From assembly GCF_000447795.1 (NCBI RefSeq), contig NZ_AUNI01000015.1, positions 124,001 through 188,000 on the forward strand: a stretch of DNA of 64,000 bases, read 5' to 3'. The notes beneath the pieces were generated by a model. It saw only the letters and a list, made by a program, of their open reading frames with translations, searched no databases and was not told the origin of the DNA. Of this stretch, positions 1 through 64,000 are shown one piece after another; the stretch's first letter is position 1; each line of letters starts with the position of its first letter. The stretch is from Bacteriovorax sp. Seq25_V. GTDB lineage: Bacteria > Bdellovibrionota > Bacteriovoracia > Bacteriovoracales > Bacteriovoracaceae. The position numbers were made by a program, and so were the translations under genes.

Positions 1-1019
1 TCGTTGTCTTTTTTAAAGATTGAGAAAATTCTCTTTATTAAATTGTCATGACTCTTATCTAGTGAAACGATCTCTCCCACGTGAATAACCATTTTTTCTG
101 GTTGTGGAATTAAGTCAGCAAGGTTGAAACTATAAATATTATCAACAGTGATGTATTGATGCTTATAATCGTCCTCGAGCTTAAAGTGCGTCATTGAGAC
201 GTTAATAGACTTGTTTTTAATTACTGAATTTAAATCAATTACTGAAGGATCATTTACACGATAGTATTTTCTAAGCCTTAAAAATCCTTTTACAGCATTT
301 TTTGTAGGTTTTGGAATAGGTTGAGTTATTTTCCAGCTTGTATCAAGTAGCTCAGCCGAAACAGTGATTGCACCACCGACATACTGAAAAGCCTCGCCAG
401 AAAAAGGAATATTTGTCCCTAAGACTGATTCTGGTAATGTTTTAGGATCGTTTGTGATGTCGTTTAAAAGTCTTCCTGTGGTATTAAAGTTTACAAGTTG
501 GTTTGAATCTAATTCAGGAGAAAAGCTTGCTTCCGTATTTCTTGGTGTGAAAGTAAAATCCAACTCGAAGTTGGCATCAATGAGTTTTACAGCTTTAAAA
601 GTATAAACGAACTGATTTAAAAATTGCTTAACCAACTGTCCTTTTGCTGATGCCGGTAGAGTTAACTCTTTATTTCCTTTAGCGAGTTCAGCGAAAGTTT
701 TCTTTAAACCTTCTTCGATAGCTTCTTTTCCATTTTTCTTGAAATAATCAGCGCCCTTATCGCTCCAAAAGTGAACATCCATATCGTATGTGACATGCCC
801 GCTATGAGTGTCGAATTGAAAGTAGTCTTCAAACTGGCTCGCTGCAGGTAAGGTAGAGAGATCGAGTGAGGCGGGAGCTCGATCAGAGACTGTCTGACTA
901 CTTTTTGAGCTCCAATGGCCTTGTATCTCTGGTCGAAAGAAATTATCGTAGGCCAAGTAGTTGGTGTAGGCTACTCCTAGGAATAGGATAAACCATTTAA
1001 ATTGTGTTTTTGAATTCAA
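1..1019 (-). CDS. Membrane-anchored hypothetical protein, C-terminus outside window
   Basis: An uninterrupted minus-strand frame of 339 codons runs off the left edge. I place the start at a TTG at 1019 because GGAGG lies 5-6 bases upstream and the next in-frame ATG is far inside. Residues 7-26 form one hydrophobic segment (FKWFILFLGVAYTNY), which looks like an uncleaved N-terminal anchor. The remainder is soluble and rich in charged and beta-type residues, without a domain I recognise. It is divergent from the EamA gene, whose start is about 110 bases away, so the short gap probably carries both promoters. Function unknown. Confidence 0.7.
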   Translation of the reverse strand, partial: MNSKTQFKWFILFLGVAYTNYLAYDNFFRPEIQGHWSSKSSQTVSDRAPASLDLSTLPAASQFEDYFQFDTHSGHVTYDMDVHFWSDKGADYFKKNGKEAIEEGLKKTFAELAKGNKELTLPASAKGQLVKQFLNQFVYTFKAVKLIDANFELDFTFTPRNTEASFSPELDSNQLVNFNTTGRLLNDITNDPKTLPESVLGTNIPFSGEAFQYVGGAITVSAELLDTSWKITQPIPKPTKNAVKGFLRLRKYYRVNDPSVIDLNSVIKNKSINVSMTHFKLEDDYKHQYITVDNIYSFNLADLIPQPEKMVIHVGEIVSLDKSHDNLIKRIFSIFKKDN

Positions 1020-1128
1020 AATATCCTCCACTTCACATTTATCTTTACTCTCTTCGGATAAAAGCATTATATAATTGAGTATAAACCTAGGTTTCTCAAT
1101 AGATTTAATTACTTATATTGGAAGATTA

Positions 1129-2028
1129 ATGCTTAATTACTTGTACTTTGCCCTTCTTGCACTTTTTTGGGGAGGCTCATTTGTTGCTATAAAAAATCTT
1201 ATCGGTGAGATTCCTTCTTTTACTTCTGCATTTTATCGCGTTCTTTTTTCCGTACTTTTTTTGAGTATCATTTATATAAAAAAATTAAATATCGATTTTA
1301 AAAACGATCTCGCAAAAAAAGAAATTCTTAATTCTGCTATCGCTGGTTTGTGTTCGATTGGTATACCATTCGCATTTCTTTTTTGGGGAGAACTCCATAC
1401 TTCTCCAAGTCTTGCGGCTATTATCAATGGAACCGTTCCTCTCTGGACAATGATAATAGGGATTTTGTTTTTCAATGGAGCAAAAGAAGTTACTAGGCTA
1501 AAACTTGTTGGTCTCGTTCTTGGAATAACTGGAATTGTGATTATATTTTTTCCGAAGATTAAATTCTCTGGAAGTGACTTAGAAATTTATGGCCTTATTT
1601 CAATTATGTTTATGGCAATTTTCTATGCAATTGGAATTAATTTAAATAAAACCCTACTGAGCGGGCATAAATATATTCTTGGAAGTCGGAATACAATTAT
1701 TCAGCAATTGTCTTCGCTTGTCCTATTGTTCGTTTTAACGCTCGCAATTGATGGAGTGCCAGAGGTTTCAAAGATCATGAATTTATCAGCATCGGGGAGT
1801 ATTATCTATCTTTCTTTATTTTCTACGTGCTTTGCCTTTATCATATTCTACAAACTCATTGAACACTTTGGCGCAGTTAAGGCATCGACAGTTACATTCT
1901 TTGTTCCTGCCGTTGCACTTATTCTTGATGGGATCATTTATAATAGAAGTCTCGAACTATATGAGTCGACTGGTGCTGCAACAATTTTTCTAAGCATGTA
2001 CTTTCTTAAGGATCGAAAAATTACTTAG
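1129..2028 (+). CDS. EamA/DMT-family inner-membrane transporter
   Basis: About 299 residues with roughly ten hydrophobic helices in two halves, the usual length and layout of drug/metabolite transporters. The N-terminal LFWGGSFVAIK and the later TVPLWTMIIG and GLVLGITGIVIIF stretches are typical EamA helix signatures; the second half repeats the fold (FFVPAVALILDG). I prefer the ATG at 1129, preceded by GGAAG, over a TTG at 1075, because the first helix then starts at once as in other family members. Substrate cannot be told. Its last 8 bases overlap the convergent def gene. Confidence 0.85.
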   Translation: MLNYLYFALLALFWGGSFVAIKNLIGEIPSFTSAFYRVLFSVLFLSIIYIKKLNIDFKNDLAKKEILNSAIAGLCSIGIPFAFLFWGELHTSPSLAAIINGTVPLWTMIIGILFFNGAKEVTRLKLVGLVLGITGIVIIFFPKIKFSGSDLEIYGLISIMFMAIFYAIGINLNKTLLSGHKYILGSRNTIIQQLSSLVLLFVLTLAIDGVPEVSKIMNLSASGSIIYLSLFSTCFAFIIFYKLIEHFGAVKASTVTFFVPAVALILDGIIYNRSLELYESTGAATIFLSMYFLKDRKIT

Positions 2029-2554
2029 ACAGAACTTGGTTTAACTCATCATCGTAAGAGAGCAGAGTAATATCTTTAATTCTATCAACGTAGATTTTGC
2101 CAAAGAGGTGATCAAGCTCGTGCTGAAAAACAGTTGCCAAGAAATCTTCTGCAATAATACTTTGTGGTTCTGCGTTCTCGTCGAGATATGAGATTTCGAC
2201 CTGACGTGGTCTCTCGACATAACCGCGAAGTCCTGGCACCGAAAGACAACCTTCCCAAAATCCCTGGAGTGTTTCATCGAGAATCTTAATCTTAGGATTA
2301 AATATTTTAAGGAGAGGGAACTCTGTTGCTTCACTGTAGCGCGATTGCCCAGATTCGATATTTATAAGGGCAACACTCTTGCTTATTCCAACTTGTGGAG
2401 CAGCGATACCAATTCCGCCTTCAGCTTTCATTGTGTCATAGAGATCTTGAAGTAGTTGATGCGTTTCCTCGGACAATATCTCACTAGGAGTAAGCTCTTT
2501 TGCATGCTCCCTCAGTATTGGATTTCCCATTTTTATCACGTTTAAAATGGCCAT
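2021..2554 (-). CDS. def: Peptide deformylase
   Basis: Removes the formyl group from the N-terminal methionine of nascent proteins; a metal-dependent cytosolic hydrolase. All three family motifs are present in the 177-residue product: GIGIAAPQ (about 47-54), EGCLS with metal ligand Cys103, and QHELDH with His145, Glu146 and His149. The start at 2554 is chosen because GGAG lies 7 bases upstream; an in-frame ATG 21 bases earlier has no ribosome site. Length is normal for the family. No fmt partner is next to it, unlike in many bacteria. Confidence 0.96.
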   Translation of the reverse strand: MAILNVIKMGNPILREHAKELTPSEILSEETHQLLQDLYDTMKAEGGIGIAAPQVGISKSVALINIESGQSRYSEATEFPLLKIFNPKIKILDETLQGFWEGCLSVPGLRGYVERPRQVEISYLDENAEPQSIIAEDFLATVFQHELDHLFGKIYVDRIKDITLLSYDDELNQVLSK

Positions 2555-2613
2555 GACTTGTCTCCATATTTTCATTTTTAATGATACAAGTATATACTAA
2601 TGGCGGAGAAATT

Positions 2614-3087
2614 ATGAAAAAAATTCTATTTGTTTGTCTTGGAAATATTTGTCGCTCACCAGCTGCTCATGGGGTGATGGAAAACGAAGTTAAAAGACTT
2701 GGAAAGCAGGATGAATTCTTTATTGATTCAGCGGGAACATCAGGACAGCATTCTGGAGACCTTCCCGATGCTAGAATGAGACAATCGGCTACAAGCCGTG
2801 GATATACTCTTGATAGTCTTTCACGTAAATTTACTGTTGATGATTTTGAAGAATTTGATCTTATTCTTGCTATGGATAAATCAAACTTAAGTAATATTTT
2901 AAAATTAGATTCGAATGAAAAATATCGCGGAAAAGTTAGACTCTTTTGTGAATTTTGCACAAGAACGAGTTTAGAAGAAGTACCCGATCCTTACTGGAGC
3001 GGGCGAGATGGCTTTGAACAAGTTCTCGATATCGTGGAAGACGGGGTTCAAGGAATCCTAAAATGTTATGAATCAGAAAAAAAGTAA
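2614..3087 (+). CDS. Low-molecular-weight protein tyrosine phosphatase
   Basis: A 157-residue cytosolic phosphatase of the LMW-PTP (Wzb/YwlE) family. The N-terminal P-loop CLGNICRS gives nucleophile Cys8 and Arg14 of the CX5R motif, and the C-terminal VPDPYWSG holds the general-acid Asp. It could act on protein Tyr-P or Arg-P; substrate unknown. The ATG at 2614 follows GGAG by 6 bases and puts the P-loop at its usual place, so the 11 extra upstream codons are left out. It overlaps the GreB gene by 20 bases, so the two are co-translated. Confidence 0.93.
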   Translation: MKKILFVCLGNICRSPAAHGVMENEVKRLGKQDEFFIDSAGTSGQHSGDLPDARMRQSATSRGYTLDSLSRKFTVDDFEEFDLILAMDKSNLSNILKLDSNEKYRGKVRLFCEFCTRTSLEEVPDPYWSGRDGFEQVLDIVEDGVQGILKCYESEKK

Positions 3088-3556
3088 TTATATTACTCAT
3101 ATTGGCTACAAAGTTTTAGTCGATGAACTAAATCTTCTCATCAAAGAAGAGAGGCCTAAGACGACTGAGATTGTAAAATGGGCAGCTTCGTTAGGTGATC
3201 GTTCTGAAAATGCTGATTATATATACGGAAAGAAAAAACTTCGTGAAATAGATCGTCGTATTCGATTTTTAAATTCAAGAATTGATGATGCTGTCGTTAT
3301 TAATCCAACAGAAATCAAAAGTGAGAAAGTTCAATTTGGTGCGACTGTCTTAGTTTGTAACGAAGAGGGGGAAGAGAAAACTTTTTCTATTGTTGGAATT
3401 GATGAGAGCAAGCCTGCGGAAGGCAAAATTAGCTGGGTCTCGCCAATCGCGAAGAGTATGCTTGGCAAAACTGTTGGAGATGAGGTTCTTGTTCGCTCAC
3501 CAAAAGGTGAAATGGAATATGAAATTTTAGAAATTAACTATAAGGAAATTTTATGA
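3068..3556 (+). CDS. greB: Transcription elongation factor GreB
   Basis: Binds the RNA polymerase secondary channel and stimulates cleavage of backtracked transcripts. The 162-residue protein has the N-terminal coiled coil followed by the FKBP-like domain. The diagnostic loop LGDRSENADYIYGKKKLREI sits at the coiled-coil tip with the two acidic catalytic residues (D and E of GDRSENAD); YGKK..REIDRRIRFL is the GreB rather than GreA version. It is the second gene of a tight plus-strand run and ends in an ATGA overlap with the next start. Confidence 0.93.
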   Translation: MNQKKSNYITHIGYKVLVDELNLLIKEERPKTTEIVKWAASLGDRSENADYIYGKKKLREIDRRIRFLNSRIDDAVVINPTEIKSEKVQFGATVLVCNEEGEEKTFSIVGIDESKPAEGKISWVSPIAKSMLGKTVGDEVLVRSPKGEMEYEILEINYKEIL

Positions 3557-3933
3557 TGATTGAATGTTCAGTATCTCTTGGTGAGTTAGTAGATAAAATT
3601 ACAATACTAGAAATTAAACAAGAAAAAATTAAAGATGATGCTAAGCAACTACTAATTGCTGATGAATTAAGTGCTTTAAATACTAAGCTTCAAGCATTGA
3701 ATCTGAATGATCTAAAAGACTTAAAAGATGAGCTACGTCACATAAATCATAAACTCTGGCTAATAGAAGATGATATTCGTGATAAGGAGTCAGCAAAGGA
3801 ATTTGATCAAGATTTTATAGAATTAGCAAGATCTGTTTATATAACAAATGATTTGAGATTTAAGGTTAAAAATCTAATAAATATGCGTTACAATTCTACA
3901 ATCAAAGAAGTTAAATCATACAAGGGATACTAA
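3553..3933 (+). CDS. DUF6165 family protein
   Basis: A 126-residue soluble, mostly helical protein. The N-terminal VSLGELVDKITILEIKQEKI matches the signature I know for DUF6165, a small family of unknown function sometimes found near glycan or methylation genes. The body has leucine- and charge-rich heptads (DLKDLKDELRHINHKLWLIEDDIRD), suggesting a helical hairpin or coiled coil. It overlaps greB by four bases (ATGA) and stops two bases before the methyltransferase start, so it belongs to the same operon. Confidence 0.75.
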   Translation: MMIECSVSLGELVDKITILEIKQEKIKDDAKQLLIADELSALNTKLQALNLNDLKDLKDELRHINHKLWLIEDDIRDKESAKEFDQDFIELARSVYITNDLRFKVKNLINMRYNSTIKEVKSYKGY

Positions 3934-3935
3934 AA

Positions 3936-4730
3936 ATGGCAAAAATTCCATTGGAATTAAAGTACGAACTCTATGAAGGAACAGTACAAAATCATGATGC
4001 TGATATCGATTTCATTAATAAAGAGTATAAGAAAACATATAAGAGATTACCTTTAACTTTAAGAGAAGATTTTGGTGGTACTGCTGCAATGACTTGCGAC
4101 TGGGTTAAGCAGAGTAAGGATCATCTCGGTTGGGCCATTGATCTTGATCCTGAACCAATTACTTATGGTAAGAAAACTCACTATGCTAAATTAAATACAG
4201 ATCAACAATCTCGCATGAAATATATCGAAGGAAATGTTCTCGCAAAGAGAGATTTTAAGGCTGAAGTTGTTGTTGCTTTTAATTTCTCATACTTCATTTT
4301 CAAAAATAGAAATACGCTTGTTGAGTATTTTAAAATGGTGAGAGAGGGTCTTGATAAGAATGGGATGTTCTTTCTTGATATTTTTGGTGGTACTGAAGCA
4401 CGCCAAGAGCTTGTTGAGGAAACTGAACACGAGAACCACACTTACTTCTGGGATTGTGATAAGTACAACCCTCTCACTGAAGAAGTTATGTATTACATTC
4501 ATTTTCAAACTCATGAAGATGGTGTGAAGTATGAAAAGGTTTTTAAGTATGACTGGAGACATTGGAGTATTGGAGAGATTCGCGATGCTTTATATGATGC
4601 TGGATTCAGTGATGTTATAACTTACTGGGAAGGAACAGACGAAGATGGTGAAGGTGATGGAGAATTCTATCGCGCTACTGTTGAAGAGAACTGTGAGTCT
4701 TGGGTTACTTATATTGGAGCTCTTCCTTAG
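3936..4730 (+). CDS. Class I SAM-dependent methyltransferase
   Basis: 264 residues with a Rossmann methyltransferase core. LREDFGGTAAMTCDW is the glycine-rich SAM loop (motif I) near residue 45, GWAIDLDPE gives the acidic residue that would hold the ribose, and EVVVAFNFSYFIFK is motif IV. The C-terminal half carries the KYDWRHWSIGEIRDALYDAGF stretch seen in related small-molecule or protein methyltransferases. Substrate unknown. It is the last gene of the plus run and its end overlaps a convergent gene by four bases. Confidence 0.85.
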   Translation: MAKIPLELKYELYEGTVQNHDADIDFINKEYKKTYKRLPLTLREDFGGTAAMTCDWVKQSKDHLGWAIDLDPEPITYGKKTHYAKLNTDQQSRMKYIEGNVLAKRDFKAEVVVAFNFSYFIFKNRNTLVEYFKMVREGLDKNGMFFLDIFGGTEARQELVEETEHENHTYFWDCDKYNPLTEEVMYYIHFQTHEDGVKYEKVFKYDWRHWSIGEIRDALYDAGFSDVITYWEGTDEDGEGDGEFYRATVEENCESWVTYIGALP

Positions 4731-5137
4731 TAAGAAAGAGACTCAATTTCAAATTTGCTCTTTGAAATGATATCTGGAATTTTGTATGACTCCGGATACA
4801 CGACAAAGAGCTTTTTATTTTCTGCATTATCTAACTTTTCAAGAATCATTTTAAAATCTTCAAAGTCATTCTTTGAGAATGTATTCTTTGTGTTTGCATT
4901 GAAGATAATAAATGGCTTTTTGAAGTTTGATGTAATGAAGTAGTTATTAACATCAAGCTTGATTTCACTAACTTTCGAGTGCTCTAAAAAAATTGATATT
5001 CTTCCATCAACAAGGTAATTGAATGTCTGATGTACAGGAGTCACCGTTGTAATTGGCTCTTCTGTGAACCAAATTACTCCCAGGCAATTGTCATCAATAG
5101 ATGAAAGAATTTTGTCTTCGAGTTCTCTAGATGTCAT
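4727..5137 (-). CDS. Hypothetical protein downstream of nusB
   Basis: 136 residues with no signal peptide or membrane segment and no family I recognise. The sequence alternates beta-type stretches (CLGVIWFTEEPITTV, KPFIIFNANT, KKLFVVYPES) with charged helices, compatible with a small alpha/beta domain. Its ATG overlaps the nusB stop (TAATG arrangement), so it is probably translated with nusB and nrdR from one minus-strand transcript. Confidence 0.7.
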   Translation of the reverse strand: MTSRELEDKILSSIDDNCLGVIWFTEEPITTVTPVHQTFNYLVDGRISIFLEHSKVSEIKLDVNNYFITSNFKKPFIIFNANTKNTFSKNDFEDFKMILEKLDNAENKKLFVVYPESYKIPDIISKSKFEIESLSY

Positions 5138-5613
5138 TATTTTTGAATCTTATCTAATACGCCGTTAACAAATGAAGAAGATTCCTTCGTACCAAACTTC
5201 TTAACAAGATTAATGTACTCATTAAGAACTACTTTTTTTGGAGTATCTTCAAAAAGAATTTCATAGGCACCAAGGCTTAAAACTGCTTTTTCAATTGTTC
5301 CAATTGAAGAAAGACCTCTTTTGTTCAGGCTCTTTTCAATCGTTCCAAGAATTGCTTTTTCTTCGTTTAAAAAGCCTTTTATAAGTTTTTGACCATGATT
5401 TTGAATTGAAGGATTAAGACCATTACCTATATGCTCTTCATCTTCTTTGATATAACTTTCTTCGAATTCAACGATGGCTTCAATATACTTTGCATCTTCT
5501 GCAATAATCGCATCTTTTTCTTCTGAAAAATCATCTAGGAATAGACGATAGATAAATTTAAATGCGTACTCTCTTGCTGCTGTTTTATTGCTGAAGTTGG
5601 CCGGGTTCACCAT
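5137..5613 (-). CDS. nusB: Transcription antitermination protein NusB
   Basis: Binds boxA RNA with NusE and supports antitermination of rRNA operons. At 158 residues it has the all-helical NusB pattern: an N-terminal AAREYAFKFIYRLF (basic helix plus the aromatic pair usual in NusB), an acidic middle helix, and the conserved C-terminal block GAYEILFEDTPKKVVLNEYI followed by VKKFGTKESSSFVNGVLDKI, the most diagnostic part. The order nrdR-nusB is common in bacteria. The start overlaps nrdR by 29 bases. Confidence 0.95.
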   Translation of the reverse strand: MVNPANFSNKTAAREYAFKFIYRLFLDDFSEEKDAIIAEDAKYIEAIVEFEESYIKEDEEHIGNGLNPSIQNHGQKLIKGFLNEEKAILGTIEKSLNKRGLSSIGTIEKAVLSLGAYEILFEDTPKKVVLNEYINLVKKFGTKESSSFVNGVLDKIQK

Positions 5614-6085
5614 GTTTTCCTTTGCTAATACTTATTTTTTCAATACTTTTTTGTAAACTATCGACGAAACCATTAATGTCTTTAAAGCTCCAGTAAAATG
5701 AAGCAAAACGAACATAGGCTACAGGATCTAGTTGGTAAAGTTTCTGCATTGTAACTTCACCGACGATCTTTGCTGAAACTTCCCCTGGAAAATTCTCTGC
5801 AAGTGCCCTTTCGATTTCATCTATTAAACGGTTAAGATCTGAGGTTGTAACGGGACGTTTTTGCGACGCCTTGTAAATCCCCTTGCTGATCTTTTCACGA
5901 TTATACGGTTCTCGTCTTTTATCATTCTTTACTATAACTGGCATCTGCAATTGTAATTTTTCATATGTGGTAAATCTCTTTCCACATTCAAGGCACTCAC
6001 GTCTACGCCTAACAGCGAGGCCATCACTCAAGTGGCGAGAGTCGATAACTTTTGTTTCTTGTGCGTTGCAAGACGGGCAGTACAT
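5585..6085 (-). CDS. nrdR: NrdR, ATP/dATP-sensing repressor of ribonucleotide reductase genes
   Basis: The 166-residue protein has the N-terminal zinc ribbon MYCPSC...ECLECGKRF (Cys3, Cys6, Cys31, Cys34) and an ATP-cone from about residue 49 (MPVIVKNDKRREPYNREKI) to 139, exactly the NrdR plan. The family binds NrdR boxes upstream of nrd operons when dATP is high. No nrd genes are in this window. It heads the nrdR-nusB-hypothetical operon. Confidence 0.96.
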   Translation of the reverse strand: MYCPSCNAQETKVIDSRHLSDGLAVRRRRECLECGKRFTTYEKLQLQMPVIVKNDKRREPYNREKISKGIYKASQKRPVTTSDLNRLIDEIERALAENFPGEVSAKIVGEVTMQKLYQLDPVAYVRFASFYWSFKDINGFVDSLQKSIEKISISKGKHGEPGQLQQ

Positions 6086-6140
6086 AAAATAATCCTTAAC
6101 TCGTCTTTTTTACTTAGATTACCCCTTTCTGACAAGTCTT

Positions 6141-6292
6141 AACTGCTCCCTTAAAATGGGGATGGAGTTTAATATTGCATAGATATTATAGACACTTATA
6201 CTTTCGAGATTTGGCTGCGATAAAAAAGTTGAGCTAAGTATTTGGAGCTATTGGATATTTCAAGAATCTATCCCCATCATTGTGCAGCAGTT
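6141..6292. repeat. Inverted-repeat element, copy A (152 bp)
   Basis: The ends are an imperfect inverted repeat of 23 bases: the left arm starts AACTGCTCC and ends ATGGGGAT, and the right arm reads ATCCCCAT...GCAGTT; about 17 of 23 positions pair. The same outer AACTGC/GCAGTT and inner ATGGGG/CCCCAT boxes occur in copies B and C at nearly the same separation, so this is a family of short interspersed elements. It carries no ORF. A TA dinucleotide flanks ACTGC...GCAGT on both sides, but this is not repeated at the other copies. Confidence 0.75.
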
Positions 6293-6293
6293 A

Positions 6294-6322
6294 TTGACCA
6301 ATCGAAATTGGCTCCCTAACAT
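6294..6322 (+). promoter_or_regulatory. Sigma-70-type promoter of the mini-gene
   Basis: TTGACC (6294-6299, 5 of 6 to consensus) and TAACAT (6317-6322, 4 of 6) are separated by exactly 17 bases. The -35 begins one base after the right end of element A. The predicted start is near 6329, about 24 bases before the mini-gene ATG. A small CCAAT-CGAA-ATTGG hairpin (6298-6311) lies inside the spacer and could be an operator. Confidence 0.6.
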
Positions 6323-6352
6323 TTAAAGACACACAATAATTGAGAGGCACGA

Positions 6353-6418
6353 ATGAATCTAACAATCCAGCTAGTACTGCTCGTTTGTTTTGTAACACTA
6401 GTAAATCAACTCTTTTAA
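6353..6418 (+). CDS. 21-residue hydrophobic peptide (small membrane protein or leader peptide)
   Basis: The ORF starts MNLTIQLVLL and ends FVTLVNQLF; 10 of 21 residues are Leu or Val. GAGAGG lies 5 bases before the ATG, a 17-bp-spaced promoter lies upstream, and a GC-rich hairpin starts 9 bases after the stop, so it forms a self-contained transcription unit. The length and single hydrophobic stretch resemble Ibs-type toxic membrane peptides, while the Leu/Val richness followed by a hairpin also resembles a branched-chain amino-acid leader peptide. No leu or ilv gene follows, so I favour a small membrane peptide. It is bracketed by elements A and B. Confidence 0.5.
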   Translation: MNLTIQLVLLVCFVTLVNQLF

Positions 6419-6426
6419 TCTGTTGG

Positions 6427-6445
6427 CCCCTCCTGAGTGGAGGGG
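6427..6445 (+). terminator. Hairpin ending the mini-gene
   Basis: CCCCTCC-TGAGT-GGAGGGG is a perfect 7-bp stem with a 5-base loop, followed by ATGCTTTCTTT. The T tract is interrupted, so termination may be partial. It lies 9 bases after the mini-gene stop and 12 bases before element B. Confidence 0.6.
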
Positions 6446-6456
6446 ATGCTTTCTTT

Positions 6457-6611
6457 AAACTGCTCCAGTTAAATGGGGACAACTTTAGAAATTTCCCTGC
6501 TATATTAGATATTTGCTGTCTTAATATTCGAACTGCCAGAAATAACTTTATTTATCGCGAAGTAATTATTGAGTAATCAATGATCCTGTCCCCATTTAAC
6601 TGGAGCAGTTT
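6457..6611. repeat. Inverted-repeat element, copy B (155 bp), perfect 25-bp arms
   Basis: The arm at 6457-6481 (starts AAACTGCTCC, ends ATGGGGACA) is the exact reverse complement of 6587-6611. Each arm also holds a small internal palindrome, AACTG-CTC-CAGTT. The 105-base interior has no ORF with a ribosome site and shares a TTCGA box near the middle with copies A and C. The arrangement resembles a BIME-like pair of REP units or a MITE; no transposase is in the window. Between it and the next gene at 6708 I see only an A+T-rich stretch and a possible promoter (TTGAGT, AATAGT). Confidence 0.85.
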
Positions 6612-6707
6612 ATAGTTTCTACTATTTTTTGATCTAAGCTCTTGAAAATATGTAATCAAATAAAGAAATAAGTTGAGTTTTTTGCTCGGGTTACCGAATA
6701 GTCTGAA

Positions 6708-7832
6708 ATGAAGCTTCTAAAAATCATACTATTATCTTACTTGCTATCGGCTTGCTCGTCGACGACTCTAATTAGAGATCCTGCTTCGATTGGTTTAGAG
6801 AATTGTTTTGATGCAATTTCTAGCTTTGACGTAACTAATACTCGAGGCCTTGGCACGATAGGTTCACAAAAATTGTCTCCAGGCTGGAGGCTTGAGGAAT
6901 CTGACTGGGTTCGTTTAAATCAGGGACAGCGAAATACTCTTCACACCCTAAGGCCTGATCAAAGACTATGGAATATTGAAAATCTCAATCGCGTTAATCT
7001 TCCTGTACCAGTTGCGACACTTAAAGATCAGAAGAAATTTTCAAAGATTCATGAAGTGAAACTTCTTGATGTTGCAGATATTGATGGGAATCCTGTTCGA
7101 CCATTGTTTAAAGTTGATGGAGTCATGAAAGAAGTTGAGACTAACTACGGTCAAAATGTTCGTATGATGCTAGCAAAACTTCCAAGTGGAGAATTTCTTT
7201 TTCCGAAAGAACTTGAGCAGTTCGAAGAGGCTGCGATGTTGGCAGATGAATTTTTCAGAAAGAATTTTTCTGATTACGATGATTATCATGTTTATGTAAG
7301 TATTCATCAAGGTAAGGTCGTAAAAGAAAATACTCAGGCTCGTCTTGGAAAAAGTGTTGGAGATGATATTGTTCAAGGAAAGAGAACTGGTGCGCATGTT
7401 GATGGCTATCAAGTTCCAGAACATATTGAAGATACTACAATTGATCACACAGTCATGGTTTCAGATAATGTCCCAACAGAATTCTTCAATCATCCTTTTG
7501 ATATTGAAAATATTGGATACTCTGAAGCTCTTCAAAAGTTTGATGATCTCGCAGACATGAGAAAAGTCGTCTATGCACAGCCGTATGTTCTTGCGCTGAT
7601 TGATGCTTACGGTGTCCATCGAATGGGGATTGCGACCGAGGACGGAGAGAGATCGTTTATAAAATTTAAGCTTTCGAAGAAAGTTTTCAATCAAGAAGGT
7701 AATACTTTAAATCCATTAATCGATTATAAGAAGCTAAAAGAAGATGCGACTTCAGGTTTACAGAATCCTCTTTGGAAACGTTGGACAAGTAAGGATGTGA
7801 ATTTAAGCGAAGGTAGGGGCAATGTTGAATAA
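6708..7832 (+). CDS. Predicted lipoprotein of unknown function
   Basis: 374 residues. The first 16 residues (MKLLKIILLSYLLSAC) are a lipoprotein signal with lipobox LSAC, so the mature chain is probably lipid-anchored in the periplasm or outer membrane. The rest has no family I recognise and is rich in acidic and aromatic residues. It overlaps the next gene (nucleotidyltransferase-like) by 11 bases, so they form a two-gene operon and may work together at the envelope. No good ribosome site precedes the ATG; an AATAGT box ends 5 bases upstream, so a leaderless transcript is possible. Confidence 0.7.
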   Translation: MKLLKIILLSYLLSACSSTTLIRDPASIGLENCFDAISSFDVTNTRGLGTIGSQKLSPGWRLEESDWVRLNQGQRNTLHTLRPDQRLWNIENLNRVNLPVPVATLKDQKKFSKIHEVKLLDVADIDGNPVRPLFKVDGVMKEVETNYGQNVRMMLAKLPSGEFLFPKELEQFEEAAMLADEFFRKNFSDYDDYHVYVSIHQGKVVKENTQARLGKSVGDDIVQGKRTGAHVDGYQVPEHIEDTTIDHTVMVSDNVPTEFFNHPFDIENIGYSEALQKFDDLADMRKVVYAQPYVLALIDAYGVHRMGIATEDGERSFIKFKLSKKVFNQEGNTLNPLIDYKKLKEDATSGLQNPLWKRWTSKDVNLSEGRGNVE

Positions 7833-10503
7833 GAAGCTTGCGGCCTCATTATTATTTCTAATACTTTCTGCGCTTCTGATTTATAAGAATCCAGGTCAAA
7901 GATTTCCGGCCAGTGGACCTTCAAGAGAAGGTGTTTTCATAGGATCCTTTGATCCGTTTACAAAAGGACATATGAGTGTGGTCCTTGCGAGTATTAAAGA
8001 TTTATCATTAGATAAAATTCATATTCAGGTTAATTCTCTTTCAAATAAAGACTATTCCGCATCGATTGGGGAGCGAATTGAACTCATTAAGAAGGCATTA
8101 GAGCACTATCCACTTGATGTTGAAGTGGTCATTGAAGCAGAGCCGGTTGAGGGAAAACGAAAATTTGTTCAAAATCTCCATGAAAAAACTGGAGCCGATA
8201 TTTATCAAGTTATGGGAGCAGACGTTTTAGAAAAGAGTGATGAGCTTTTTGGGGATCTACCTTATGTAAAGCGATTTGTTGCTCGAAGACTTGATGATGA
8301 TACACTTCAAAATATTGATTTCAAAGATAATAAACTTGCAAGCTCGGTGAATTTTTTAGATGTGAGGGCCAAGGGAATCTCATCGACTAAAGTAAAAGAA
8401 ATGCTTCGAAATGGTGATATACCATACGCGTATCTTGAAGGAAATGTGATAGATACAATCGTCAATAAAAAGCTTTATCAATTTCCTGCCCAAGATGTCT
8501 CACAATTAAAGAAAGATTTTTTTGGTAAATTCTTTGTCTCGTATATGACTCTATTAAAAGAAGAGATTGATGGACTAACATTGCCTGATTTTAGTAGTGC
8601 TCAGGATGTTCAGTTTACATGGAGTCAGTCAAATGAAGGCTTTCTTGAACATCTCATTCGAGTTGTTCTAAAAGAAAATAAAGAACTAACACAAGAAGAA
8701 AAGTCAGAGGTTTGGAAAGTTTCAAGAAAAATCTATCAAGATTTATCAATTCAAAAACTTGTCCAAGACTATGAAGTTCTGGTTGGAGAGAAGTCTACTA
8801 AAGCGCAAGTTTTTTTAGGAACGTTTGAAAATATTAGTAATGAATTTATTGAGGAAGTATCTCAAGCTATTGAGAATAGCGATGAAAAAATTATTTTTGC
8901 AATTGATGCTAATTATATCAAAGCTTCAAGTATTCCAGAAGCTAGAGAGAGAAGGTTGTTAGATTATATTGAAGAAAAATTTCCTTTATATAGAGATAGA
9001 TTTGAAGTTGTTATTTTTGAACAAGGTGAAAAACCACATATTGTTCAAAATCTTGTTGATCGAAAATTCGGGGTGAAAAGCTCTGTAGTTAAAATTCAAA
9101 CGAAGTCGGATGAAAGAATTCTTCCAATGAACTTTAATCGTACGATGCTTGAGGAAGTTGAAAAAAAGCTCGTTCTTATGGAAGATGAATTGCGATCTTC
9201 ATATATTACATTAAACGAAGAAGGTTACTCTCTAAATGATTTAATTCAAAAACTAGAGACAATAGGTGATGAGAGTGCTGATTATGTAAAGGAATGGGAA
9301 AAGAGAAATATTTTATATCAAGAAAAATTAGATCGATACTACACATACAATTTCGATTATCAAATTATTTCAAGCATGCTTGAACTTGATGATATTCTCA
9401 ATGAGTCTGCAAAGAGTATGGATCGCTTTAAAAGAGCAGAGCTTTTAAAATATAAAGAACGTATTCAAGGCCATTTTACGCAATATTTTATGAATAAGGA
9501 AAACTATGGCGCCAAAAAAGATGTTTTACGAGTGGATCATTTACAGGGATATTTTAAGTCTCTCCGTGAAACTTATCATTATATTGAAGGAGAACCGACT
9601 TTAAGCTTCGCTGAGAAGATCTATTCGATGAGTAAAAGATTTTCTAAGAAATTTAACTCGTTGATAAAAGAAGTGAGATTACTTCCTGAAACATCAAATC
9701 TTTTGTTCACTTATTATATTCAAAAATCAAAAAATCCTCAGGATGCAGTGGTCGCGCTTAATAGATACTTTAAGAAAAAAGCAAGAGTCGAGGGCGTTAA
9801 TATGAAGATGTATGATGATATATCTTCTTTTAACAAGAAAGCAGACGATGTTGTGACAATCTTTACTCCGAATCACGTTCAGGGGGATCTCGACGGTATG
9901 TTAATGGGAGAGTTGCAAAGAGATAACTCTCTTCTATTTGCAGCAAGATCACGTATGAAGTGGAGGCAGAAATTATTTGATCAGGTTCCGAATTCAAATC
10001 TAATTGTTGTCGGTGGGGAAAGTGATCCTGTGGATGATGTTCTCACAAAGATTAAACTTGGGAACTCAAAAGAGGTGTATATTTATCCCGAAGGTCATTT
10101 CGCCGGAATGACAGGGGAGACGCGTGTACCAAAAATTGGCTTCTCTGCCGGTTTGTTACGAAAGTTAAAAATGGAAAATATTAAGTACGAAATTGTACCT
10201 ATGACGTTTCATGGTAGTGCTGGAATTGTTGGAGATGTTGGAAACTTAAAAGGAAAAGAGCTTGCAATTAATACTGGACGAGTATTGGATGAGAAAATGA
10301 CGAGTTTTATAGATAAGAACATTCACTCTCGAACATTTTATAATACATTTGTTAGAGCGAATTGGTTAGAAGATCATGCCCTTTCTTCTGATAATATTCA
10401 CGGAAGCCCAAGTGCAAAAAAGCTGAAGTTAATTCTAGGAAGATATAAATTAGGTGATGTCGATAGTTGTCATGATGTTATGAAGTCGCTTCTCTCAATT
10501 TAA
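7822..10503 (+). CDS. Large membrane-anchored protein with nucleotidyltransferase domain, degenerate second copy and acyltransferase-like C-terminus
   Basis: 893 residues. Residues 6-21 are a hydrophobic anchor. Residues 37-230 look like a cytidylyltransferase/NMNAT-type fold: GSFDPFTKGHM (41-51) carries the T/HxGH motif and GISSTKVKEM (about 185-194) the ISSTxxR-like motif. From about residue 328 the pattern repeats without HxGH (VFLGTFENISNEF...PHIVQNLVDRKFG parallels VFIGSFDPFTKGH...RKFVQNLHEKTG), so a degenerate duplicate is likely. The C-terminal third has PNHVQGDLDG (from 684) and YIYPEGHFAG (754-763), reminiscent of PlsC-type motifs, although the NHxxxxD spacing is not exact. Substrates are unknown. 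The stop overlaps the convergent LysM gene. Confidence 0.7.
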   Translation: MLNKKLAASLLFLILSALLIYKNPGQRFPASGPSREGVFIGSFDPFTKGHMSVVLASIKDLSLDKIHIQVNSLSNKDYSASIGERIELIKKALEHYPLDVEVVIEAEPVEGKRKFVQNLHEKTGADIYQVMGADVLEKSDELFGDLPYVKRFVARRLDDDTLQNIDFKDNKLASSVNFLDVRAKGISSTKVKEMLRNGDIPYAYLEGNVIDTIVNKKLYQFPAQDVSQLKKDFFGKFFVSYMTLLKEEIDGLTLPDFSSAQDVQFTWSQSNEGFLEHLIRVVLKENKELTQEEKSEVWKVSRKIYQDLSIQKLVQDYEVLVGEKSTKAQVFLGTFENISNEFIEEVSQAIENSDEKIIFAIDANYIKASSIPEARERRLLDYIEEKFPLYRDRFEVVIFEQGEKPHIVQNLVDRKFGVKSSVVKIQTKSDERILPMNFNRTMLEEVEKKLVLMEDELRSSYITLNEEGYSLNDLIQKLETIGDESADYVKEWEKRNILYQEKLDRYYTYNFDYQIISSMLELDDILNESAKSMDRFKRAELLKYKERIQGHFTQYFMNKENYGAKKDVLRVDHLQGYFKSLRETYHYIEGEPTLSFAEKIYSMSKRFSKKFNSLIKEVRLLPETSNLLFTYYIQKSKNPQDAVVALNRYFKKKARVEGVNMKMYDDISSFNKKADDVVTIFTPNHVQGDLDGMLMGELQRDNSLLFAARSRMKWRQKLFDQVPNSNLIVVGGESDPVDDVLTKIKLGNSKEVYIYPEGHFAGMTGETRVPKIGFSAGLLRKLKMENIKYEIVPMTFHGSAGIVGDVGNLKGKELAINTGRVLDEKMTSFIDKNIHSRTFYNTFVRANWLEDHALSSDNIHGSPSAKKLKLILGRYKLGDVDSCHDVMKSLLSI

Positions 10504-11582
10504 AAAGCAACTCCAATTCCGATCCCATAGCGGGCAATATTAACTTTTCGCGTACCTTCTTCCAGAAGATGTTGTTTGTATAGGACATGATACCAAAAAT
10601 TCTTAGTGAGCTTTTGATTGAAGTAAAGCATGTACTTGAAGCCATTCATTTCTGTTTGAGACTGGACTCCTGTTGATAAAGAAAATTTAAAAGTTGTTGG
10701 CTTAAAAAAATCAAAAGTTATCGCTGTGCCAAGAGTCGCAAATAGAATTGCCTGTTGCTCATTATTCAGAGTAGCTGTTTCACCGTTTAGAATTTCTTTA
10801 AAATTTAATGAATTAAATCTTTCGTAATCGATACCACCGTAGAAGCTATAGTTTCTTCCAGGAATCGTTCTTTGAAGGTATAAGTTCGCCCCAATCTCTG
10901 CTGGTAAATTGATATTTGTATTTTGGACAGTATTTGATTGATCTTTAATTTCAGCTGCCTTTAAGTTTGAATAGTAAGCTGAACTCGCTAGAGACCAATC
11001 TACCCAAGATTCTGGAAGATACACAAAACCTGCTCCAACGGTAAAGGGAGAGTTTTGTTGGCTATTAATTTTATTCGAATCAATATCATCTATAAATTGG
11101 CCCTGTGATATCGTGGCATGTACAAATCTAACCCAATTAGATTTCTTCTTCATCACCATAGATTGAGTTGATGTGTTGTTTGCCGGCATCCTTTCTGAAG
11201 AAGCTGCAAGCTCTGATCGTTTACCCAGTGTGCGGTCGACATAGTCATACTCGGAATTTGCAAGGGCCAGCCCTTCATTAATGTAGAGATCAGGCGCCCA
11301 CTTATATTCTAAATATGGTGGATGAGGATTACTTACGTAGATATATTGTCCTGAAATATTGGAAACACGACTTAAATGTGGATTCCATTTCCTGAGTAAC
11401 TTCTCAAAATCTTCTGGGCTTTGAAATTTATAATCAGATTTTTTATACAGTTTATGAGCTATTTCATTAAGGCTTTCACCAGATTCAATTTGATAAACTT
11501 CATATCCCTTCGATTTGATGTAATCGAGATCGAATGCTAGGGGAGAAAGTGAAATAAGAAATGTTATAAACAGCTTTTTCAT
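10500..11582 (-). CDS. Exported LysM protein with outer-membrane-barrel-like C-terminus
   Basis: 360 residues. A short signal peptide (MKKLFITFLISLSPLAF) is followed by a LysM-like domain: YEVYQIESGESLNEIAHKLY near residues 28-47 and a later SGQYIYV. From about residue 150 amphipathic beta strands alternate with turns (GAGFVYLPESWVDWSLASSAY, YSFYGGIDYERF) and the chain ends GIGIGVAF with a terminal Phe, as in outer-membrane barrels. A role linking peptidoglycan and outer membrane is inference. It is transcribed alone, divergent from the fibre gene. Confidence 0.75.
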   Translation of the reverse strand: MKKLFITFLISLSPLAFDLDYIKSKGYEVYQIESGESLNEIAHKLYKKSDYKFQSPEDFEKLLRKWNPHLSRVSNISGQYIYVSNPHPPYLEYKWAPDLYINEGLALANSEYDYVDRTLGKRSELAASSERMPANNTSTQSMVMKKKSNWVRFVHATISQGQFIDDIDSNKINSQQNSPFTVGAGFVYLPESWVDWSLASSAYYSNLKAAEIKDQSNTVQNTNINLPAEIGANLYLQRTIPGRNYSFYGGIDYERFNSLNFKEILNGETATLNNEQQAILFATLGTAITFDFFKPTTFKFSLSTGVQSQTEMNGFKYMLYFNQKLTKNFWYHVLYKQHLLEEGTRKVNIARYGIGIGVAF

Positions 11583-11819
11583 AAAGATATTATATCGAAT
11601 ACTGATCTTGTTTGCATTGCGGCATATATTTCATTTGAAAATATTAGTTGATAAGTTTGTTTCGACTAATTTTTGAATTTTGTGATGCGTGTTCACTTTT
11701 TTGTAGTGATTGACTGATATTAGAGCCATAAATTCGAGCCATTTTTTGTCCCGATTTACAAACAAAAAATGTAAAATATTGTAATTAATTGGGCTAATTA
11801 ATTTTTATTAACCTTCCGA

Positions 11820-11825
11820 TATAAT
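11820..11825 (+). promoter_or_regulatory. -10 box placed for a leaderless fibre transcript
   Basis: A perfect TATAAT ends 7 bases before the fibre ATG and no ribosome-binding sequence lies between, so transcription would start at or next to the start codon. No clear TTGACA-like -35 is visible at the matching distance. The rest of the 250-base gap is A+T rich and holds no gene. Confidence 0.45.
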
Positions 11826-11832
11826 TCAGAGA

Positions 11833-14800
11833 ATGAACTATATAGCATTGTTATTACTATTTATTTTAACTTCTTGTGTTGGTCCTTTAGATAAAGGAGA
11901 GATTTCACTTAACCTCAGTCCAGAGGTTGTTAAAAAGCATAAAGAATCAAACTTGGGATTACCTTCTATTTCAACTGTTAGTTTGGACAATGATCAGTTA
12001 ACAGTTAGTGGATTAAATTTTACAAATCTTTCTTCAGTAAAAATAAATTCTCAAAATTTATCTGTCGTTTCTAACGATGGCTCTACATTAATTTTATCAG
12101 CACCAAGTGCAGTGATGCTTGCCCTAAATACAGCACTTAATCTTGTCGTAGAAACAGCGGCAGGAGCGGCATCGGTTTCAGTTACATTTAATCTGGTTGA
12201 TGGAAGTGTGACGGCCTCAAAAATTGGAGATGGAGAAGTTGGTGCAAATCATCTTTCATCAATGGGTGCAGGTGTTGGTCAAGTTATGCAGTGGAATGGA
12301 ACGACGTGGGTTCCAACAGATCTATCAGGATTAACTTATCTTGGTTCGTGGGATGCAACGACGTCAGGAGTTGGACCAGATGCAGGAGGAGGATCAAGCG
12401 CTGGTGAGTATTATGTTGTTTCAAACCCTGGAACAGTTGATGTTGATGGAATTTCTTCGTGGGCCGCAGGGGACTGGGTAGTTTGGAATGGAACAAGTTG
12501 GGATAAGATTGATAACTCAACAGGAGTAACAAGTTTTAACGGAAGAACTGGAACGGTAACTCCACAAGCAAATGATTATACTTGGGCACAAATTGATAAG
12601 ACAACTTCTTCAATTGGAGATCTTTCTGATGTTGATATGACAGGAGTTGCGGCGAACAAGATTTTAAAATGGGATGGTTCGAAGTGGGCAATCTCGGATG
12701 ATCTATCAAGTGGAGGAGCGGGATCAGTATCTTCTGCTGAAATTCAAGATGGAACAATTCAGGCGAGTGATTTAAATGCGGGCCTAAACACAACACTGAC
12801 TCAAGTTGGAACGAACACAACAGATATCGCGACAAACGCAAGTGATATTGCAACGAATGCGGGAAATATCACAACGGCAAATTCAAATATAGCAACAAAC
12901 GCTTCAAATATTTCAACGAATACTTCTAACATAACAAGTAATGCAAGTTCGATTAGTACGAACACAACAAATATAGCAAGTAATACAACAGCGATTGGTA
13001 ATAAGGTTGATAAAACGACGACAGTCAATGGTCAGGCGCTTTCATCGAATGTGACTTTAACAACATCAAATGTTGGAGAGGGAACAAATTTGTATTACAC
13101 GGCTGCGAGAGCAAAGGCAGATGCGATATTGAATTCAACGGCGGGAAGTGAAACGGATCAAGCGGCATCAGTAGCGGCGATGAAAAGTTATGTGCTAGCG
13201 CAGACAGGAGCGATCACAGGATCACAGTGGACGACGAGCGGAAGTGATATTTATTATAATGCGGGTAATGTAGGGATTGGGACGAATAGCCCGACAACAA
13301 GTAAGGTTGTTATACAACAGAGTGTGGATTCAAATGTAGGTGGATTAAGAATTCAGAATTCAGACAATTCAGGAGCCTTAAGAATATGGAAGACAGCAAC
13401 AGGAACTGAGGCATCTGTTTTTACAGAACAAGCTGTTGATACAATGGCCTTGAAGGCAGGAAAAGTTGGTATCGGGACATTAACACCATCTCAAGCACTT
13501 GAAGTTCAAGGAACAGTTTCTTCTGGAAGTAGAGATAATTCAATAAGTGGTGGTGGTTATCATGTGAACCATCATGGAAATAATGCTTGGTTCTCTGGAG
13601 TCTATGGTTATAAATCTCGCGCTGGAGCTACTGTTCAAGATAATGATCAAGTTGGACAATTTATTGGTAGTGGTTACGACGGTACAAGTTATAAAGACGC
13701 TGCTAGCATCATCTTTCGTGTTGATGGGACACCAAGTACAGGAATTGTTCCTGGAGAAATGTCTTTTTATACTGCGAACTCTGCAGGTACTCTTCAAAAT
13801 AGAATGACAATAAACTCAGCAGGAAATGTTGGGATCGGAACAGCAAGTCCACTCAATAAACTAGACGTTGCAGGTTATACACAAATTGAAAGAGGAGAGA
13901 GTGACGATTCTAACTATTGGGGTCTAGGCATACTTAGAAAGAGATCAGATGGAATCTCGCCAAATGCTGGCTTCGGAGCTTCGTTTGGATTTATATTAGA
14001 GGGCTCAACAGATAACTCATTTGTGTCCGCCGGACAGATAAGTAACTTTTGGGAACAGAATCAAACAGATGATACAGGTCAGAGAGATTCAGCTTTAAGC
14101 TTTTCAACAATGTTAAATAATACGATGTCTGAAAAAATGAGAATATCTTCAAATGGCTATTTAGGTTTAGGCACAGCAAGCCCTCAGCAAAAACTCGATC
14201 TTTATGATGGGATTATGCAGGTGACTCGCACTGAAGATGACTCGACATCCAGAGGGCATATCTTGCTTGTTAGAGGTGACGGATCTGGTGCAAAAGCTAC
14301 CATCAATACAGAGAATAGTGGTTCAAATGATGTAAGCGGTATTTCATTTCATATAAATTCTGCTGAAAAGTTTCGTATTAATTCTAATGGGAGTGTGAAT
14401 GCAACATCTTACTACGGAGATGGTTCAAACCTAACAGGAATAAGCGCTTCGTCTTCAAGTAATACTGGAGATGTTACAATAGCCGCTGACAGTGATGCAA
14501 ATACAAGTGGTACGATTAATTTTACTACAGCTGGTACTACAAAAATGACAATTTCTAATAGTGGAAATATTGGTATAGGCACTACGTCTCCATTGGATGC
14601 GTTGCATGTGAAGTCAGCAGCGGATGACTCACGCATGATCCTTGATTCTGCTTCTAGCTTTGATTCTGAGTTAAAGTTTATGGAAAATGGCGTAACTCAA
14701 TATACGATAGGTCATGACGCAGCTACAAATAATTTTGTCATAGGAACTTCGAATGTGGATACGGGTCAAAGACTCGTTATAGATTCTAGTGGTAATGTTG

Positions 14801-17292
14801 GGATTGGAACAAGTGCTCCAAGTAATGCACTTCACGTAGTCAAAAACGTGAATTCTGAGTATGCAGCCTTTATAAAGAATGGTGGAGGAAGTGGGCAAGG
14901 TTTGTTAATTGAAGCGAATGCAGGATCATCTGAACCGCTTCTTAATGCTCGTAACAATTTAGGGACATCTAGTCTTTATGTTCAGGGAGATGGAAAGGTT
15001 GGAATTGGAACGACTGCACCAATAGGAAAATTCCATGTCGATGGATCTTCAACGACAGCGAGAATTACAAGCTCTTCTGGTCCAAGTTATTTATTAATGG
15101 GGAATCGTGACAGTTTGGGTGCTAATAATCCATCAGCGATAACAGCGGCAAATGGAAGTTTGTATTTTGGTGGTGGAGATGATTGGACTTCGGCGACAGG
15201 TGGAACCCTAAATTATGGAATGAATTTGTCTGATGCTGGAAATTTATTTATTGGAACTGGTACAACGACGGCGACAGAAAAGCTTCAAGTTAAAGGAAAC
15301 TTATATTTGGACTCTTCGAGTTCGGAAATAAAGTGGAATGGTAACAATCTCGATCTAAGACTTACTAATGATGCAATTCCTGTCGTTTCTGTGCGTGGTA
15401 CGGCCAGTTATGATTCTCGATTTGATATGTATGACGCTGGTGATGACGAAGTTAAAGTTCAGCTAAAAACAGGTGGGAGTAGTTACTTTAACGGGGGAAA
15501 TGTTGGCGTTGGTACCTCGACTCCTACTGAAAAGCTAGAAGTTTCAGGAAATATAAAAGCTGATGGTCTCGTGCTAAACGGTCCTATAAGACGTTCAAGT
15601 GGATACACTAACTATATTAGTAATCTACCTTGGTATAGTATTGGCAGTGGAAATGTTGAAGGCTATGTTAAGCTTGTTACGCCAATAGTACATGATGAAG
15701 TAAATATGTTTTCGATAAAAATTCGAGGTTACACTTACGGGAATGTAAACTATCGAGTAATGGATATTCATTGCGGTGGATATGCTTATAGCGGTGGTGG
15801 TTTAGTTTCCCATGAATGTAAAGCGGACGGAACAGATCTTCCCGTTGAGATTGCCTCTGAAAATAGATCAGGAACAAACTTGGTCGTTATCCGTATTGGA
15901 ACACCAACGACACCTGCCAGTAGGTGGTATTATGGACACTTCACAGCGGAATATGTTGGTTGGGTTGATAAGGATCCGAGCGGATTTTCTTGGGTTCTTG
16001 GGGAAACGACTCCCGCTCTAGGAACAAATTTTAACAATGTTATCTTAAACGACTATCTTGGAACGATTACCACAACTGGGAAAATTGGGGTGGGAAATTC
16101 CTCGCCAACTGCAACAGTTGATATCTTTCCAACAACTGGACAAGTTGCAGGTCTTAAGATTGATGCTAGACCAAATAGTACCGGACCTGCTTTACAAATT
16201 GCAGCAAGCACACGCTCTAGTGTTGAAAATATATTGGAAATTGAGGATAGCTCTGGAGCAAATAATCTTGTCCTAAAAGCCGGGGGAGATATGGGGCTTG
16301 GAATTTCGTCTCCAATCTCCAAGTTAGATGTTTCTGGTGGTCCGGATATGACTGCAGGTTATAATAGAACATTAACACTCCATGGAAATCATCCTTCTCT
16401 TGTTCTTAAAAGTAACGGAAACCGTGGAGGGATTTTGTATGATGGTGCTGCTCCTACAGAAGGTATGGGATTTTACGTAAAAGCCACGACTGATGATGTT
16501 TCTGGTTCTGGAACAAGAGCAATGACAATATTTAATGATGGAAATGTTGGGATTGGTACAGCCGTACCATCTTCAAAACTTGATATACAGTCTTCAAATT
16601 TAAATACAGGAGTTTTAAGGATTTTAGAGAGTGCTGGTGGAAATTCAATTATATCATTATCAGAGGGGGGATCAGGTAATGGTAAGCTTTATGTCAATAA
16701 AGTTGATGGATCAAATTCAGTTGTTCTTGCCTCCGCTGGAGACTCGTTTTTTATGGGTGGGTATATTGGTATTGGAACCACATCACCTTCAGAAAAACTC
16801 CACGTCGTAGGGAACCTAAGAGTGCAAGGTTCAACAGACTGTACTCTTGGTGGAGGTGCTGGTGCGACAAATTGTACTTCTGATAGAAGATTAAAAGACA
16901 ATATTGTTCATATTCCTTATGCACTTGATAAAATTAGAAATATCAATGGTGTCGAGTTCGACTGGAATGAAGATAGCTTATCGCCAGGAAAACATTCAAT
17001 TGGTGTTATCGCACAAGAAATTCAAAAGGTATTTCCAACAGCGGTTATCGAAAATGCAGACGGATACTTAAGCGTTGATTATGCAGTATTAGTATCGCCG
17101 TTAATTGAAGCAACAAAAGAATTAGATCGTAATCTAGAAATGTATAAGATGATGAATCAAGGATTGGCTGAAAAGGTTGATAAAAATACTCGTGAGATTG
17201 CAAGTCTCAAGGAAGAAAATGAGGATTTAAAGAAGAAAGTTGAAAGTCTAGAAGAAAGACTAGAGCGTCTTGAAAGACTACTTGAGAAATGA
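11833..17292 (+). CDS. Giant lipoprotein fibre with S74 intramolecular chaperone domain (predation-type adhesin)
   Basis: 1819 residues. The N-terminus is a lipoprotein signal (LTSC, Cys15), then an IPT-like beta domain (about 40-110), a W/G-rich segment, and an Asn/Thr heptad-like stretch (TNASDIATNAGNI, about 325-390) that should form a trimeric coil. Thirteen degenerate blocks with the core (N/K)VGIGT..P...L.V follow at about 80-110-residue intervals. The C-terminus is a Peptidase_S74 chaperone of endosialidase: Ser1683 and Lys1688 of SDRRLKDN form the autocleavage dyad, followed by a coiled coil to the end. Phage tail fibres use this domain to trimerise and then shed it. Lipid anchoring and the absence of phage genes argue for a cell-surface fibre like the mosaic adhesive fibres described in Bdellovibrio. 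The next gene overlaps by four bases. Confidence 0.88.
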   Translation: MNYIALLLLFILTSCVGPLDKGEISLNLSPEVVKKHKESNLGLPSISTVSLDNDQLTVSGLNFTNLSSVKINSQNLSVVSNDGSTLILSAPSAVMLALNTALNLVVETAAGAASVSVTFNLVDGSVTASKIGDGEVGANHLSSMGAGVGQVMQWNGTTWVPTDLSGLTYLGSWDATTSGVGPDAGGGSSAGEYYVVSNPGTVDVDGISSWAAGDWVVWNGTSWDKIDNSTGVTSFNGRTGTVTPQANDYTWAQIDKTTSSIGDLSDVDMTGVAANKILKWDGSKWAISDDLSSGGAGSVSSAEIQDGTIQASDLNAGLNTTLTQVGTNTTDIATNASDIATNAGNITTANSNIATNASNISTNTSNITSNASSISTNTTNIASNTTAIGNKVDKTTTVNGQALSSNVTLTTSNVGEGTNLYYTAARAKADAILNSTAGSETDQAASVAAMKSYVLAQTGAITGSQWTTSGSDIYYNAGNVGIGTNSPTTSKVVIQQSVDSNVGGLRIQNSDNSGALRIWKTATGTEASVFTEQAVDTMALKAGKVGIGTLTPSQALEVQGTVSSGSRDNSISGGGYHVNHHGNNAWFSGVYGYKSRAGATVQDNDQVGQFIGSGYDGTSYKDAASIIFRVDGTPSTGIVPGEMSFYTANSAGTLQNRMTINSAGNVGIGTASPLNKLDVAGYTQIERGESDDSNYWGLGILRKRSDGISPNAGFGASFGFILEGSTDNSFVSAGQISNFWEQNQTDDTGQRDSALSFSTMLNNTMSEKMRISSNGYLGLGTASPQQKLDLYDGIMQVTRTEDDSTSRGHILLVRGDGSGAKATINTENSGSNDVSGISFHINSAEKFRINSNGSVNATSYYGDGSNLTGISASSSSNTGDVTIAADSDANTSGTINFTTAGTTKMTISNSGNIGIGTTSPLDALHVKSAADDSRMILDSASSFDSELKFMENGVTQYTIGHDAATNNFVIGTSNVDTGQRLVIDSSGNVGIGTSAPSNALHVVKNVNSEYAAFIKNGGGSGQGLLIEANAGSSEPLLNARNNLGTSSLYVQGDGKVGIGTTAPIGKFHVDGSSTTARITSSSGPSYLLMGNRDSLGANNPSAITAANGSLYFGGGDDWTSATGGTLNYGMNLSDAGNLFIGTGTTTATEKLQVKGNLYLDSSSSEIKWNGNNLDLRLTNDAIPVVSVRGTASYDSRFDMYDAGDDEVKVQLKTGGSSYFNGGNVGVGTSTPTEKLEVSGNIKADGLVLNGPIRRSSGYTNYISNLPWYSIGSGNVEGYVKLVTPIVHDEVNMFSIKIRGYTYGNVNYRVMDIHCGGYAYSGGGLVSHECKADGTDLPVEIASENRSGTNLVVIRIGTPTTPASRWYYGHFTAEYVGWVDKDPSGFSWVLGETTPALGTNFNNVILNDYLGTITTTGKIGVGNSSPTATVDIFPTTGQVAGLKIDARPNSTGPALQIAASTRSSVENILEIEDSSGANNLVLKAGGDMGLGISSPISKLDVSGGPDMTAGYNRTLTLHGNHPSLVLKSNGNRGGILYDGAAPTEGMGFYVKATTDDVSGSGTRAMTIFNDGNVGIGTAVPSSKLDIQSSNLNTGVLRILESAGGNSIISLSEGGSGNGKLYVNKVDGSNSVVLASAGDSFFMGGYIGIGTTSPSEKLHVVGNLRVQGSTDCTLGGGAGATNCTSDRRLKDNIVHIPYALDKIRNINGVEFDWNEDSLSPGKHSIGVIAQEIQKVFPTAVIENADGYLSVDYAVLVSPLIEATKELDRNLEMYKMMNQGLAEKVDKNTREIASLKEENEDLKKKVESLEERLERLERLLEK

Positions 17293-17870
17293 AATTACAC
17301 TCTTTAATTATAATTCCATTTATTGCAACATCTAATTTTTTGGACCTTAAATATTCTAAGATAACTCCTAATATTGTTAAACTCGATAAAGTCATAGAAA
17401 TTTCTGTCAATGAATCAGCATCTCCACTCTTTGTAAAAATTGATGGCGAACCTAAAAAATATTTAGAGGCCTCTGTTGAAGGAGAAGTGCAGATTGAAAA
17501 AGAGATTGGAAATAACGAGAATGATAGTTATTTTCAACTAGGAGTCATCTACGAGGGAAATTACCGCCCAAATGGATTTGTTAAAGCATTTCTTCCTGAG
17601 TGGATCTTAAAAGTTTTAACTCTAAGTGACACGACAGGAGTATCAGAAATTGATTTTCTAGATGTGTCTAATTCAAGAGAGCTTAGTAAGTCTGATAATA
17701 TTCGCGACATAAAACTAAATTTCCAAACAGTCAGCCATCTTGAAAATGGAAAGTTTAAAATTACTGCGAAGCTTAAAGATAAAAAAGTTCTGGGTTTTTG
17801 GTTACGAACTGATGGTGATGATAGTAAGGCGAAATTTAATTTGAAGATTAATAGATTTGAAGTGAAATAG
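17289..17870 (+). CDS. Small exported-type protein coupled to the fibre gene
   Basis: 193 residues. The first 16 residues are hydrophobic (LHSLIIIPFIATS) but a cleavage site is not clear. The rest is beta-rich (ISVNESASPLFVKIDG, KFKITAKLKDKKVLGFWLRT), consistent with an immunoglobulin-like or jelly-roll domain. Its ATG overlaps the fibre stop by four bases, so translation is coupled; a dedicated partner, chaperone or anchor of the fibre is a reasonable inference. No known family recognised. Confidence 0.65.
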   Translation: MKLHSLIIIPFIATSNFLDLKYSKITPNIVKLDKVIEISVNESASPLFVKIDGEPKKYLEASVEGEVQIEKEIGNNENDSYFQLGVIYEGNYRPNGFVKAFLPEWILKVLTLSDTTGVSEIDFLDVSNSRELSKSDNIRDIKLNFQTVSHLENGKFKITAKLKDKKVLGFWLRTDGDDSKAKFNLKINRFEVK

Positions 17871-17895
17871 CTGAGGCCTAGTAAAAGACCTCAGC
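17870..17895. terminator. Shared terminator between fibre operon and glyA
   Basis: GCTGAGG and CCTCAGC pair perfectly over 7 bp around a 12-base loop. ATATTTTTAG follows on the plus strand, and a weaker TATTT follows on the minus strand. It sits in the 31-base gap between two convergent genes, so it can serve both. Confidence 0.65.
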
Positions 17896-17901
17896 ATATT
17901 T

Positions 17902-19152
17902 TTAGTAAACAGGAAACTGCTTACAAAGTTCTACAACATTTTTTCTGATATTAGAAAGCTCAGCTTCTTGATCGTGGGCCTTAAGTGCCATCACAATCCA
18001 ATTTGCAATTAGCTTCATTTGATCTTCTTTAAGACCTCTTGTTGTAATTGCTGGAGTTCCAAGTCGTACACCGCTTGTAATAAATGGTGACCTCGTATCT
18101 CCTGGAATCATATTCTTGTTACAAGTGATTCCTGCCGCCTCAAGAGCGTGCTCTGCTTGCTTTCCAGTAAGTCCTACTGAATCAGACTTAACAAGGATAA
18201 GGTGGTTATCAGTTCCACCCGAAACAATTTCAACACCAAGTCCCATTAGTGATTCACATAGTGCTTGAGCATTCTTGATAACTTGTTTTTGATAATCAAC
18301 ATAACTTGAACTTAATGCTTCTTTGAAGGAAACAGCCTTTGCTGCAATTACGTGCTCAAGTGGACCACCTTGAATACCTGGAAAGATATTGAAGTTGATT
18401 TTCTTAGCAAGTTCTTCATCGTTAGTTAAAACAATTCCACCACGTGGACCACGAAGAGTTTTGTGAGTAGTTGAAGTCACTATATGAGCATGAGGAATAG
18501 GTGAGTTATGAACACCCGCAGCGACTAGACCGGCAATGTGGGCCATATCAACCATGAGGTACGCACCAATCTCATCTGCTATTTCTCTAAAGATTTTAAA
18601 ATCAATTGATCTTGGATAAGCACTTGCTCCTGCAACGATAACTTTAGGCATTTCTTTTTTTGCGATATCTCTTACCATATCGTAGTCAAGAACTTCTCTT
18701 TCAATATCAAGTCCGTAAGAAACGATATTAAAAAGTTTTCCAGAGAAGTTAACAGGTGAGCCGTGTGTTAAGTGGCCACCTTGAGCAAGGTCCATTCCCA
18801 TAACTTTATCGCCTGGGTTAATGATTGAGAAGTATGCTCCCATATTCGCTTGCGAACCAGAGTGAGGTTGAACATTTGCATACTCACAGTTAAAAAGCTT
18901 CTTAGCTCTATCAATTGCAATTTGCTCAATCTGGTCAACGTTCTCACATCCGCCGTAGTATCTTTTATTTGGAAGACCTTCGGCATACTTGTTAGTTAGT
19001 ATTGATCCTTGAGCCTCCATTACTGCTTTTGAAGCATAATTTTCAGAAGCAATAAGCTCAAGACCAAGTTCTTGTCTCTCAAGCTCTTTATTTGTTAAGT
19101 TAAAAATTTCTTCATCCATTGTCTGAAGACTTTTTGAATTTTGATCAAACAT
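17902..19152 (-). CDS. glyA: Serine hydroxymethyltransferase
   Basis: PLP enzyme converting serine and tetrahydrofolate to glycine and 5,10-methylene-THF, the main source of one-carbon units. The 416-residue protein has the usual length and motifs: [19 protein letters not shown] near the start, [16 protein letters not shown], and the PLP-lysine motif [15 protein letters not shown] with Lys near 229. The start overlaps the end of fabF by 8 bases, so glyA is the last gene of the fabF transcript. Confidence 0.97.
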
Positions 19153-20395
19153 TAGTATACCTTTTTAAAATAAGTGATGAGTTCGTAGCACCGAAACCAA
19201 ATGAGTTATTAAGTGCGTATTCAACTTGCTTTTTAACAGCTACGTTTGGAGTATAGTTAAGATCACATTCTGGATCTTGATCTTCAAGGTTAATAGTTGG
19301 AGGAATAATTCCTGTGTGTAAAGTCATCGCTGTAAATACTGTCTCAACCCCACCGGCTGCACCTAATAGGTGACCAACCATTGATTTAGTTGAACTTACA
19401 TTAATTGATTTAGCATGATCTTCACCTAGAACTTTTTTAATTGCTTTCGTCTCTGCAATATCTCCAAGAGGAGTAGAAGTTCCGTGAGCATTTACATAAC
19501 CAATATCTGTTGCTGAAATACCTGCATCTTCAAGAGCTTTTTTCATACAACCATATGCTCCTGATCCATCTGGATGTGGTGCTGTGATATGGTAAGCATC
19601 AGAAGAAGCTCCATGACCTACGATTTCTGCATAGATTTTAGCTCCTCTTGCTTTAGCGCTCTCAAGATCTTCAAGAATAATCACACCAGCACCTTCGCCC
19701 ATAACAAAACCATCACGGCCAGTATCGAAAGGACGAGAAGCTCTTGTTGGCTCATCATTTCTTTTTGAGAATGCTTTCATATTAATGAATCCACCCATTC
19801 CAAGATTACAAACAGTAGATTCTGCTCCTCCTGTGATCATAACATCGTGACGCCCACTTCTGATTTCTTCAACAGCTGTCGAAATTGCGTGACAAGAAGA
19901 AGCACATGCAGATGCTACAGTGTAGTTAACACCCATGAAACCATACTTAATGCTAAGTACGCCTGTTGCCATGTTTGGAATGATTCCTGGGATAAAGAAT
20001 GGAGAGATTCTTCTTGCACCTTTTTCAACAAAAGTTTTTGCAGTATCTTCAGTCATTGTAAGACCTCCCATACCAACTCCTAGTATTGCACCAACTTTGT
20101 ATGGATCATACTTTGTTAAGTCAATTCCAGAATCCTTCATTGCTTCATCCGTCGCTTTCAGGCCAAAGTGGATAAAGCGATCATATTTCTTTGCTTCTTT
20201 TGCTTCAAAAATTTCTTCAGAGAGTTCAAAGTTTTTTACCTCTCCTGCAATTTGAATTGGAAGAGTCGAAATGTCATAACTCTCAACTTTTGAGATTCCA
20301 GACTTTCCTTCGATTAGTCCATTCCATACATCATTTAAATTGTGACCTAGAGAACAGATTGTTCCCATTCCAGTAATTACAACTCGTCTTCTCAT
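19145..20395 (-). CDS. fabF: Beta-ketoacyl-ACP synthase II
   Basis: Condenses malonyl-ACP with acyl-ACP in fatty-acid elongation. 416 residues with the KAS II triad: active-site Cys in [14 protein letters not shown] (near 166), first His in [11 protein letters not shown] and second His in [15 protein letters not shown]. The ATG at 20395 is used because GGAGG lies 5-6 bases upstream and [11 protein letters not shown] is the canonical N-terminus; 14 earlier in-frame codons are not needed. In most bacteria fabF directly follows acpP; here 2.7 kb of opposite-strand genes separates them. Confidence 0.97.
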
Positions 20396-20548
20396 GTAAA
20401 CCTCCATGAATGCCAATAATTTGAACTTTTTAGGCAAGTTTTGGCAAGTCGCAAAAGGTCGAAATTTCAGGTATTTGAGAGATTTTTGAAAGCTTTCTTA
20501 CAATAAAATGTCGCTATCTGTTAAGCTTGTGAAATCAGTCATGTTTTT

Positions 20549-21274
20549 ATGCTGAATTACCGAAACGTGGACGTGAGATACTTTCTAATCTTGATACTTA
20601 CATTTAATGTTTTTGCACTCACTGATGTGGTGAAAGTTGGGCTATTTGATGTAGCCCCATTTTCCTATATTAATGGGAAGGGGGAGCTTGACGGTGTAAC
20701 CTTCAAGTTCCTAAAGAAGCTAGAGACTGAATCAGGTTTAAAGTTTAATTTTACTATTCTTCCATATGCTCGTTTAGTTGATAATCTTAAAGATGGAAAT
20801 GTTGATATGGGAATGTTTTATCCTTCCTCTAAAAACTCAGGTGACTTTATTAAGCTTTCTGAGACTTTAGGTAATGATAATATTATTGTCCTGAGAAGTG
20901 ATATTTCAGCCAAGGCTCTTTCTGATTTAAAGGGAAAAATCATTGCTCGAATTCGTGGCGGAAAATATTATGATGAATTTGATAATGATGACGAGATTAG
21001 AAAAGTTGATTCGGTGAATTACGCACAGTCAGCTACCCTTTTTTTGGCTAGACGAGTAGATGGTTTTATTATTCCAAGGGTCGCATTGAGGTATCTTATT
21101 CATACTAATAATTACCGAAAAGAAGACTTCTCTCATTCTATTTTTGTAAATCATAAGAAAAATTTCCTACACATAAGAAATGGCCTATCTGAAGAACTAA
21201 AGAAGAAGCTTGAGATAGCCAATATTGAAGTAATCAAAAAATATAAACTTAAAAAGTTAGAAGATTTATTATGA
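20549..21274 (+). CDS. Periplasmic solute-binding-like protein (SBP_bac_3 type)
   Basis: 241 residues. After a hydrophobic N-terminus (YFLILILTFNVFA) the pattern is that of family-3 periplasmic binding proteins: VKVGLFDVAPFSYINGKGELDG, then LEAGL-like ETESGLKFNF, DGNVDMGMFYPS, and DLKGKIIARIRGG at the start of lobe 2. No permease or ATPase is adjacent, so it could be an orphan sensor or have another role. Its stop overlaps the next start (ATGA). No clear ribosome site precedes the ATG at 20549; an internal GTG at 20573 is an alternative start. Confidence 0.75.
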   Translation: MLNYRNVDVRYFLILILTFNVFALTDVVKVGLFDVAPFSYINGKGELDGVTFKFLKKLETESGLKFNFTILPYARLVDNLKDGNVDMGMFYPSSKNSGDFIKLSETLGNDNIIVLRSDISAKALSDLKGKIIARIRGGKYYDEFDNDDEIRKVDSVNYAQSATLFLARRVDGFIIPRVALRYLIHTNNYRKEDFSHSIFVNHKKNFLHIRNGLSEELKKKLEIANIEVIKKYKLKKLEDLL

Positions 21275-22806
21275 AAAAAATTTTTGTGATGGCAATGCTT
21301 TCTACTTATGTATGTGCAGCGCAGGTTGTGCTTACAGATGGAAGAAGTTTAAAAAACTGTACAGTTGGAAAAGAACAAAAAGATCTTGTCTGCGTCGAAG
21401 GAGAGAAGACTTTTTATATATCGTCATCTCTAGGGTATGAAGAGCCAAAATCTTTTGAAATTAATGAGAAAGATAGTAACTCGCGAATGATCCTAAACTA
21501 TATTGATCATATTATTGATGACGATGGAACATTTTTGTATGCACAAAATGGTATGGATCTTTATGATAATAGTGACCATGGGGTGAAGGGCAAGATTGCA
21601 GATGTTCGCTACAATCAACAAGTCGCTGGATTCTACTTTCCAGAAGAGTCAAAAGACTTTCCGGTTATTCTCGATAAAATAAAGAAAATTACAAAGAGAA
21701 ATATTGAGCGTGTAAAAAAACAAATTAATGAAGAAGGACTATTTGTAAATTTAAATGGAAAAAAACAAAGCTGTAATAGGCTCAATGGACCAAACTGTAA
21801 TATCGCAAAGTGTGGTGAGTCGCTAATGATCTTTGGCCCTTACACAGGCAATGATGGTTTTATAAACCTTCCTCTAAAAAATGGAAAAATTGATTTTAGT
21901 CAGCCGGAAATTAGCGAAGTGTTCTTTGAATCAGGAGAGCTCGCAATTGGTGTCTACCCAGACACAAGAATAGATGCGATAAGAAATACAGTTCCTTCTA
22001 AGTATGCTGGCCATGCACAATTTGCTGAGAATATTAGATCAGGTGGTGGTCAGTTCATCGAAAGAGAAGTGGGATTTTGTGACGGTCTAAGTGCTAAGCC
22101 TTTTAAAAACTTAAAAGAAAAGATTGATGAAGATTATAAGAATTCTCAAATGATCGAACTTGTTGATTTTATCGACGGGAGTGTTGACTCAATTCTTGTG
22201 AATGAATTAGCACTACCTGACATCGTCTGTACACATAATGGAGCCTACTACAATCCTGATGCTTTTAAACAAATTGCATCGAAACAATCTCAACAGCTTT
22301 CAGTTGTGACTCTTGAAAAAGCTAAGGAGTTGTTTAAAAAAGCAAGACAGCGCGACGATATTGCTTGGGGATATACTGAGGATGGATGTTATGCTCGAGC
22401 TCACTTAATGACTGAGATGTTTAAAGACGCTGGAGTAAAAGCTGATAAGGTTTGGGCAAGGGGACGTCTTACTATTCCAAATGGCTACGGAGCAACTTGG
22501 TCGTATCACGTAGCCCCAATTCTTCATGTTCTTCAAGATGATGGTTCAGTGAAAAAAATGGTAATTGATCCATCAATTTCTAATGAGCCTACGAGTGTTG
22601 ATGAATGGCTTAAGACGATGAAAGTTTCGAATAAAGATGTAGCTATAAATGATTACCCTTCTCCAATGAATGCTAAGTCTTTTGGTAAGGTCAGCGTGAG
22701 CTTTTCAAATGACGAGCCATACTGGCCAATGTTCAATGATTATGACAAGCAGACAAAGGATGATATGGCTGAAGCAACGATGAGTGAATACTTAATGTAT
22801 CAATAA
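21271..22806 (+). CDS. Exported protein with protein-glutaminase-type cysteine hydrolase domain
   Basis: 511 residues with a signal peptide (MKKIFVMAMLSTYVCAAQ). The C-terminal third matches the protein-deamidating glutaminase family: GCYARAH (Cys373), WSYHVAPIL (His413) and MVIDPSI (Asp433). The Cys-His and His-Asp spacings of 40 and 20 are close to those I recall for the Chryseobacterium enzyme (41 and 20). Such enzymes convert protein Gln to Glu. The roughly 300-residue N-terminal region holds several Cys and may be a propeptide or targeting part. It is translationally coupled to the binding protein upstream. A role on prey proteins is inference. Confidence 0.75.
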   Translation: MKKIFVMAMLSTYVCAAQVVLTDGRSLKNCTVGKEQKDLVCVEGEKTFYISSSLGYEEPKSFEINEKDSNSRMILNYIDHIIDDDGTFLYAQNGMDLYDNSDHGVKGKIADVRYNQQVAGFYFPEESKDFPVILDKIKKITKRNIERVKKQINEEGLFVNLNGKKQSCNRLNGPNCNIAKCGESLMIFGPYTGNDGFINLPLKNGKIDFSQPEISEVFFESGELAIGVYPDTRIDAIRNTVPSKYAGHAQFAENIRSGGGQFIEREVGFCDGLSAKPFKNLKEKIDEDYKNSQMIELVDFIDGSVDSILVNELALPDIVCTHNGAYYNPDAFKQIASKQSQQLSVVTLEKAKELFKKARQRDDIAWGYTEDGCYARAHLMTEMFKDAGVKADKVWARGRLTIPNGYGATWSYHVAPILHVLQDDGSVKKMVIDPSISNEPTSVDEWLKTMKVSNKDVAINDYPSPMNAKSFGKVSVSFSNDEPYWPMFNDYDKQTKDDMAEATMSEYLMYQ

Positions 22807-22821
22807 GCTAAAGGTTATTAT

Positions 22822-23082
22822 ATGAAATCAAAATTAGTCCTGCTGATGATGTTCTCTTTCGTGAATCATGCCATGGTTGTGAAGAAAAATGTCCGCATTC
22901 AAAAAGTTGTTAGACTTGAAAAAAATCTTGAAGTAAATATGTTCGGAATGGCCGCAGACTATCACGCAGACTTCCAGTTAAGTAAGTGCTTATTTAATTC
23001 AGTAGTTAAAAAGGTTGAAGTGGGAATTGAGTTAGATGTAAAAAAATTAGAGATAAAAAAATGTCACGCTCCAGAGGACTAG
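22822..23082 (+). CDS. Small exported protein of unknown function
   Basis: 86 residues: signal peptide (MKSKLVLLMMFSFVNHAM), then a short basic chain with two Cys (SKCLFNS and IKKCHAP) that could form one disulfide. The start lies 15 bases after the glutaminase gene, so it is the third gene of that operon. A possible imperfect hairpin (GCTCCA...TGGAGC) spans its 3' end and the following 30 bases. No family recognised. Confidence 0.65.
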   Translation: MKSKLVLLMMFSFVNHAMVVKKNVRIQKVVRLEKNLEVNMFGMAADYHADFQLSKCLFNSVVKKVEVGIELDVKKLEIKKCHAPED

Positions 23083-23116
23083 TTAATGTGTCCCGTGGAG
23101 CATGAACTTAAAAAAC

Positions 23117-23341
23117 TTATTGTTTCTTTTCAAGATAAGTAACAACGTCTTTGATAGACTTTAGACCTTCAGCGTCTTCTTCTGGGATTTCAACACCAAA
23201 TTCGTCTTCCATTTTCATCATAAGTTCTACGATGTCTAATGAATCAAGGTTAAGATCGTCAACGAAGCTTGTTTCAAGGTTAATCTTTGCGATATCAATT
23301 TTCGTTGCATCACTAACTAGTTTAATTACTTTTTCTTCCAT
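23117..23341 (-). CDS. acpP: Acyl carrier protein
   Basis: 74 residues, strongly acidic, with the phosphopantetheine motif NLDSLDIVEL (Ser34) and the usual helix II/III sequence MKMEDEFGVEIPEEDAEG. It carries growing acyl chains for the Fab enzymes encoded upstream. GGAGAG lies just before the ATG. It follows fabG by 38 bases and ends the fabH-fabD-fabG-acpP run. Confidence 0.97.
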   Translation of the reverse strand: MEEKVIKLVSDATKIDIAKINLETSFVDDLNLDSLDIVELMMKMEDEFGVEIPEEDAEGLKSIKDVVTYLEKKQ

Positions 23342-23379
23342 AAGTCTCTCCTATGTTTAAAGCCAAGATTTTAATCATT

Positions 23380-24144
23380 TTATATATAAAGTCCACCATC
23401 AATTTTAATTACTTCACCAGTTATATACGAAGACGCCTGGCTTAGTAAGAAGCATGTAAGATTTGCAATATCTTCTGACTTCCCAAAATCTCCAAGTGGA
23501 ATTGACGAAAGATACGCTTCTTTTGCCTTATCTTCAAGAGCATCTGTCATATCTGTCGCAATAAAACCCGGACAAATTGCATTTGCCCTGATATTTCGGC
23601 TACCTAGCTCCTTTGCAACCGACTTAGTGAAGCCTAAAAGTCCCGCTTTTGACGCAGCGTAAGCTGCCTGAGATACGTTACCCATTAGTCCGACAATCGA
23701 ACTAACATTAACAATACTTACGTTTTCGGCCTTTAAAAAATATCTTGAGCAGATGCTTGTTAGCATCATTGCACCCTTAAGGTTTGTCGAAAGGATTGAG
23801 TCGATATCGCTCCCTTTCAGTCTTAAAAGTAGTGTGTCTTTTGAGATACCAGCGTTGTTTACAAGGCCTTCAATTGGACCAAATTCTTTTACGAATTCAC
23901 CAACCGCATCTTTCATCTCGTCTTCATTTGTAACGTCAAATTTAAGGCCTGTAACATTTGAAGCGCCTAGTGTTTTAAGTTCTTCAGTTAGAGCAGCCGC
24001 CACATCCTCTTTTCCTTCTCTATAGTTAAAGATAACGTGAGCTCCTTGCTTCGCAAGACCTTTCGAAATTTCAAGTCCAATCCCACGGCTTGCACCTGTT
24101 ACTAAAACTTTCTTATTTTTTAAATCATTATAAGTTGCGATCAT
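23380..24144 (-). CDS. fabG: 3-oxoacyl-ACP reductase
   Basis: NADPH-dependent short-chain dehydrogenase of fatty-acid elongation; 254 residues. It shows TGASRGIG (cofactor loop), NNAGIS, the catalytic Ser in NVSSIVG, the YAASK box (Tyr and Lys), and ICPGFIATDM. The start overlaps the fabD stop by four bases. Confidence 0.95.
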   Translation of the reverse strand: MIATYNDLKNKKVLVTGASRGIGLEISKGLAKQGAHVIFNYREGKEDVAAALTEELKTLGASNVTGLKFDVTNEDEMKDAVGEFVKEFGPIEGLVNNAGISKDTLLLRLKGSDIDSILSTNLKGAMMLTSICSRYFLKAENVSIVNVSSIVGLMGNVSQAAYAASKAGLLGFTKSVAKELGSRNIRANAICPGFIATDMTDALEDKAKEAYLSSIPLGDFGKSEDIANLTCFLLSQASSYITGEVIKIDGGLYI

Positions 24145-25079
24145 TTTAATGCCTCCACAAGTTCGTCAAATGCACCTTCTTTATCAAGGCTGATTACTTT
24201 ATTTGTTCTGTTTATTTTACGAGCTAGACCCATAAGAACACGGCCCGGTCCAACTTCAATACAAAGAGTATTATCAGGAAGAGAAGAAAAAGATTGTGTC
24301 CAAAGAACCGCCCCATCAATTTGCTGAATAAGGTTTTCTTTTACAACGTCACCACTTGTTCCAGCTTCGTATTTTTTAGCATCGATATTTGCGATATATG
24401 GAACTTTAGTTTCAGTGAAATTAATTCCACCAAAGAAAGTTGTCATATTCTCTCTTGCTGGTTTCATTAGAGAGCTATGGAAAGGAGCTGAGACTTTTAG
24501 CTCAACAGCACGGTGTGGATCTGTATGATTTTCACTTAACCATTTTACAGCTCTATCACAAGCTTCCGCGTGTCCTGAAATAACAATTTGATCTGGATCA
24601 TTGAAGTTTGCTGGCATTACTTTATTATCTTCTGTTGAAGATTCAAGGCATGCTTTCTCAACGATTTCGCCAGGTACTTTTAAGATTGCATACATTTTTC
24701 CCATTCCCGCAGGAACAGCTTCTTGCATGAATTTACCGCGATTGTTTACGGCCTTGAGTGCATCTTCAAAACTGATAGCTCCTGCGGCCACGAGAGCTGC
24801 ATACTCACCAACAGAGTGACCCATTACCGCAGAAATTTGAATGTTGTGTTCCTTAAGAACCTCTTCAACTTTTTTAAATAGTCCCACTGAGTGAGTTAGA
24901 ATTGCTGGTTGTGTATTTTGAGTAAGAGTTAAGTCTTCCTCTGGTCCATCAGTCATCATCTTTTTAAGATCATAACCTAGAACTTCATTTGCTTTATCAA
25001 GAAGGGATTGATCGATATTACTTCCCATTCCAACGTACTGAGACCCTTGTCCCGGAAAAAGTAGAACAACGTTTTTCAT
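24141..25079 (-). CDS. fabD: Malonyl-CoA:ACP transacylase
   Basis: Loads malonate on ACP. 312 residues with FPGQGSQYVGMG at the N-terminus, the nucleophile elbow GHSVGEYAAL (Ser near 89), the conserved Arg in GKFMQEAVP-type context, and the His of VSAPFHSSLM. The ATG at 25079 is chosen because GGAG lies 7 bases upstream and MKNVVLLFPGQG is the standard beginning; the four upstream codons lack a site. Confidence 0.96.
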   Translation of the reverse strand: MKNVVLLFPGQGSQYVGMGSNIDQSLLDKANEVLGYDLKKMMTDGPEEDLTLTQNTQPAILTHSVGLFKKVEEVLKEHNIQISAVMGHSVGEYAALVAAGAISFEDALKAVNNRGKFMQEAVPAGMGKMYAILKVPGEIVEKACLESSTEDNKVMPANFNDPDQIVISGHAEACDRAVKWLSENHTDPHRAVELKVSAPFHSSLMKPARENMTTFFGGINFTETKVPYIANIDAKKYEAGTSGDVVKENLIQQIDGAVLWTQSFSSLPDNTLCIEVGPGRVLMGLARKINRTNKVISLDKEGAFDELVEALK

Positions 25080-25094
25080 TATTATCTCCATTTA

Positions 25095-26093
25095 TTAGTA
25101 ACGAAGTAGTGTCGCACCAGTTGTTAGTCCAGCTCCAAAAGCATCAAGAAGTAGGATTTGTCCTCTCTTGATTCTTCCATCTGTGATCGCTTCGTGCATC
25201 GCTATTGGAATTGTTGCAGCTGAAGTATTGGCGTACTTATCAATATTCACGATAACTTTCTCAGGATTAATACCTAAAAGCTTTCCTGTCGTTTCAATAA
25301 TACGTACGTTGGCTTGGTGAGGAATTAGCCAGTTAACATCGTCAAGAGTCATTTGTGCACGATCAAGAACAATAGTTGCATTTTCAGCTAGTGTTCTTGT
25401 TGCAACCTTGAACATCTCTTTTCCCTTCATTTGCATGAAGTGAACTTTGTCTTCGATATGTTGTGCAGTTAAAGGCTCAACTGAACCACCAATAGGTTGG
25501 TCAAAAAATTCTTTTCCTGTTCCATCTGCTCCAAGGTGAAGAGAGAGGATATCAGAGTCGTCATTATCTTCGTTTCTACCAACGACGGCTACACCGCAAC
25601 CATCACCAAAAAGGATACATGAGTTTCTATCTTCCCAGTTTACCTCTCGAGATAGCATTTCACTTCCTACGATAAGAGCATTCTTAATCGCACCCATCTT
25701 AATAAGACCTGTGGCCATATTAAGTCCGTAAACAAATCCAGAGCAAGCCGCTGCAATATCAATGGCCGCACACTTATTTGTAATCCCTAATTTTTGCTGA
25801 AGAATACATGCTGTGTTTGGTAGCCTATAGTCTGGAGTAACCGAAGCAAAAAGAATCATATCAATATCATTAGGCTCGAGATTTGCAGCTTTTAATGCAT
25901 CTAATGTCGCGTGGTAGGCCATGTCACTTGGAAACTCGCCACCTTCAGTTGAACAAATATGTCTTTGCTTAATTCCTGTTCTTTCGTAAATCCATGCGTC
26001 CGAAGTTTCGATCGTCTTTTCTAAATCAAAATTCGTCACAACTTTTTTAGGGGCATATATTCCTGTCCCTTTAATTTTGACCTTATAGTTCAT
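25095..26093 (-). CDS. fabH: Beta-ketoacyl-ACP synthase III
   Basis: Starts fatty-acid chains by condensing acyl-CoA with malonyl-ACP. 332 residues with the catalytic Cys in AAACSGFVYG (near 117), His in WLIPHQANVRI and Asn in DKYANTSAATIP. GAGG lies 7 bases before the ATG. In many bacteria plsX lies immediately upstream; here the next gene upstream is an exported protein. Confidence 0.97.
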   Translation of the reverse strand: MNYKVKIKGTGIYAPKKVVTNFDLEKTIETSDAWIYERTGIKQRHICSTEGGEFPSDMAYHATLDALKAANLEPNDIDMILFASVTPDYRLPNTACILQQKLGITNKCAAIDIAAACSGFVYGLNMATGLIKMGAIKNALIVGSEMLSREVNWEDRNSCILFGDGCGVAVVGRNEDNDDSDILSLHLGADGTGKEFFDQPIGGSVEPLTAQHIEDKVHFMQMKGKEMFKVATRTLAENATIVLDRAQMTLDDVNWLIPHQANVRIIETTGKLLGINPEKVIVNIDKYANTSAATIPIAMHEAITDGRIKRGQILLLDAFGAGLTTGATLLRY

Positions 26094-26226
26094 AAATCAC
26101 CTCGATTTTTTTTATGGTGTATTCTTTAAGTAAAGTTATCATTTGGCAAGCTTCGAAGCGCTAAAACTTTAGTAACTGATTGAAATGACGAATATTTATG
26201 AAGAAAAAGAAACTTTTTAGATGCCC

Positions 26227-27177
26227 TTATTGGCAGCTCTGTCTTATAGCAAGGTCTGCCTTCATATATTCATCTGCAGAAACTTGTTTAAAAGGTGAAA
26301 TGTCGTATAGATTTTGACAAAATTGATTTTTAGCACATTGATTTTCTTTGATTAGAATTTTGATTCTCTCTCCAATATAAGTCACATAATATCTTTCTTT
26401 ATGGAATATAGAAGATTTCTTTTTGACTGACTTTATTCTACAGTTTTGAAGATCCCGTGACTGACATTTTGAAAGGGCTGCTTCAATATGATTAATTTCT
26501 TCAATTACCTCGCCTTCTATATATGAGATTTGGTATGAAAGATCTTGAAAGTTAAAATCGCAGATAGGGGCTTTACTTTGTTCGTCATTATCAAGAAGAG
26601 AGTAGAGTTCAAAACTCTTGTTGAAATCATTATCATTAATACCTATTGCCTTGAGCGCAAGGTGAATAATTATGTGTCTTAAATCGTGATTCTCTGAGAG
26701 CTGCTTATCAAGGTAATCTCTAGTGAAGAAAATAATATTATTAGATGCATAATAGTTTAACTTATATATCGAGGAAAAATTGATTTCATCACATATGATA
26801 ATTTTTTTCTCGCTATTTAAACTCCTTAACTCTTCGATAGTACTTTTAGAAGCTAGATTGTCCGCCTCTAGGGACGTAATAATTCTGTCGAGACTTAAAT
26901 AGACTTTCTGTCTTAAATGATCGCCTCCGTTACCAACATCATCACCTCCGCGACTAATCTTCTTTCTAATTTGAGAAGGAGTAAGGGTCTTGGTTGTATT
27001 TAGTTTATCGATGGTAATTTTAATCGTTACTTTATCTTCGTTAATTACCTGAGCTCCATGTGCATCAATTAGTGTAATAAGGCTAGGCTCAATCTGAGGC
27101 TTTAATTCGTTCTTAATCGTTTCAGAGGCAATTACCGTAAAGGATATATATGAAAAAAATAAAAAATTAATTAGCAT
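26227..27177 (-). CDS. Exported protein of unknown function, third gene of regulator operon
   Basis: 316 residues beginning with a hydrophobic leader (MLINFLFFSYISFTVIAS). A middle segment HIIIHLALKAIGINDNDFNKSFEL aligns with LFLHELLRVSGVNDDSFHKTFEL in the neighbour at 27171-28058, and both then continue with a Leu-rich segment and a C-D-(L/F)-N tract, so the two are diverged paralogs. The neighbour shows HE in that position, as in zinc-hydrolase helices, while here it is HL, so no catalytic claim is made. It overlaps the upstream gene by 7 bases. Six Cys in the C-terminal half suggest disulfides. Confidence 0.65.
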   Translation of the reverse strand: MLINFLFFSYISFTVIASETIKNELKPQIEPSLITLIDAHGAQVINEDKVTIKITIDKLNTTKTLTPSQIRKKISRGGDDVGNGGDHLRQKVYLSLDRIITSLEADNLASKSTIEELRSLNSEKKIIICDEINFSSIYKLNYYASNNIIFFTRDYLDKQLSENHDLRHIIIHLALKAIGINDNDFNKSFELYSLLDNDEQSKAPICDFNFQDLSYQISYIEGEVIEEINHIEAALSKCQSRDLQNCRIKSVKKKSSIFHKERYYVTYIGERIKILIKENQCAKNQFCQNLYDISPFKQVSADEYMKADLAIRQSCQ

Positions 27178-28058
27178 TTGAGATCCTTTAGTTGCTGACC
27201 GAGTTTTTTATTTTGCTCAATTATATTTGAGTTATCCTTGATCAGATTGATAGTCTCAATACAGGTATTGATTTTTTCGCATGTTTCACTCTTTACTTGT
27301 GATTTTTTCTTCTTGATCACTTTCTCTTTTACGCATCGAACTTTTGCCTTGATCTGTGTTTTGTATTCGCACTTTAAAGGTGAGCACTCTTTACTCGTAA
27401 TTCGAGGACCTATGTCATGAATTTGCTCGAAGTCAGTATAACCCTTTGAGAGACATTTGCTTTTCGCATTTTCGAGCAATAATTGATCTAGCACCTTATA
27501 GGTGTAAGCACTACTCGATGAAGTATTTATAATTATAATATTATTGTTGAGAAAGCCTTCAGATGTTGTAGCTGAGAAACTATAGGATTTAAGTATTTTT
27601 TTGCGTGCTGTTGTTGCAATATTCAAATCACAATAGAGTTCACTTCCCTTTACTTCTGGAAGAATTGATAGAAGCTCAAATGTCTTATGAAACGAATCAT
27701 CGTTGACCCCTGATACTCTTAAGAGTTCATGAAGAAATAATGGTGATAAATTAACATCATTTCTAATATAATTTTCAATTCGTTTGATATCTAAGGTAAG
27801 CTCACCAGGGACACCAATTGCATCTACTAGTGACTGGCGATTATCATAGAGATCTTCCCATGAAAAATATAGTTTTCCATTTTCTAAGGTATTTAAAGCT
27901 TTTTCTAGCTCGGGGAAAAAGGTAGAGTTTTTTAACTCTTGAAGAAGCGTTCTTGATTCCTTCAAAAAATATCTTCTTACTTTTGCTTCTCTTAGCTCGT
28001 TTGAAGCAGCGAGAATTGAGCCATTCACGAATAGTAAAATTATGAGTATCTTTTTCAT
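27171..28058 (-). CDS. Exported protein of unknown function, paralog of its downstream neighbour
   Basis: 295 residues: signal peptide (MKKILIILLFVNGSILAAS), a helical N-terminal half with FLHELLRVSGVNDDSFHKTFELLSILP, and a Cys- and Lys-rich C-terminal tail (CSPLKCEYKTQIKAKVRC, then KKKKSQVKSETCEKINTC). It starts with an ATGA overlap on the regulator gene, so both are translated from one message. Function unknown. Confidence 0.7.
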   Translation of the reverse strand: MKKILIILLFVNGSILAASNELREAKVRRYFLKESRTLLQELKNSTFFPELEKALNTLENGKLYFSWEDLYDNRQSLVDAIGVPGELTLDIKRIENYIRNDVNLSPLFLHELLRVSGVNDDSFHKTFELLSILPEVKGSELYCDLNIATTARKKILKSYSFSATTSEGFLNNNIIIINTSSSSAYTYKVLDQLLLENAKSKCLSKGYTDFEQIHDIGPRITSKECSPLKCEYKTQIKAKVRCVKEKVIKKKKSQVKSETCEKINTCIETINLIKDNSNIIEQNKKLGQQLKDLKC

Positions 28059-28849
28059 TGAAAATCTCGAGTTTGAGGAAATAGTTGAACATTTAAACTA
28101 TAAACTTGCTGACCAGAGCCGGTTTGTAAAAACTCACTCATCTCTTTCCTAAAAATTTTGATGCGTTTTTTAGCCTCTTCAAGATTTGCGGGGTCTAGAG
28201 GCATTGTAATCGAAGAGATATCTCTTAACTCAACGATGTCATTATTTAGCGAATATAATGCTCTTTCAATATTGTCTTGATGATATTTTCTTATCGCTTG
28301 GGATGGAGTATCTGTAGGGGTTTCTATTCTTTGCAAGGTTCTTAGTATTTTCCCATTATCTTCAACGAGAAGTCCTAGTCTTTTAAGGCGATTTATGGCG
28401 TCGATGGTATCATCAACATCTATTCCTAGCTTTTTTGCAATCCACTCAGGTGAACTTTCAAATTCTGAGAGCTCTGTTAAATTAAGTATCACGATATGAT
28501 ACCAATTTGATATTAACTCGAACTGATCAAGTTGCAAAAGGTGATAATCGTATCTTTCTGTTAGTTGACGAGCTTTTTTGTGGGTTTCATCTAGTCTTTG
28601 ATACTGATAATTTTTAACCGATTCTATAAAGTCGACATAGGTGTCATCCATTAAGTTTAGCTTATCTTTCCATGAAAGAGCTCTATCTAAAGTGAGTGGA
28701 CGTTTGTTATTTAGAATACGAGAAAAACTATCAGCTGAAATGTCGAGAGATTTTGCAAATGATCTCAGTGAATACAGATGATTACGCTTTTTTCTTTCAA
28801 AGAGCTCATCTTTTAGTATTGCAATATGTCTTAGATCAAAGTCAGTCAT
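28055..28849 (-). CDS. TIGR02147/DUF4423-type transcriptional regulator
   Basis: 264 residues. The N-terminus has a helix-turn-helix-like segment (YSLRSFAKSLDISADSFSRILNNKRPLT), followed by the family signature QFELISNWYHIVILNLTEL and a second winged-helix-like block (EWIAKKLGIDVDDTIDAINRLKRLGLL). This family is abundant in Bdellovibrio-like and Fibrobacter genomes and often sits next to genes for exported proteins, as here. It probably controls its own operon; the effector is unknown. Confidence 0.8.
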   Translation of the reverse strand: MTDFDLRHIAILKDELFERKKRNHLYSLRSFAKSLDISADSFSRILNNKRPLTLDRALSWKDKLNLMDDTYVDFIESVKNYQYQRLDETHKKARQLTERYDYHLLQLDQFELISNWYHIVILNLTELSEFESSPEWIAKKLGIDVDDTIDAINRLKRLGLLVEDNGKILRTLQRIETPTDTPSQAIRKYHQDNIERALYSLNNDIVELRDISSITMPLDPANLEEAKKRIKIFRKEMSEFLQTGSGQQVYSLNVQLFPQTRDFQ

Positions 28850-28940
28850 ATTGAAATTATATTAATTTTTTAGATTTCTTTCTTATCTTTTGAAAATAAT
28901 ACAATGCTGTACAACTAATTGTCAGTGTTAAAAGTAGTAG

Positions 28941-29013
28941 AACTTATATGTTGCAGGAGGGGGAGCAACACATATTGGCCTGGACTATTGAGATGATTCT
29001 TCTTCTTGTGTAG
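28941..29013 (+). promoter_or_regulatory. Hairpin with ribosome-site-like loop and possible 12-codon leader ORF
   Basis: GTTGC (28950-28954) and GCAAC (28965-28969) pair around the purine-rich loop AGGAGGGGGA, with further pairing of flanking ATAT. A TTG at 28975 opens a 12-codon frame ending LLLV and stopping at 29013, 34 bases before the next gene, which has its own GGAGG. A hairpin hiding a ribosome site could regulate translation, but the evidence is thin. Confidence 0.25.
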
Positions 29014-29046
29014 ATAGGGTTCATTAAAAAAACAAATGGAGGAAAT

Positions 29047-29526
29047 ATGAATTCTATCAAAAAATGTATCGTGATTTTGACTTTAACTCTTGCAACTACA
29101 GTAAATTCATTTGGTGCAATGTCTTTATTTACTGGTGGATCTTCACTTGCGTTGACTGGGTTGGGGGTCTTTCTAGGGGGAGTTTTCGCTGGAGGCACTG
29201 AAGTTATTGTAACAGGAACGAAGCTTCCAATTGTGGGGTCAATTGGAATTTTGGCAGGATTAGTTCTACTTGACGAACAGAATGATACTTTTGTTTTTAC
29301 TGAATTAAGTAAAGGCCAGATTGAGGAATTGTCTTTGGATGAAAGTACTGTAGAGATTTATAATAGTGATATTTCTGAATTAAATATGATTATTGAAGAT
29401 GTAAATTCTCAAATGGTTCAGGGAATGACTGCTGAAGATTCTGCTGCGATTTGGGGGGAGTACCTTGAGTATGTATCACCTGAAACAAGAGAAGTCTTGA
29501 AGAAGATAGCAACGTCTAAAAAATAA
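29047..29526 (+). CDS. Exported or membrane protein of unknown function
   Basis: 159 residues: signal peptide (MNSIKKCIVILTLTLATTVNSFGA), then a Gly-rich hydrophobic region (ALTGLGVFLGGVFAGGTEVIV and LPIVGSIGILAGLVLL) that could be a membrane hairpin, then an acidic helical tail of about 75 residues. GGAGG lies 6 bases upstream. Two T-tailed hairpins follow. No family recognised. Confidence 0.65.
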   Translation: MNSIKKCIVILTLTLATTVNSFGAMSLFTGGSSLALTGLGVFLGGVFAGGTEVIVTGTKLPIVGSIGILAGLVLLDEQNDTFVFTELSKGQIEELSLDESTVEIYNSDISELNMIIEDVNSQMVQGMTAEDSAAIWGEYLEYVSPETREVLKKIATSKK

Positions 29527-29551
29527 GAATTAAAAATCATATGATAAAGAA

Positions 29552-29579
29552 AAGGACTTCTTTTGAAGTTCTTTTTTTT
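29552..29579 (+). terminator. Terminator of the 29047 gene
   Basis: AAGGACTTC-TTTT-GAAGTTCTT forms a 9-bp stem with one G-U pair, and a run of eight T follows. It lies 25 bases after the stop codon. Confidence 0.8.
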
Positions 29580-29613
29580 CTCTTCAAGGTGAGTAGTTTT
29601 GAAGAGATAAAAT

Positions 29614-29644
29614 AAAAAAGGACTTCAAATGAAGTCCTTTTTTT
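29614..29644. terminator. Bidirectional terminator between 29047 gene and rpmF
   Basis: AAAAAAGGACTTC-AAAT-GAAGTCCTTTTTT is a perfect palindrome with a T tract in both directions. It repeats almost exactly the stem of the terminator 50 bases upstream, suggesting a local duplication; it would end the rpmF message on the minus strand. Confidence 0.85.
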
Positions 29645-29669
29645 ATATGTAAAAATAATTTTTTAGAAA

Positions 29670-29876
29670 TTACTCAGCAGCTTCTTCTGTTTCTGCTTTA
29701 GTTTCGAAAACTTTTTTACCTTTCCAGTAACCAGAAGGAGAGATACATCCTTTCTTAGTTAATTCACCTGTAGTTGAATCAGTAACAACAACATTGTGTG
29801 CGTAAAGCTTGTGGTGTTGTCCTGCTCTTCTCATTCCTTTTTTCGATACACTGGTTTTCTTCTTAGGTACTGCCAT
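29670..29876 (-). CDS. rpmF: Ribosomal protein bL32
   Basis: 68 residues beginning MAVPKKKTSVSKKGMRRAG, the diagnostic start of bL32. The C-terminal part keeps the GYWKGKKVF block. Only one Cys remains (KKGCISP), so this is the zinc-free form. GGAG lies 8 bases before the ATG. It is transcribed after the DUF177 gene, the usual pair. Confidence 0.97.
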   Translation of the reverse strand: MAVPKKKTSVSKKGMRRAGQHHKLYAHNVVVTDSTTGELTKKGCISPSGYWKGKKVFETKAETEEAAE

Positions 29877-29909
29877 TTTTCACTCCGTTATATTCAACTT
29901 GAAATCACA

Positions 29910-29937
29910 ATTATAGTTATGAGCTTACTCTTGTACA
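29910..29937 (-). promoter_or_regulatory. Probable rpmF promoter
   Basis: On the minus strand TATAAT (29915-29910) lies 16 bases from TGTACA (29937-29932), which matches TTGACA at 4 of 6 positions. It sits about 34 bases upstream of the rpmF start, inside the gap to the DUF177 gene. Confidence 0.45.
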
Positions 29938-29978
29938 TTGGTTTTCGGACAAAAACAAGCTTTTTTAGCTAACAATCT

Positions 29979-30542
29979 TTAATTCTGGTGCCCACAATGT
30001 TCTTCATTTAGGTTTGCACCACAAGTATGGCAAAGGCCCTTGCATGCTGCGTCATGTACAGGGTAGTGGTCAATTGCTAAGAAAACCGCTTCCTTAATGA
30101 TTTCAGATACTTTTGCCTTCCCTCTGTTGTGGTAGAAGATATCTGCTTGGTCACCATTAATATATATTTGATCGAGTTCTTCGTAGTCTGGGTCATTTTC
30201 GAAGCGCTGATTAATGAATGCACCTTTAAATTCAGCTTCAAAAGTTTCGTGCATATCCTTGAGACAACGAATACAGCTGGCCTGGTAAGTTCCAGAAACT
30301 GTTCCATCAACCCAAAGGTATTCACCATATTCTCCCTCCGCGTCCCTTTTAAGTCTGATAGACGCTTGGATAGTATTTTCTATCGTTTTGTCTCCTTGGT
30401 TTAGGTCTTCTGCCACAGTTTCAATGATTGGAGCAAGCCAAGGAGTATTCTCTGTAGTCAGATCGAGCTCATCATACTCGTCGTTGAACTTTGAGATTAA
30501 GATTGGTTCGACAGCAATTGGATTGTCGTTTTTAGTCATCAT
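29979..30542 (-). CDS. yceD: YceD/DUF177 family protein
   Basis: 187 residues. Two Cys pairs characterise the family: CIRCLKDM in the middle and CKGLCHTCGANLN at the C-terminus, probably binding zinc, with the LxEIIKEAVFLAIDHYPVHDA helix between. The family is linked to 23S rRNA accumulation and is nearly always encoded before rpmF, as here. AAGGA lies 7 bases before the first of two adjacent ATGs. Confidence 0.88.
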   Translation of the reverse strand: MMTKNDNPIAVEPILISKFNDEYDELDLTTENTPWLAPIIETVAEDLNQGDKTIENTIQASIRLKRDAEGEYGEYLWVDGTVSGTYQASCIRCLKDMHETFEAEFKGAFINQRFENDPDYEELDQIYINGDQADIFYHNRGKAKVSEIIKEAVFLAIDHYPVHDAACKGLCHTCGANLNEEHCGHQN

Positions 30543-30712
30543 TATAATGTCCTTATATTGGATATCTATTTTTATGCTTCTTGTTACAACATTATATATG
30601 AAGAGTGAAGTACTGGTTGAGTTTTTTGTCTAAATTTTAGACGTGTGATCAATCATTTATTGTTAAATTAATAGTCAGCTAGTTTAAGTCATTGTTTAGC
30701 GTTCATGTTTGT

Positions 30713-30728
30713 TGGCACGATTGTTGCT
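30713..30728 (+). promoter_or_regulatory. Sigma-54 (RpoN) promoter
   Basis: TGGCACG-ATTG-TTGCT matches the -24/-12 consensus at every defined position, with the invariant GG (30714-30715) and GC (30726-30727) ten bases apart. Transcription would begin near 30739, 48 bases before the small exported peptide. Sigma-54 promoters need an activator ATPase binding upstream; the 170-base A+T-rich region before it could hold that site. Confidence 0.85.
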
Positions 30729-30786
30729 CCAGTAACAACAATTATTTTCTAATTAATTTGTTTATTCTTAGCTTATGGAGGCTTCA

Positions 30787-30936
30787 ATGAAATTATTACT
30801 TCTAGTTTTAGCAGTGTTCTCATTCTCTACATTTGCAGCAGATAAGGTTCCTTCATCTGTTGAGTGCATCAAAAAAGAATTAGTGAAAACAAAATCTATG
30901 GAAAAAGCCTATCAGGCTTGTTCGGTAAAAAAATAA
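30787..30936 (+). CDS. 49-residue exported peptide behind the sigma-54 promoter
   Basis: GGAGG lies 5 bases before the ATG. The first 18 residues (MKLLLLVLAVFSFSTFAA) are a signal peptide with a good cleavage site after FAA, leaving about 31 residues, mostly charged, with two Cys (VECIKK and QACSVKK) that could pair. It is the first gene after the sigma-54 promoter and 36 bases before the next, so it leads the secreted-protein operon. Confidence 0.7.
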   Translation: MKLLLLVLAVFSFSTFAADKVPSSVECIKKELVKTKSMEKAYQACSVKK

Positions 30937-30972
30937 CCTACATAAAATTACAAATATAACGGAGACAACACG

Positions 30973-31734
30973 ATGAAAAAACTTTTCTTAACGACGCTAC
31001 TACTTGCAAACGTATTCAACGCCTACGCAGATATCGATTTAAAAGATGGATATGCAGGGAAATCAAAAAGAGAATTTATTAGAACACTTAAGTCAGGGCA
31101 GAGAATTGAACTTGATTTGGGGGCTCCGAAATATGTAGAAGAAATTTTAATCTTCGCAGAAGGTAAGCAATCACAATTTTCATTTGCGGATGTATATGCA
31201 GATGGCGAACTAATTTCAACTCTTGGAGTTCCAGGTTTTGATCCAGACTATCCAGTAGTAGTTAGAGGAAAAGTTAAAAAGATTGAAGTTGTTGCTCGTG
31301 CCAACTCTAAAGTTGCAATTTTAGACTTCCAGGTATTCACGACTAGAAAAAACTATAATTCTTATTCTCAAGTTTCACTTGCAGAAAGATCAAAGTTTAG
31401 CCTTGATGATTGGGGAAAACATGTTCTTGATTCAGTTCATGAAATGTACTTCCTAATGAGAGATCAGGGATTAATTTCTGAGCAAGAATTTGTAGATTAC
31501 GTACAACCAATTAGAAGAATGGCCATTGAAACACAGGCATCTGATGATGCAAGGGATGCTGACTCTTTAAAAACGTACATGAAAGCAAAAAAGCTTGCGC
31601 AAAAAATCATAGATGCTGCCCCATTATTTGATAAGACATTAATGGTTATGGATCAAAGACTAGATATGCTTTCTATTGATTTAAAAACAATCAAAGAAGA
31701 TATCAGCGAAAAGTACGACATCAACCTAGAATAA
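30973..31734 (+). CDS. Exported protein, first member of a paralog pair
   Basis: 253 residues with a signal peptide (MKKLFLTTLLLANVFNAYA). Residues about 25-125 are a beta domain with EEILIFAEGKQSQF...VYADGELISTLGVPGFDPDYP, shared with the next gene (RVFIAAEG...VYADGVKVQRIGIPGYDPDY); the pattern is compatible with a galactose-binding-like sandwich. The C-terminal 120 residues are helical and end in a possible coiled coil. GGAGA precedes the ATG. Function unknown. Confidence 0.7.
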   Translation: MKKLFLTTLLLANVFNAYADIDLKDGYAGKSKREFIRTLKSGQRIELDLGAPKYVEEILIFAEGKQSQFSFADVYADGELISTLGVPGFDPDYPVVVRGKVKKIEVVARANSKVAILDFQVFTTRKNYNSYSQVSLAERSKFSLDDWGKHVLDSVHEMYFLMRDQGLISEQEFVDYVQPIRRMAIETQASDDARDADSLKTYMKAKKLAQKIIDAAPLFDKTLMVMDQRLDMLSIDLKTIKEDISEKYDINLE

Positions 31735-31767
31735 TTTTTAAAGAAACTTTTAATTGGAGATCATTAT

Positions 31768-32526
31768 ATGAAAAAAATATTTTTAACATCACTTGTAGGA
31801 TTAGCAACATTATTACCATTAGCAGCTCAGGCAGAGGCCATTAAAGGTGATACCGGAAAATTTTGTCCAGGTGCTCAGGTTGTAAAAAACTTAGACGGAT
31901 CATATGTCGAAAGAGTTTTTATTGCAGCGGAAGGAATTAGAAATGATGGCTTTATTCACGTATATGCTGACGGTGTAAAAGTGCAAAGAATTGGTATCCC
32001 AGGATATGATCCAGATTACACATTTAGAATTAGAAGAAATGTTCAGGAACTAAAACTGACGTTTGAAGGAACATGTGCAAGAGTTCTTGATTATAAAATC
32101 TTTACTCCAGCACAAGCTCCAAAAGGACCACGTTATAGTAGAGATAGAGCGATGGAGACTTCTTGGGGTGCTGAGGTTCTTAATCTAATCGATGGGATTG
32201 ATGATTCACTTGTAAGAGATGATTTAACAGTTGATCCACTTTATACAAATGTATTAAGACCGCTTAAGAAAATCGCAATGTATGAAAGAGCTTCGGAAAA
32301 TGAAAGAAATACGAGAAGTTTAATTAAGACTTTAAGAGCTCTTAAGATGGCCGAAATTATTCGTGACAATAGAACATATATGTTTAATAAGCTTGAAAAT
32401 AGCGAGCATGAGTATTTAGTTGCTGATCTTCTTTCTATTCTTGAGGACGTGCTAGAGCACACGGATGTGAAGCAAAATCGAATTGGGGAAACAATTAAGT
32501 TCCTTGAAGAAGAACTAGCTGAGTAA
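31768..32526 (+). CDS. Exported protein, second member of the paralog pair
   Basis: 252 residues with a signal peptide ending AAQAEA. It shares the beta domain of the preceding gene, including VYADG and the PGYDPDY motif, but has two Cys (FCPGAQ and GTCARV) that could form a disulfide across the sheet. The C-terminal half is helical (TRSLIKTLRALKMAEIIRDN). GGAG lies 9 bases upstream. It is the third gene of the sigma-54 operon. Confidence 0.7.
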   Translation: MKKIFLTSLVGLATLLPLAAQAEAIKGDTGKFCPGAQVVKNLDGSYVERVFIAAEGIRNDGFIHVYADGVKVQRIGIPGYDPDYTFRIRRNVQELKLTFEGTCARVLDYKIFTPAQAPKGPRYSRDRAMETSWGAEVLNLIDGIDDSLVRDDLTVDPLYTNVLRPLKKIAMYERASENERNTRSLIKTLRALKMAEIIRDNRTYMFNKLENSEHEYLVADLLSILEDVLEHTDVKQNRIGETIKFLEEELAE

Positions 32527-32536
32527 GGAGAGAAAG

Positions 32537-33688
32537 ATGAATCTTATAACTAAAGGAATTGTTGCACTTGGAGTTCTATCTTCTGTGCATGCCGCTGATC
32601 TAATTGTAAAGTTAGACGATCTTGATAGATGTAATTATGCAGAAAGTTGTAAGTTAGCTGATAGTGGAGTTATGTTATCTTGTTCTAGTGGAAATATGAG
32701 AACGGATAGTGATGGAGTTTATTGCGCAAATTCAAATACAGTTCTCTCTATTCAATCTCAAAAGTATCCAATTACTCGAATGGATTATGAGTGGAGGAGT
32801 GCTACCTTTGATTACTCAACACCTGGAGTAGTTCAAGTGAAAAATACTTCTTCAAGTCTTTATGCTTTAGCTGCGCACAATGTTCAGGGATATATAAAGG
32901 AAATTAAAGTTCGCAGAGACTCTGCCTCGATACTTGTGAAAAAAATAACTTTGAAGAAAACAATTCATGGTGATTTAAAGGAAACGGCCTCTTCATTAAA
33001 TGATGCACTTTCATCGACTTACTTTTTTGTATCAGAGGAGTTAAAGAACTTTAAGAATAACATTGCTAAGTCTCACATTGGGCATACTGAAAGATTTCAA
33101 AAAGCATTGAAGGAAGGTCAGGATATTCTAAATAAGAGAACTAAGGATGGAAAGTATGAGTATTCAATTCTTGATTGGAGAGTTCAAGAAAATGCGAGAC
33201 TTCTTGTTGCTTTTGGTTCGATTCTAGATGAGTTACTTACAGAGTACGATCATGTAACAACATTAAAAACAGCTATCGATAATATGAGAACTCTCGTTTC
33301 TGAGCTTCGTGACTCATACGGATGGGGAAGAAGCTTAAGTGGAAAAGTTTCTAAAGCATCATCGACTCTACTCGATGTTGTAAGACTTGAACTGCAAGAG
33401 CTTGGGGCAATTAGAATGTCACTTGGAGACTCTGTTACTTCATACACAAAGCTTTTAAAAATAACTGGATCCCTTAAAGCAAAAGTTGATGCCGCGAAGT
33501 CGGGTGATATGAGAGCACAAAGAGAAATCTTTAACTTTGTAGATGCATGGAATGAGCCAGCATGGCAAGCAGAGTTAGATAAATTAGTTCACGCTGGACC
33601 AGACGTTAAGAACCTTGTCACGCCCAAAACTTACAATGCTTCTTCAAGCGATGGAATCTTTAGAGGATCTTTCAGAAGCAGGATTTGA
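32537..33688 (+). CDS. Exported helical protein, frameshifted near its C-terminus (third paralog set)
   Basis: 383 residues as read: signal peptide (to VHAA), an N-terminal beta part with four Cys, then about 220 helical residues. Up to residue 363 it closely matches the next gene. At ACG CCC AAA (near 33627) it has one more C than its paralog; removing it gives VTPKLTMLLQAMESLEDLSE and a stop at 33707, matching the paralog out of frame. As written the last 20 residues are therefore foreign. Sequencing error, recent mutation or +1 recoding at CCC are all possible. Confidence 0.7.
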   Translation: MNLITKGIVALGVLSSVHAADLIVKLDDLDRCNYAESCKLADSGVMLSCSSGNMRTDSDGVYCANSNTVLSIQSQKYPITRMDYEWRSATFDYSTPGVVQVKNTSSSLYALAAHNVQGYIKEIKVRRDSASILVKKITLKKTIHGDLKETASSLNDALSSTYFFVSEELKNFKNNIAKSHIGHTERFQKALKEGQDILNKRTKDGKYEYSILDWRVQENARLLVAFGSILDELLTEYDHVTTLKTAIDNMRTLVSELRDSYGWGRSLSGKVSKASSTLLDVVRLELQELGAIRMSLGDSVTSYTKLLKITGSLKAKVDAAKSGDMRAQREIFNFVDAWNEPAWQAELDKLVHAGPDVKNLVTPKTYNASSSDGIFRGSFRSRI

Positions 33689-33723
33689 AGTACCAAAGTT
33701 AGACTAAGGATAATGGAGTAGAA

Positions 33724-34794
33724 ATGAAAATGAGAAATAAATATTCAAAAAAAATGGCACTCGCTCTATTGCTAAGTGCGGGAGCTTATGCTGGAAGCGT
33801 ATCTGAGAACCCTGTTACTGGGGAGAAAGCGATTAACATCGTATCGTTATGTTCTGGCAAGTCTAAGGTATGCGAAATTAAAGGAATTGGATTTCATATG
33901 GGGTGCTCAGGTAAACTTGAGAAGGGAACTGGCGGAATGTACTGTTCTAATGGAGTGATGACATTTAGTTCCTTACTTCCAATAACTTCAATTACGGGTA
34001 ACGGAATTGACTCTATCGAGATTTCATCAACAAGTCCTTCTAAAGGAATTTTAATACCTTCAGGTCGCCAGACAAGTGCTGCGAAGTATAGTGTAGATCA
34101 TGCTTCTAATGTTGAAGTTTCTCGTATTACAAGTTGGTCACCTGAAATAAGTGAAGTTACTCTTCTTGGTGGTGTTGGCGATCTTGTACAAAGTATGTCC
34201 GGCGCTACTTTTGTTCTTGAAAGCGCTTACTCAAATGTATTTAGACAATTACAAATCTTTAAAGGGAATATCAGTAAGTCTGATATGGGTCATACGCTTA
34301 GACTTGAAGCCGCGCTAAAAGAGGGGATCGAGCTTTTAAAAAAGAAAGATAAGAATGGTAAACTCACAACGTCAGTACTCGACTGGAGAGTACAGGAAAA
34401 TTCTCGTATCATCGTAGCTTTCGGTTCAATCATGGACGAGCTGCTTGAAGATTACGACCATGTTACTTCAATTCAACACTCTATTAAGACAATGAGAGAA
34501 CTTGTCGTACAACTTAGAGAGCTTTACGGTTGGAATAGAAGTATTGCGGGTAAAGTTTCAAAAGCGTCTTCAACTCTTCTTGATGTTGTAAGACTTGAAC
34601 TGCAAGAACTTGGTGCCATTAAAATGTCACTTGGTGATTCTGTTACAACATATACTAAGCTTTTAAAAATTACAGGTTCGTTAAAAGCGAAAGTTGATGC
34701 TTCGAAGTCAGGAGATATGAAGCACAAAGAGAAATCTTTAATTTCGTTGACGCATGGAATGAGCCAGCATGGCAAGCAGAACTTGATAAACTAG
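33724..34794 (+). CDS. Exported helical protein, paralog of preceding gene, frameshifted near its C-terminus
   Basis: 356 residues as read: signal peptide (to GAYAGS), Cys-rich beta segment, helical body. Compared with the preceding gene one base is missing right after GGA GAT ATG (34717-34719); restoring it gives MKAQREIFNFVDAWNEP and a stop at 34910, adding about 63 residues that match the paralog. Differences between the two copies in this out-of-frame part are mostly synonymous, so the frame was under selection until recently. GGAG precedes the ATG by 5 bases. Confidence 0.7.
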   Translation: MKMRNKYSKKMALALLLSAGAYAGSVSENPVTGEKAINIVSLCSGKSKVCEIKGIGFHMGCSGKLEKGTGGMYCSNGVMTFSSLLPITSITGNGIDSIEISSTSPSKGILIPSGRQTSAAKYSVDHASNVEVSRITSWSPEISEVTLLGGVGDLVQSMSGATFVLESAYSNVFRQLQIFKGNISKSDMGHTLRLEAALKEGIELLKKKDKNGKLTTSVLDWRVQENSRIIVAFGSIMDELLEDYDHVTSIQHSIKTMRELVVQLRELYGWNRSIAGKVSKASSTLLDVVRLELQELGAIKMSLGDSVTTYTKLLKITGSLKAKVDASKSGDMKHKEKSLISLTHGMSQHGKQNLIN

Positions 34795-34925
34795 TTCATG
34801 CGGGGCCGGATGTTAAAAATCTTGTGACGCCAAAACTTACAATGCTTCTTCAGGCGATGGAGTCCTTGGAGGATCTTTCTGAAGCAGGGTTTGAAGTACC
34901 AAAACTCTAATCTGCACATAAAATG

Positions 34926-34948
34926 AGGGCTCGAAAGGGCCCTTTTTT
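34926..34948 (+). terminator. Terminator of the sigma-54 operon
   Basis: AGGGCTC-GAAA-GGGCCCT forms a 7-bp stem with one G-U pair and a GAAA tetraloop, followed by TTTTTT. It lies 16 bases after the repaired stop (34910) of the last gene, supporting that as the true 3' end. Confidence 0.85.
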
Positions 34949-35024
34949 ATTTCTAAGTCACTGAAATCTATAGAGCTGCTATTGTTTGTTCCTCTCGTAA
35001 ATAAAAATCAGATAATATAGAAAG

Positions 35025-36779
35025 ATGAAAACTCTTATTGTGTTCATATTTCTGATAACCCATATCCAACTTGCAAATGCTGGGACTGAGTCCGTAGTTG
35101 GTGATTATGCTTTATCTGAATGTCAGCAGTTAAGTGGGGAAGAGAAATCAAAATGTGAAGCAGAGCTTGAGAGTAATAAGCTTGCTTATCAAAATCAAAA
35201 AGAACAAGTTAATAATATTGAAAAGATTGGAAATGAAACCTTAGATTCAAATACAATGAGTGGAGGAATTGCAGTTGCAGCAACAGCTGCCATTGAATTA
35301 GATATTCTTGGTTCTCTCGGTATTGGTATTTCTTTTGAAGGATCTTGTTATTCTTGTAAGTTTGGAACAGCTGTATCTTTGCTTGCGTTTCTGTATCAAA
35401 AGAATAGACATGATAAGTACGATGGACTCTTCAAAAATGCCAAAGAAAAACTTCGTGTTCTTTATGAAAAAACACATGAGAATAAGAATGATATTCAATA
35501 TCAAGTACTACTTTCTGAAATCGAAGCTTTTGAACTAATCTATAAGGCCGCAAAAGAAAAAGCAGGTGCCCATAAAAATTTAAAAACAATATTTACACTT
35601 GTTCAAGCTGCTGCAGCAGTCGAAGTTGTTATTTGTTCGTTCCCAATGAGTGGGTGTAGTCCAGTACCTCCAGCGATTACTCTTGCTACTGCAACAATTT
35701 CAGCATCCGCAGAGGGGAAGGCACAAGCGAGAACAGAAGGAAAAGCTGATATCGCCAAAAAGGGACTTGATATTACACGTGCACTTGCTGCTAAATTTCA
35801 TCTTCAGTATCAAGAAGGGGATGAAGGAGAACTTAGTGTTGCTGATAGTGAAATCGCTGTTCCACAAGGTGAAGAGATAGAGAATAAATTAGTAACGACA
35901 ACTTCACCATCCGTAGAGTCAACAGCAATGAATGGCGGTAAAAGATCGAGTTCAAAAGCTTCAACTGGATCAACGGCAAAAAATAAATCGAATTCTCAAT
36001 CTTCCTCTTCAAATCTATCTTATAAGACAAGTGGGCTTTGCTTATCCTCAGAAAGTAAACTTGTAAAATGTAATACTCTCTCGGCATCGAGTGGTTTTAA
36101 AACAATGCCTTTAACAAAATCAAGTAAACTAGGAACTCAGGTTTCCAATAAGGTTGGCTTTGATAAAGCAAGAGGTGCAATGGATGATGCATTTAAGGGG
36201 GATTATTCTAAGCTTCAGGCTTATGCAACTGACGGTCAGTATCGTTTAACAAAGAAAGTTGTTGGTAAATTACTTGATAAGGCACTTGATTCGAAAACAT
36301 TGGATAGCAAAGCTAGAAATTATGTTGAGAAAGCGAAAGCTGGGTTCACCGACAAAGAAAGAGATGATTTTATAAAAGAGTTTTCATCGCCTGGACTTCT
36401 GGCTGCTAATAAGTCGTTATTTAAAAATGATATTATCGAAGCAACAAATGAAACGAAACAGGCTTCACCTTCTCTTTTATACTCGGGCAGTTCAAAAAAT
36501 CTAAATAAAATGAATGGCCCATCAAAAGATAAAGAAAATGATTCTCTTGAGAAAATAATTGGTGAGAATTCATTCTTCGCAAACTTAGATGAATCAGGGC
36601 AAACTATATCTGGGAGATCATCTTCAGATTTCGAGACATCGAAGAATAGCGTCGACTACTCCGACTATAATATTTTCTACACGAATGAAATTAATAAGCA
36701 AAAGGATGTTAACCTTTTTAAAGTAATTACTCATCGTTATCAGAGTCATCTCGTCTTAAAGCGTCTAGGTGTTGATTAA
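35025..36779 (+). CDS. Large exported protein of unknown function
   Basis: 584 residues. A signal peptide (to ANAG) is followed by a charged helical part, a hydrophobic small-residue segment (GGIAVAATAAIELDILGSLGIGI), a Cys pair CYSCKFG, a second Ala-rich hydrophobic stretch, and then a low-complexity Ser/Lys/Thr linker (about 295-340). The C-terminal 240 residues are helical and polar. No family recognised. It lies between two terminators and is transcribed alone. Confidence 0.65.
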   Translation: MKTLIVFIFLITHIQLANAGTESVVGDYALSECQQLSGEEKSKCEAELESNKLAYQNQKEQVNNIEKIGNETLDSNTMSGGIAVAATAAIELDILGSLGIGISFEGSCYSCKFGTAVSLLAFLYQKNRHDKYDGLFKNAKEKLRVLYEKTHENKNDIQYQVLLSEIEAFELIYKAAKEKAGAHKNLKTIFTLVQAAAAVEVVICSFPMSGCSPVPPAITLATATISASAEGKAQARTEGKADIAKKGLDITRALAAKFHLQYQEGDEGELSVADSEIAVPQGEEIENKLVTTTSPSVESTAMNGGKRSSSKASTGSTAKNKSNSQSSSSNLSYKTSGLCLSSESKLVKCNTLSASSGFKTMPLTKSSKLGTQVSNKVGFDKARGAMDDAFKGDYSKLQAYATDGQYRLTKKVVGKLLDKALDSKTLDSKARNYVEKAKAGFTDKERDDFIKEFSSPGLLAANKSLFKNDIIEATNETKQASPSLLYSGSSKNLNKMNGPSKDKENDSLEKIIGENSFFANLDESGQTISGRSSSDFETSKNSVDYSDYNIFYTNEINKQKDVNLFKVITHRYQSHLVLKRLGVD

Positions 36780-36810
36780 GAACCTCCAAAGCATTATGAT
36801 ATCTTTACTT

Positions 36811-36838
36811 GGCCGCTAAAAAGTGGTCTTTTTTATTT
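36811..36838 (+). terminator. Terminator of the 35025 gene
   Basis: GGCCGC and GTGGTC pair with two G-U pairs around TAAAAA, followed by TTTTTTATTTT. It ends just before the ribosome site of the kinase gene. Confidence 0.55.
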
Positions 36839-36848
36839 TGGAGTTCTT

Positions 36849-37361
36849 GTGAAATTATTTATCTGTGGATTTTCTGGTGCTGGAAAAACAACATTTGCTG
36901 AAAAGTTTTCCGTGAGTGATAGTTTTGGTGTTTTTGACCTTGATGAAGAGATTTTTAATCGCATGGGAAGTGGACATGATCATCTCGGTGATTATATCGA
37001 GGAAATCGGTATCGACGAATTTAGAAAAGATGAAATTGATATGATCAAAGTTCTTCACCAAAATTTTAAAGATAATTATTTAATTGTCCTTGGAGGGGGT
37101 GCCCTCGAATCATCTGAGATTCTCGAGCATATTAAAAATGTTGATGGGAAGCTGATATTTATTAATACTGATTTTGAAACTTGCTATAAACGTTTACAGT
37201 CGGTGGAAGATAGACCTTTAATGAAAAAAGGTAAGGCCTTTATGCAGGATCTTTATAATAAAAGACTCCCTACGTATCAAGCAGCAGACCTTCATTTAAG
37301 TGAAAATGACCTCCGCGGTATTAAAACTGTTGAAGAGCTTGTTACCTTTGTGAATAAGTAG
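36849..37361 (+). CDS. aroK: Shikimate kinase family protein
   Basis: 170 residues, cytosolic P-loop kinase. GFSGAGKTTFAE is the Walker A, FDLDEEIFNRMG holds the Asp pair used for substrate and Mg, LGGGALESSE corresponds to the shikimate-binding GGG loop, and RPLMKKG the lid. These fit AroK, though the protein is divergent and stands apart from other aro genes, so a related small-molecule kinase is possible. The start is GTG with GGAG 5 bases upstream. Confidence 0.75.
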   Translation: MKLFICGFSGAGKTTFAEKFSVSDSFGVFDLDEEIFNRMGSGHDHLGDYIEEIGIDEFRKDEIDMIKVLHQNFKDNYLIVLGGGALESSEILEHIKNVDGKLIFINTDFETCYKRLQSVEDRPLMKKGKAFMQDLYNKRLPTYQAADLHLSENDLRGIKTVEELVTFVNK

Positions 37362-37370
37362 AGAATATTC

Positions 37371-38252
37371 GTGAAAAATAAATTTCTTCTTGTTCTTTTT
37401 TCTCTTCTTCACCTAACTTCTGCGGCAGACGGTTTTGAAAGTAAAATTAAAAATGAATACAATGATCTACTTAGTAAGAAGTACGCTCTCTTACCGCACA
37501 AGGGAACTTTTTTAATTCCATTTTCTTATAACAACACTCCTAATAATGAGTCATATAAGATTCTAACTGAGAGAAGTGAGTTTCAAGATCGCGGCGCTTA
37601 TAACAGACGAATCGAAGCTGAGTTTCAAATAAGCTTTCTTTTTCTAATTAGTAAGGACACATTCAACTCAGACTTCAATCTCTTTGTTGGTTATACACAG
37701 CAATCTTGGTGGCAAGTGTATAACAAACCGTGGTCGAGACAATTTAGAGAGACAAATTATAATCCTGAAATTTTTGCTCGAAATGTTATGGATAATCCTA
37801 CTAAGTTCTTAGGTGGAGAGATTGTAGCGTATGACTTCGGCTATATGCACCAATCTAATGGCCAAATACAAGAATTGTCCCGAAGCTGGGATCGTCTCTT
37901 TGTGAGAGGTGCTTTTGTTTTTGGAAAAACTATCGTCACTCCCACTCTTTGGTACCGCTTACCGGATCCAGATAAGAAAGACGAAAATCCTGATACCGAA
38001 AAGTTTATTGGTTTCGGTGAAATAAGGGTTGATCGAGTTTATGGGCGAAATAGATTGGGGCTTCGAGTCATTCCTGGGACACACTCTATGGGCGTTGAAC
38101 TTTCCCATAGTTATCCACTGACGGAAGGGGTTAGGCTCTTTACAAAAATTAATTATGGCTATGGAATGTCTCTCATTGATTACAATCACAAGGCCGAAAG
38201 GTTTGGGATCGGCGTGACCCTGACCGATCTTCTTTCAAGTGTCTCCAATTAA
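37371..38252 (+). CDS. pldA: Outer-membrane phospholipase A with Asp in place of the catalytic Asn
   Basis: 293 residues: signal peptide (to SAAD) and a 12-strand-type barrel. MHQSNGQ gives His160 and Ser162, SRSWDRLF lies 14 residues after the His, and the C-terminal LFTKINYGYGMSLIDYNHKAERFGIGV is typical OMPLA. The third catalytic residue, Asn156 in Escherichia coli (SRSWN), is Asp174 here, giving a classical Ser-His-Asp triad. The enzyme hydrolyses phospholipids in the outer membrane when activated. The start is GTG, 10 bases after the kinase stop, and the stop codon overlaps element C. Confidence 0.9.
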   Translation: MKNKFLLVLFSLLHLTSAADGFESKIKNEYNDLLSKKYALLPHKGTFLIPFSYNNTPNNESYKILTERSEFQDRGAYNRRIEAEFQISFLFLISKDTFNSDFNLFVGYTQQSWWQVYNKPWSRQFRETNYNPEIFARNVMDNPTKFLGGEIVAYDFGYMHQSNGQIQELSRSWDRLFVRGAFVFGKTIVTPTLWYRLPDPDKKDENPDTEKFIGFGEIRVDRVYGRNRLGLRVIPGTHSMGVELSHSYPLTEGVRLFTKINYGYGMSLIDYNHKAERFGIGVTLTDLLSSVSN

Positions 38253-38404
38253 CTGCCCCCTTGCAATGGTGTTAGTATTTGAGGATATTTCCAGAATATT
38301 CGAGAGATAGCTCGAACTATATGGAGCAGTCGTAAACGTTATTCCCAAGGTAAAGAACCTAATTAGGTTCTCATGATTTCCAACACCATTACACTGGCGC
38401 AGTT
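38251..38404. repeat. Inverted-repeat element, copy C (154 bp)
   Basis: The left arm starts AACTGCCCCC and ends AATGGTGTT; the right arm reads AACACCATT...GCGCAGTT; 19 of 23 positions pair. It shares the AACTGC/GCAGTT ends, spacing and a central TTCGA with copies A and B but has GTGTT instead of GGGGA at the inner end, changed in both arms together. Its left end supplies the last bases of the pldA stop codon. Confidence 0.7.
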
Positions 38405-38470
38405 TAGGTTAGACGGTTTGCGAAATTTATGATGAAATAGTTCAGTGAGCCATAGTGCAGGAGCTGAAAT

Positions 38471-39829
38471 ATGACACAGAGCAAATTAGTACCTCAAGTA
38501 GCAATTCTTTCAACAAGTTTAAAGACGGCCAACGACCTTGGGAAAGTTTTTAAAAAGCTGAATATTGTTCCTGATTGTTTTCAATCAACTGAAGATTTTC
38601 TAATTGCTCAAATTCAAGCGAAATTTGATTTTGTTATTTTCGATATCAACTCTTGTATCTATGAAGGTGCGCCAATTGTTTTCCGTAAGGAGATGAATGC
38701 CACTCAATTTGCTTTTTACTATGACGAAGTTTCAGTATCGAAAATTGCTCCAACATACTCAATTGATCACTTAGGCTATGTTAATGCGAGTGGTGATCTA
38801 AGTGGACAAGTAAAAAATATTCTTGTGAGATTTAATAGCACTCAAAAGCTTCTTAACGAAGTTGAATATTACCAAGCTTTTAAGCATGATTTTGCTCCTA
38901 AGCAAGAAGCTCTCTTAAAATCAAATGAGTCGATGAAAGAAAAGCTTTTTTATCGTGATGAAATCTTTTCTATTTTAAAAGATGTCTCATCTAATATGAA
39001 AGCAAGACTCGATTTTGCTGAGATGATTGCAAATGTATTTGATGGTAGAGATTACGTTAAAGGTTATTCTCATCTTGAGTTGCAAGAAGGGGGAGCCCGT
39101 CTTGTTGCAACTGAAATTAACGGTAGAAAGCGTTTAAATATTCCTGCGATTTGGCTAGGAAAAAAGAATACTGCGATTGATGAGCACGCAATTGAGCTCA
39201 CACAAAATATTACTGCGACATTAACAAAAAATCCGATTATCACGCTTACTCTTTCAAATGATAACCAAACAATAGATTCACTTCTTCTTTTAGAAATCGA
39301 TGATTCAACACTCTTCTCATTTGATTGGGAAATTGTTGAAAGTACAATTTCTGGAGCCTATGCACAGTCGGTAAGATTAGAGCAAAAGAGTGTTCAGAAT
39401 AACGATATAAAATCTACTTTTGAATTATTAGAGAAGCTAAAAGATAGAAGTTCTAACTCACATCTTTTAGCTTTTGATCTTTCAGATATTTTTGATTTTA
39501 AAGAATTAAGAAAAGATGTTGAATTTAATTGGTCATTATTTTGGAAAGATCTTAGGTTAAATCTAGCTACAATTATCTCTGACGGTGAGATCTATACAAC
39601 AAGTCTTGAAAAAGTAATTCTTGTTGTTGATGATTTTATTTTTGAAGAAGCATTTGCTGCAGCTAAAGAATTCTGTCAAAGATTGTCTCTAAAAAAATAT
39701 TTTGCTGGCCTTGAATTATTTGAAATTCAAGCTGTGAAAATTGACGTAGCGGAAATTCCTTTTTCTGAGTATGCATTAGTGAGAAATCTTGAAGGTGACA
39801 AAGCTCACAAAAGAGAAGCATATCTATGA
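38471..39829 (+). CDS. Receiver-like protein of unknown function
   Basis: 452 residues, cytosolic. The N-terminal 120 residues have an alpha/beta order like a response-regulator receiver (VAILSTSLKTANDLGKVFKKL, then FDFVIFDINSC with a candidate Asp), but the following Thr/Ser and Lys positions are not clear, so it may be a pseudo-receiver. The remainder is an unrecognised alpha/beta region. GGAG lies 7 bases before the ATG. It overlaps alr by four bases. Confidence 0.6.
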   Translation: MTQSKLVPQVAILSTSLKTANDLGKVFKKLNIVPDCFQSTEDFLIAQIQAKFDFVIFDINSCIYEGAPIVFRKEMNATQFAFYYDEVSVSKIAPTYSIDHLGYVNASGDLSGQVKNILVRFNSTQKLLNEVEYYQAFKHDFAPKQEALLKSNESMKEKLFYRDEIFSILKDVSSNMKARLDFAEMIANVFDGRDYVKGYSHLELQEGGARLVATEINGRKRLNIPAIWLGKKNTAIDEHAIELTQNITATLTKNPIITLTLSNDNQTIDSLLLLEIDDSTLFSFDWEIVESTISGAYAQSVRLEQKSVQNNDIKSTFELLEKLKDRSSNSHLLAFDLSDIFDFKELRKDVEFNWSLFWKDLRLNLATIISDGEIYTTSLEKVILVVDDFIFEEAFAAAKEFCQRLSLKKYFAGLELFEIQAVKIDVAEIPFSEYALVRNLEGDKAHKREAYL

Positions 39830-40950
39830 GAATAAGAAGTCAAATGGAGATAGACCTCTCCTTATTGGCATATAATTACTCTTGTCTAAAAGAAATAGCA
39901 CCAAATAACGAAGTCCTTTTCATGGTTAAAGCAGATGCCTATGGCCATGGAATGGTACCAATTGTTAAATTTGCACACTTTGAATTAGGTATTAAAGAGT
40001 TTGGTTGCGCGTCTGTAGGAGAAGCATTAAAACTTCGAGAAGAAATTCCTGATGGAAATTTTGAGATCTATGTTTTCTCTGATGTTCAATTGGTCTTGAA
40101 ACAAGCAAAAGAAATTTATCTGAATTATAGGATTATTCCTGTGATATCAAATGAGTCTGATTTGGATTACTTCCTTGAGGATCAAGACTTTAAGAACTTT
40201 CCACTGACATTAAAGTTTAATACTGGAATGAATCGCCTTGGTATTCATTACTCTCATGCTGAGGAAGTAGTAAAAAAACTTAAGCAACATGGAAGAAAAG
40301 AAGTTTATCACTTGTTATCACACTTCTCGAGTGCATCGTTACCAATGGAAACGAATAAAAGAAATATTGAACAGCGTGAGAATTTCAAGAACATCAAAAA
40401 TATTTTAAAAGATTCGGGCATCAGTATATTAAAATCTTCAATGGCAAATTCTGGAACAATCGAGCAAGGTTATGGTCTAGAGGAAACTCATATTAGGCCA
40501 GGGCTGATGATGTATGGACCAACGTCATTACTTCCGCAGTATCGTCACCTCAGTAAGTGGAAGGGAAAACTAATTTCATCCCTTGAAACAGTTATTATTA
40601 ATACTTTTGATATCGAAAAAGGAGCACCAATTGGTTATGGAGCTTCACCATGTCCAGGTAAGGGAAAGATTGCAATCATCGCGCTAGGCTATGGAGACGG
40701 TTTTTCGACTCGTTATCAAGGAGTAGAGATTTTACACGAAGGTAATGTTGGTAAAGTTGTTGGTCGTGTAAATATGGATATGGCACAGATCTTTTTTGAA
40801 AAAGGTGATTTCCATATTGGTGATCGTTTTGTTGTTTGGGATCATTCAAGCGAAAACTTTTCGCGAATTTGTGATCAGTCAAAAACAATTCCATATGAAG
40901 TGTTTATTCATTTAACGCCTCGTGTCCCGAAGGTCTATTTAAAACGTTAA
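39826..40950 (+). CDS. alr: Alanine racemase
   Basis: PLP enzyme making D-alanine for peptidoglycan; 374 residues. The PLP lysine lies in FMVKADAYGHGM (Lys35), the catalytic Tyr in ALGYGDGFS, and RPGLMMYG and GRVNMDM are conserved. The start ATGA overlaps the stop of the receiver-like gene, so the two are co-translated. Confidence 0.96.
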   Translation: MRIRSQMEIDLSLLAYNYSCLKEIAPNNEVLFMVKADAYGHGMVPIVKFAHFELGIKEFGCASVGEALKLREEIPDGNFEIYVFSDVQLVLKQAKEIYLNYRIIPVISNESDLDYFLEDQDFKNFPLTLKFNTGMNRLGIHYSHAEEVVKKLKQHGRKEVYHLLSHFSSASLPMETNKRNIEQRENFKNIKNILKDSGISILKSSMANSGTIEQGYGLEETHIRPGLMMYGPTSLLPQYRHLSKWKGKLISSLETVIINTFDIEKGAPIGYGASPCPGKGKIAIIALGYGDGFSTRYQGVEILHEGNVGKVVGRVNMDMAQIFFEKGDFHIGDRFVVWDHSSENFSRICDQSKTIPYEVFIHLTPRVPKVYLKR

Positions 40951-40978
40951 AATTTCTAGCAAAATCTTCCATAAGGCT

Positions 40979-40984
40979 TATAAT
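40979..40984 (+). promoter_or_regulatory. -10 box placed for a leaderless mlaE transcript
   Basis: A perfect TATAAT ends 6 bases before the mlaE ATG with no ribosome-binding sequence between. No strong -35 box is visible. The layout is the same as in front of the fibre gene. Confidence 0.4.
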
Positions 40985-40990
40985 AGTTTT

Positions 40991-41791
40991 ATGGAAGTTG
41001 TGAAAAGTAAAATCGTTACTTATGTCGAAGATATAGGTTCAATTGTTATAAAAAATGTTGAAGGTTTGGGAAAAATCTTTCGTTTTATTTATGAGTTTTT
41101 CTATTGGTCAATAAGGCCACCATTTCGTCGTAAGCTTTTCTTTGAGCAAATGCACTTCATTGGTAATAAGAGTTTATTCATTATTATTTTAGCCGGATCA
41201 TTCACTGGAATGGTTATGGCCTATCAGACGTATTTTGGATTCAAGCTTATTAACGTTGATTCTCTTGTTGGTCCGGTGACAGCACTGACTCTTGCAAAAG
41301 AGCTTGCACCTGTTCTCGCTGGTCTTATTGTTGCTGGGCGAGCTGGTGCAGCGATGGCCGCACAAATTGGAACAATGAAAGTAACTGAGCAAATTGATGC
41401 TCTAGAAGTTATGGGTGTTAATAGTATTCAGTATCTTGCTGTCCCAAGAATTATAGCAGGAACTTTGAGTCTTCCATTATTAACAATCGTTTTTCAGTTT
41501 GTTGGAAATATAGGCTCATTTATTGTTGGAACAAAAGCTCTGTCTATTGATGAGGCTATGTACTTTTCAAAAGTTTCTGACTTTATGTTTATCGGCGATA
41601 TCATGCAAGGGGTGATCAAGGCCTTCTTCTTTGGCTTTGTTGTTTCTGTTATTGGAACTTACTTTGGCTTCTCTGTTACTAAAGGAGCGGAGGGAGTTGG
41701 TAAGGGAACAAACCTTGCTGTTGTATGGGGAATGATTTCAGTCTTGGTTCTTGATTATTTCCTCACAAGTTTTTTAATTCAAATTTTATAA
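40991..41791 (+). CDS. mlaE: MlaE/YrbE-type ABC permease (lipid transport)
   Basis: 266 residues with about five to six membrane helices. The family signature runs through the middle: GMVMAYQTYFGF, LTLAKELAPVLAGLIVAGRAGAA, AQIGTMKVTEQIDALEVMG and VPRIIAGTLSLPLL. It forms the inner-membrane part of the MCE complex that moves phospholipids between inner and outer membranes. It is followed at once by the ATPase and MCE genes. Confidence 0.95.
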   Translation: MEVVKSKIVTYVEDIGSIVIKNVEGLGKIFRFIYEFFYWSIRPPFRRKLFFEQMHFIGNKSLFIIILAGSFTGMVMAYQTYFGFKLINVDSLVGPVTALTLAKELAPVLAGLIVAGRAGAAMAAQIGTMKVTEQIDALEVMGVNSIQYLAVPRIIAGTLSLPLLTIVFQFVGNIGSFIVGTKALSIDEAMYFSKVSDFMFIGDIMQGVIKAFFFGFVVSVIGTYFGFSVTKGAEGVGKGTNLAVVWGMISVLVLDYFLTSFLIQIL

Positions 41792-41801
41792 GGATATAAA
41801 G

Positions 41802-42554
41802 TTGTTACATTTTGAAAATCCAGCTGTAAGAATAAAAAATGTTACCAAGGAATTTGGGCGACATACAGTTTTAAATAATCTTAGTTTTGATATCCCTAAG
41901 GGAAAAATCACAACAATTCTTGGTTTTTCTGGAGCAGGGAAGTCGACACTCTTAAAGCATATTTTGGGACTCCATCAGCCAACAAGTGGAAGTGTTGAAG
42001 TTCTTGGTAAGGACTTAACTAAGCTTGATGAGATGGAGCTGCGAGAGTTTCGCCAAAATTTTGGAATGCTCTTTCAATATGCAGCCCTGTTTGATTCAAT
42101 GACGAGTTTTGGAAATGTTGCATTTCCACTTCGAGAATTTACGAAAATGACGGAAGAAGAGATTGCGACAAAAGTAAATAAGCTTCTGCGAGCTGTAGGG
42201 TTACAAGAAATTTCAGATGATAAGCTTCCAAGTGAATTATCTGGAGGGATGAGAAAAAGGGTAGGACTTGCAAGAGCGCTTGCACTTAGTCCGCGTATTA
42301 TGCTCTATGATGAGCCAACTACTGGACTCGATCCAATCACGACAAAAATGGTCAACGACCTTATTGTTGAAACAGGACAAATACACAAAGACATAGAATT
42401 AAGCTCAATTATTATTTCACATGATGTAAAAGCAACGCTAGAAATTTCCGACTATGTGGCTTTTCTTAACCGTGGTAATATTGTTGAGTACTTACCAGCG
42501 AAGGAATTTAAAAACTCTACTAATCCATTAGTGCAAGAGTTTATAAACCTCTAG
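41802..42554 (+). CDS. mlaF: MlaF-type ABC transporter ATPase
   Basis: 250 residues with GFSGAGKSTLL (Walker A), LFQYAALFDSMT (Q-loop, with the Mla-type aromatic pattern), LSGGMRKRVGLARAL (signature), LYDEPTTGLDP (Walker B) and ISHDVKA (switch His). It powers MlaE. The start is a TTG with AAGGA 8 bases upstream, 10 bases after the mlaE stop. Confidence 0.94.
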   Translation: MLHFENPAVRIKNVTKEFGRHTVLNNLSFDIPKGKITTILGFSGAGKSTLLKHILGLHQPTSGSVEVLGKDLTKLDEMELREFRQNFGMLFQYAALFDSMTSFGNVAFPLREFTKMTEEEIATKVNKLLRAVGLQEISDDKLPSELSGGMRKRVGLARALALSPRIMLYDEPTTGLDPITTKMVNDLIVETGQIHKDIELSSIIISHDVKATLEISDYVAFLNRGNIVEYLPAKEFKNSTNPLVQEFINL

Positions 42555-42568
42555 GAGAGAGGAAATAA

Positions 42569-43939
42569 ATGAATGAATTTAAAGTAGGCCTAATGGCCAT
42601 TGGATCAATGATTGCAATTGTTGTTATGTCTTTAATGGTAACTTCAAATCAGTCAGGGTTCGGATCCTACGTAACATATAGAACGATCATTAGTGATGCC
42701 TCAGGAATCTTTCCTAAAACTCCTATTAAGGTTGCCGGTATAAACGCGGGTCGAATTAAAACAATTGAACTTCAAGGAAATAAGGCCCTCATTAATTTTG
42801 AGGTACTTGAAAAAGTTAAAATCACAGAGAATTCAGAACTTAAGATTAAGTCGGTGGGTTTTCTTGGTGATAAATTTTTAGAAATTTCAGTTGGAACATC
42901 AGATAAGAGACTTTCAGAAAATTCATTTATCGAATCTATTGAAGGGGGAGGAATTGAGTCCCTTGTAAAAGATGCAAGTGAAGTAATGAAAGATGTAAAA
43001 GTTATTGTTAACTCTATTAAAGAGTCACTTGTTCCTCCAGGAGAAGCCCCTCCGATCAAAGCTATTCTCGCAGATGTTCAAGACATTATGAAGAATACAA
43101 AAGAAGTAACTAAGTCTTTAAAGAATGTTGTTTCTGGAAATGAAGAGAAAATGAATAGCATTATCGCAAACTTTGACTCTTTCTCAGAGCAATTAGCTTA
43201 TCAGATGAATAAAGATGAGCCGGCAAGTGCGATAGCAGACCTTAAAGGAATTCTTGCTAAGACTGATAATATGATGAAGGACCTTGAAAGTATTGTGCGT
43301 GACGTACGTAACGGTAAGGGGACTGTTGGAAAATTCTTAATTGAAGATGATATTGCTGATGAAGTTAAAGAAACTCTAGCCGGAGTTAAGAAAATCGTTG
43401 CTCGAGTTGATAATATTAGAACAGAGCTTAGTGTTTACACAGGTGTAAATTCAACTGCTGGTGGAAGTGAAACGACAGCTGGACTTAAAATTTTTCCAGC
43501 ACCTGAAAGATTTTATCTTCTTGGAATTTCAACTTCAGAGTTTGGTCCTGAGACAGAAACAATCACGAAAACAACTATTGGTGGAGTTCTTACCGAAGAA
43601 AATAAAAAAGTTAGATCAAAAGATTCGTATCGATTTAATGTTCAAGTTGGTCGTAAAGTTCAAGATTGGACATTCCGTGGTGGTTTAATAGAGTCTACTG
43701 GTGGTCTTGGAGTCGATTATAGCTTCAATAACATTGGAACAATGGTTAGTGCAGAGGTATTTGACTATAGAGAAGACCTCGGAGCAAATCTTCGTCTATC
43801 AACAGAAATACAATTATGGAATGTATTCTTTGGAAAAATCCAAGCTGAAGACATTACAAATAAGGCCCAATATATTTTCAGTGCTGGGCTTAAATTTAAC
43901 GATGAAGACTTAAAAGGTCTTCTAGGATTTTTCTTATAA
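42569..43939 (+). CDS. mlaD: MlaD-type MCE lipid-binding protein with long C-terminal extension
   Basis: 456 residues. One N-terminal anchor helix (FKVGLMAIGSMIAIVVMSLMV) is followed by an MCE domain (about 35-115; GIFPKTPIKVAGINAGRIKTI and VGFLGDKFLEIS), then a long helical region with Ala/Lys/Asp heptads that could form a needle, and a beta-rich C-terminal 160 residues. The Escherichia coli protein is 183 residues; extended forms are common in delta-type bacteria and may span the periplasm. The last gene of the mla operon here; mlaB and mlaC are not in the window. Confidence 0.9.
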   Translation: MNEFKVGLMAIGSMIAIVVMSLMVTSNQSGFGSYVTYRTIISDASGIFPKTPIKVAGINAGRIKTIELQGNKALINFEVLEKVKITENSELKIKSVGFLGDKFLEISVGTSDKRLSENSFIESIEGGGIESLVKDASEVMKDVKVIVNSIKESLVPPGEAPPIKAILADVQDIMKNTKEVTKSLKNVVSGNEEKMNSIIANFDSFSEQLAYQMNKDEPASAIADLKGILAKTDNMMKDLESIVRDVRNGKGTVGKFLIEDDIADEVKETLAGVKKIVARVDNIRTELSVYTGVNSTAGGSETTAGLKIFPAPERFYLLGISTSEFGPETETITKTTIGGVLTEENKKVRSKDSYRFNVQVGRKVQDWTFRGGLIESTGGLGVDYSFNNIGTMVSAEVFDYREDLGANLRLSTEIQLWNVFFGKIQAEDITNKAQYIFSAGLKFNDEDLKGLLGFFL

Positions 43940-43942
43940 GTT

Positions 43943-44986
43943 ATGTCTGAACAGAGCATTTGGTTAATAAGGACCAAACAAAATAAAATTCTAGGTCCAG
44001 TATCTAAAAATAAGATACAGGAACTTCTCGCAAAAGGAGCGTTGACTCCTGATGATGAGATATGCTCTGGAAACGGTTTTTGGTTCTGGGTTAAAGAGCA
44101 AGAGCTTGTTGATCAATATGTTTATGGCGATGTTCCTCAACCATTTAATCCTGTTAGTGAAGCAACAACTGTCGTTGCAATAAATGGCTTCGCTCCTGAT
44201 GAGCCCGAATACAATGATATTCCAGCACCTCCTCCGGTTGTTAAAGTTGATCCAGCTCCAGTACAGGTAAAAGTAGGGGCGGATGATGATGAGGAGACAC
44301 TTGTTCCTGATCAAGATGATCTCGAGTATCCAGACCCAGAAGATTATAAAAATATTACAGTTGAAGCAGTAAAGATCGATGTCGACTTTACGCCATCTTC
44401 GAATAAACTTTCTCTTGTTGAGAATGAAAGTGCAGAGGAAGAGGAAATCATCATGCCGGAGGCGGATGATCTTGAGTATCCAGACTTTGATGCGCCTGAG
44501 GCAACTGATAACGATATCGATTCAGTTCTTGAAGATGAAAAGAATGAGCCGCTTAAAAATGTTGAGGACCTTGAAGATGAGGAACTCACTGATGATAGTC
44601 CAGTTATTCTAAGCGAAGGCGAAACCCCGCCTGAGGTTGAAACAACTGAAGAAAAAATTACTAAAAAGGTTAAGTCAAAGCCTGTTCTTCAGGAAATGCC
44701 AAAACCTACGAAGAAAAAAAAGAAGAAGAAAAAGAAAGCAGAAAATACTGAAGAAGTTCAGCAGTTAAAGAAAAAGAACGACAAGATTCTACTGTATCTC
44801 GCAGTACTTGTTATTTTTATCCTTCTTTATGGAATTTATTTTTACTACACATCAATTCTAGGAAAGAGCATTGTAAATCGCGGTTTAAATATGCTCGTAC
44901 CCGTAGCAAACGCTCAAGAAGTTCGCGTTTATCAAAAAAAAAAGTCTCCACTTCATGGGGAGATCTCAATGTTAAATACACATTAA
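43943..44986 (+). CDS. GYF-like membrane protein, zero-frame product of a shifted gene
   Basis: 347 residues in the zero frame. The N-terminal 70 residues resemble the GYF_2 fold (IWLIRTKQNKILGPVSKNKIQELL...DDEI), followed by a long acidic linker with two DDLEYPD repeats, a run of nine Lys (TKKKKKKKKKAEN), and one membrane helix (ILLYLAVLVIFILLYGIYFYY). The zero frame ends 14 codons after an A10 tract. A -1 shift there joins the frame to 46134 with no stop between. It lies 3 bases after mlaD, so it could belong to the mla operon. Confidence 0.75.
   Translation: MSEQSIWLIRTKQNKILGPVSKNKIQELLAKGALTPDDEICSGNGFWFWVKEQELVDQYVYGDVPQPFNPVSEATTVVAINGFAPDEPEYNDIPAPPPVVKVDPAPVQVKVGADDDEETLVPDQDDLEYPDPEDYKNITVEAVKIDVDFTPSSNKLSLVENESAEEEEIIMPEADDLEYPDFDAPEATDNDIDSVLEDEKNEPLKNVEDLEDEELTDDSPVILSEGETPPEVETTEEKITKKVKSKPVLQEMPKPTKKKKKKKKKAENTEEVQQLKKKNDKILLYLAVLVIFILLYGIYFYYTSILGKSIVNRGLNMLVPVANAQEVRVYQKKKSPLHGEISMLNTH
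44934..44965 (+). promoter_or_regulatory. A10 slippery site with A AAA AAG heptamer (candidate -1 frameshift)
   Basis: Ten A (44934-44943) followed by G. In the zero frame the codons are CAA AAA AAA AAG TCT, so A AAA AAG (44938-44944) is in the phase used by the dnaX programmed shift. A short TCTCC/GGAGA stem (from 44945) follows directly, closer than the usual 5-6 bases. Polymerase slippage on A10 would give the same result. Confidence 0.5.
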
Positions 44987-46134
44987 AAGGTATTGATCTC
45001 GAAATAATTGAGTATCGTGGAGTACCGAAAGATTGTTCGGAAGCTGAAAACTTTCAAACGCAAATGTTCTATATCTTGATGAGAAGAACAGGAAATCTCG
45101 AGAAGTGGGATAATTTCACAAAACAATGTTCTTCTCAATTTTCAACATCGCTAAAACTAATTTCTGATACGGGACTTACGCTGGCCCAACTAGTGCCTAG
45201 TTTACTTCAATTACAAAAACCAGATTTCAACATTGTTGAAATTAGTAAAAAGAAGGCCCGTGTCTACAAAGAAAACTCTACATATCTGGAAGATTTCAGA
45301 TATCTAATGGGTCAGGAACGAACAAAGAGTGAAATTATTAATCGAGATTATAAGAAGTATTTTAAGAAGAATACTTATGCCGATTTATTTATTTCAATGA
45401 TGGTTAATATTCAAGTTGGAAATTTTAGTGGAGCAGAGTTTTATATTTCAAAAATGCTGAGCATCCCTGCTCGTTATATGGCCATCGAAATTGAGAAAAG
45501 TATAGATCCGAAAGAAAGAGAGGAACTAAAGACACTTCTCTTAAAGTCATTTAAGTGGGTCTGGGAATCCGGTGTTGATGAGAAGTTAAAAGTTATGTTC
45601 ATTCAATCTTTTGAGTCTTTAGAGGATAAAGAGCTTTCTGATCAAATAGATTCATTTCTAGGAGAACTGTTTTCGACTAATGTCGATTTCTCATTAAGTG
45701 ATTATAAGTACTCACTGTCTCATCCTGGGTATTGGTTTGAAAGACTCACTGATGAGTCTCAAAAAGAAAATTTACTTGTAGCATATTTCAAACTTCCAAT
45801 TTCTAAAGAAATTGAGATAGTGAATTTTGGTCTTTTTAAATACTACTACCCTCGAGATGAGAAGGATAGAGACAGGTTAACAACTAAGATCGTTACAAGT
45901 TGGAATAATGTTACCCTATATGAGAGAGAATCAATCTTAACTTCTCTTGAGAATCAAGTTATCAAAAAAGCACTTGTTCAAAAGTCTTCACAGTTTAAAA
46001 ATCCAACCTTCAATATTAAGAAAGATGAGTACGATAAGCTGACGAACAAAGATGGATATGGCATTTATGGTATAATTAAGCTATTAGAATTAGGATATGA
46101 AAATAGTGATAATCTAGGCTGGTTACTTTTCTAG
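44944..46134 (+). CDS. C-terminal part of the GYF-like protein, reached by -1 shift
   Basis: In the -1 frame an open stretch of 396 codons continues from the slippery site to 46134; the first ATG in it is at 45064 and has no ribosome site. The segment starts VSTSWGDLNVKY and is a mostly helical, soluble domain with WKW-type repeats (LLKSFKWVWESGVDEKLK). Because the membrane helix lies just upstream, this part should be on the far side of the membrane from the GYF-like domain. No family recognised. Confidence 0.6.
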   Translation, partial: VSTSWGDLNVKYTLKGIDLEIIEYRGVPKDCSEAENFQTQMFYILMRRTGNLEKWDNFTKQCSSQFSTSLKLISDTGLTLAQLVPSLLQLQKPDFNIVEISKKKARVYKENSTYLEDFRYLMGQERTKSEIINRDYKKYFKKNTYADLFISMMVNIQVGNFSGAEFYISKMLSIPARYMAIEIEKSIDPKEREELKTLLLKSFKWVWESGVDEKLKVMFIQSFESLEDKELSDQIDSFLGELFSTNVDFSLSDYKYSLSHPGYWFERLTDESQKENLLVAYFKLPISKEIEIVNFGLFKYYYPRDEKDRDRLTTKIVTSWNNVTLYERESILTSLENQVIKKALVQKSSQFKNPTFNIKKDEYDKLTNKDGYGIYGIIKLLELGYENSDNLGWLLF

Positions 46135-46147
46135 GGGAGAATTCCAA

Positions 46148-46735
46148 ATGGCCCAAATTTATATTTATCCAACTGATACTGTCTGGGGAATAGGGGGAGA
46201 TATTTATGACCCTGAAACTTATATTGAAATTGCAAAAATAAAACAAACTCCTGCCGACAAACCTCTTTCATTATTATTTAATACTCTTGAGATGGTGGAG
46301 TCTCATATCAATCTTTCTGAACATGAATTTGAAATCCTAGAAAAATTAAAAAATCTTGGGACTACTTTCGGTTTTGCTAAGAGTAAGTTTAAAAGCACTC
46401 TTCCAAGTGAGCCATTTAAGGATACTGAATTTGCATGTATTCGTGTACTAAGCTCTCAGATCATCGATGGAATTATTGAGGAAAATGACGGTCCAATTTC
46501 AACAACAAGCTTGAATATTACAAAGAATCCACCGATGGTTGACACTGATGAAGCGCATGGTTTTTGGAAGAAGTATGCTTCTCATACTAAATTCTACGAA
46601 CCACAGTTTGATGTTCAGTTAAGTGGAAAATCATCAACTATAATTCTCTTCTCTGGTAATGACTATTCTATTGCTAGAGAGGGAGAGAATATCGAAGATA
46701 TAAAAAAAATTTTAAATACTTTGAAAAATGATTGA
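46148..46735 (+). CDS. Sua5/YciO/YrdC/YwlC family protein
   Basis: 195 residues. IYPTDTVWGIGGDIYDPETY and KIKQTPADKPLSLLF are the KxR-type nucleotide-binding signatures of the YrdC fold. Family members make threonylcarbamoyl-AMP for tRNA t6A (TsaC) or are uncharacterised YciO types. The usual KxR..KP block reads KIKQTPADKP here, so the second basic residue is replaced by Gln, and YciO-like function is possible. The stop overlaps the next gene by 8 bases. Confidence 0.8.
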   Translation: MAQIYIYPTDTVWGIGGDIYDPETYIEIAKIKQTPADKPLSLLFNTLEMVESHINLSEHEFEILEKLKNLGTTFGFAKSKFKSTLPSEPFKDTEFACIRVLSSQIIDGIIEENDGPISTTSLNITKNPPMVDTDEAHGFWKKYASHTKFYEPQFDVQLSGKSSTIILFSGNDYSIAREGENIEDIKKILNTLKND

Positions 46736-47303
46736 TGATAATTTCTACCAACCAGAGTTTTATCACTTCAACGAAGATTCGCTAGAACTTTCTAAGCTAG
46801 TCTTGAAAGAGCTAGGGGAGAGTGAAATTGAAACATTTTTGGATGCTGCTTGTGGCTGTGGAATTATTGGTATTGAAATATTAAGAAACAAAAGTATTAA
46901 TGAGACCTACTTCATTGAGAAACAAGCAGAGTTTCTAGAGTCGCTAGAAAAGAATATTCAAAAATATATACCAAGTAGAACATCTCATATTGTAATCGAT
47001 GAAATTCAATCCTTTAACAGAGAAGTAAAGTTTGATCTGATTACTATTAATCCACCATATTTTAATAGTAAAAACTCTAGGCCATCCCCTGATGTGAATA
47101 AAAATACTTGCCGCATATTCGAAGAAACTGATCTCGAAAATATTTTTAGAAAATTATTTAAAATGTTAAATGCTAATGGAAGAATGTATTTTTCTTTTAG
47201 AAAAGATGAAATTTCAATAATCGAAAAAATTGCTGTTGAAAATAAGCGAGAGCTTAATCTTGTTAAAGATCTTAATGGTGCCGGTTTATTCAGGATCGTT
47301 TAA
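46728..47303 (+). CDS. TrmN6-like SAM-dependent methyltransferase
   Basis: 191 residues. FLDAACGCGIIGIEIL is the SAM loop and DLITINPPYFN carries the NPPY motif of N-methyltransferases acting on planar amino groups. Closest in layout to TrmN6, which methylates A37 of tRNA-Val; the neighbouring YrdC-like gene also belongs to a tRNA-modification family, which supports that reading. The target is still inference. The end overlaps the convergent DciA-like gene by 18 bases. Confidence 0.78.
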   Translation: MIDDNFYQPEFYHFNEDSLELSKLVLKELGESEIETFLDAACGCGIIGIEILRNKSINETYFIEKQAEFLESLEKNIQKYIPSRTSHIVIDEIQSFNREVKFDLITINPPYFNSKNSRPSPDVNKNTCRIFEETDLENIFRKLFKMLNANGRMYFSFRKDEISIIEKIAVENKRELNLVKDLNGAGLFRIV

Positions 47304-47804
47304 CTGAATGTAGATCGAAACTAGTTTTTCCTTTAATTCCTGATCTTCGATATCCCCAAGACTTTGAAGTGCCTGTTGTTCAAGCTTCTTATACTGAGGT
47401 GATTGCTTGTGCCACTTTTGCTTGAATTCCTGTTTTACCACTTGCTTCTGTGTCGCTTGCTTAACTTGTTTTTGAAAGTATGCATTGTCGGCCTTGAAGA
47501 AAATCTTCTTTATATGTCCCTGCATCTGAGGAAATGTTTGCTCAATTTTCATGATGATTGGCGTTTCCATGAAAGAAAGTTGTTGAGCATAAACAGGGTG
47601 TGAAGTTAGAACAGTTAATGACTTGTGCTGCATCTTAAGTGGGATTGTGTGCTCACAAAGTTTGGGCCCGACAATTTCACTCCAGCGATTGATTAATTCA
47701 AGAAAATCGAAGATATCTCCGCCTTTAGAGTTAACGCTCTTCTTTGAGTAATTTGTATATGTTCCAAAGTTATTATCATTTAGTAGGTCTTTAATAGACT
47801 TCAT
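47286..47804 (-). CDS. DUF721/DciA-like protein
   Basis: 172 residues. WSEIVGPKLCEHTIPLKMQHKSLTV with SHPVYAQQLSFMETPIIMKI is the DciA/DUF721 core. DciA loads the replicative helicase DnaB in bacteria without DnaC/DnaI. The C-terminal 60 residues are Lys/Gln-rich and probably unstructured. Divergent from lptE, with 50 bases between the starts. Confidence 0.8.
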   Translation of the reverse strand: MKSIKDLLNDNNFGTYTNYSKKSVNSKGGDIFDFLELINRWSEIVGPKLCEHTIPLKMQHKSLTVLTSHPVYAQQLSFMETPIIMKIEQTFPQMQGHIKKIFFKADNAYFQKQVKQATQKQVVKQEFKQKWHKQSPQYKKLEQQALQSLGDIEDQELKEKLVSIYIQLNDPE

Positions 47805-47854
47805 ATATACCCAGCATTAATTATTGGACGAATTCTTCATTTTTAGGCCATAGT

Positions 47855-48523
47855 ATGATTATGAGATCTATTTTTCAATCATTAGTATTATTATTTCTTC
47901 TTACAAGTTGTGCAGGGTATAAACTTCGTAGTAATCAGAATCCTTTAGCGAAGGCCGATGTTCACTCTATTGCGGTCCCTGTGTTTATTAATAAAACAAC
48001 TTTAGAAAAAGTAAGCTCTGTTTATACTCGTGAAATTATCTCAGCACTTTCAAAATTCAAAAACTTAAAGATTACCGCTGGCGACATTAAGAATGAAGAC
48101 GCGTTAATGCTTGGGATTATTACACCAAAAGAACTTAGTAAGCGCGGAAAGTTTATTCGTACAAGCTCGCTTATGACTGAAGATCAACAAGATGCTATTG
48201 GAAAGCGTAATGCATTTGAGGTTCCAACTTCAGGTGGTTATGAGTTAAACGTTGAAATTATTGTATTAAAAAACCCAACCCGTGAGGAGATTGATTTCTT
48301 CACAGGTTATTATAATTTCAATGCTTCTGATTTTCCTCGTACAGTATTCCATCATACATTCTCAATCAGTGGTTCCTATTCTATAGAAAACCCTGTTGGG
48401 GATTTAGCGAGTGGTGCTCCTCTAAGGGGAGTACAGAACCAGGGAAAACTTAGAAAGTCGATTGTTGATAGTGGGAAGACTTTGGCAACAGACTTTCATG
48501 AGGTTATTACCAATGCCTTCTAA
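47855..48523 (+). CDS. lptE: LptE-like outer-membrane lipoprotein
   Basis: 222 residues. Lipoprotein signal with lipobox LTSC, then CAGYKLRSNQNPLAK and HSIAVPVFINKT...YTREIISALSKF, the LptE pattern. LptE plugs the LptD barrel that inserts lipopolysaccharide. An in-frame ATG six bases downstream (47861) may be the true start. The order lptE-holA matches that of many bacteria. Confidence 0.85.
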   Translation: MIMRSIFQSLVLLFLLTSCAGYKLRSNQNPLAKADVHSIAVPVFINKTTLEKVSSVYTREIISALSKFKNLKITAGDIKNEDALMLGIITPKELSKRGKFIRTSSLMTEDQQDAIGKRNAFEVPTSGGYELNVEIIVLKNPTREEIDFFTGYYNFNASDFPRTVFHHTFSISGSYSIENPVGDLASGAPLRGVQNQGKLRKSIVDSGKTLATDFHEVITNAF

Positions 48524-49418
48524 AATATCATTTAAAAATCTTGATAAAATAAAACAATCAATTCCTAAGTCTGGTGCGGTACTAATTGAGTTTCCAGACT
48601 GCTTCTTGGAAAGAATCTTTATTGATAAAGTTGAGAAGGATTACAAGAAGGTTTTCGGGGTGGATATTGATCGTGACTGGATTGAGAATGAACTTCTCTC
48701 TATCGGACTTTTTGGCAGTGATGGCCCATACCTTTGTCTTTTAAGCGAACAACTAAATCCCAAGGTTCGTGAAAAACTTAAGGAAGTCGAAATACCAGAT
48801 GATGTGAATATTATTTTCTCTACTCATCAAAAATTTTCTGACAAAGAACTTGTTAAGAAGTTTGAACATATTGTTGTCGAGGGTCCAAAGTTTTGGGAAA
48901 TGAGCGATTACTTTGATGTCCTCGCAAAGTTTTTCAATGTGAAGCTAAGTTTTGATATTAAGGATCACTTGATTACATCTTTGGAACCAACTGCTTACGA
49001 GTATTATAATGCTTTAATGAATCTTTCTTCTTATAGACCGGAAGAGCTTAATTTGAATTTGGTCAAAACTCTCATTAAGCAAAAGCATCTTGATAACTTT
49101 CAGTTGGCAGATCTTTTTAATAGTAAGAATCTTAAGAGGTTCTATCTTTCTCTATTAATTATCGAAAATGATTTTGACCTTTATCGAGGGTTCTTTAGTT
49201 TTCTTCAGGGGCATCTCGTAAAAATAATCGATCCAAGTTATATGTCTGGAAAAGCGAAGCTTTCTAAATACGATCAAGGGATTTCTTTAGCATCCAAGAA
49301 ATGGTCTAAGGATGAGATTGCGGATTATCTTGTGAAGTTTGGAAAATACGAATTAATGTGTAAGCAAAAGAGTGAGTGGTTTCGCGACGAACTAAGAAAA
49401 GAATTTCTGGCTATTTAA
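48513..49418 (+). CDS. holA: DNA polymerase III delta subunit (HolA), divergent
   Basis: 301 residues. The start at 48513 (MPSKISFKNLDKI) has GAGG 9 bases upstream and overlaps lptE by 11 bases. The layout fits delta: an alpha/beta N-terminal part, a middle helical segment and a C-terminal collar-like domain (LSKYDQGISLASKKWSKDEIADYLVKF). Sequence conservation of this subunit is low, so the call rests largely on position between lptE and rpsT. Confidence 0.72.
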   Translation: MPSKISFKNLDKIKQSIPKSGAVLIEFPDCFLERIFIDKVEKDYKKVFGVDIDRDWIENELLSIGLFGSDGPYLCLLSEQLNPKVREKLKEVEIPDDVNIIFSTHQKFSDKELVKKFEHIVVEGPKFWEMSDYFDVLAKFFNVKLSFDIKDHLITSLEPTAYEYYNALMNLSSYRPEELNLNLVKTLIKQKHLDNFQLADLFNSKNLKRFYLSLLIIENDFDLYRGFFSFLQGHLVKIIDPSYMSGKAKLSKYDQGISLASKKWSKDEIADYLVKFGKYELMCKQKSEWFRDELRKEFLAI

Positions 49419-49436
49419 AAAAAAGAAATAAAAAAA

Positions 49437-49468
49437 AGAAGAGAGTACTAACCCTCTTCTATCTTTTT
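49437..49468. terminator. Terminator between holA and rpsT
   Basis: AGAAGAG and CTCTTCT pair over 7 bp around a 10-base loop and are followed by ATCTTTTT on the plus strand. On the minus strand the stem is followed by a T-rich run, so it may also end rpsT. Confidence 0.7.
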
Positions 49469-49491
49469 AAGATCTAATTACAATCTTTAGA

Positions 49492-49752
49492 TTATAATTT
49501 ATTTACAGCGTCAGCTAAACGAGAAGTTTTTCTAGCAGCTGCATTGTGCTTGATAACTCCAGTTTTTGCTAATCTAGCAAGAAGTCTTTGTGCGTTTACA
49601 AGAAGCTCACCAGCAGTTTGCTTGTTACCTTCAGTAATTGCAGTTCTTAATTTCTTGATTGCTGATTTAACACCTGATTTTCTTGCAGTGTTTCTTTCGT
49701 TTCTAACAATCGATTGCTTTGCTCTTTTTTTTGCAGACTTGTGGTTTGCCAC
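49492..49752 (-). CDS. rpsT: Ribosomal protein bS20
   Basis: 86 residues, strongly basic and helical, beginning MANHKSAKKRAKQSIVRNERN, the diagnostic bS20 start, and ending with TSRLADAVNKL. AGGAG lies just upstream of the ATG. Convergent with holA. Confidence 0.97.
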   Translation of the reverse strand: MANHKSAKKRAKQSIVRNERNTARKSGVKSAIKKLRTAITEGNKQTAGELLVNAQRLLARLAKTGVIKHNAAARKTSRLADAVNKL

Positions 49753-49963
49753 AATGAACTCCTAACGTTAACTATTAATTCAACTTTTAACTATTTTTCA
49801 GAAATCAATTTATAAGAAGAATTTCGGAATTTGGCAAGATAAAATTTGATGATGGGACCATTTTTTAGGCCTCGCATTATTTATCTTTTAGAGATTCAGT
49901 CTAACTTCTTAAAATCTATGAGATTATAGACCAAGATGCCGAATAATTCTAGCTTTAGTTGTG

Positions 49964-49992
49964 TTGGCAAAAGGGTGCCACCTGTGTATTAT
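49964..49992 (+). promoter_or_regulatory. Promoter of the hbd-crt-acd operon with overlapping palindrome
   Basis: TTGGCA (49964-49969) and TATTAT (49987-49992) are exactly 17 bases apart. The palindrome TGGCA-AAAGGG-TGCCA covers the -35 and the spacer, a common place for a repressor. Transcription would start near 50000, about 40 bases before hbd. Confidence 0.6.
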
Positions 49993-50039
49993 CTTCAGGA
50001 TTTATCATCTATATAGTTCTAATTTTCAAAGGAGTTTCC

Positions 50040-50891
50040 ATGTCTGAAGTGAAGCTAATTGGCGTTGTTGGCGCAGGTCAAATGGGGCGCGGTATTGCAC
50101 AAGTTGGTGCGATGAACGGATTTAAAGTAATTATGTTTGATATAAATGCGGACGGTCTGAAATTTGGACATGATTTTATCGCAAAACAACTAGCGAAGGG
50201 GCTAGAAAAAGGTAAGTGGGACCAAGGATTTGTTGACTCGACTTTGGCAAACCTAACTGCGACGACAGATCTTAAAGACCTTAAGGATTGTGATCTTGTA
50301 GTTGAGGCCGCAACTGAGAATAAGAAAATCAAATTTGAGCTTTTTAGAAATCTTGATGAGATCGTAAAGCCTGAGGCGATCCTTGCTTCAAATACATCTT
50401 CTATTTCGATCACTGAAATTGCGGCGAATACAAATAGACCTGAGAAGGTTGCGGGGATGCACTTTATGAACCCTGTTCCGGTGATGAAGCTGGTTGAGAC
50501 AATTACTGGACTTGAGACAAGTACTGAAACAATTGAACTTGTTGAAGCAACTGCTCAAAAGATGGGCAAAACTGTTGTTCGTGCAGATGATGTAGCAGGT
50601 TTTGCGGTAAATAGAATCCTTATGCCAATGATCAACGAAGCGTTCTACACGCTGTATGAAGGGATTGCAGATGCTAAGGGTATTGATAATGCTATGAAGT
50701 TGGGTTGTAATCAGCCAATGGGTCCACTGGAGCTTGCTGATTTCATCGGACTTGATACTTGTCTAGCAATTATGGAAGTTCTACACGAAGGATTGGGAGA
50801 TACTAAATATAGACCATGCCCACTTCTAAAGAAATACGTAACAGCGAAGAGATTTGGACGTAAGTCTGGAAAAGGTGTTTATGAGTACTAA
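50040..50891 (+). CDS. hbd: 3-hydroxybutyryl-CoA dehydrogenase
   Basis: 283 residues; reduces acetoacetyl-CoA or oxidises 3-hydroxyacyl-CoA. GVVGAGQMGRGIAQVGA is the NAD loop and HFMNPVPVMKLVE holds the catalytic His; NRILMPMINEAF and GCNQPMGPLELADFIGLD are family blocks. The ATG at 50040 follows AAGGAG by about 7 bases; the 27 upstream codons are not plausible. Its end overlaps crt by 11 bases. Confidence 0.95.
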   Translation: MSEVKLIGVVGAGQMGRGIAQVGAMNGFKVIMFDINADGLKFGHDFIAKQLAKGLEKGKWDQGFVDSTLANLTATTDLKDLKDCDLVVEAATENKKIKFELFRNLDEIVKPEAILASNTSSISITEIAANTNRPEKVAGMHFMNPVPVMKLVETITGLETSTETIELVEATAQKMGKTVVRADDVAGFAVNRILMPMINEAFYTLYEGIADAKGIDNAMKLGCNQPMGPLELADFIGLDTCLAIMEVLHEGLGDTKYRPCPLLKKYVTAKRFGRKSGKGVYEY

Positions 50892-51681
50892 TACATTTGA
50901 AACAATTACTTTCGAAACACTAAACTCGAAGTTTGGTGTTTTAACAATTAATAGAGAAGCGAAATTTAATGCGCTTAACTCGCAAGTTCTTATGGAGCTT
51001 AAAGAACTTCTTTCTGACCTAAGTGACAACCGTGAAAAACTTCAAGGGATGATCGTAACTGGTGCAGGTGAGAAGGCCTTTATTGCTGGGGCTGATATTG
51101 CTGAAATGAGCTCGATGGAAACAGATGAGGCATTTGACTTTGCTGAACTTGGACAAGAAGTAACACTTCTTTTTGAAGCGCTTCCATACCCAGTGATTGC
51201 TTGTGTAAATGGTTTCGCGCTTGGTGGTGGTTGTGAGATGGCCATGGCATGTGACTTTATCTATGCGACAGAGAACGCGGTATTTGGTCAACCAGAAGTG
51301 AAGCTTGGTTTAATTCCAGGTTTTGGTGGAACGCAAAGACTTGCAAAAATTATTGGAAGAAATAAAGCAAAAGAGCTTATCTATACTGGTAGAAACGTGA
51401 AGGCAGCTGAGGCAAAAGAAATTGGTCTTGTTGTAAAAACATTTGCAACTAAAGATGAGTTAATTGCGGCGGCGACAGCGACACTTGAGGAGATTTCTAA
51501 AAATTCTCCGCTTGCTGTTGGGCTTTCAAAGTTTGTAATGAATGAAGGAAATGATCTTGATGTTCCAGCGGGACTTGCAATCGAGGCGAAGCACTTTGGA
51601 GATATCTTCTCTTCATATGATATGAAAGAAGGGACGAAGGCATTTGTTGAGAAGAGAGTTGCTGAGTTTAAAGGCGAATAA
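50881..51681 (+). CDS. crt: Enoyl-CoA hydratase (crotonase)
   Basis: 266 residues. FIAGADIAEM and the oxyanion helix FALGGGCEMAMACD, together with FGQPEVKLGLIPGFGGTQRL carrying the two catalytic Glu, identify a true hydratase. It interconverts crotonyl-CoA and 3-hydroxybutyryl-CoA. The ATG at 50881 overlaps the hbd stop; starts further upstream would run deep into hbd. Confidence 0.95.
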   Translation: MSTNTFETITFETLNSKFGVLTINREAKFNALNSQVLMELKELLSDLSDNREKLQGMIVTGAGEKAFIAGADIAEMSSMETDEAFDFAELGQEVTLLFEALPYPVIACVNGFALGGGCEMAMACDFIYATENAVFGQPEVKLGLIPGFGGTQRLAKIIGRNKAKELIYTGRNVKAAEAKEIGLVVKTFATKDELIAAATATLEEISKNSPLAVGLSKFVMNEGNDLDVPAGLAIEAKHFGDIFSSYDMKEGTKAFVEKRVAEFKGE

Positions 51682-51699
51682 AAAATTTAAGGAGAATAT

Positions 51700-52842
51700 A
51701 TGATACTAAATGACTATCAAGAAATCAGAGATATGGTTGCGAAGTTTGCAGACACGGAAGTGGCTCCACTAGCTGCAAGCATCGATAAGAACGAAAAAAT
51801 CCCAGCTGACCTTGTTGCAAAACTTGGTGAGAACGGTTTCCTAGGAAGTTATGTTCCTGAGGAATACGGTGGAGCTGGGATGGATTACACATCTTACTCA
51901 ATCATCGTTGAGGAAATTTCACGTGCTTGTGCTTCAACAGGTGTTCTGATTTCTGCTCACACGTCTTTAGGAATTTATCCAATCTTAGCTTTTGGAAATG
52001 AAGAGCAGAAGAAGAAGTTCCTTCCAAAGCTTGCAAGTGGTGAGCATATTGGTTGTTTCTGTTTAAGTGAGCCAAACGCAGGAACAGATGCAGGTTCATT
52101 AACGACTTATGCAGAAGACAAGGGTGACTACTACGAAATTAGTGGGACAAAGAACTTCATTACAAATGGTAAAGAAGCGAATATTGCAATTGTTTTTGCT
52201 AAGACAACAAAGACTCCAAACTATAAAGGGATCTCGGCTTTTATCGTTGATACAAGTACTCCTGGTTTCCAAGTGATGAAGTGTGAAGACAAGTTAGGGA
52301 TCAAAGGATCTTCAACTGCTCAGATCGCTTTTGACAAAGTAAAGGTACCAAAAGAGAACCTACTTGGTGAGTATGAGAAAGGTTTTAAAATCGCAATGGG
52401 AACACTTGATGGTGGACGTATTGGGATCGCTTCTCAGGCCCTAGGGATTGCAGAAGCTGCATTTAGATATGCTAAGTATTATTCAAATGAAAGAGTGCAA
52501 TTTGGGAAACCACTTCACGCTCTTCAAGCAATTCAATTTATTCTTGCTGATATGAGTACGAAAATCGCTGCTTCGCGTCTACTTATTTGGGAAGCATCGA
52601 GAAGAAAAGATGAGGGAGTTGAATATTCTCTTCAATCTGCTCAAGCAAAACTATTTGCTGCTGAGACAGCAATGTGGGTAACGACGAAGGCCATTCAGGT
52701 ACTTGGTGGTAATGGTTATACGAAAGAATATCCAGTTGAGAGATATTTTCGCGATGCTAAAATCACTGAAATCTACGAGGGGACTTCTGAGATTCAAAGA
52801 GTGGTTATCGCAGCAAATGAGCTTAAGGAGTTTAACTCTTAA
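51700..52842 (+). CDS. Acyl-CoA dehydrogenase, short-chain type
   Basis: 380 residues with the FAD motifs [15 protein letters not shown] and [16 protein letters not shown], the substrate block [53 protein letters not shown], and the catalytic Glu of [16 protein letters not shown]. Together with crt and hbd it covers the butyryl-CoA steps; no etfAB is adjacent, so electrons must pass to a distant ETF. AGGAG precedes the ATG. Confidence 0.94.
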
Positions 52843-52889
52843 TACTTGCTTGCTTGTCGTGTAAATGATACTTAAATAGACTAGGATTT

Positions 52890-52908
52890 GGGTAAGTTAG
52901 GCTTACCC
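52890..52908 (+). other. Palindrome between acd and the H1-like gene
   Basis: GGGTAAG-TTAGG-CTTACCC is a perfect 7-bp hairpin 48 bases after the acd stop, followed by TTAGC and not by a T run, so it is either a weak terminator or an operator for the downstream gene. Confidence 0.4.
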
Positions 52909-52959
52909 TTAGCTTATCTGGGGTACAAATTGTTAAAAAAGATTTTGGAGAAAGTTGGT

Positions 52960-53385
52960 ATGGCCAAAAAGAAAACTGCTAAAAAAGCGGCGACAAAAAC
53001 TACTAAGAAAACAGCAACTAAAACTGCTGCGAAAACAACGAAGAAAGTTACAAAAAAAGCAACTGCTTCTAAGAAGGCAGCTTCTAAAAAAGTTACGAAG
53101 AAAGTTGAAAAGAAGACAGAGAAGAAAGTAGCTAAAAAAGTAACGAAGAAAGTTGAAAAGAAAGTAGCTAAAAAAGCAACTCCTGCGAAAAAAGCAGCTC
53201 CGGCAAAGAAAGCGGCTCCTGCGAAAAAAGCAGCCCCAGCAAAGAAAGCAGCTCCTGCAAAAAAAGCGGAAGCTAAAACAACAAAGAAAGTAACAACAGC
53301 TAAGAAAGCGGCTCCTGCGAAAAAAGCGGCTCGCGAAAAAAGAAAAAGCAGCTCCGGTAAAAAAGGAAACTGCAAAGAAAGCTGA
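52960..53385 (+). CDS. Lysine/alanine-rich histone H1-like protein, N-terminal part of a frameshifted gene
   Basis: As read, 141 residues of KKAA, TKKV and PAKKAA repeats, like bacterial H1-type DNA-binding tails. I use the ATG at 52960 (MAKKKTAKK) with GGAG 9 bases upstream. At 53330 the repeat loses two bases (GCT C GCG instead of GCT CCT GCG), giving REKRKSSSGKKGNCKES and a stop. A +1 shift restores KKEKAAPVKK and joins without a stop to the acidic domain ending at 54088. It should condense or coat DNA. Confidence 0.65.
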   Translation: MAKKKTAKKAATKTTKKTATKTAAKTTKKVTKKATASKKAASKKVTKKVEKKTEKKVAKKVTKKVEKKVAKKATPAKKAAPAKKAAPAKKAAPAKKAAPAKKAEAKTTKKVTTAKKAAPAKKAAREKRKSSSGKKGNCKES

Positions 53386-53461
53386 ACCGAAAAAAGCAGC
53401 TGCTCCAAAGAAAGCTAAGAAAGAACCAGCGAAGCCAAAGAAGAAAGCTGCTGAGCTTGAA

Positions 53462-54088
53462 ATGGAAGAGTTTGAGGAAGTTGTTGAAGTTGAAGAAGAT
53501 GAAGACGATGATGATTTTGCTGATGATAAATTCAGTGGAGATCTAGACTTTGATGATTCTCCAAAAAAGTCAAAATATGAAACTGATGATGATGATCAAC
53601 AAGAATTTGATTTCAGTGCAAAAACTGAGAAGAGAGTTCTTGCTGAGTTCAAAGATACTCTAGTTGAAGAGGTTGAACTTCTTGCTGAAGATCACAACTT
53701 AAAAGATATCTTCGAAGCTATTCAAACATTAGGCTTCTTTGTCTCTGATGCAGACGATTGTAGAGAGAAGGGGTGTGATAACCCAGCAACGACTCTTGGA
53801 TACTGTCGTTATCACTATATTACAAACTGGAAAGCAATTAAGAGAAAGCAATCAATTCTTGAAGAAGGAAAGCTTCAACAATTTATCGAAGAACTTGTTG
53901 CTAAATATCCAGCGAAGTTTATCGAAGGAATTCTTTCTGATCTTGAAGATGAGAAGACATTTATCAATGTTCTAAAAGAGCTTAATATTGATGCTGATGA
54001 TAGTTTTGATGAATTAGATGATCTTGATGAAGAAGATGATCAAGATATCGCATTCGAAACTAAGTCGACAGTTAAGTTTGATGATTAA
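53462..54088 (+). CDS. Acidic C-terminal domain of the H1-like gene
   Basis: 208 residues from the first ATG, but the frame is open upstream to 53333 and codes for more Lys/Ala repeats, so the ATG is probably internal. The protein has a strongly acidic start (EVEEDEDDDDFADD), a folded-looking part with four Cys/His (CREKGCDNPATTLGYCRYHY, a possible zinc knuckle), and an acidic tail. No good ribosome site precedes 53462. The opposite charges of the two halves suggest self-interaction or regulated DNA binding. Confidence 0.6.
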   Translation: MEEFEEVVEVEEDEDDDDFADDKFSGDLDFDDSPKKSKYETDDDDQQEFDFSAKTEKRVLAEFKDTLVEEVELLAEDHNLKDIFEAIQTLGFFVSDADDCREKGCDNPATTLGYCRYHYITNWKAIKRKQSILEEGKLQQFIEELVAKYPAKFIEGILSDLEDEKTFINVLKELNIDADDSFDELDDLDEEDDQDIAFETKSTVKFDD

Positions 54089-54118
54089 TTAGAAATCGGA
54101 TTTTATAAAATAAGAAAG

Positions 54119-54143
54119 GCCTCCATTTTATGGGGGCTTTTTT
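54119..54143 (+). terminator. Terminator of the H1-like gene
   Basis: GCCTCCA-TTTTA-TGGGGGC forms a 7-bp stem with one G-U pair followed by TTTTTT, 30 bases after the stop. Confidence 0.85.
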
Positions 54144-54226
54144 GTCTCGAAAATTTGTCAGTTGAAAATCATTTAAGTTAAGAAAAATTGACCACTAAAA
54201 TTTATTTTGTTTGGTACAATAAATTC

Positions 54227-55306
54227 ATGAAAATTTTAATCCTGTTAATATGTATTTCGTGCGTTTCAACTTTTGCTGTAAAAATGACCGAGAGGCAAGA
54301 AAGATATATTCTGAAAACGGTTCTCAATGGTAGCCTTCTTATAGGAAATGATGATCTAATTTATTCTTACTCTAGTAACGATCCTCATTCTTATAGTGTT
54401 CCTATGCTTAAATTTTATCAAGATAAAAGTTTAAGTGGTAATTCTCTCGCAGAGGTTGTCATTCAAAATGGAGTGAATCAATACACAAAAAATGATAAAT
54501 ACGCGATGGTTAAATTACTGACAAAGTCAAATGAAAATCATAGCTATGAACTAATACCTTTTGGTGCTGGTGAAAAATATGACACAAGTCCAAAAGTGTT
54601 TAATCGAGTCCCATATTTTGGTGGTTGTGTTCCAGGGGTTTGTACGCAGTCTGCTTTTTATTTAGAAGATGAAGATGATGACTGGTTAAGTATGTACATC
54701 ACAGTACAAAAATCTGAAAAAGAAAATGAGGATATAAAGGTTTATTTCGAAAAAAAAGAGTTACTAAAGCACGGGTTTAAAAAGTTAAGAAAAGTTGATG
54801 AATTATATGGACGTCTGAATTATTCCGTTGAGGAGTATAATGGATATATTGAGAAGCTTAAAGAAATTGTAAAAACTAAAAACACATCTAAACTTAAAGA
54901 AATTTTCAAGAGATGCAGTGATAGTAATTACTATATAAATTCAAAAATACCTGTTTTGCGAGAACTTGATAAACTACACAGAAGTAATGACGAAGTTAGT
55001 TCTGAGTTGTTTATATTTCTTGAAACTCTTCTTACAAAATCAAAACACTATAGTGAATTAGGAGATCTTTTATATATAGAGAATTGTAATGAGAAATGTT
55101 TAAAAGGATTTTCTAGCCTTAAAAGACATTTTGTTTTAGATAAAAAGTTGTATGACTATAATTATTATGATTTTCGCCTTGGTGTTCAAGGGCAGAGCAA
55201 AGGGTGTTTTGATATAATTGAGGATGATTTTTTACAATATCATTTTGATCGTATGACTTTGTCATCTGAGGAAGTAAGAGAGTATCTAAAGAGGGCTGGT
55301 CCTTAA
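54227..55306 (+). CDS. Secreted protein, copy 1 of a tandem triplication
   Basis: 359 residues. Signal peptide MKILILLICISCVSTFA; the mature part has a beta-rich half with RVPYFGGCVPGVC...DDWLSMYITVQKS and a helical half with a late GCFDIIEDD. The ATG at 54227 is chosen because it matches the starts of both other copies; no ribosome site precedes it, but TACAAT ends 6 bases upstream, suggesting a leaderless message. The PYFG(G/D)C..xxC motif is kept in all three copies. Unknown family. Confidence 0.7.
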   Translation: MKILILLICISCVSTFAVKMTERQERYILKTVLNGSLLIGNDDLIYSYSSNDPHSYSVPMLKFYQDKSLSGNSLAEVVIQNGVNQYTKNDKYAMVKLLTKSNENHSYELIPFGAGEKYDTSPKVFNRVPYFGGCVPGVCTQSAFYLEDEDDDWLSMYITVQKSEKENEDIKVYFEKKELLKHGFKKLRKVDELYGRLNYSVEEYNGYIEKLKEIVKTKNTSKLKEIFKRCSDSNYYINSKIPVLRELDKLHRSNDEVSSELFIFLETLLTKSKHYSELGDLLYIENCNEKCLKGFSSLKRHFVLDKKLYDYNYYDFRLGVQGQSKGCFDIIEDDFLQYHFDRMTLSSEEVREYLKRAGP

Positions 55307-55334
55307 TAAAGTATTTGCTTGGAAGTATAAAATT

Positions 55335-56438
55335 ATGAAAATTTTAATCCTATTAATATGTATTTCGAGTGTTTCAACTTTTGCTGCTGAAAGGACCGAG
55401 AGACAAGGCAAATACGTTTTTAAAACTGCTGCTGGGACTAATATTCTGGTTGAGGAAAGCGATCAAGTCTACTTTTATCAAGGAGGGGAGGGGGTTGCGT
55501 ATAAGCCACCACTTCTTAAATTTTATCTTGATAGAGAATTAAAGAAGGATCTTATTGCTGAATCATATATCTACAAGTTCAGTTCAGAGAAACCAAAATA
55601 TGAAATACTTTATACAAAACTAAAATTCTATAAACATTCATTAGGAAATTTTATTGAAGAATCTATTTTCTTTGGGACCGAAAGAGGAATAATTGAGAAC
55701 GATGATGTCCTAAATAGAGCTCCTTATTTTGGAGGCTGCTCTCCTGAAGGGTGTCGTCTTGGCGCATTCTTTATAGAGGAGGAGGGAGAAAACTGGCTTA
55801 GTATGTACTTAACAGTAAGAATCTCTGAGAAAGAAAATAAAGATATTAAAGTCTATGTTTCTAAAGCAGAGCTTCTCAAGTCTGGATACGTAAAACTCCC
55901 TTCGGTTGATCATCTTTATAAGAACATCGGGTATAGCTTAAAAGAATATAATGATTATATGGATAATTTAATTAAAATAGTTAAAGCTAGAGACTCAAAT
56001 AAGCTTACTGAGTTAGCGAGAAAATGTTTTCAGTATAGTACTTTAACAAATTCAAAAATTAAATTTCTTAAAGAATTAGACCAAATACAAGGTCGAAGAG
56101 ATGAAAAGAAAGTTGTTAGTGAAAGTTTATTTAAATTTTTGGAAAAAATGCTAACTAATCGAAATGATAGCTCCACTCTCGATTCACTTTTGAGTTTGAA
56201 TGAAAGTCGTTCTACTGGAACAACTGTCCTGAGGCAATTTTCTTATAAATCGAAGTTGGGAGGATATAACTATTTTACGTTCTTACTTTTGTATGACGGG
56301 GTAGGGAAAGGTTGTTTTGATATAATAGAAGATGAACTCATGCAAGAAGAATTTAATTTTAGGGTAAGTCAAATGAAAGATCAGGATAAATATTTAGATT
56401 TCCCTGAAGATTATGATGAGTCGGATTTTGAAGATTGA
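55335..56438 (+). CDS. Secreted protein, copy 2 of a tandem triplication
   Basis: 367 residues, 28 bases after copy 1. The first 50 bases are almost identical to the other copies; the mature chain is clearly related but diverged (APYFGGCSPEGC, ENWLSMYLTVRIS, KVYVSKAELLKSG, GCFDIIEDE). The acidic C-terminus (DYDESDFED) is specific to this copy. A GGAAG lies about 8 bases upstream. Function unknown. Confidence 0.7.
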   Translation: MKILILLICISSVSTFAAERTERQGKYVFKTAAGTNILVEESDQVYFYQGGEGVAYKPPLLKFYLDRELKKDLIAESYIYKFSSEKPKYEILYTKLKFYKHSLGNFIEESIFFGTERGIIENDDVLNRAPYFGGCSPEGCRLGAFFIEEEGENWLSMYLTVRISEKENKDIKVYVSKAELLKSGYVKLPSVDHLYKNIGYSLKEYNDYMDNLIKIVKARDSNKLTELARKCFQYSTLTNSKIKFLKELDQIQGRRDEKKVVSESLFKFLEKMLTNRNDSSTLDSLLSLNESRSTGTTVLRQFSYKSKLGGYNYFTFLLLYDGVGKGCFDIIEDELMQEEFNFRVSQMKDQDKYLDFPEDYDESDFED

Positions 56439-56558
56439 ATTAGTTATTTCATCTATCGAAACACTGAAAGAAAGGAAGAGTGATTTGTATATCTTCTTAA
56501 CTGGGGCTAAGCTAAAAAAATGTTCCTTCAATGTTCTTGTACTTGGCGCAATTAATTT

Positions 56559-57638
56559 ATGAAAATTTTAATCCTGTTAATATGTATTTCGTGCGTCTCA
56601 ACTTTTGCAAAATTTATTACCGATCGTCAGTATATGTATGTTCATAAGACTGTTGCAGGTTCAACAATCTTGGTTAGTGAAGGAGATATTGTATACTACT
56701 ATAGAGAAACAAAGTCTGTTCCATTTAACCCACCGCTTTTGAAATTCTATTTGGATAAAGAATTAAAGAAGGATCTAATTGCGGAAGTTTATATGAGAAC
56801 CGAAAAGTACCCTAGGCCATACAAAGATATGTATTATTCGATGCTCAAATTTTATAAGCACGAAAAAGGGAACTATGTCGAGGAATCGATAAATTTTGGG
56901 GGTGGCAAAACATATAGTCAGGAGGAAAGAACTTTAATACGTGTGCCTTATTTTGGAGATTGTAATCCAAGGTCTTGTGGGCTAGCCGCAATATTTATAG
57001 AAGATGAAGGCGAAAATTGGTTGAGCCTTTACCTGACGGTTAAAAAATCCGCAACAGAGAGTGAAGATGTAAAAGTTTATTTTTCTAAATCAGAACTTCT
57101 TAAATATAAGTTTAAAAAACTACCTACGTTTGATGAAATTTATAATAAGAGTAATTATTCGTTATATGAATATGAAGAATTTATAAAAAATCTTAAAAAG
57201 ATTATCAAGGAGAGAGACTCTAAGGCGTTAGTTAAACTCATTAAAAAATGTGGTCATTATGAAAGATTGGGACCCACAAAGTTAGAAGAAGTAAAAGAAT
57301 TTTATAGTATCATGGCAGATGAGGTCAGCGATGTTAGCTCGTCTTTGTTTGAATTTCTTGAGAAGGTCTTTGTTGAAGGGAATGATTATTTTAAATTATA
57401 TTATCGTTTGTCTGATCTTCAAAAAAAGCCACCGATAAATACTTTAAGAAGATACTTTGGAGTTAAAAGAAAACTGTCGGGGTATAATTACTTCGAGTTT
57501 TTACTTTATTATAACGATTACAGAAATGGTTGTTTTGTTTTTCGAGAGGAGGAGCAATTACAACTACATATTTCAGAAGATACTTCTCCCATCATGGAAA
57601 TTGATGAGTTTATTCAGCAGTTTGAACCAAAAAAATAA
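56559..57638 (+). CDS. Secreted protein, copy 3 of a tandem triplication
   Basis: 359 residues. Its signal-peptide DNA is nearly identical to copy 1, while the mature part is closer to copy 2 (KFYLDKELKKDLIAE is shared). The motif reads VPYFGDCNPRSCG with ENWLSLYLTVKKS. The 120-base gap before it holds no ORF and no clear ribosome site. Function unknown. Confidence 0.7.
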   Translation: MKILILLICISCVSTFAKFITDRQYMYVHKTVAGSTILVSEGDIVYYYRETKSVPFNPPLLKFYLDKELKKDLIAEVYMRTEKYPRPYKDMYYSMLKFYKHEKGNYVEESINFGGGKTYSQEERTLIRVPYFGDCNPRSCGLAAIFIEDEGENWLSLYLTVKKSATESEDVKVYFSKSELLKYKFKKLPTFDEIYNKSNYSLYEYEEFIKNLKKIIKERDSKALVKLIKKCGHYERLGPTKLEEVKEFYSIMADEVSDVSSSLFEFLEKVFVEGNDYFKLYYRLSDLQKKPPINTLRRYFGVKRKLSGYNYFEFLLYYNDYRNGCFVFREEEQLQLHISEDTSPIMEIDEFIQQFEPKK

Positions 57639-57649
57639 ATCTCAAAAAG

Positions 57650-57678
57650 AATGCCCCCAAGTTATATTGGAGGCATTC
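57650..57678. terminator. Terminator between copy 3 and the convergent gene
   Basis: GAATGCC.CCAA and TTGG.GGCATTC pair over 11 bp with one mismatch around a short loop; TAATTTATTTG follows on the plus strand and TTTTTGAG on the minus strand. It lies between two convergent genes. Confidence 0.7.
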
Positions 57679-57682
57679 TAAT

Positions 57683-58147
57683 TTATTTGTATTCGATAGT
57701 TTGATATTCCATTGGACTATGACAAGTATCATAAGTCGCTTCATGTTGAGCAATTACTTTTACAACATTTGAAACATTGAACTTATTTGAATAAAGAGCT
57801 TCTTCGTGCTCAATTGTTGCAATATATTTTACTGCTTCATATTCTTCACAAATACCATCGTTAACAACAACATCTTTTTGAAATGTCGTAACATATGTTG
57901 CTGAGTAATCATGATAATCAAATTCTTCTTCAACTACTAAAAGTTTAACTGTTTTTGTTTCACCATTTACAGTAACAACTGCTTCTTTCTTATTTCTATC
58001 AAGAGAAATAACATTGATTTCTACAACTTTTAAAAGCTCGTAAGTCGAGTTGTAAGAGTTAATTTGTAACTCACCTTGTGCTTCAAAGCTTGCCCCAAAG
58101 CTTGAAAGCGATAGAAGTGCTAAGGCACCAATAATCATTGATTTCAT
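57683..58147 (-). CDS. Small exported beta-rich protein
   Basis: 154 residues. Signal peptide (MKSMIIGALALLSLSSFGAS) and a mature chain of alternating beta stretches with two Cys (DGICEEY and YDTCHSP) that could pair. GGAGAG precedes the ATG. No family recognised. Confidence 0.65.
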   Translation of the reverse strand: MKSMIIGALALLSLSSFGASFEAQGELQINSYNSTYELLKVVEINVISLDRNKKEAVVTVNGETKTVKLLVVEEEFDYHDYSATYVTTFQKDVVVNDGICEEYEAVKYIATIEHEEALYSNKFNVSNVVKVIAQHEATYDTCHSPMEYQTIEYK

Positions 58148-58262
58148 AAATATCTCTCCAGTTTTGTTTGGCCTTATTTCTCATCTCGCTAAATAAAAGT
58201 AAAGTTAGGATTGTGTTATGTAAAATATATACATTGTTCGAAAATTCGTGGAAAATATTCCC

Positions 58263-58778
58263 ATGATATTAAGAGAATTAGGAACATTGGATGAGGGTGC
58301 CTTTAAGAAAGGGTTAAGTCATTGGAATCGAGAGGATTGGACTTGGTTTACCTTCGAATATAAGGAAGGAATGACGCACTCTGAGCATCTTCAGGCCCTA
58401 GCAGATGCAAGAGATCCAAATAAAATTGCTCCTGGGAGAGTTCCTGCAACTATGCTCTACGCTTTTATTGATGGCGAAATCGTAGGAAGAGTATCAATTC
58501 GTCATGAGCTAAATGACTTCCTTCTTCAGCGAGGAGGGCATATCGGCTACGCCGTTAATGAAATCTATCGCAAGAAAGGTTATGGCCAGGAAATCCTCGC
58601 AGGAGCCATTGAATTTTGTCGCAAACAGCTTGGACTTGATAGGGTATTAATCACTTGTTCTGCAAAGAATACACCTTCTGTGCGTATGATCGAAAAGGCC
58701 GGTGGAGTACTTGAAAATGTCGTTCATGACCCAGATACAGGGGACGAAGTGAATCGTTACTGGGTGAGTCTGGCTTAA
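58263..58778 (+). CDS. GNAT family N-acetyltransferase
   Basis: 171 residues from the ATG at 58263; a GTG at 58248 would add five. VGRVSIRHELNDFLLQRGGHIGYAV is the strand 4 region, YRKKGYGQEIL the acetyl-CoA loop (R/QxxGxG/A), and LITCSAKNTPSVRMIEKAGG the C-terminal block. The substrate is unknown; the set resembles ribosomal-protein- or amine-type acetyltransferases. Confidence 0.85.
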   Translation: MILRELGTLDEGAFKKGLSHWNREDWTWFTFEYKEGMTHSEHLQALADARDPNKIAPGRVPATMLYAFIDGEIVGRVSIRHELNDFLLQRGGHIGYAVNEIYRKKGYGQEILAGAIEFCRKQLGLDRVLITCSAKNTPSVRMIEKAGGVLENVVHDPDTGDEVNRYWVSLA

Positions 58779-58844
58779 ATTTTACTTTCAATTATTTTTT
58801 GGCTAGCATTTTAGAGTAATAATATTTTTTTACATGGAGTTCGT

Positions 58845-59165
58845 ATGAAAAAGTTCTTATTTCTACTTTTTATTACCGCAAATGTATTTGCCCTAAGAAT
58901 TGAAGGTATGGTTAACTACGGTCCATTCCTCAATTGTGAAATCTATAATGATTACCATGTTCCTGTTCAAGTAAAGAACTACGAATATACAATTAGACTA
59001 AGAAACGGTCAGCTTTATCGTGAAAATCTAATCTGTCAGTTTAACTGTACAATTGAGGACTATGGATTCAAAAGATTTTCTGGTCCGGTAAACTCACCAA
59101 TGGTTTACGATGCTCGTTGTAGTGCAAATGTTGCAAGACTAGTTCGTCCACCAAGACGTAGATAA
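58845..59165 (+). CDS. Small exported protein
   Basis: 106 residues. Signal peptide (MKKFLFLLFITANVFA) and a mature chain with four Cys (LNCEIY, LICQFNC, ARCSAN) that could form two disulfides, ending in a basic tail (RPPRRR). GGAG lies 6-7 bases before the ATG. No family recognised. Confidence 0.65.
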   Translation: MKKFLFLLFITANVFALRIEGMVNYGPFLNCEIYNDYHVPVQVKNYEYTIRLRNGQLYRENLICQFNCTIEDYGFKRFSGPVNSPMVYDARCSANVARLVRPPRRR

Positions 59166-59171
59166 TAAAAA

Positions 59172-59198
59172 AAGGCCAGTTAGTCTGGCCTTCGTTTT
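59172..59198. terminator. Bidirectional terminator
   Basis: AAGGCCAG-TTAGT-CTGGCCTT is a perfect 8-bp stem. TTTTTTTATT follows on the minus strand and CGTTTT on the plus strand; it lies between convergent genes. Confidence 0.8.
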
Positions 59199-59631
59199 AT
59201 TGATTTAAAAGTTGGTCAGCCATTATTGTTAGGCCAACATTTTCGCGATTGATTTTGTAGAAAATTTTCTGCCCTTTAAATTCCTCTTCTTCCCAAGAAT
59301 CTTTGTAATCCATCCACTCTGGTGTTGAGAAATATGTATCAAAAAATCCACCGATAGAATCAACTAGTGAATCAAGATTCTTCGTATAATCTTGACCATC
59401 TGTGAGATCGATAGAAACAAAATATGTTGTCGGAATTGAGGACTTATCCTTAGTATTGATAAGACTCGCAATAACCACAAGCTCACCTTTATGAAGACGT
59501 CCAAAAACCTCAAACTCGCGAGTTTTGTTATCTAATTGCGCCTGGTATGAAGTTTCAAGTAGTTCTTTAACTGTTGTCGACCACTCTAGTGGTAGGTCTA
59601 GTAGGAAGGGAGAGTCTGTTCTCGATAGCAT
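59197..59631 (-). CDS. Hypothetical cytosolic protein
   Basis: 144 residues without a signal peptide. Alternating strands and helices (GELVVIASLINTK, TTYFVSIDLTDGQDY, GQKIFYKINRENVGLTIMADQLL) suggest a small alpha/beta fold. No family recognised. Divergent from the thiolase gene. Confidence 0.65.
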   Translation of the reverse strand: MLSRTDSPFLLDLPLEWSTTVKELLETSYQAQLDNKTREFEVFGRLHKGELVVIASLINTKDKSSIPTTYFVSIDLTDGQDYTKNLDSLVDSIGGFFDTYFSTPEWMDYKDSWEEEEFKGQKIFYKINRENVGLTIMADQLLNQ

Positions 59632-59777
59632 TTATGTACCTCATTAATTTTTGCTCACTTTAGCTAAGAAGGGACGTTTGTGTCAATGGTGCTACGTGTT
59701 TATTTGGAACATTGCCCCTAAAATTATCGTATAATGAAGACTATAATGACCAAGAATTTTTAGACATAGGAGATATT

Positions 59778-60944
59778 ATGAGCGTTTATATTTTATCAGG
59801 AGCGAGAACTGCTAGTGGTAGTTTTCTTGGGTCACTTTCATCAGTGCCAGCACCAAAATTAGGTGCAGCGGCAATCGAAGGTGCGATCGCTAAAGCTGGT
59901 GTAGATAAGTCAAAAGTTGAAGAAGTATTTATGGGTAACGTTGTTACTGCAGGTGTTGGACAAGCTCCAGCAAGACAAGCGGCGATCTTCGCAGGTCTTG
60001 ATCAATCTGTTCAGTGTACAACTCTTAATAAGGTTTGTGGTTCAGGACTTAAGGCAATTATTTCAGCGGCTCAATCTATTAAGGCCGGAGATAATTCACT
60101 TGTTGTTGCTGGTGGGATGGAGAATATGTCACTTGCTCCACACTTGATCATGAACTCAAGAACTGGTGTGGCAAAGTTTGGTGAAGCTGCAATGAAAGAT
60201 GCTATGCAATGGGATGGACTATGGGATGTTTATTCAAACCGTCCAATGGGTAACTGTGCTGAAGAGTGCACACGTAAGTATGACCTTACTCGTGAAGCTC
60301 AAGATGCATTCTCAATTGAGTCTTTCAAGCGTGCTCAAGCTGCAATCAATGATGGAATTTTTAAAGATGAAATCGTTGCTGTAAAAATTCAAGACCGTAA
60401 AGGTGAAGTTACAGTTGATACAGATGAAGGACCATTTAAGGCAAACTTCGATAAGATTCCAACTCTAAGACCGGCTTTTGAAAAAGATGGAACTATTACT
60501 GCAGCAAATGCTTCAACTATTAATGATGGTGCAGCAGCAGTTGTACTTGGTGGTGAAGAATATAAAGACCAAGCCGAGTTCAAAATCGTTGGATATGCAG
60601 GACATGCTCAAGATCCAACTTGGTTTACAACTGCTCCAATTGAAGCAATGAAAAAGAACTTTGCAAAAACTGGATTAAATGTATCAGATATTGGTGTTTT
60701 TGAAATCAATGAAGCGTTCGCGGCCGTGCCAATGGCAGCAATGAATGAGCTGGGTATTGATCACAAGGACCTGAACATCTTTGGTGGTGGGGTTTCCCTT
60801 GGTCACCCAATTGGGGCTTCTGGAACTAGAATTATCGTAACTCTGATGTCTGCAATGAAAAAGAGAAACTGTAAGTACGGAATGGCCTCTATTTGCATCG
60901 GTGGCGGTGAGGCGTTATCATTAATCTTAGAAAAGATTAAATAA
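59778..60944 (+). CDS. Acetyl-CoA acetyltransferase (thiolase)
   Basis: 388 residues. Catalytic Cys in TTLNKVCGSGLKA, His in NEAFAAVPMAA-type context, and the second Cys in MASICIGGGEA with GGGVSLGHPIGASGTR. It makes acetoacetyl-CoA or cleaves 3-ketoacyl-CoA, completing the hbd-crt-acd set encoded 7 kb upstream. The ATG at 59778 has GGAG 6 bases upstream; the 22 earlier codons are not typical of the family. Confidence 0.95.
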   Translation: MSVYILSGARTASGSFLGSLSSVPAPKLGAAAIEGAIAKAGVDKSKVEEVFMGNVVTAGVGQAPARQAAIFAGLDQSVQCTTLNKVCGSGLKAIISAAQSIKAGDNSLVVAGGMENMSLAPHLIMNSRTGVAKFGEAAMKDAMQWDGLWDVYSNRPMGNCAEECTRKYDLTREAQDAFSIESFKRAQAAINDGIFKDEIVAVKIQDRKGEVTVDTDEGPFKANFDKIPTLRPAFEKDGTITAANASTINDGAAAVVLGGEEYKDQAEFKIVGYAGHAQDPTWFTTAPIEAMKKNFAKTGLNVSDIGVFEINEAFAAVPMAAMNELGIDHKDLNIFGGGVSLGHPIGASGTRIIVTLMSAMKKRNCKYGMASICIGGGEALSLILEKIK

Positions 60945-61000
60945 TTGTTCTTGTCCCTCAGGGATGGGGGACATATTTCTTTCATGGAAGAGAGGAAATA

Positions 61001-62071
61001 ATGGCGACAGCTAAGGAAGCATCAGGCGGAAAGTCTGGTCTTATTCAGTACAAACCGGGTGACACAATTTTCAATCAGAATGATCCCGCAGACTGTTTGT
61101 ATATTATTCAAAAAGGTCAAATCAGATTATTTATTCCAAAAGGAAAAGGCTTCGTCGATCTTGCAATTTTAAGATCAGGTGAAGTAATCGGGGAGATGGC
61201 CTACTTTGATGATAAGGCCTCTCGTCGCTCATGTTCTGCGCAAGCAATTGTTTCGACTGAAGTAATTCGAATTTCTTTTAAGGCCTTTGATAAAACCATG
61301 CAGGGTCTAAATCCATGGTTTAAAACTATTATTAATACACTTGCTGATCGTTTAAGAAAGACAAATGATAAAGTAAAAGAACTTGAATCTAACTCCGTTG
61401 GCTTTGGAGTTGGTGGTAAAGTTGCTGATTATAAATTCTTTGTTACGGCCGACGTTTTAAAAATTCTTGGAAGTCTCTACCTTGTGACTAAAACTCACGG
61501 AGATGTTCTTGCAGATGGAAGATATCAGATTCACACTAATAAGTTAAAATATTATCTCTATGATGTATTTGCAGTTAAAGAAATTAAGTACGAAGAATTA
61601 TTTAATCTGCTTCAGCAAGAGCACTATATTCAGATTGTTAACGATGAGGATAATCTTCCTAAGGTCGCTCAGTTTGCTGACTTAGAAGGACTTAGAAGTA
61701 TTCTTGTATTCTTAAACCAAGAGAAATTGAAAGAAGAAGAGAAGAAAATAAAAGTCTCTCCAAAGACAGAGAGGCTTCTTGGAAAAGTAATTGAACAAGC
61801 AAGAGCAAAAGGTGCAACTTCTGATACGGATAAGGTCTTAATTGATTTAAGTGTAATTCTTGATGAGTTTAAAGAGAAGCAAGTGGCCATAGGTGATGAA
61901 GATCTTAAAGACGCCATCACTGCAGGTCTTTGTGATGATATTGTGATTGGTGACTTTAATAAGCTGGTATTTAATGTTTATTATAAAAAACTTATAAAAA
62001 TATTTCCGGCACTAAGGCTGCAAAATGCAATAGATGCTCATAATAAGAAAAAAGCTGGGAAACAATATTGA
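61001..62071 (+). CDS. Cyclic-nucleotide-binding domain protein
   Basis: 356 residues. Residues about 14-125 form a cNMP-binding beta roll (YKPGDTIFNQNDPADCLYII, GEVIGEMAYFDDKASRRSCSA), with GEM in place of the usual GE(L/I) cassette and RRSCSA resembling the R-S/T-A phosphate loop. The C-terminal 220 residues are helical, without the Crp-type winged helix, so a signalling rather than DNA-binding role is likely. GAGG lies 7 bases upstream. Overlaps the prepilin gene by four bases. Confidence 0.82.
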   Translation: MATAKEASGGKSGLIQYKPGDTIFNQNDPADCLYIIQKGQIRLFIPKGKGFVDLAILRSGEVIGEMAYFDDKASRRSCSAQAIVSTEVIRISFKAFDKTMQGLNPWFKTIINTLADRLRKTNDKVKELESNSVGFGVGGKVADYKFFVTADVLKILGSLYLVTKTHGDVLADGRYQIHTNKLKYYLYDVFAVKEIKYEELFNLLQQEHYIQIVNDEDNLPKVAQFADLEGLRSILVFLNQEKLKEEEKKIKVSPKTERLLGKVIEQARAKGATSDTDKVLIDLSVILDEFKEKQVAIGDEDLKDAITAGLCDDIVIGDFNKLVFNVYYKKLIKIFPALRLQNAIDAHNKKKAGKQY

Positions 62072-63294
62072 GCAATTTTAAAAGAATAATAAAAGATAAT
62101 CATGGCTTTACTTTAGCTCAAGTAATGATTGCTGCGGCCCTAATGGGGGGACTTGCCCTTGGGTTCATGCAGATCATGAAAAATATCAATGATGGTCAAA
62201 GTTTCGCAAACTCCATGAGTGATGAAATGATGATGAATAATGAAATTAATTTGATTTTGTCAGAAGAAAGATATTGTCGAGTAAGTCTTGCAGGAGATGG
62301 GGAAGTAGGGGTGCCAATAGCACCTGTTACATTTTCAAAAACAGATATTGATGAAGATGGAGAGGGTTTAGACATAGAGCTCTTTTTAAGTAATCAAGAT
62401 GGAAATGCAAGAACAATAAAAAAGCTTAGTGGGACGGATCCTACGCGAGCAAAATACGGTCATCTTAAAATAAAGTCATTGAAGTTACTAATGAATAATT
62501 CTGTCGGTACAACGTATAGTGAGTCTGCGAGTCATCTCGACATGGGAGTTGTTCGTGTCGCTTATGAGAAGAAAATCAGTTCAACAAAGTATCGTGAGAT
62601 GACTCAAGATTTTCCTGTGAAAGTGAGAATGAAAACAAATTCAATGGGAGAGTCGACGATCTTAGCTTGTTCTGGAACGAGTCTTAGTTCAGAAGGATTT
62701 AAGTATCCTACAAGTTGTAAGATGACTTTTTCTCATCGAGATAATGGTGGGGCATTTAGAAATGTAGAGCTGGACATGAGCTCAGGTGGCTATGTCGGCT
62801 TGAGACTTCGAGGTGATGTTAACGGCGATGATGATTTCAAAATTACAGGGAATTGTTCAGCTGGTGAAGAGATTGATGATTATATAAAAAGTTGTGAGTT
62901 AGGATTTGGCTGGAGAGATTCTACTGATACGGGATCATCAATTGTAGCAAGCCCATTTAAAATTAGAACATCGACTTTCAATGGGAGCGTTACGATTAAT
63001 ACAGATGGTGATGTTAATGGGGACGATTCATTCTATTATCGTCTACGTTGTCCAAATGGTAGTAATTCTGATTTGAATACATATATGAAAGAGAAGTGCA
63101 TGATTTGTATGGGACATACTGACGAATGGTATGCTTCTCCACAGAAACAATCATGTAAGAAGCTTCAAGATTTGTCAGATAATAGTTGGGGAAGAATTAT
63201 GACGTCTGGTGATGTTGGTGCTGATGATGCCATGTTCTTAGGATTCTTTTGTGAGGGCGAACATTATAATGTAATAAAAAATTGGGCATATTAA
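62068..63294 (+). CDS. Prepilin-like protein with three Cys/GDVNGDD repeats
   Basis: 408 residues, TTG start overlapping the previous stop. DNHGFTLAQVMIAAALMGGLALG is cut here to its key parts: a type III signal G-FTLAQ with cleavage after Gly and a hydrophobic helix, although Glu5 is Gln. After a pilin-like middle part, three repeats carry GDVNGDDDFKITGNC, GDVNGDDSFYYRLRC and GDVGADDAMFLGFFC; the GDVNGDD cores resemble calcium-binding loops. It may be a minor pilin or pseudopilin with an adhesive head. Confidence 0.75.
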   Translation: MSNFKRIIKDNHGFTLAQVMIAAALMGGLALGFMQIMKNINDGQSFANSMSDEMMMNNEINLILSEERYCRVSLAGDGEVGVPIAPVTFSKTDIDEDGEGLDIELFLSNQDGNARTIKKLSGTDPTRAKYGHLKIKSLKLLMNNSVGTTYSESASHLDMGVVRVAYEKKISSTKYREMTQDFPVKVRMKTNSMGESTILACSGTSLSSEGFKYPTSCKMTFSHRDNGGAFRNVELDMSSGGYVGLRLRGDVNGDDDFKITGNCSAGEEIDDYIKSCELGFGWRDSTDTGSSIVASPFKIRTSTFNGSVTINTDGDVNGDDSFYYRLRCPNGSNSDLNTYMKEKCMICMGHTDEWYASPQKQSCKKLQDLSDNSWGRIMTSGDVGADDAMFLGFFCEGEHYNVIKNWAY

Positions 63295-63300
63295 ATTAGA

Positions 63301-63324
63301 GGCATCCAATTGGATGCCTTTTTT
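63301..63324. terminator. Terminator between prepilin gene and right-edge gene
   Basis: GGCATCC-AATT-GGATGCC is a perfect 7-bp stem followed by TTTTTT on the plus strand, seven bases after the prepilin-like stop. Confidence 0.85.
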
Positions 63325-63325
63325 A

Positions 63326-64000
63326 TTAGTTCCCCGTTGAAGAATAATTAACTTTCACAGAGTCACCACTTCGATAAACTGATGAACCGTTAAGCTTTAG
63401 GAAGTAACCCGTCTCATATGTTCCTGGAGTTTTAGGTGTATAATCTCCCGGTCCTTCGATGCGAATATTAAAGTTAGTTAAACGCGTAGGAGATGAACCT
63501 GATTTGATTAATTCCCAACCATTCGTTGTACTTTGAGGAATATTTGTTCCGTTCTTAGTTACTTTAATTGTGCTTTCATTTGGCTTGTCCGCTAGTTTAA
63601 CGTAACCAAAGTGTTGAGTCGCTGTTGTGTAGTTTACAAGAAGACATTCAGGATAAATAACTTTCGCATCACCAAAAAGTTCAATTGCTTGTCCTGAGAA
63701 AGATTCACCAATAGTTGGAAGAAATCTCGCGTTGAATGTTCCAGAGCCTACATATCTGAATCCGGAAACTTTATCACCAGATTGGTCAACATCATTACTT
63801 CCATCAACATCACGAGTGATCGTAACAGAAGATGGTATTTCGTAGAATTCTTGGCCATTAGACTTTGTGATTGAAATTGAATTAAGATCAACCTCTTTTG
63901 AAGAATCTGCAAGTGGCCAGAAACGATACTGGTGTTTTAAAATAGCGTCTGAAATAGCATCGTTAACACCACTGAAAATATTTGTGTAATCCCCTGAACA
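63326..64000 (-). CDS. C-terminal part of a large unidentified protein
   Basis: An open minus-strand frame of 224 codons ends at 63326 and runs off the right edge, so the N-terminus is missing. The visible part is beta-rich and polar (SSVTITRDVDGSNDVDQSG, GFRYVGSGTFNARFLPTIG), ends VNYSSTGN, and looks like an extracellular or periplasmic domain with immunoglobulin-like strands. A DVDGSNDVD stretch could bind calcium. It converges on the prepilin gene; a functional link is possible but not shown. Confidence 0.6.
   Translation of the reverse strand, partial: CSGDYTNIFSGVNDAISDAILKHQYRFWPLADSSKEVDLNSISITKSNGQEFYEIPSSVTITRDVDGSNDVDQSGDKVSGFRYVGSGTFNARFLPTIGESFSGQAIELFGDAKVIYPECLLVNYTTATQHFGYVKLADKPNESTIKVTKNGTNIPQSTTNGWELIKSGSSPTRLTNFNIRIEGPGDYTPKTPGTYETGYFLKLNGSSVYRSGDSVKVNYSSTGN

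Follow-up and report, generated by a model that had tools for sequence, protein, structure and literature searches.

Organization of the nrdR locus

The window, which is the whole stretch of 64,000 nucleotides of Bacteriovorax sp. Seq25_V DNA that was analyzed, contains a candidate small gene (the mini-gene, 6294-6445) between two elements, A (6139..6293) and B (6456..6612). The mini-gene is located upstream of and divergent to nrdR (5585..6085, reverse strand; TIGR00244, E 2.4e-54), a conserved neighbor that serves as the synteny anchor. Its promoter, TTGACC-17-TAACAT (6294..6322, forward strand), scores 9/12 in a consensus scan and consists of TTGACC at 6294-6299 and TAACAT at 6317-6322, with its first base directly after element A. 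By itself, such a promoter-like pair is at chance level, as three were found and 2.3 are expected in the consensus scan. The ribosome-binding region (6341..6352, forward strand) carries GAGAGG approximately 6 nt 5' of the ATG of a 21-codon open reading frame (6353..6418, forward strand), which reads MNLTIQLVLLVCFVTLVNQLF followed by a stop codon. After the frame, a terminator-like hairpin, CCCCTCC-TGAGT-GGAGGGG (6427-6445, forward strand), is found with an imperfect T tract, the whole spanning 6427..6455; this hairpin is beyond chance, with 0.2 expected. The succession of element A, promoter, reading frame, hairpin and element B described in the original prediction is present, with positions correct to within 1-2 bases.

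The peptide has the highest hydrophobicity among the 222 ATG-started reading frames of 18-30 aa in the 64-kb window. With 21 aa, a GRAVY of 1.84 and no charged residue, it is a short hydrophobic peptide fit for a single membrane helix, as type I toxins are. The mRNA of the mini-gene is predicted to be unstructured (z -0.74), and its ribosome site is open.

Downstream of element B, a lipoprotein-like reading frame of 374 aa is located at 6708-7832 on the forward strand. It has no match in Pfam or NCBIfam, and no relative of this gene was found in 57 other genomes of the family, so that no synteny can be derived from it.

A homolog in Bacteriovorax sp. DB6_IX

Within the genus, five other genomes were compared, and a homolog of the mini-gene is carried by one of them (G004; loci L121/L185), which was taken as Bacteriovorax sp. 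DB6_IX based on 3492 bp identical to a DB6_IX contig. At the nrdR locus of DB6_IX, a TTGACC-17-TAACGTTTAA promoter and an AGGAG ribosome site, equivalent in position to that of the window, precede the GTG-started reading frame VSIAIQLILLVCFVAMVGQMM. The promoter pattern common to both species is TTGACC-17-TAACrT, and the conserved parts are TTGACC, the spacing and TAAC[A/G]TTTAA. The terminator-like hairpin of the window is not conserved in DB6_IX.

The two 21-codon frames encode MSIAIQLILLVCFVAMVGQMM in DB6_IX and MNLTIQLVLLVCFVTLVNQLF in the window. With M counted for both start codons, the peptides are identical in 12 of 21 columns, the hydrophobic replacements are conservative, and the conserved core is IQL-LLVCFV--V-Q. 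Like the window peptide, the DB6_IX peptide has no charged residue, and its GRAVY is 2.18. The nucleotide differences between the two frames are distributed as 9/2/13 over the three codon positions, and the NG86 method gives a dN of 0.33 and a dS of 2.85 (dN/dS ~0.12). When the same 23 changes were placed randomly, at least the observed identity together with an open frame was obtained in 0.7% of 20,000 trials. The frame is thus conserved in a second species with substitutions of the coding type. This provides good evidence that the frame is coding, drawn from one species pair, since two species only carry the gene.

The gene order in DB6_IX is nrdR, the mini-gene, a receiver-domain frame (PF00072) and glyA, the last assigned from reading its translation. 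No element is present on either side of the mini-gene at this locus; divergence of the flanks obscures a clean empty site for A and B. The downstream neighbor of the mini-gene also differs, being a response regulator in DB6_IX and the lipoprotein-like gene in the window. In another genome, G001, nrdR is followed by glyA without the mini-gene. The receiver-domain frame of DB6_IX (L121:2226-2609) encodes a stand-alone response regulator, and its top match in the window genome is just 32% identical. Its nearest paralog in G001 has no peptide gene upstream.

When 129 genomes of the family and 369 of the phylum were searched with profiles, the peptide gene was recovered in the window species and DB6_IX only. 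Among 84,980 species genomes, a scan that detects close relatives matched DB6_IX alone. Weak peptide matches elsewhere, of which 14 were inspected in the family and three of three in the phylum, resemble chance; all three phylum matches are antisense frames inside longer reading frames. The peptide has no match in Pfam, NCBIfam or PADLOC at E values up to 10 and none in viral contigs, and the window has no match in Rfam.

Elements A and B and their partner insertion sequence

Element B (6456..6612) is an intact MITE of 157 bp with the ends TAAACTGCTCC...GGAGCAGTTTA. Its inverted repeat has 29-nt arms that are 97% complementary, with 0 expected for arm sequence. Within the window genome, 68 places match it, and the best second copy is 93% identical over 157 bp. 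By end pairing, the B family has approximately 21 copies of ~157 bp and a few longer ones, with the ends TAAACTGCTCC(A/G..)TTAAATGGGGA(C/T); the copies were catalogued from search matches, which makes their number approximate. TA borders most copies at both ends without a longer duplication, and this TA is either a duplication or part of the repeat.

Element A (6139..6293) is an older, decayed member of this family. At ~155 bp, it nearly has the usual family length of 157 bp; its ends are imperfect (AACTGCTCCCTTAAAATGGGGAT / ATCCCCATcattgtGCAGCAGTT) and its interior is diverged. Its left end fits the family end consensus with at most 4 mismatches over 25, and a whole-element search with A recovered family ends elsewhere (E 9e-4). 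Both elements are thus short and non-coding with terminal inverted repeats, imperfect in A. The promoter region of nrdR keeps CTGACAA, which suggests that A sits between two divergent promoters.

The same ends as those of the B family are carried by an autonomous partner in this genome, insertion sequences of 1.04 kb. With approximately 21 short copies and four 1.04-kb copies listed, the family is dispersed and multicopy. An intact transposase of 304-308 aa is present in two of the 1.04-kb elements, C9:18239-19277 (L016:1501-2538) and C17:136644-137683 (L027:490-1527). Other copies are broken, and several more are located at contig ends. The similarity of the transposase to IS1, ISL3 and IS1595 is distant and under the NCBIfam cut-offs, and its Pfam matches are weak. 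Against the curated IS1 model it reaches 37.2 bits, under the cut-off of 100, which makes it related to IS1 but not a filed member. In a sample of 57 other family genomes, 15 carry relatives of the transposase, and the 1.04-kb insertion sequence may represent an undescribed group near IS1. The transposase has a zinc-ribbon-like N-terminus and an IS1-like C-terminus, and the element ends are TA-bounded.

Judged by these features, A and B are MITEs with a live-looking partner. Like bacterial MITEs derived from insertion sequences, the family is short, non-coding and present in many copies, and its terminal repeats are common to an autonomous element. It differs from them in being TA-bounded without a longer target duplication and in having a partner transposase with only distant similarity to the IS1, ISL3 and IS1595 models.

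Origin and possible role of the mini-gene

The explanation that we consider probable is that of a conserved, lineage-restricted small gene beside nrdR, with later and independent MITE insertions, whose peptide is a putative single-helix modulator of a membrane protein. The locus orders in DB6_IX, G001 and the window indicate that the shared ancestor of the window species and DB6_IX already carried the mini-gene beside nrdR, before the two split; it was either gained in that ancestor or lost in G001. The simplest view is that the window lineage acquired the elements, and the new gene downstream, afterwards. Two independent insertions of the MITE family would then have flanked the mini-gene, and the IS1-like insertion sequence sharing their ends could have mobilized them. 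The different extents to which A and B have decayed argue for such separate insertions. In a simple random model with assumed gap sizes, 16% of trials placed two of 25 elements in one intergenic gap, and a pair such as A and B is therefore unremarkable.

Since the mini-gene occurs in DB6_IX without the elements, the peptide is what is conserved, and the bracketing is secondary. The peptide would be made and would insert as a single uncharged helix into the inner membrane, where it may modulate a membrane protein partner, as known small membrane proteins do. An uncharged helix of 21 residues with its own promoter and an open ribosome site would be most like the small proteins of the inner membrane that act on a partner. 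Small single-span membrane proteins, such as KdpF, AcrZ and MgtS, are very short and hydrophobic. The window peptide shares these properties, as well as an own promoter and ribosome site, but differs from these proteins in having no library match and no charged residue at all. In the window, the terminator would make the mini-gene monocistronic; in DB6_IX, the transcript could continue into the receiver-domain response regulator. Among the proposals of the original prediction, an unknown small-protein system has held up, as the reading frame, promoter spacing and ribosome site are all kept in DB6_IX. More tentatively, predators of the Bacteriovorax group may have a new, lineage-restricted family of membrane peptides that are 21 residues long and uncharged, maybe tied functionally to a response regulator or to predation and, in the window, kept through two flanking transposon insertions.

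Genes this small usually escape annotation. In this group of predatory bacteria, which has received little study, a gene of 21 codons is supported by comparison between species, and its peptide, which has a conserved core, is amenable to testing.

A type I toxin-like membrane peptide restrained by an RNA antitoxin, also proposed originally, is unlikely. The size and hydrophobicity of the peptide suit the membrane-associated class of these toxins, which have fewer than 60 aa and one helix; IbsC, for example, is a 19-aa peptide without positive charges at its C-terminus (PMC8309996). Like IbsC and ShoB, the peptide is a hydrophobic helix in the range of 19-26 aa (PMC8309996). In contrast to these toxins, the mini-gene has no visible antisense antitoxin gene and no structured message, is present in a single copy, and is conserved beside a housekeeping gene. 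No antisense promoter-like site was found over the gene in either species, nor in 6300-6456 of the window, by consensus scans, which can miss one. The open ribosome site and the lack of a PADLOC match also speak against this role.

Another role, control of the downstream gene by the frame as a leader peptide, has a rather low probability. In DB6_IX, the response-regulator frame begins ~44 bp downstream of the peptide frame, no terminator intervenes, and a leader role is conceivable there. However, it leaves conservation in the window unexplained because a terminator, a MITE and the unrelated lipoprotein-like gene follow there, and the peptide is still kept. Moreover, the frame has no runs of a single amino acid, and no attenuator-type alternative fold is evident.

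It is quite improbable that the frame arose by chance within a conserved regulatory RNA or promoter region. Only two sequences are available, and the promoter is at chance level by itself, but the substitutions are of the codon type, start and stop are kept, and neither an RNA family match nor a stable fold was found.

The mobile cassette of the original prediction, with A and B as a composite unit and the mini-gene as cargo, is rejected, and its probability is very small: A and B are of one family and sit tight against the gene, but DB6_IX has the gene at the same syntenic locus without either element, the intervening segment is single-copy in the window genome, and the degree of divergence differs between A and B, with the ends of A decayed. 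The elements also occur ~20 times elsewhere without the mini-gene. The only other two short elements spaced within 1 kb of each other enclose an unrelated frame of 220 aa. Elements packed tightly around a gene need not form a cassette.

Other features of the window

The lipoprotein-like frame is followed by a frame of 893 aa (7822-10503, forward strand). Its N-terminal domain is cytidylyltransferase-like (NadD/CoaD-like), and the long C-terminal remainder has no Pfam match. At 53040-53415, tandem repeats with an 18-bp period are present that are lysine/alanine-rich and presumably resemble histone-H1-like proteins.
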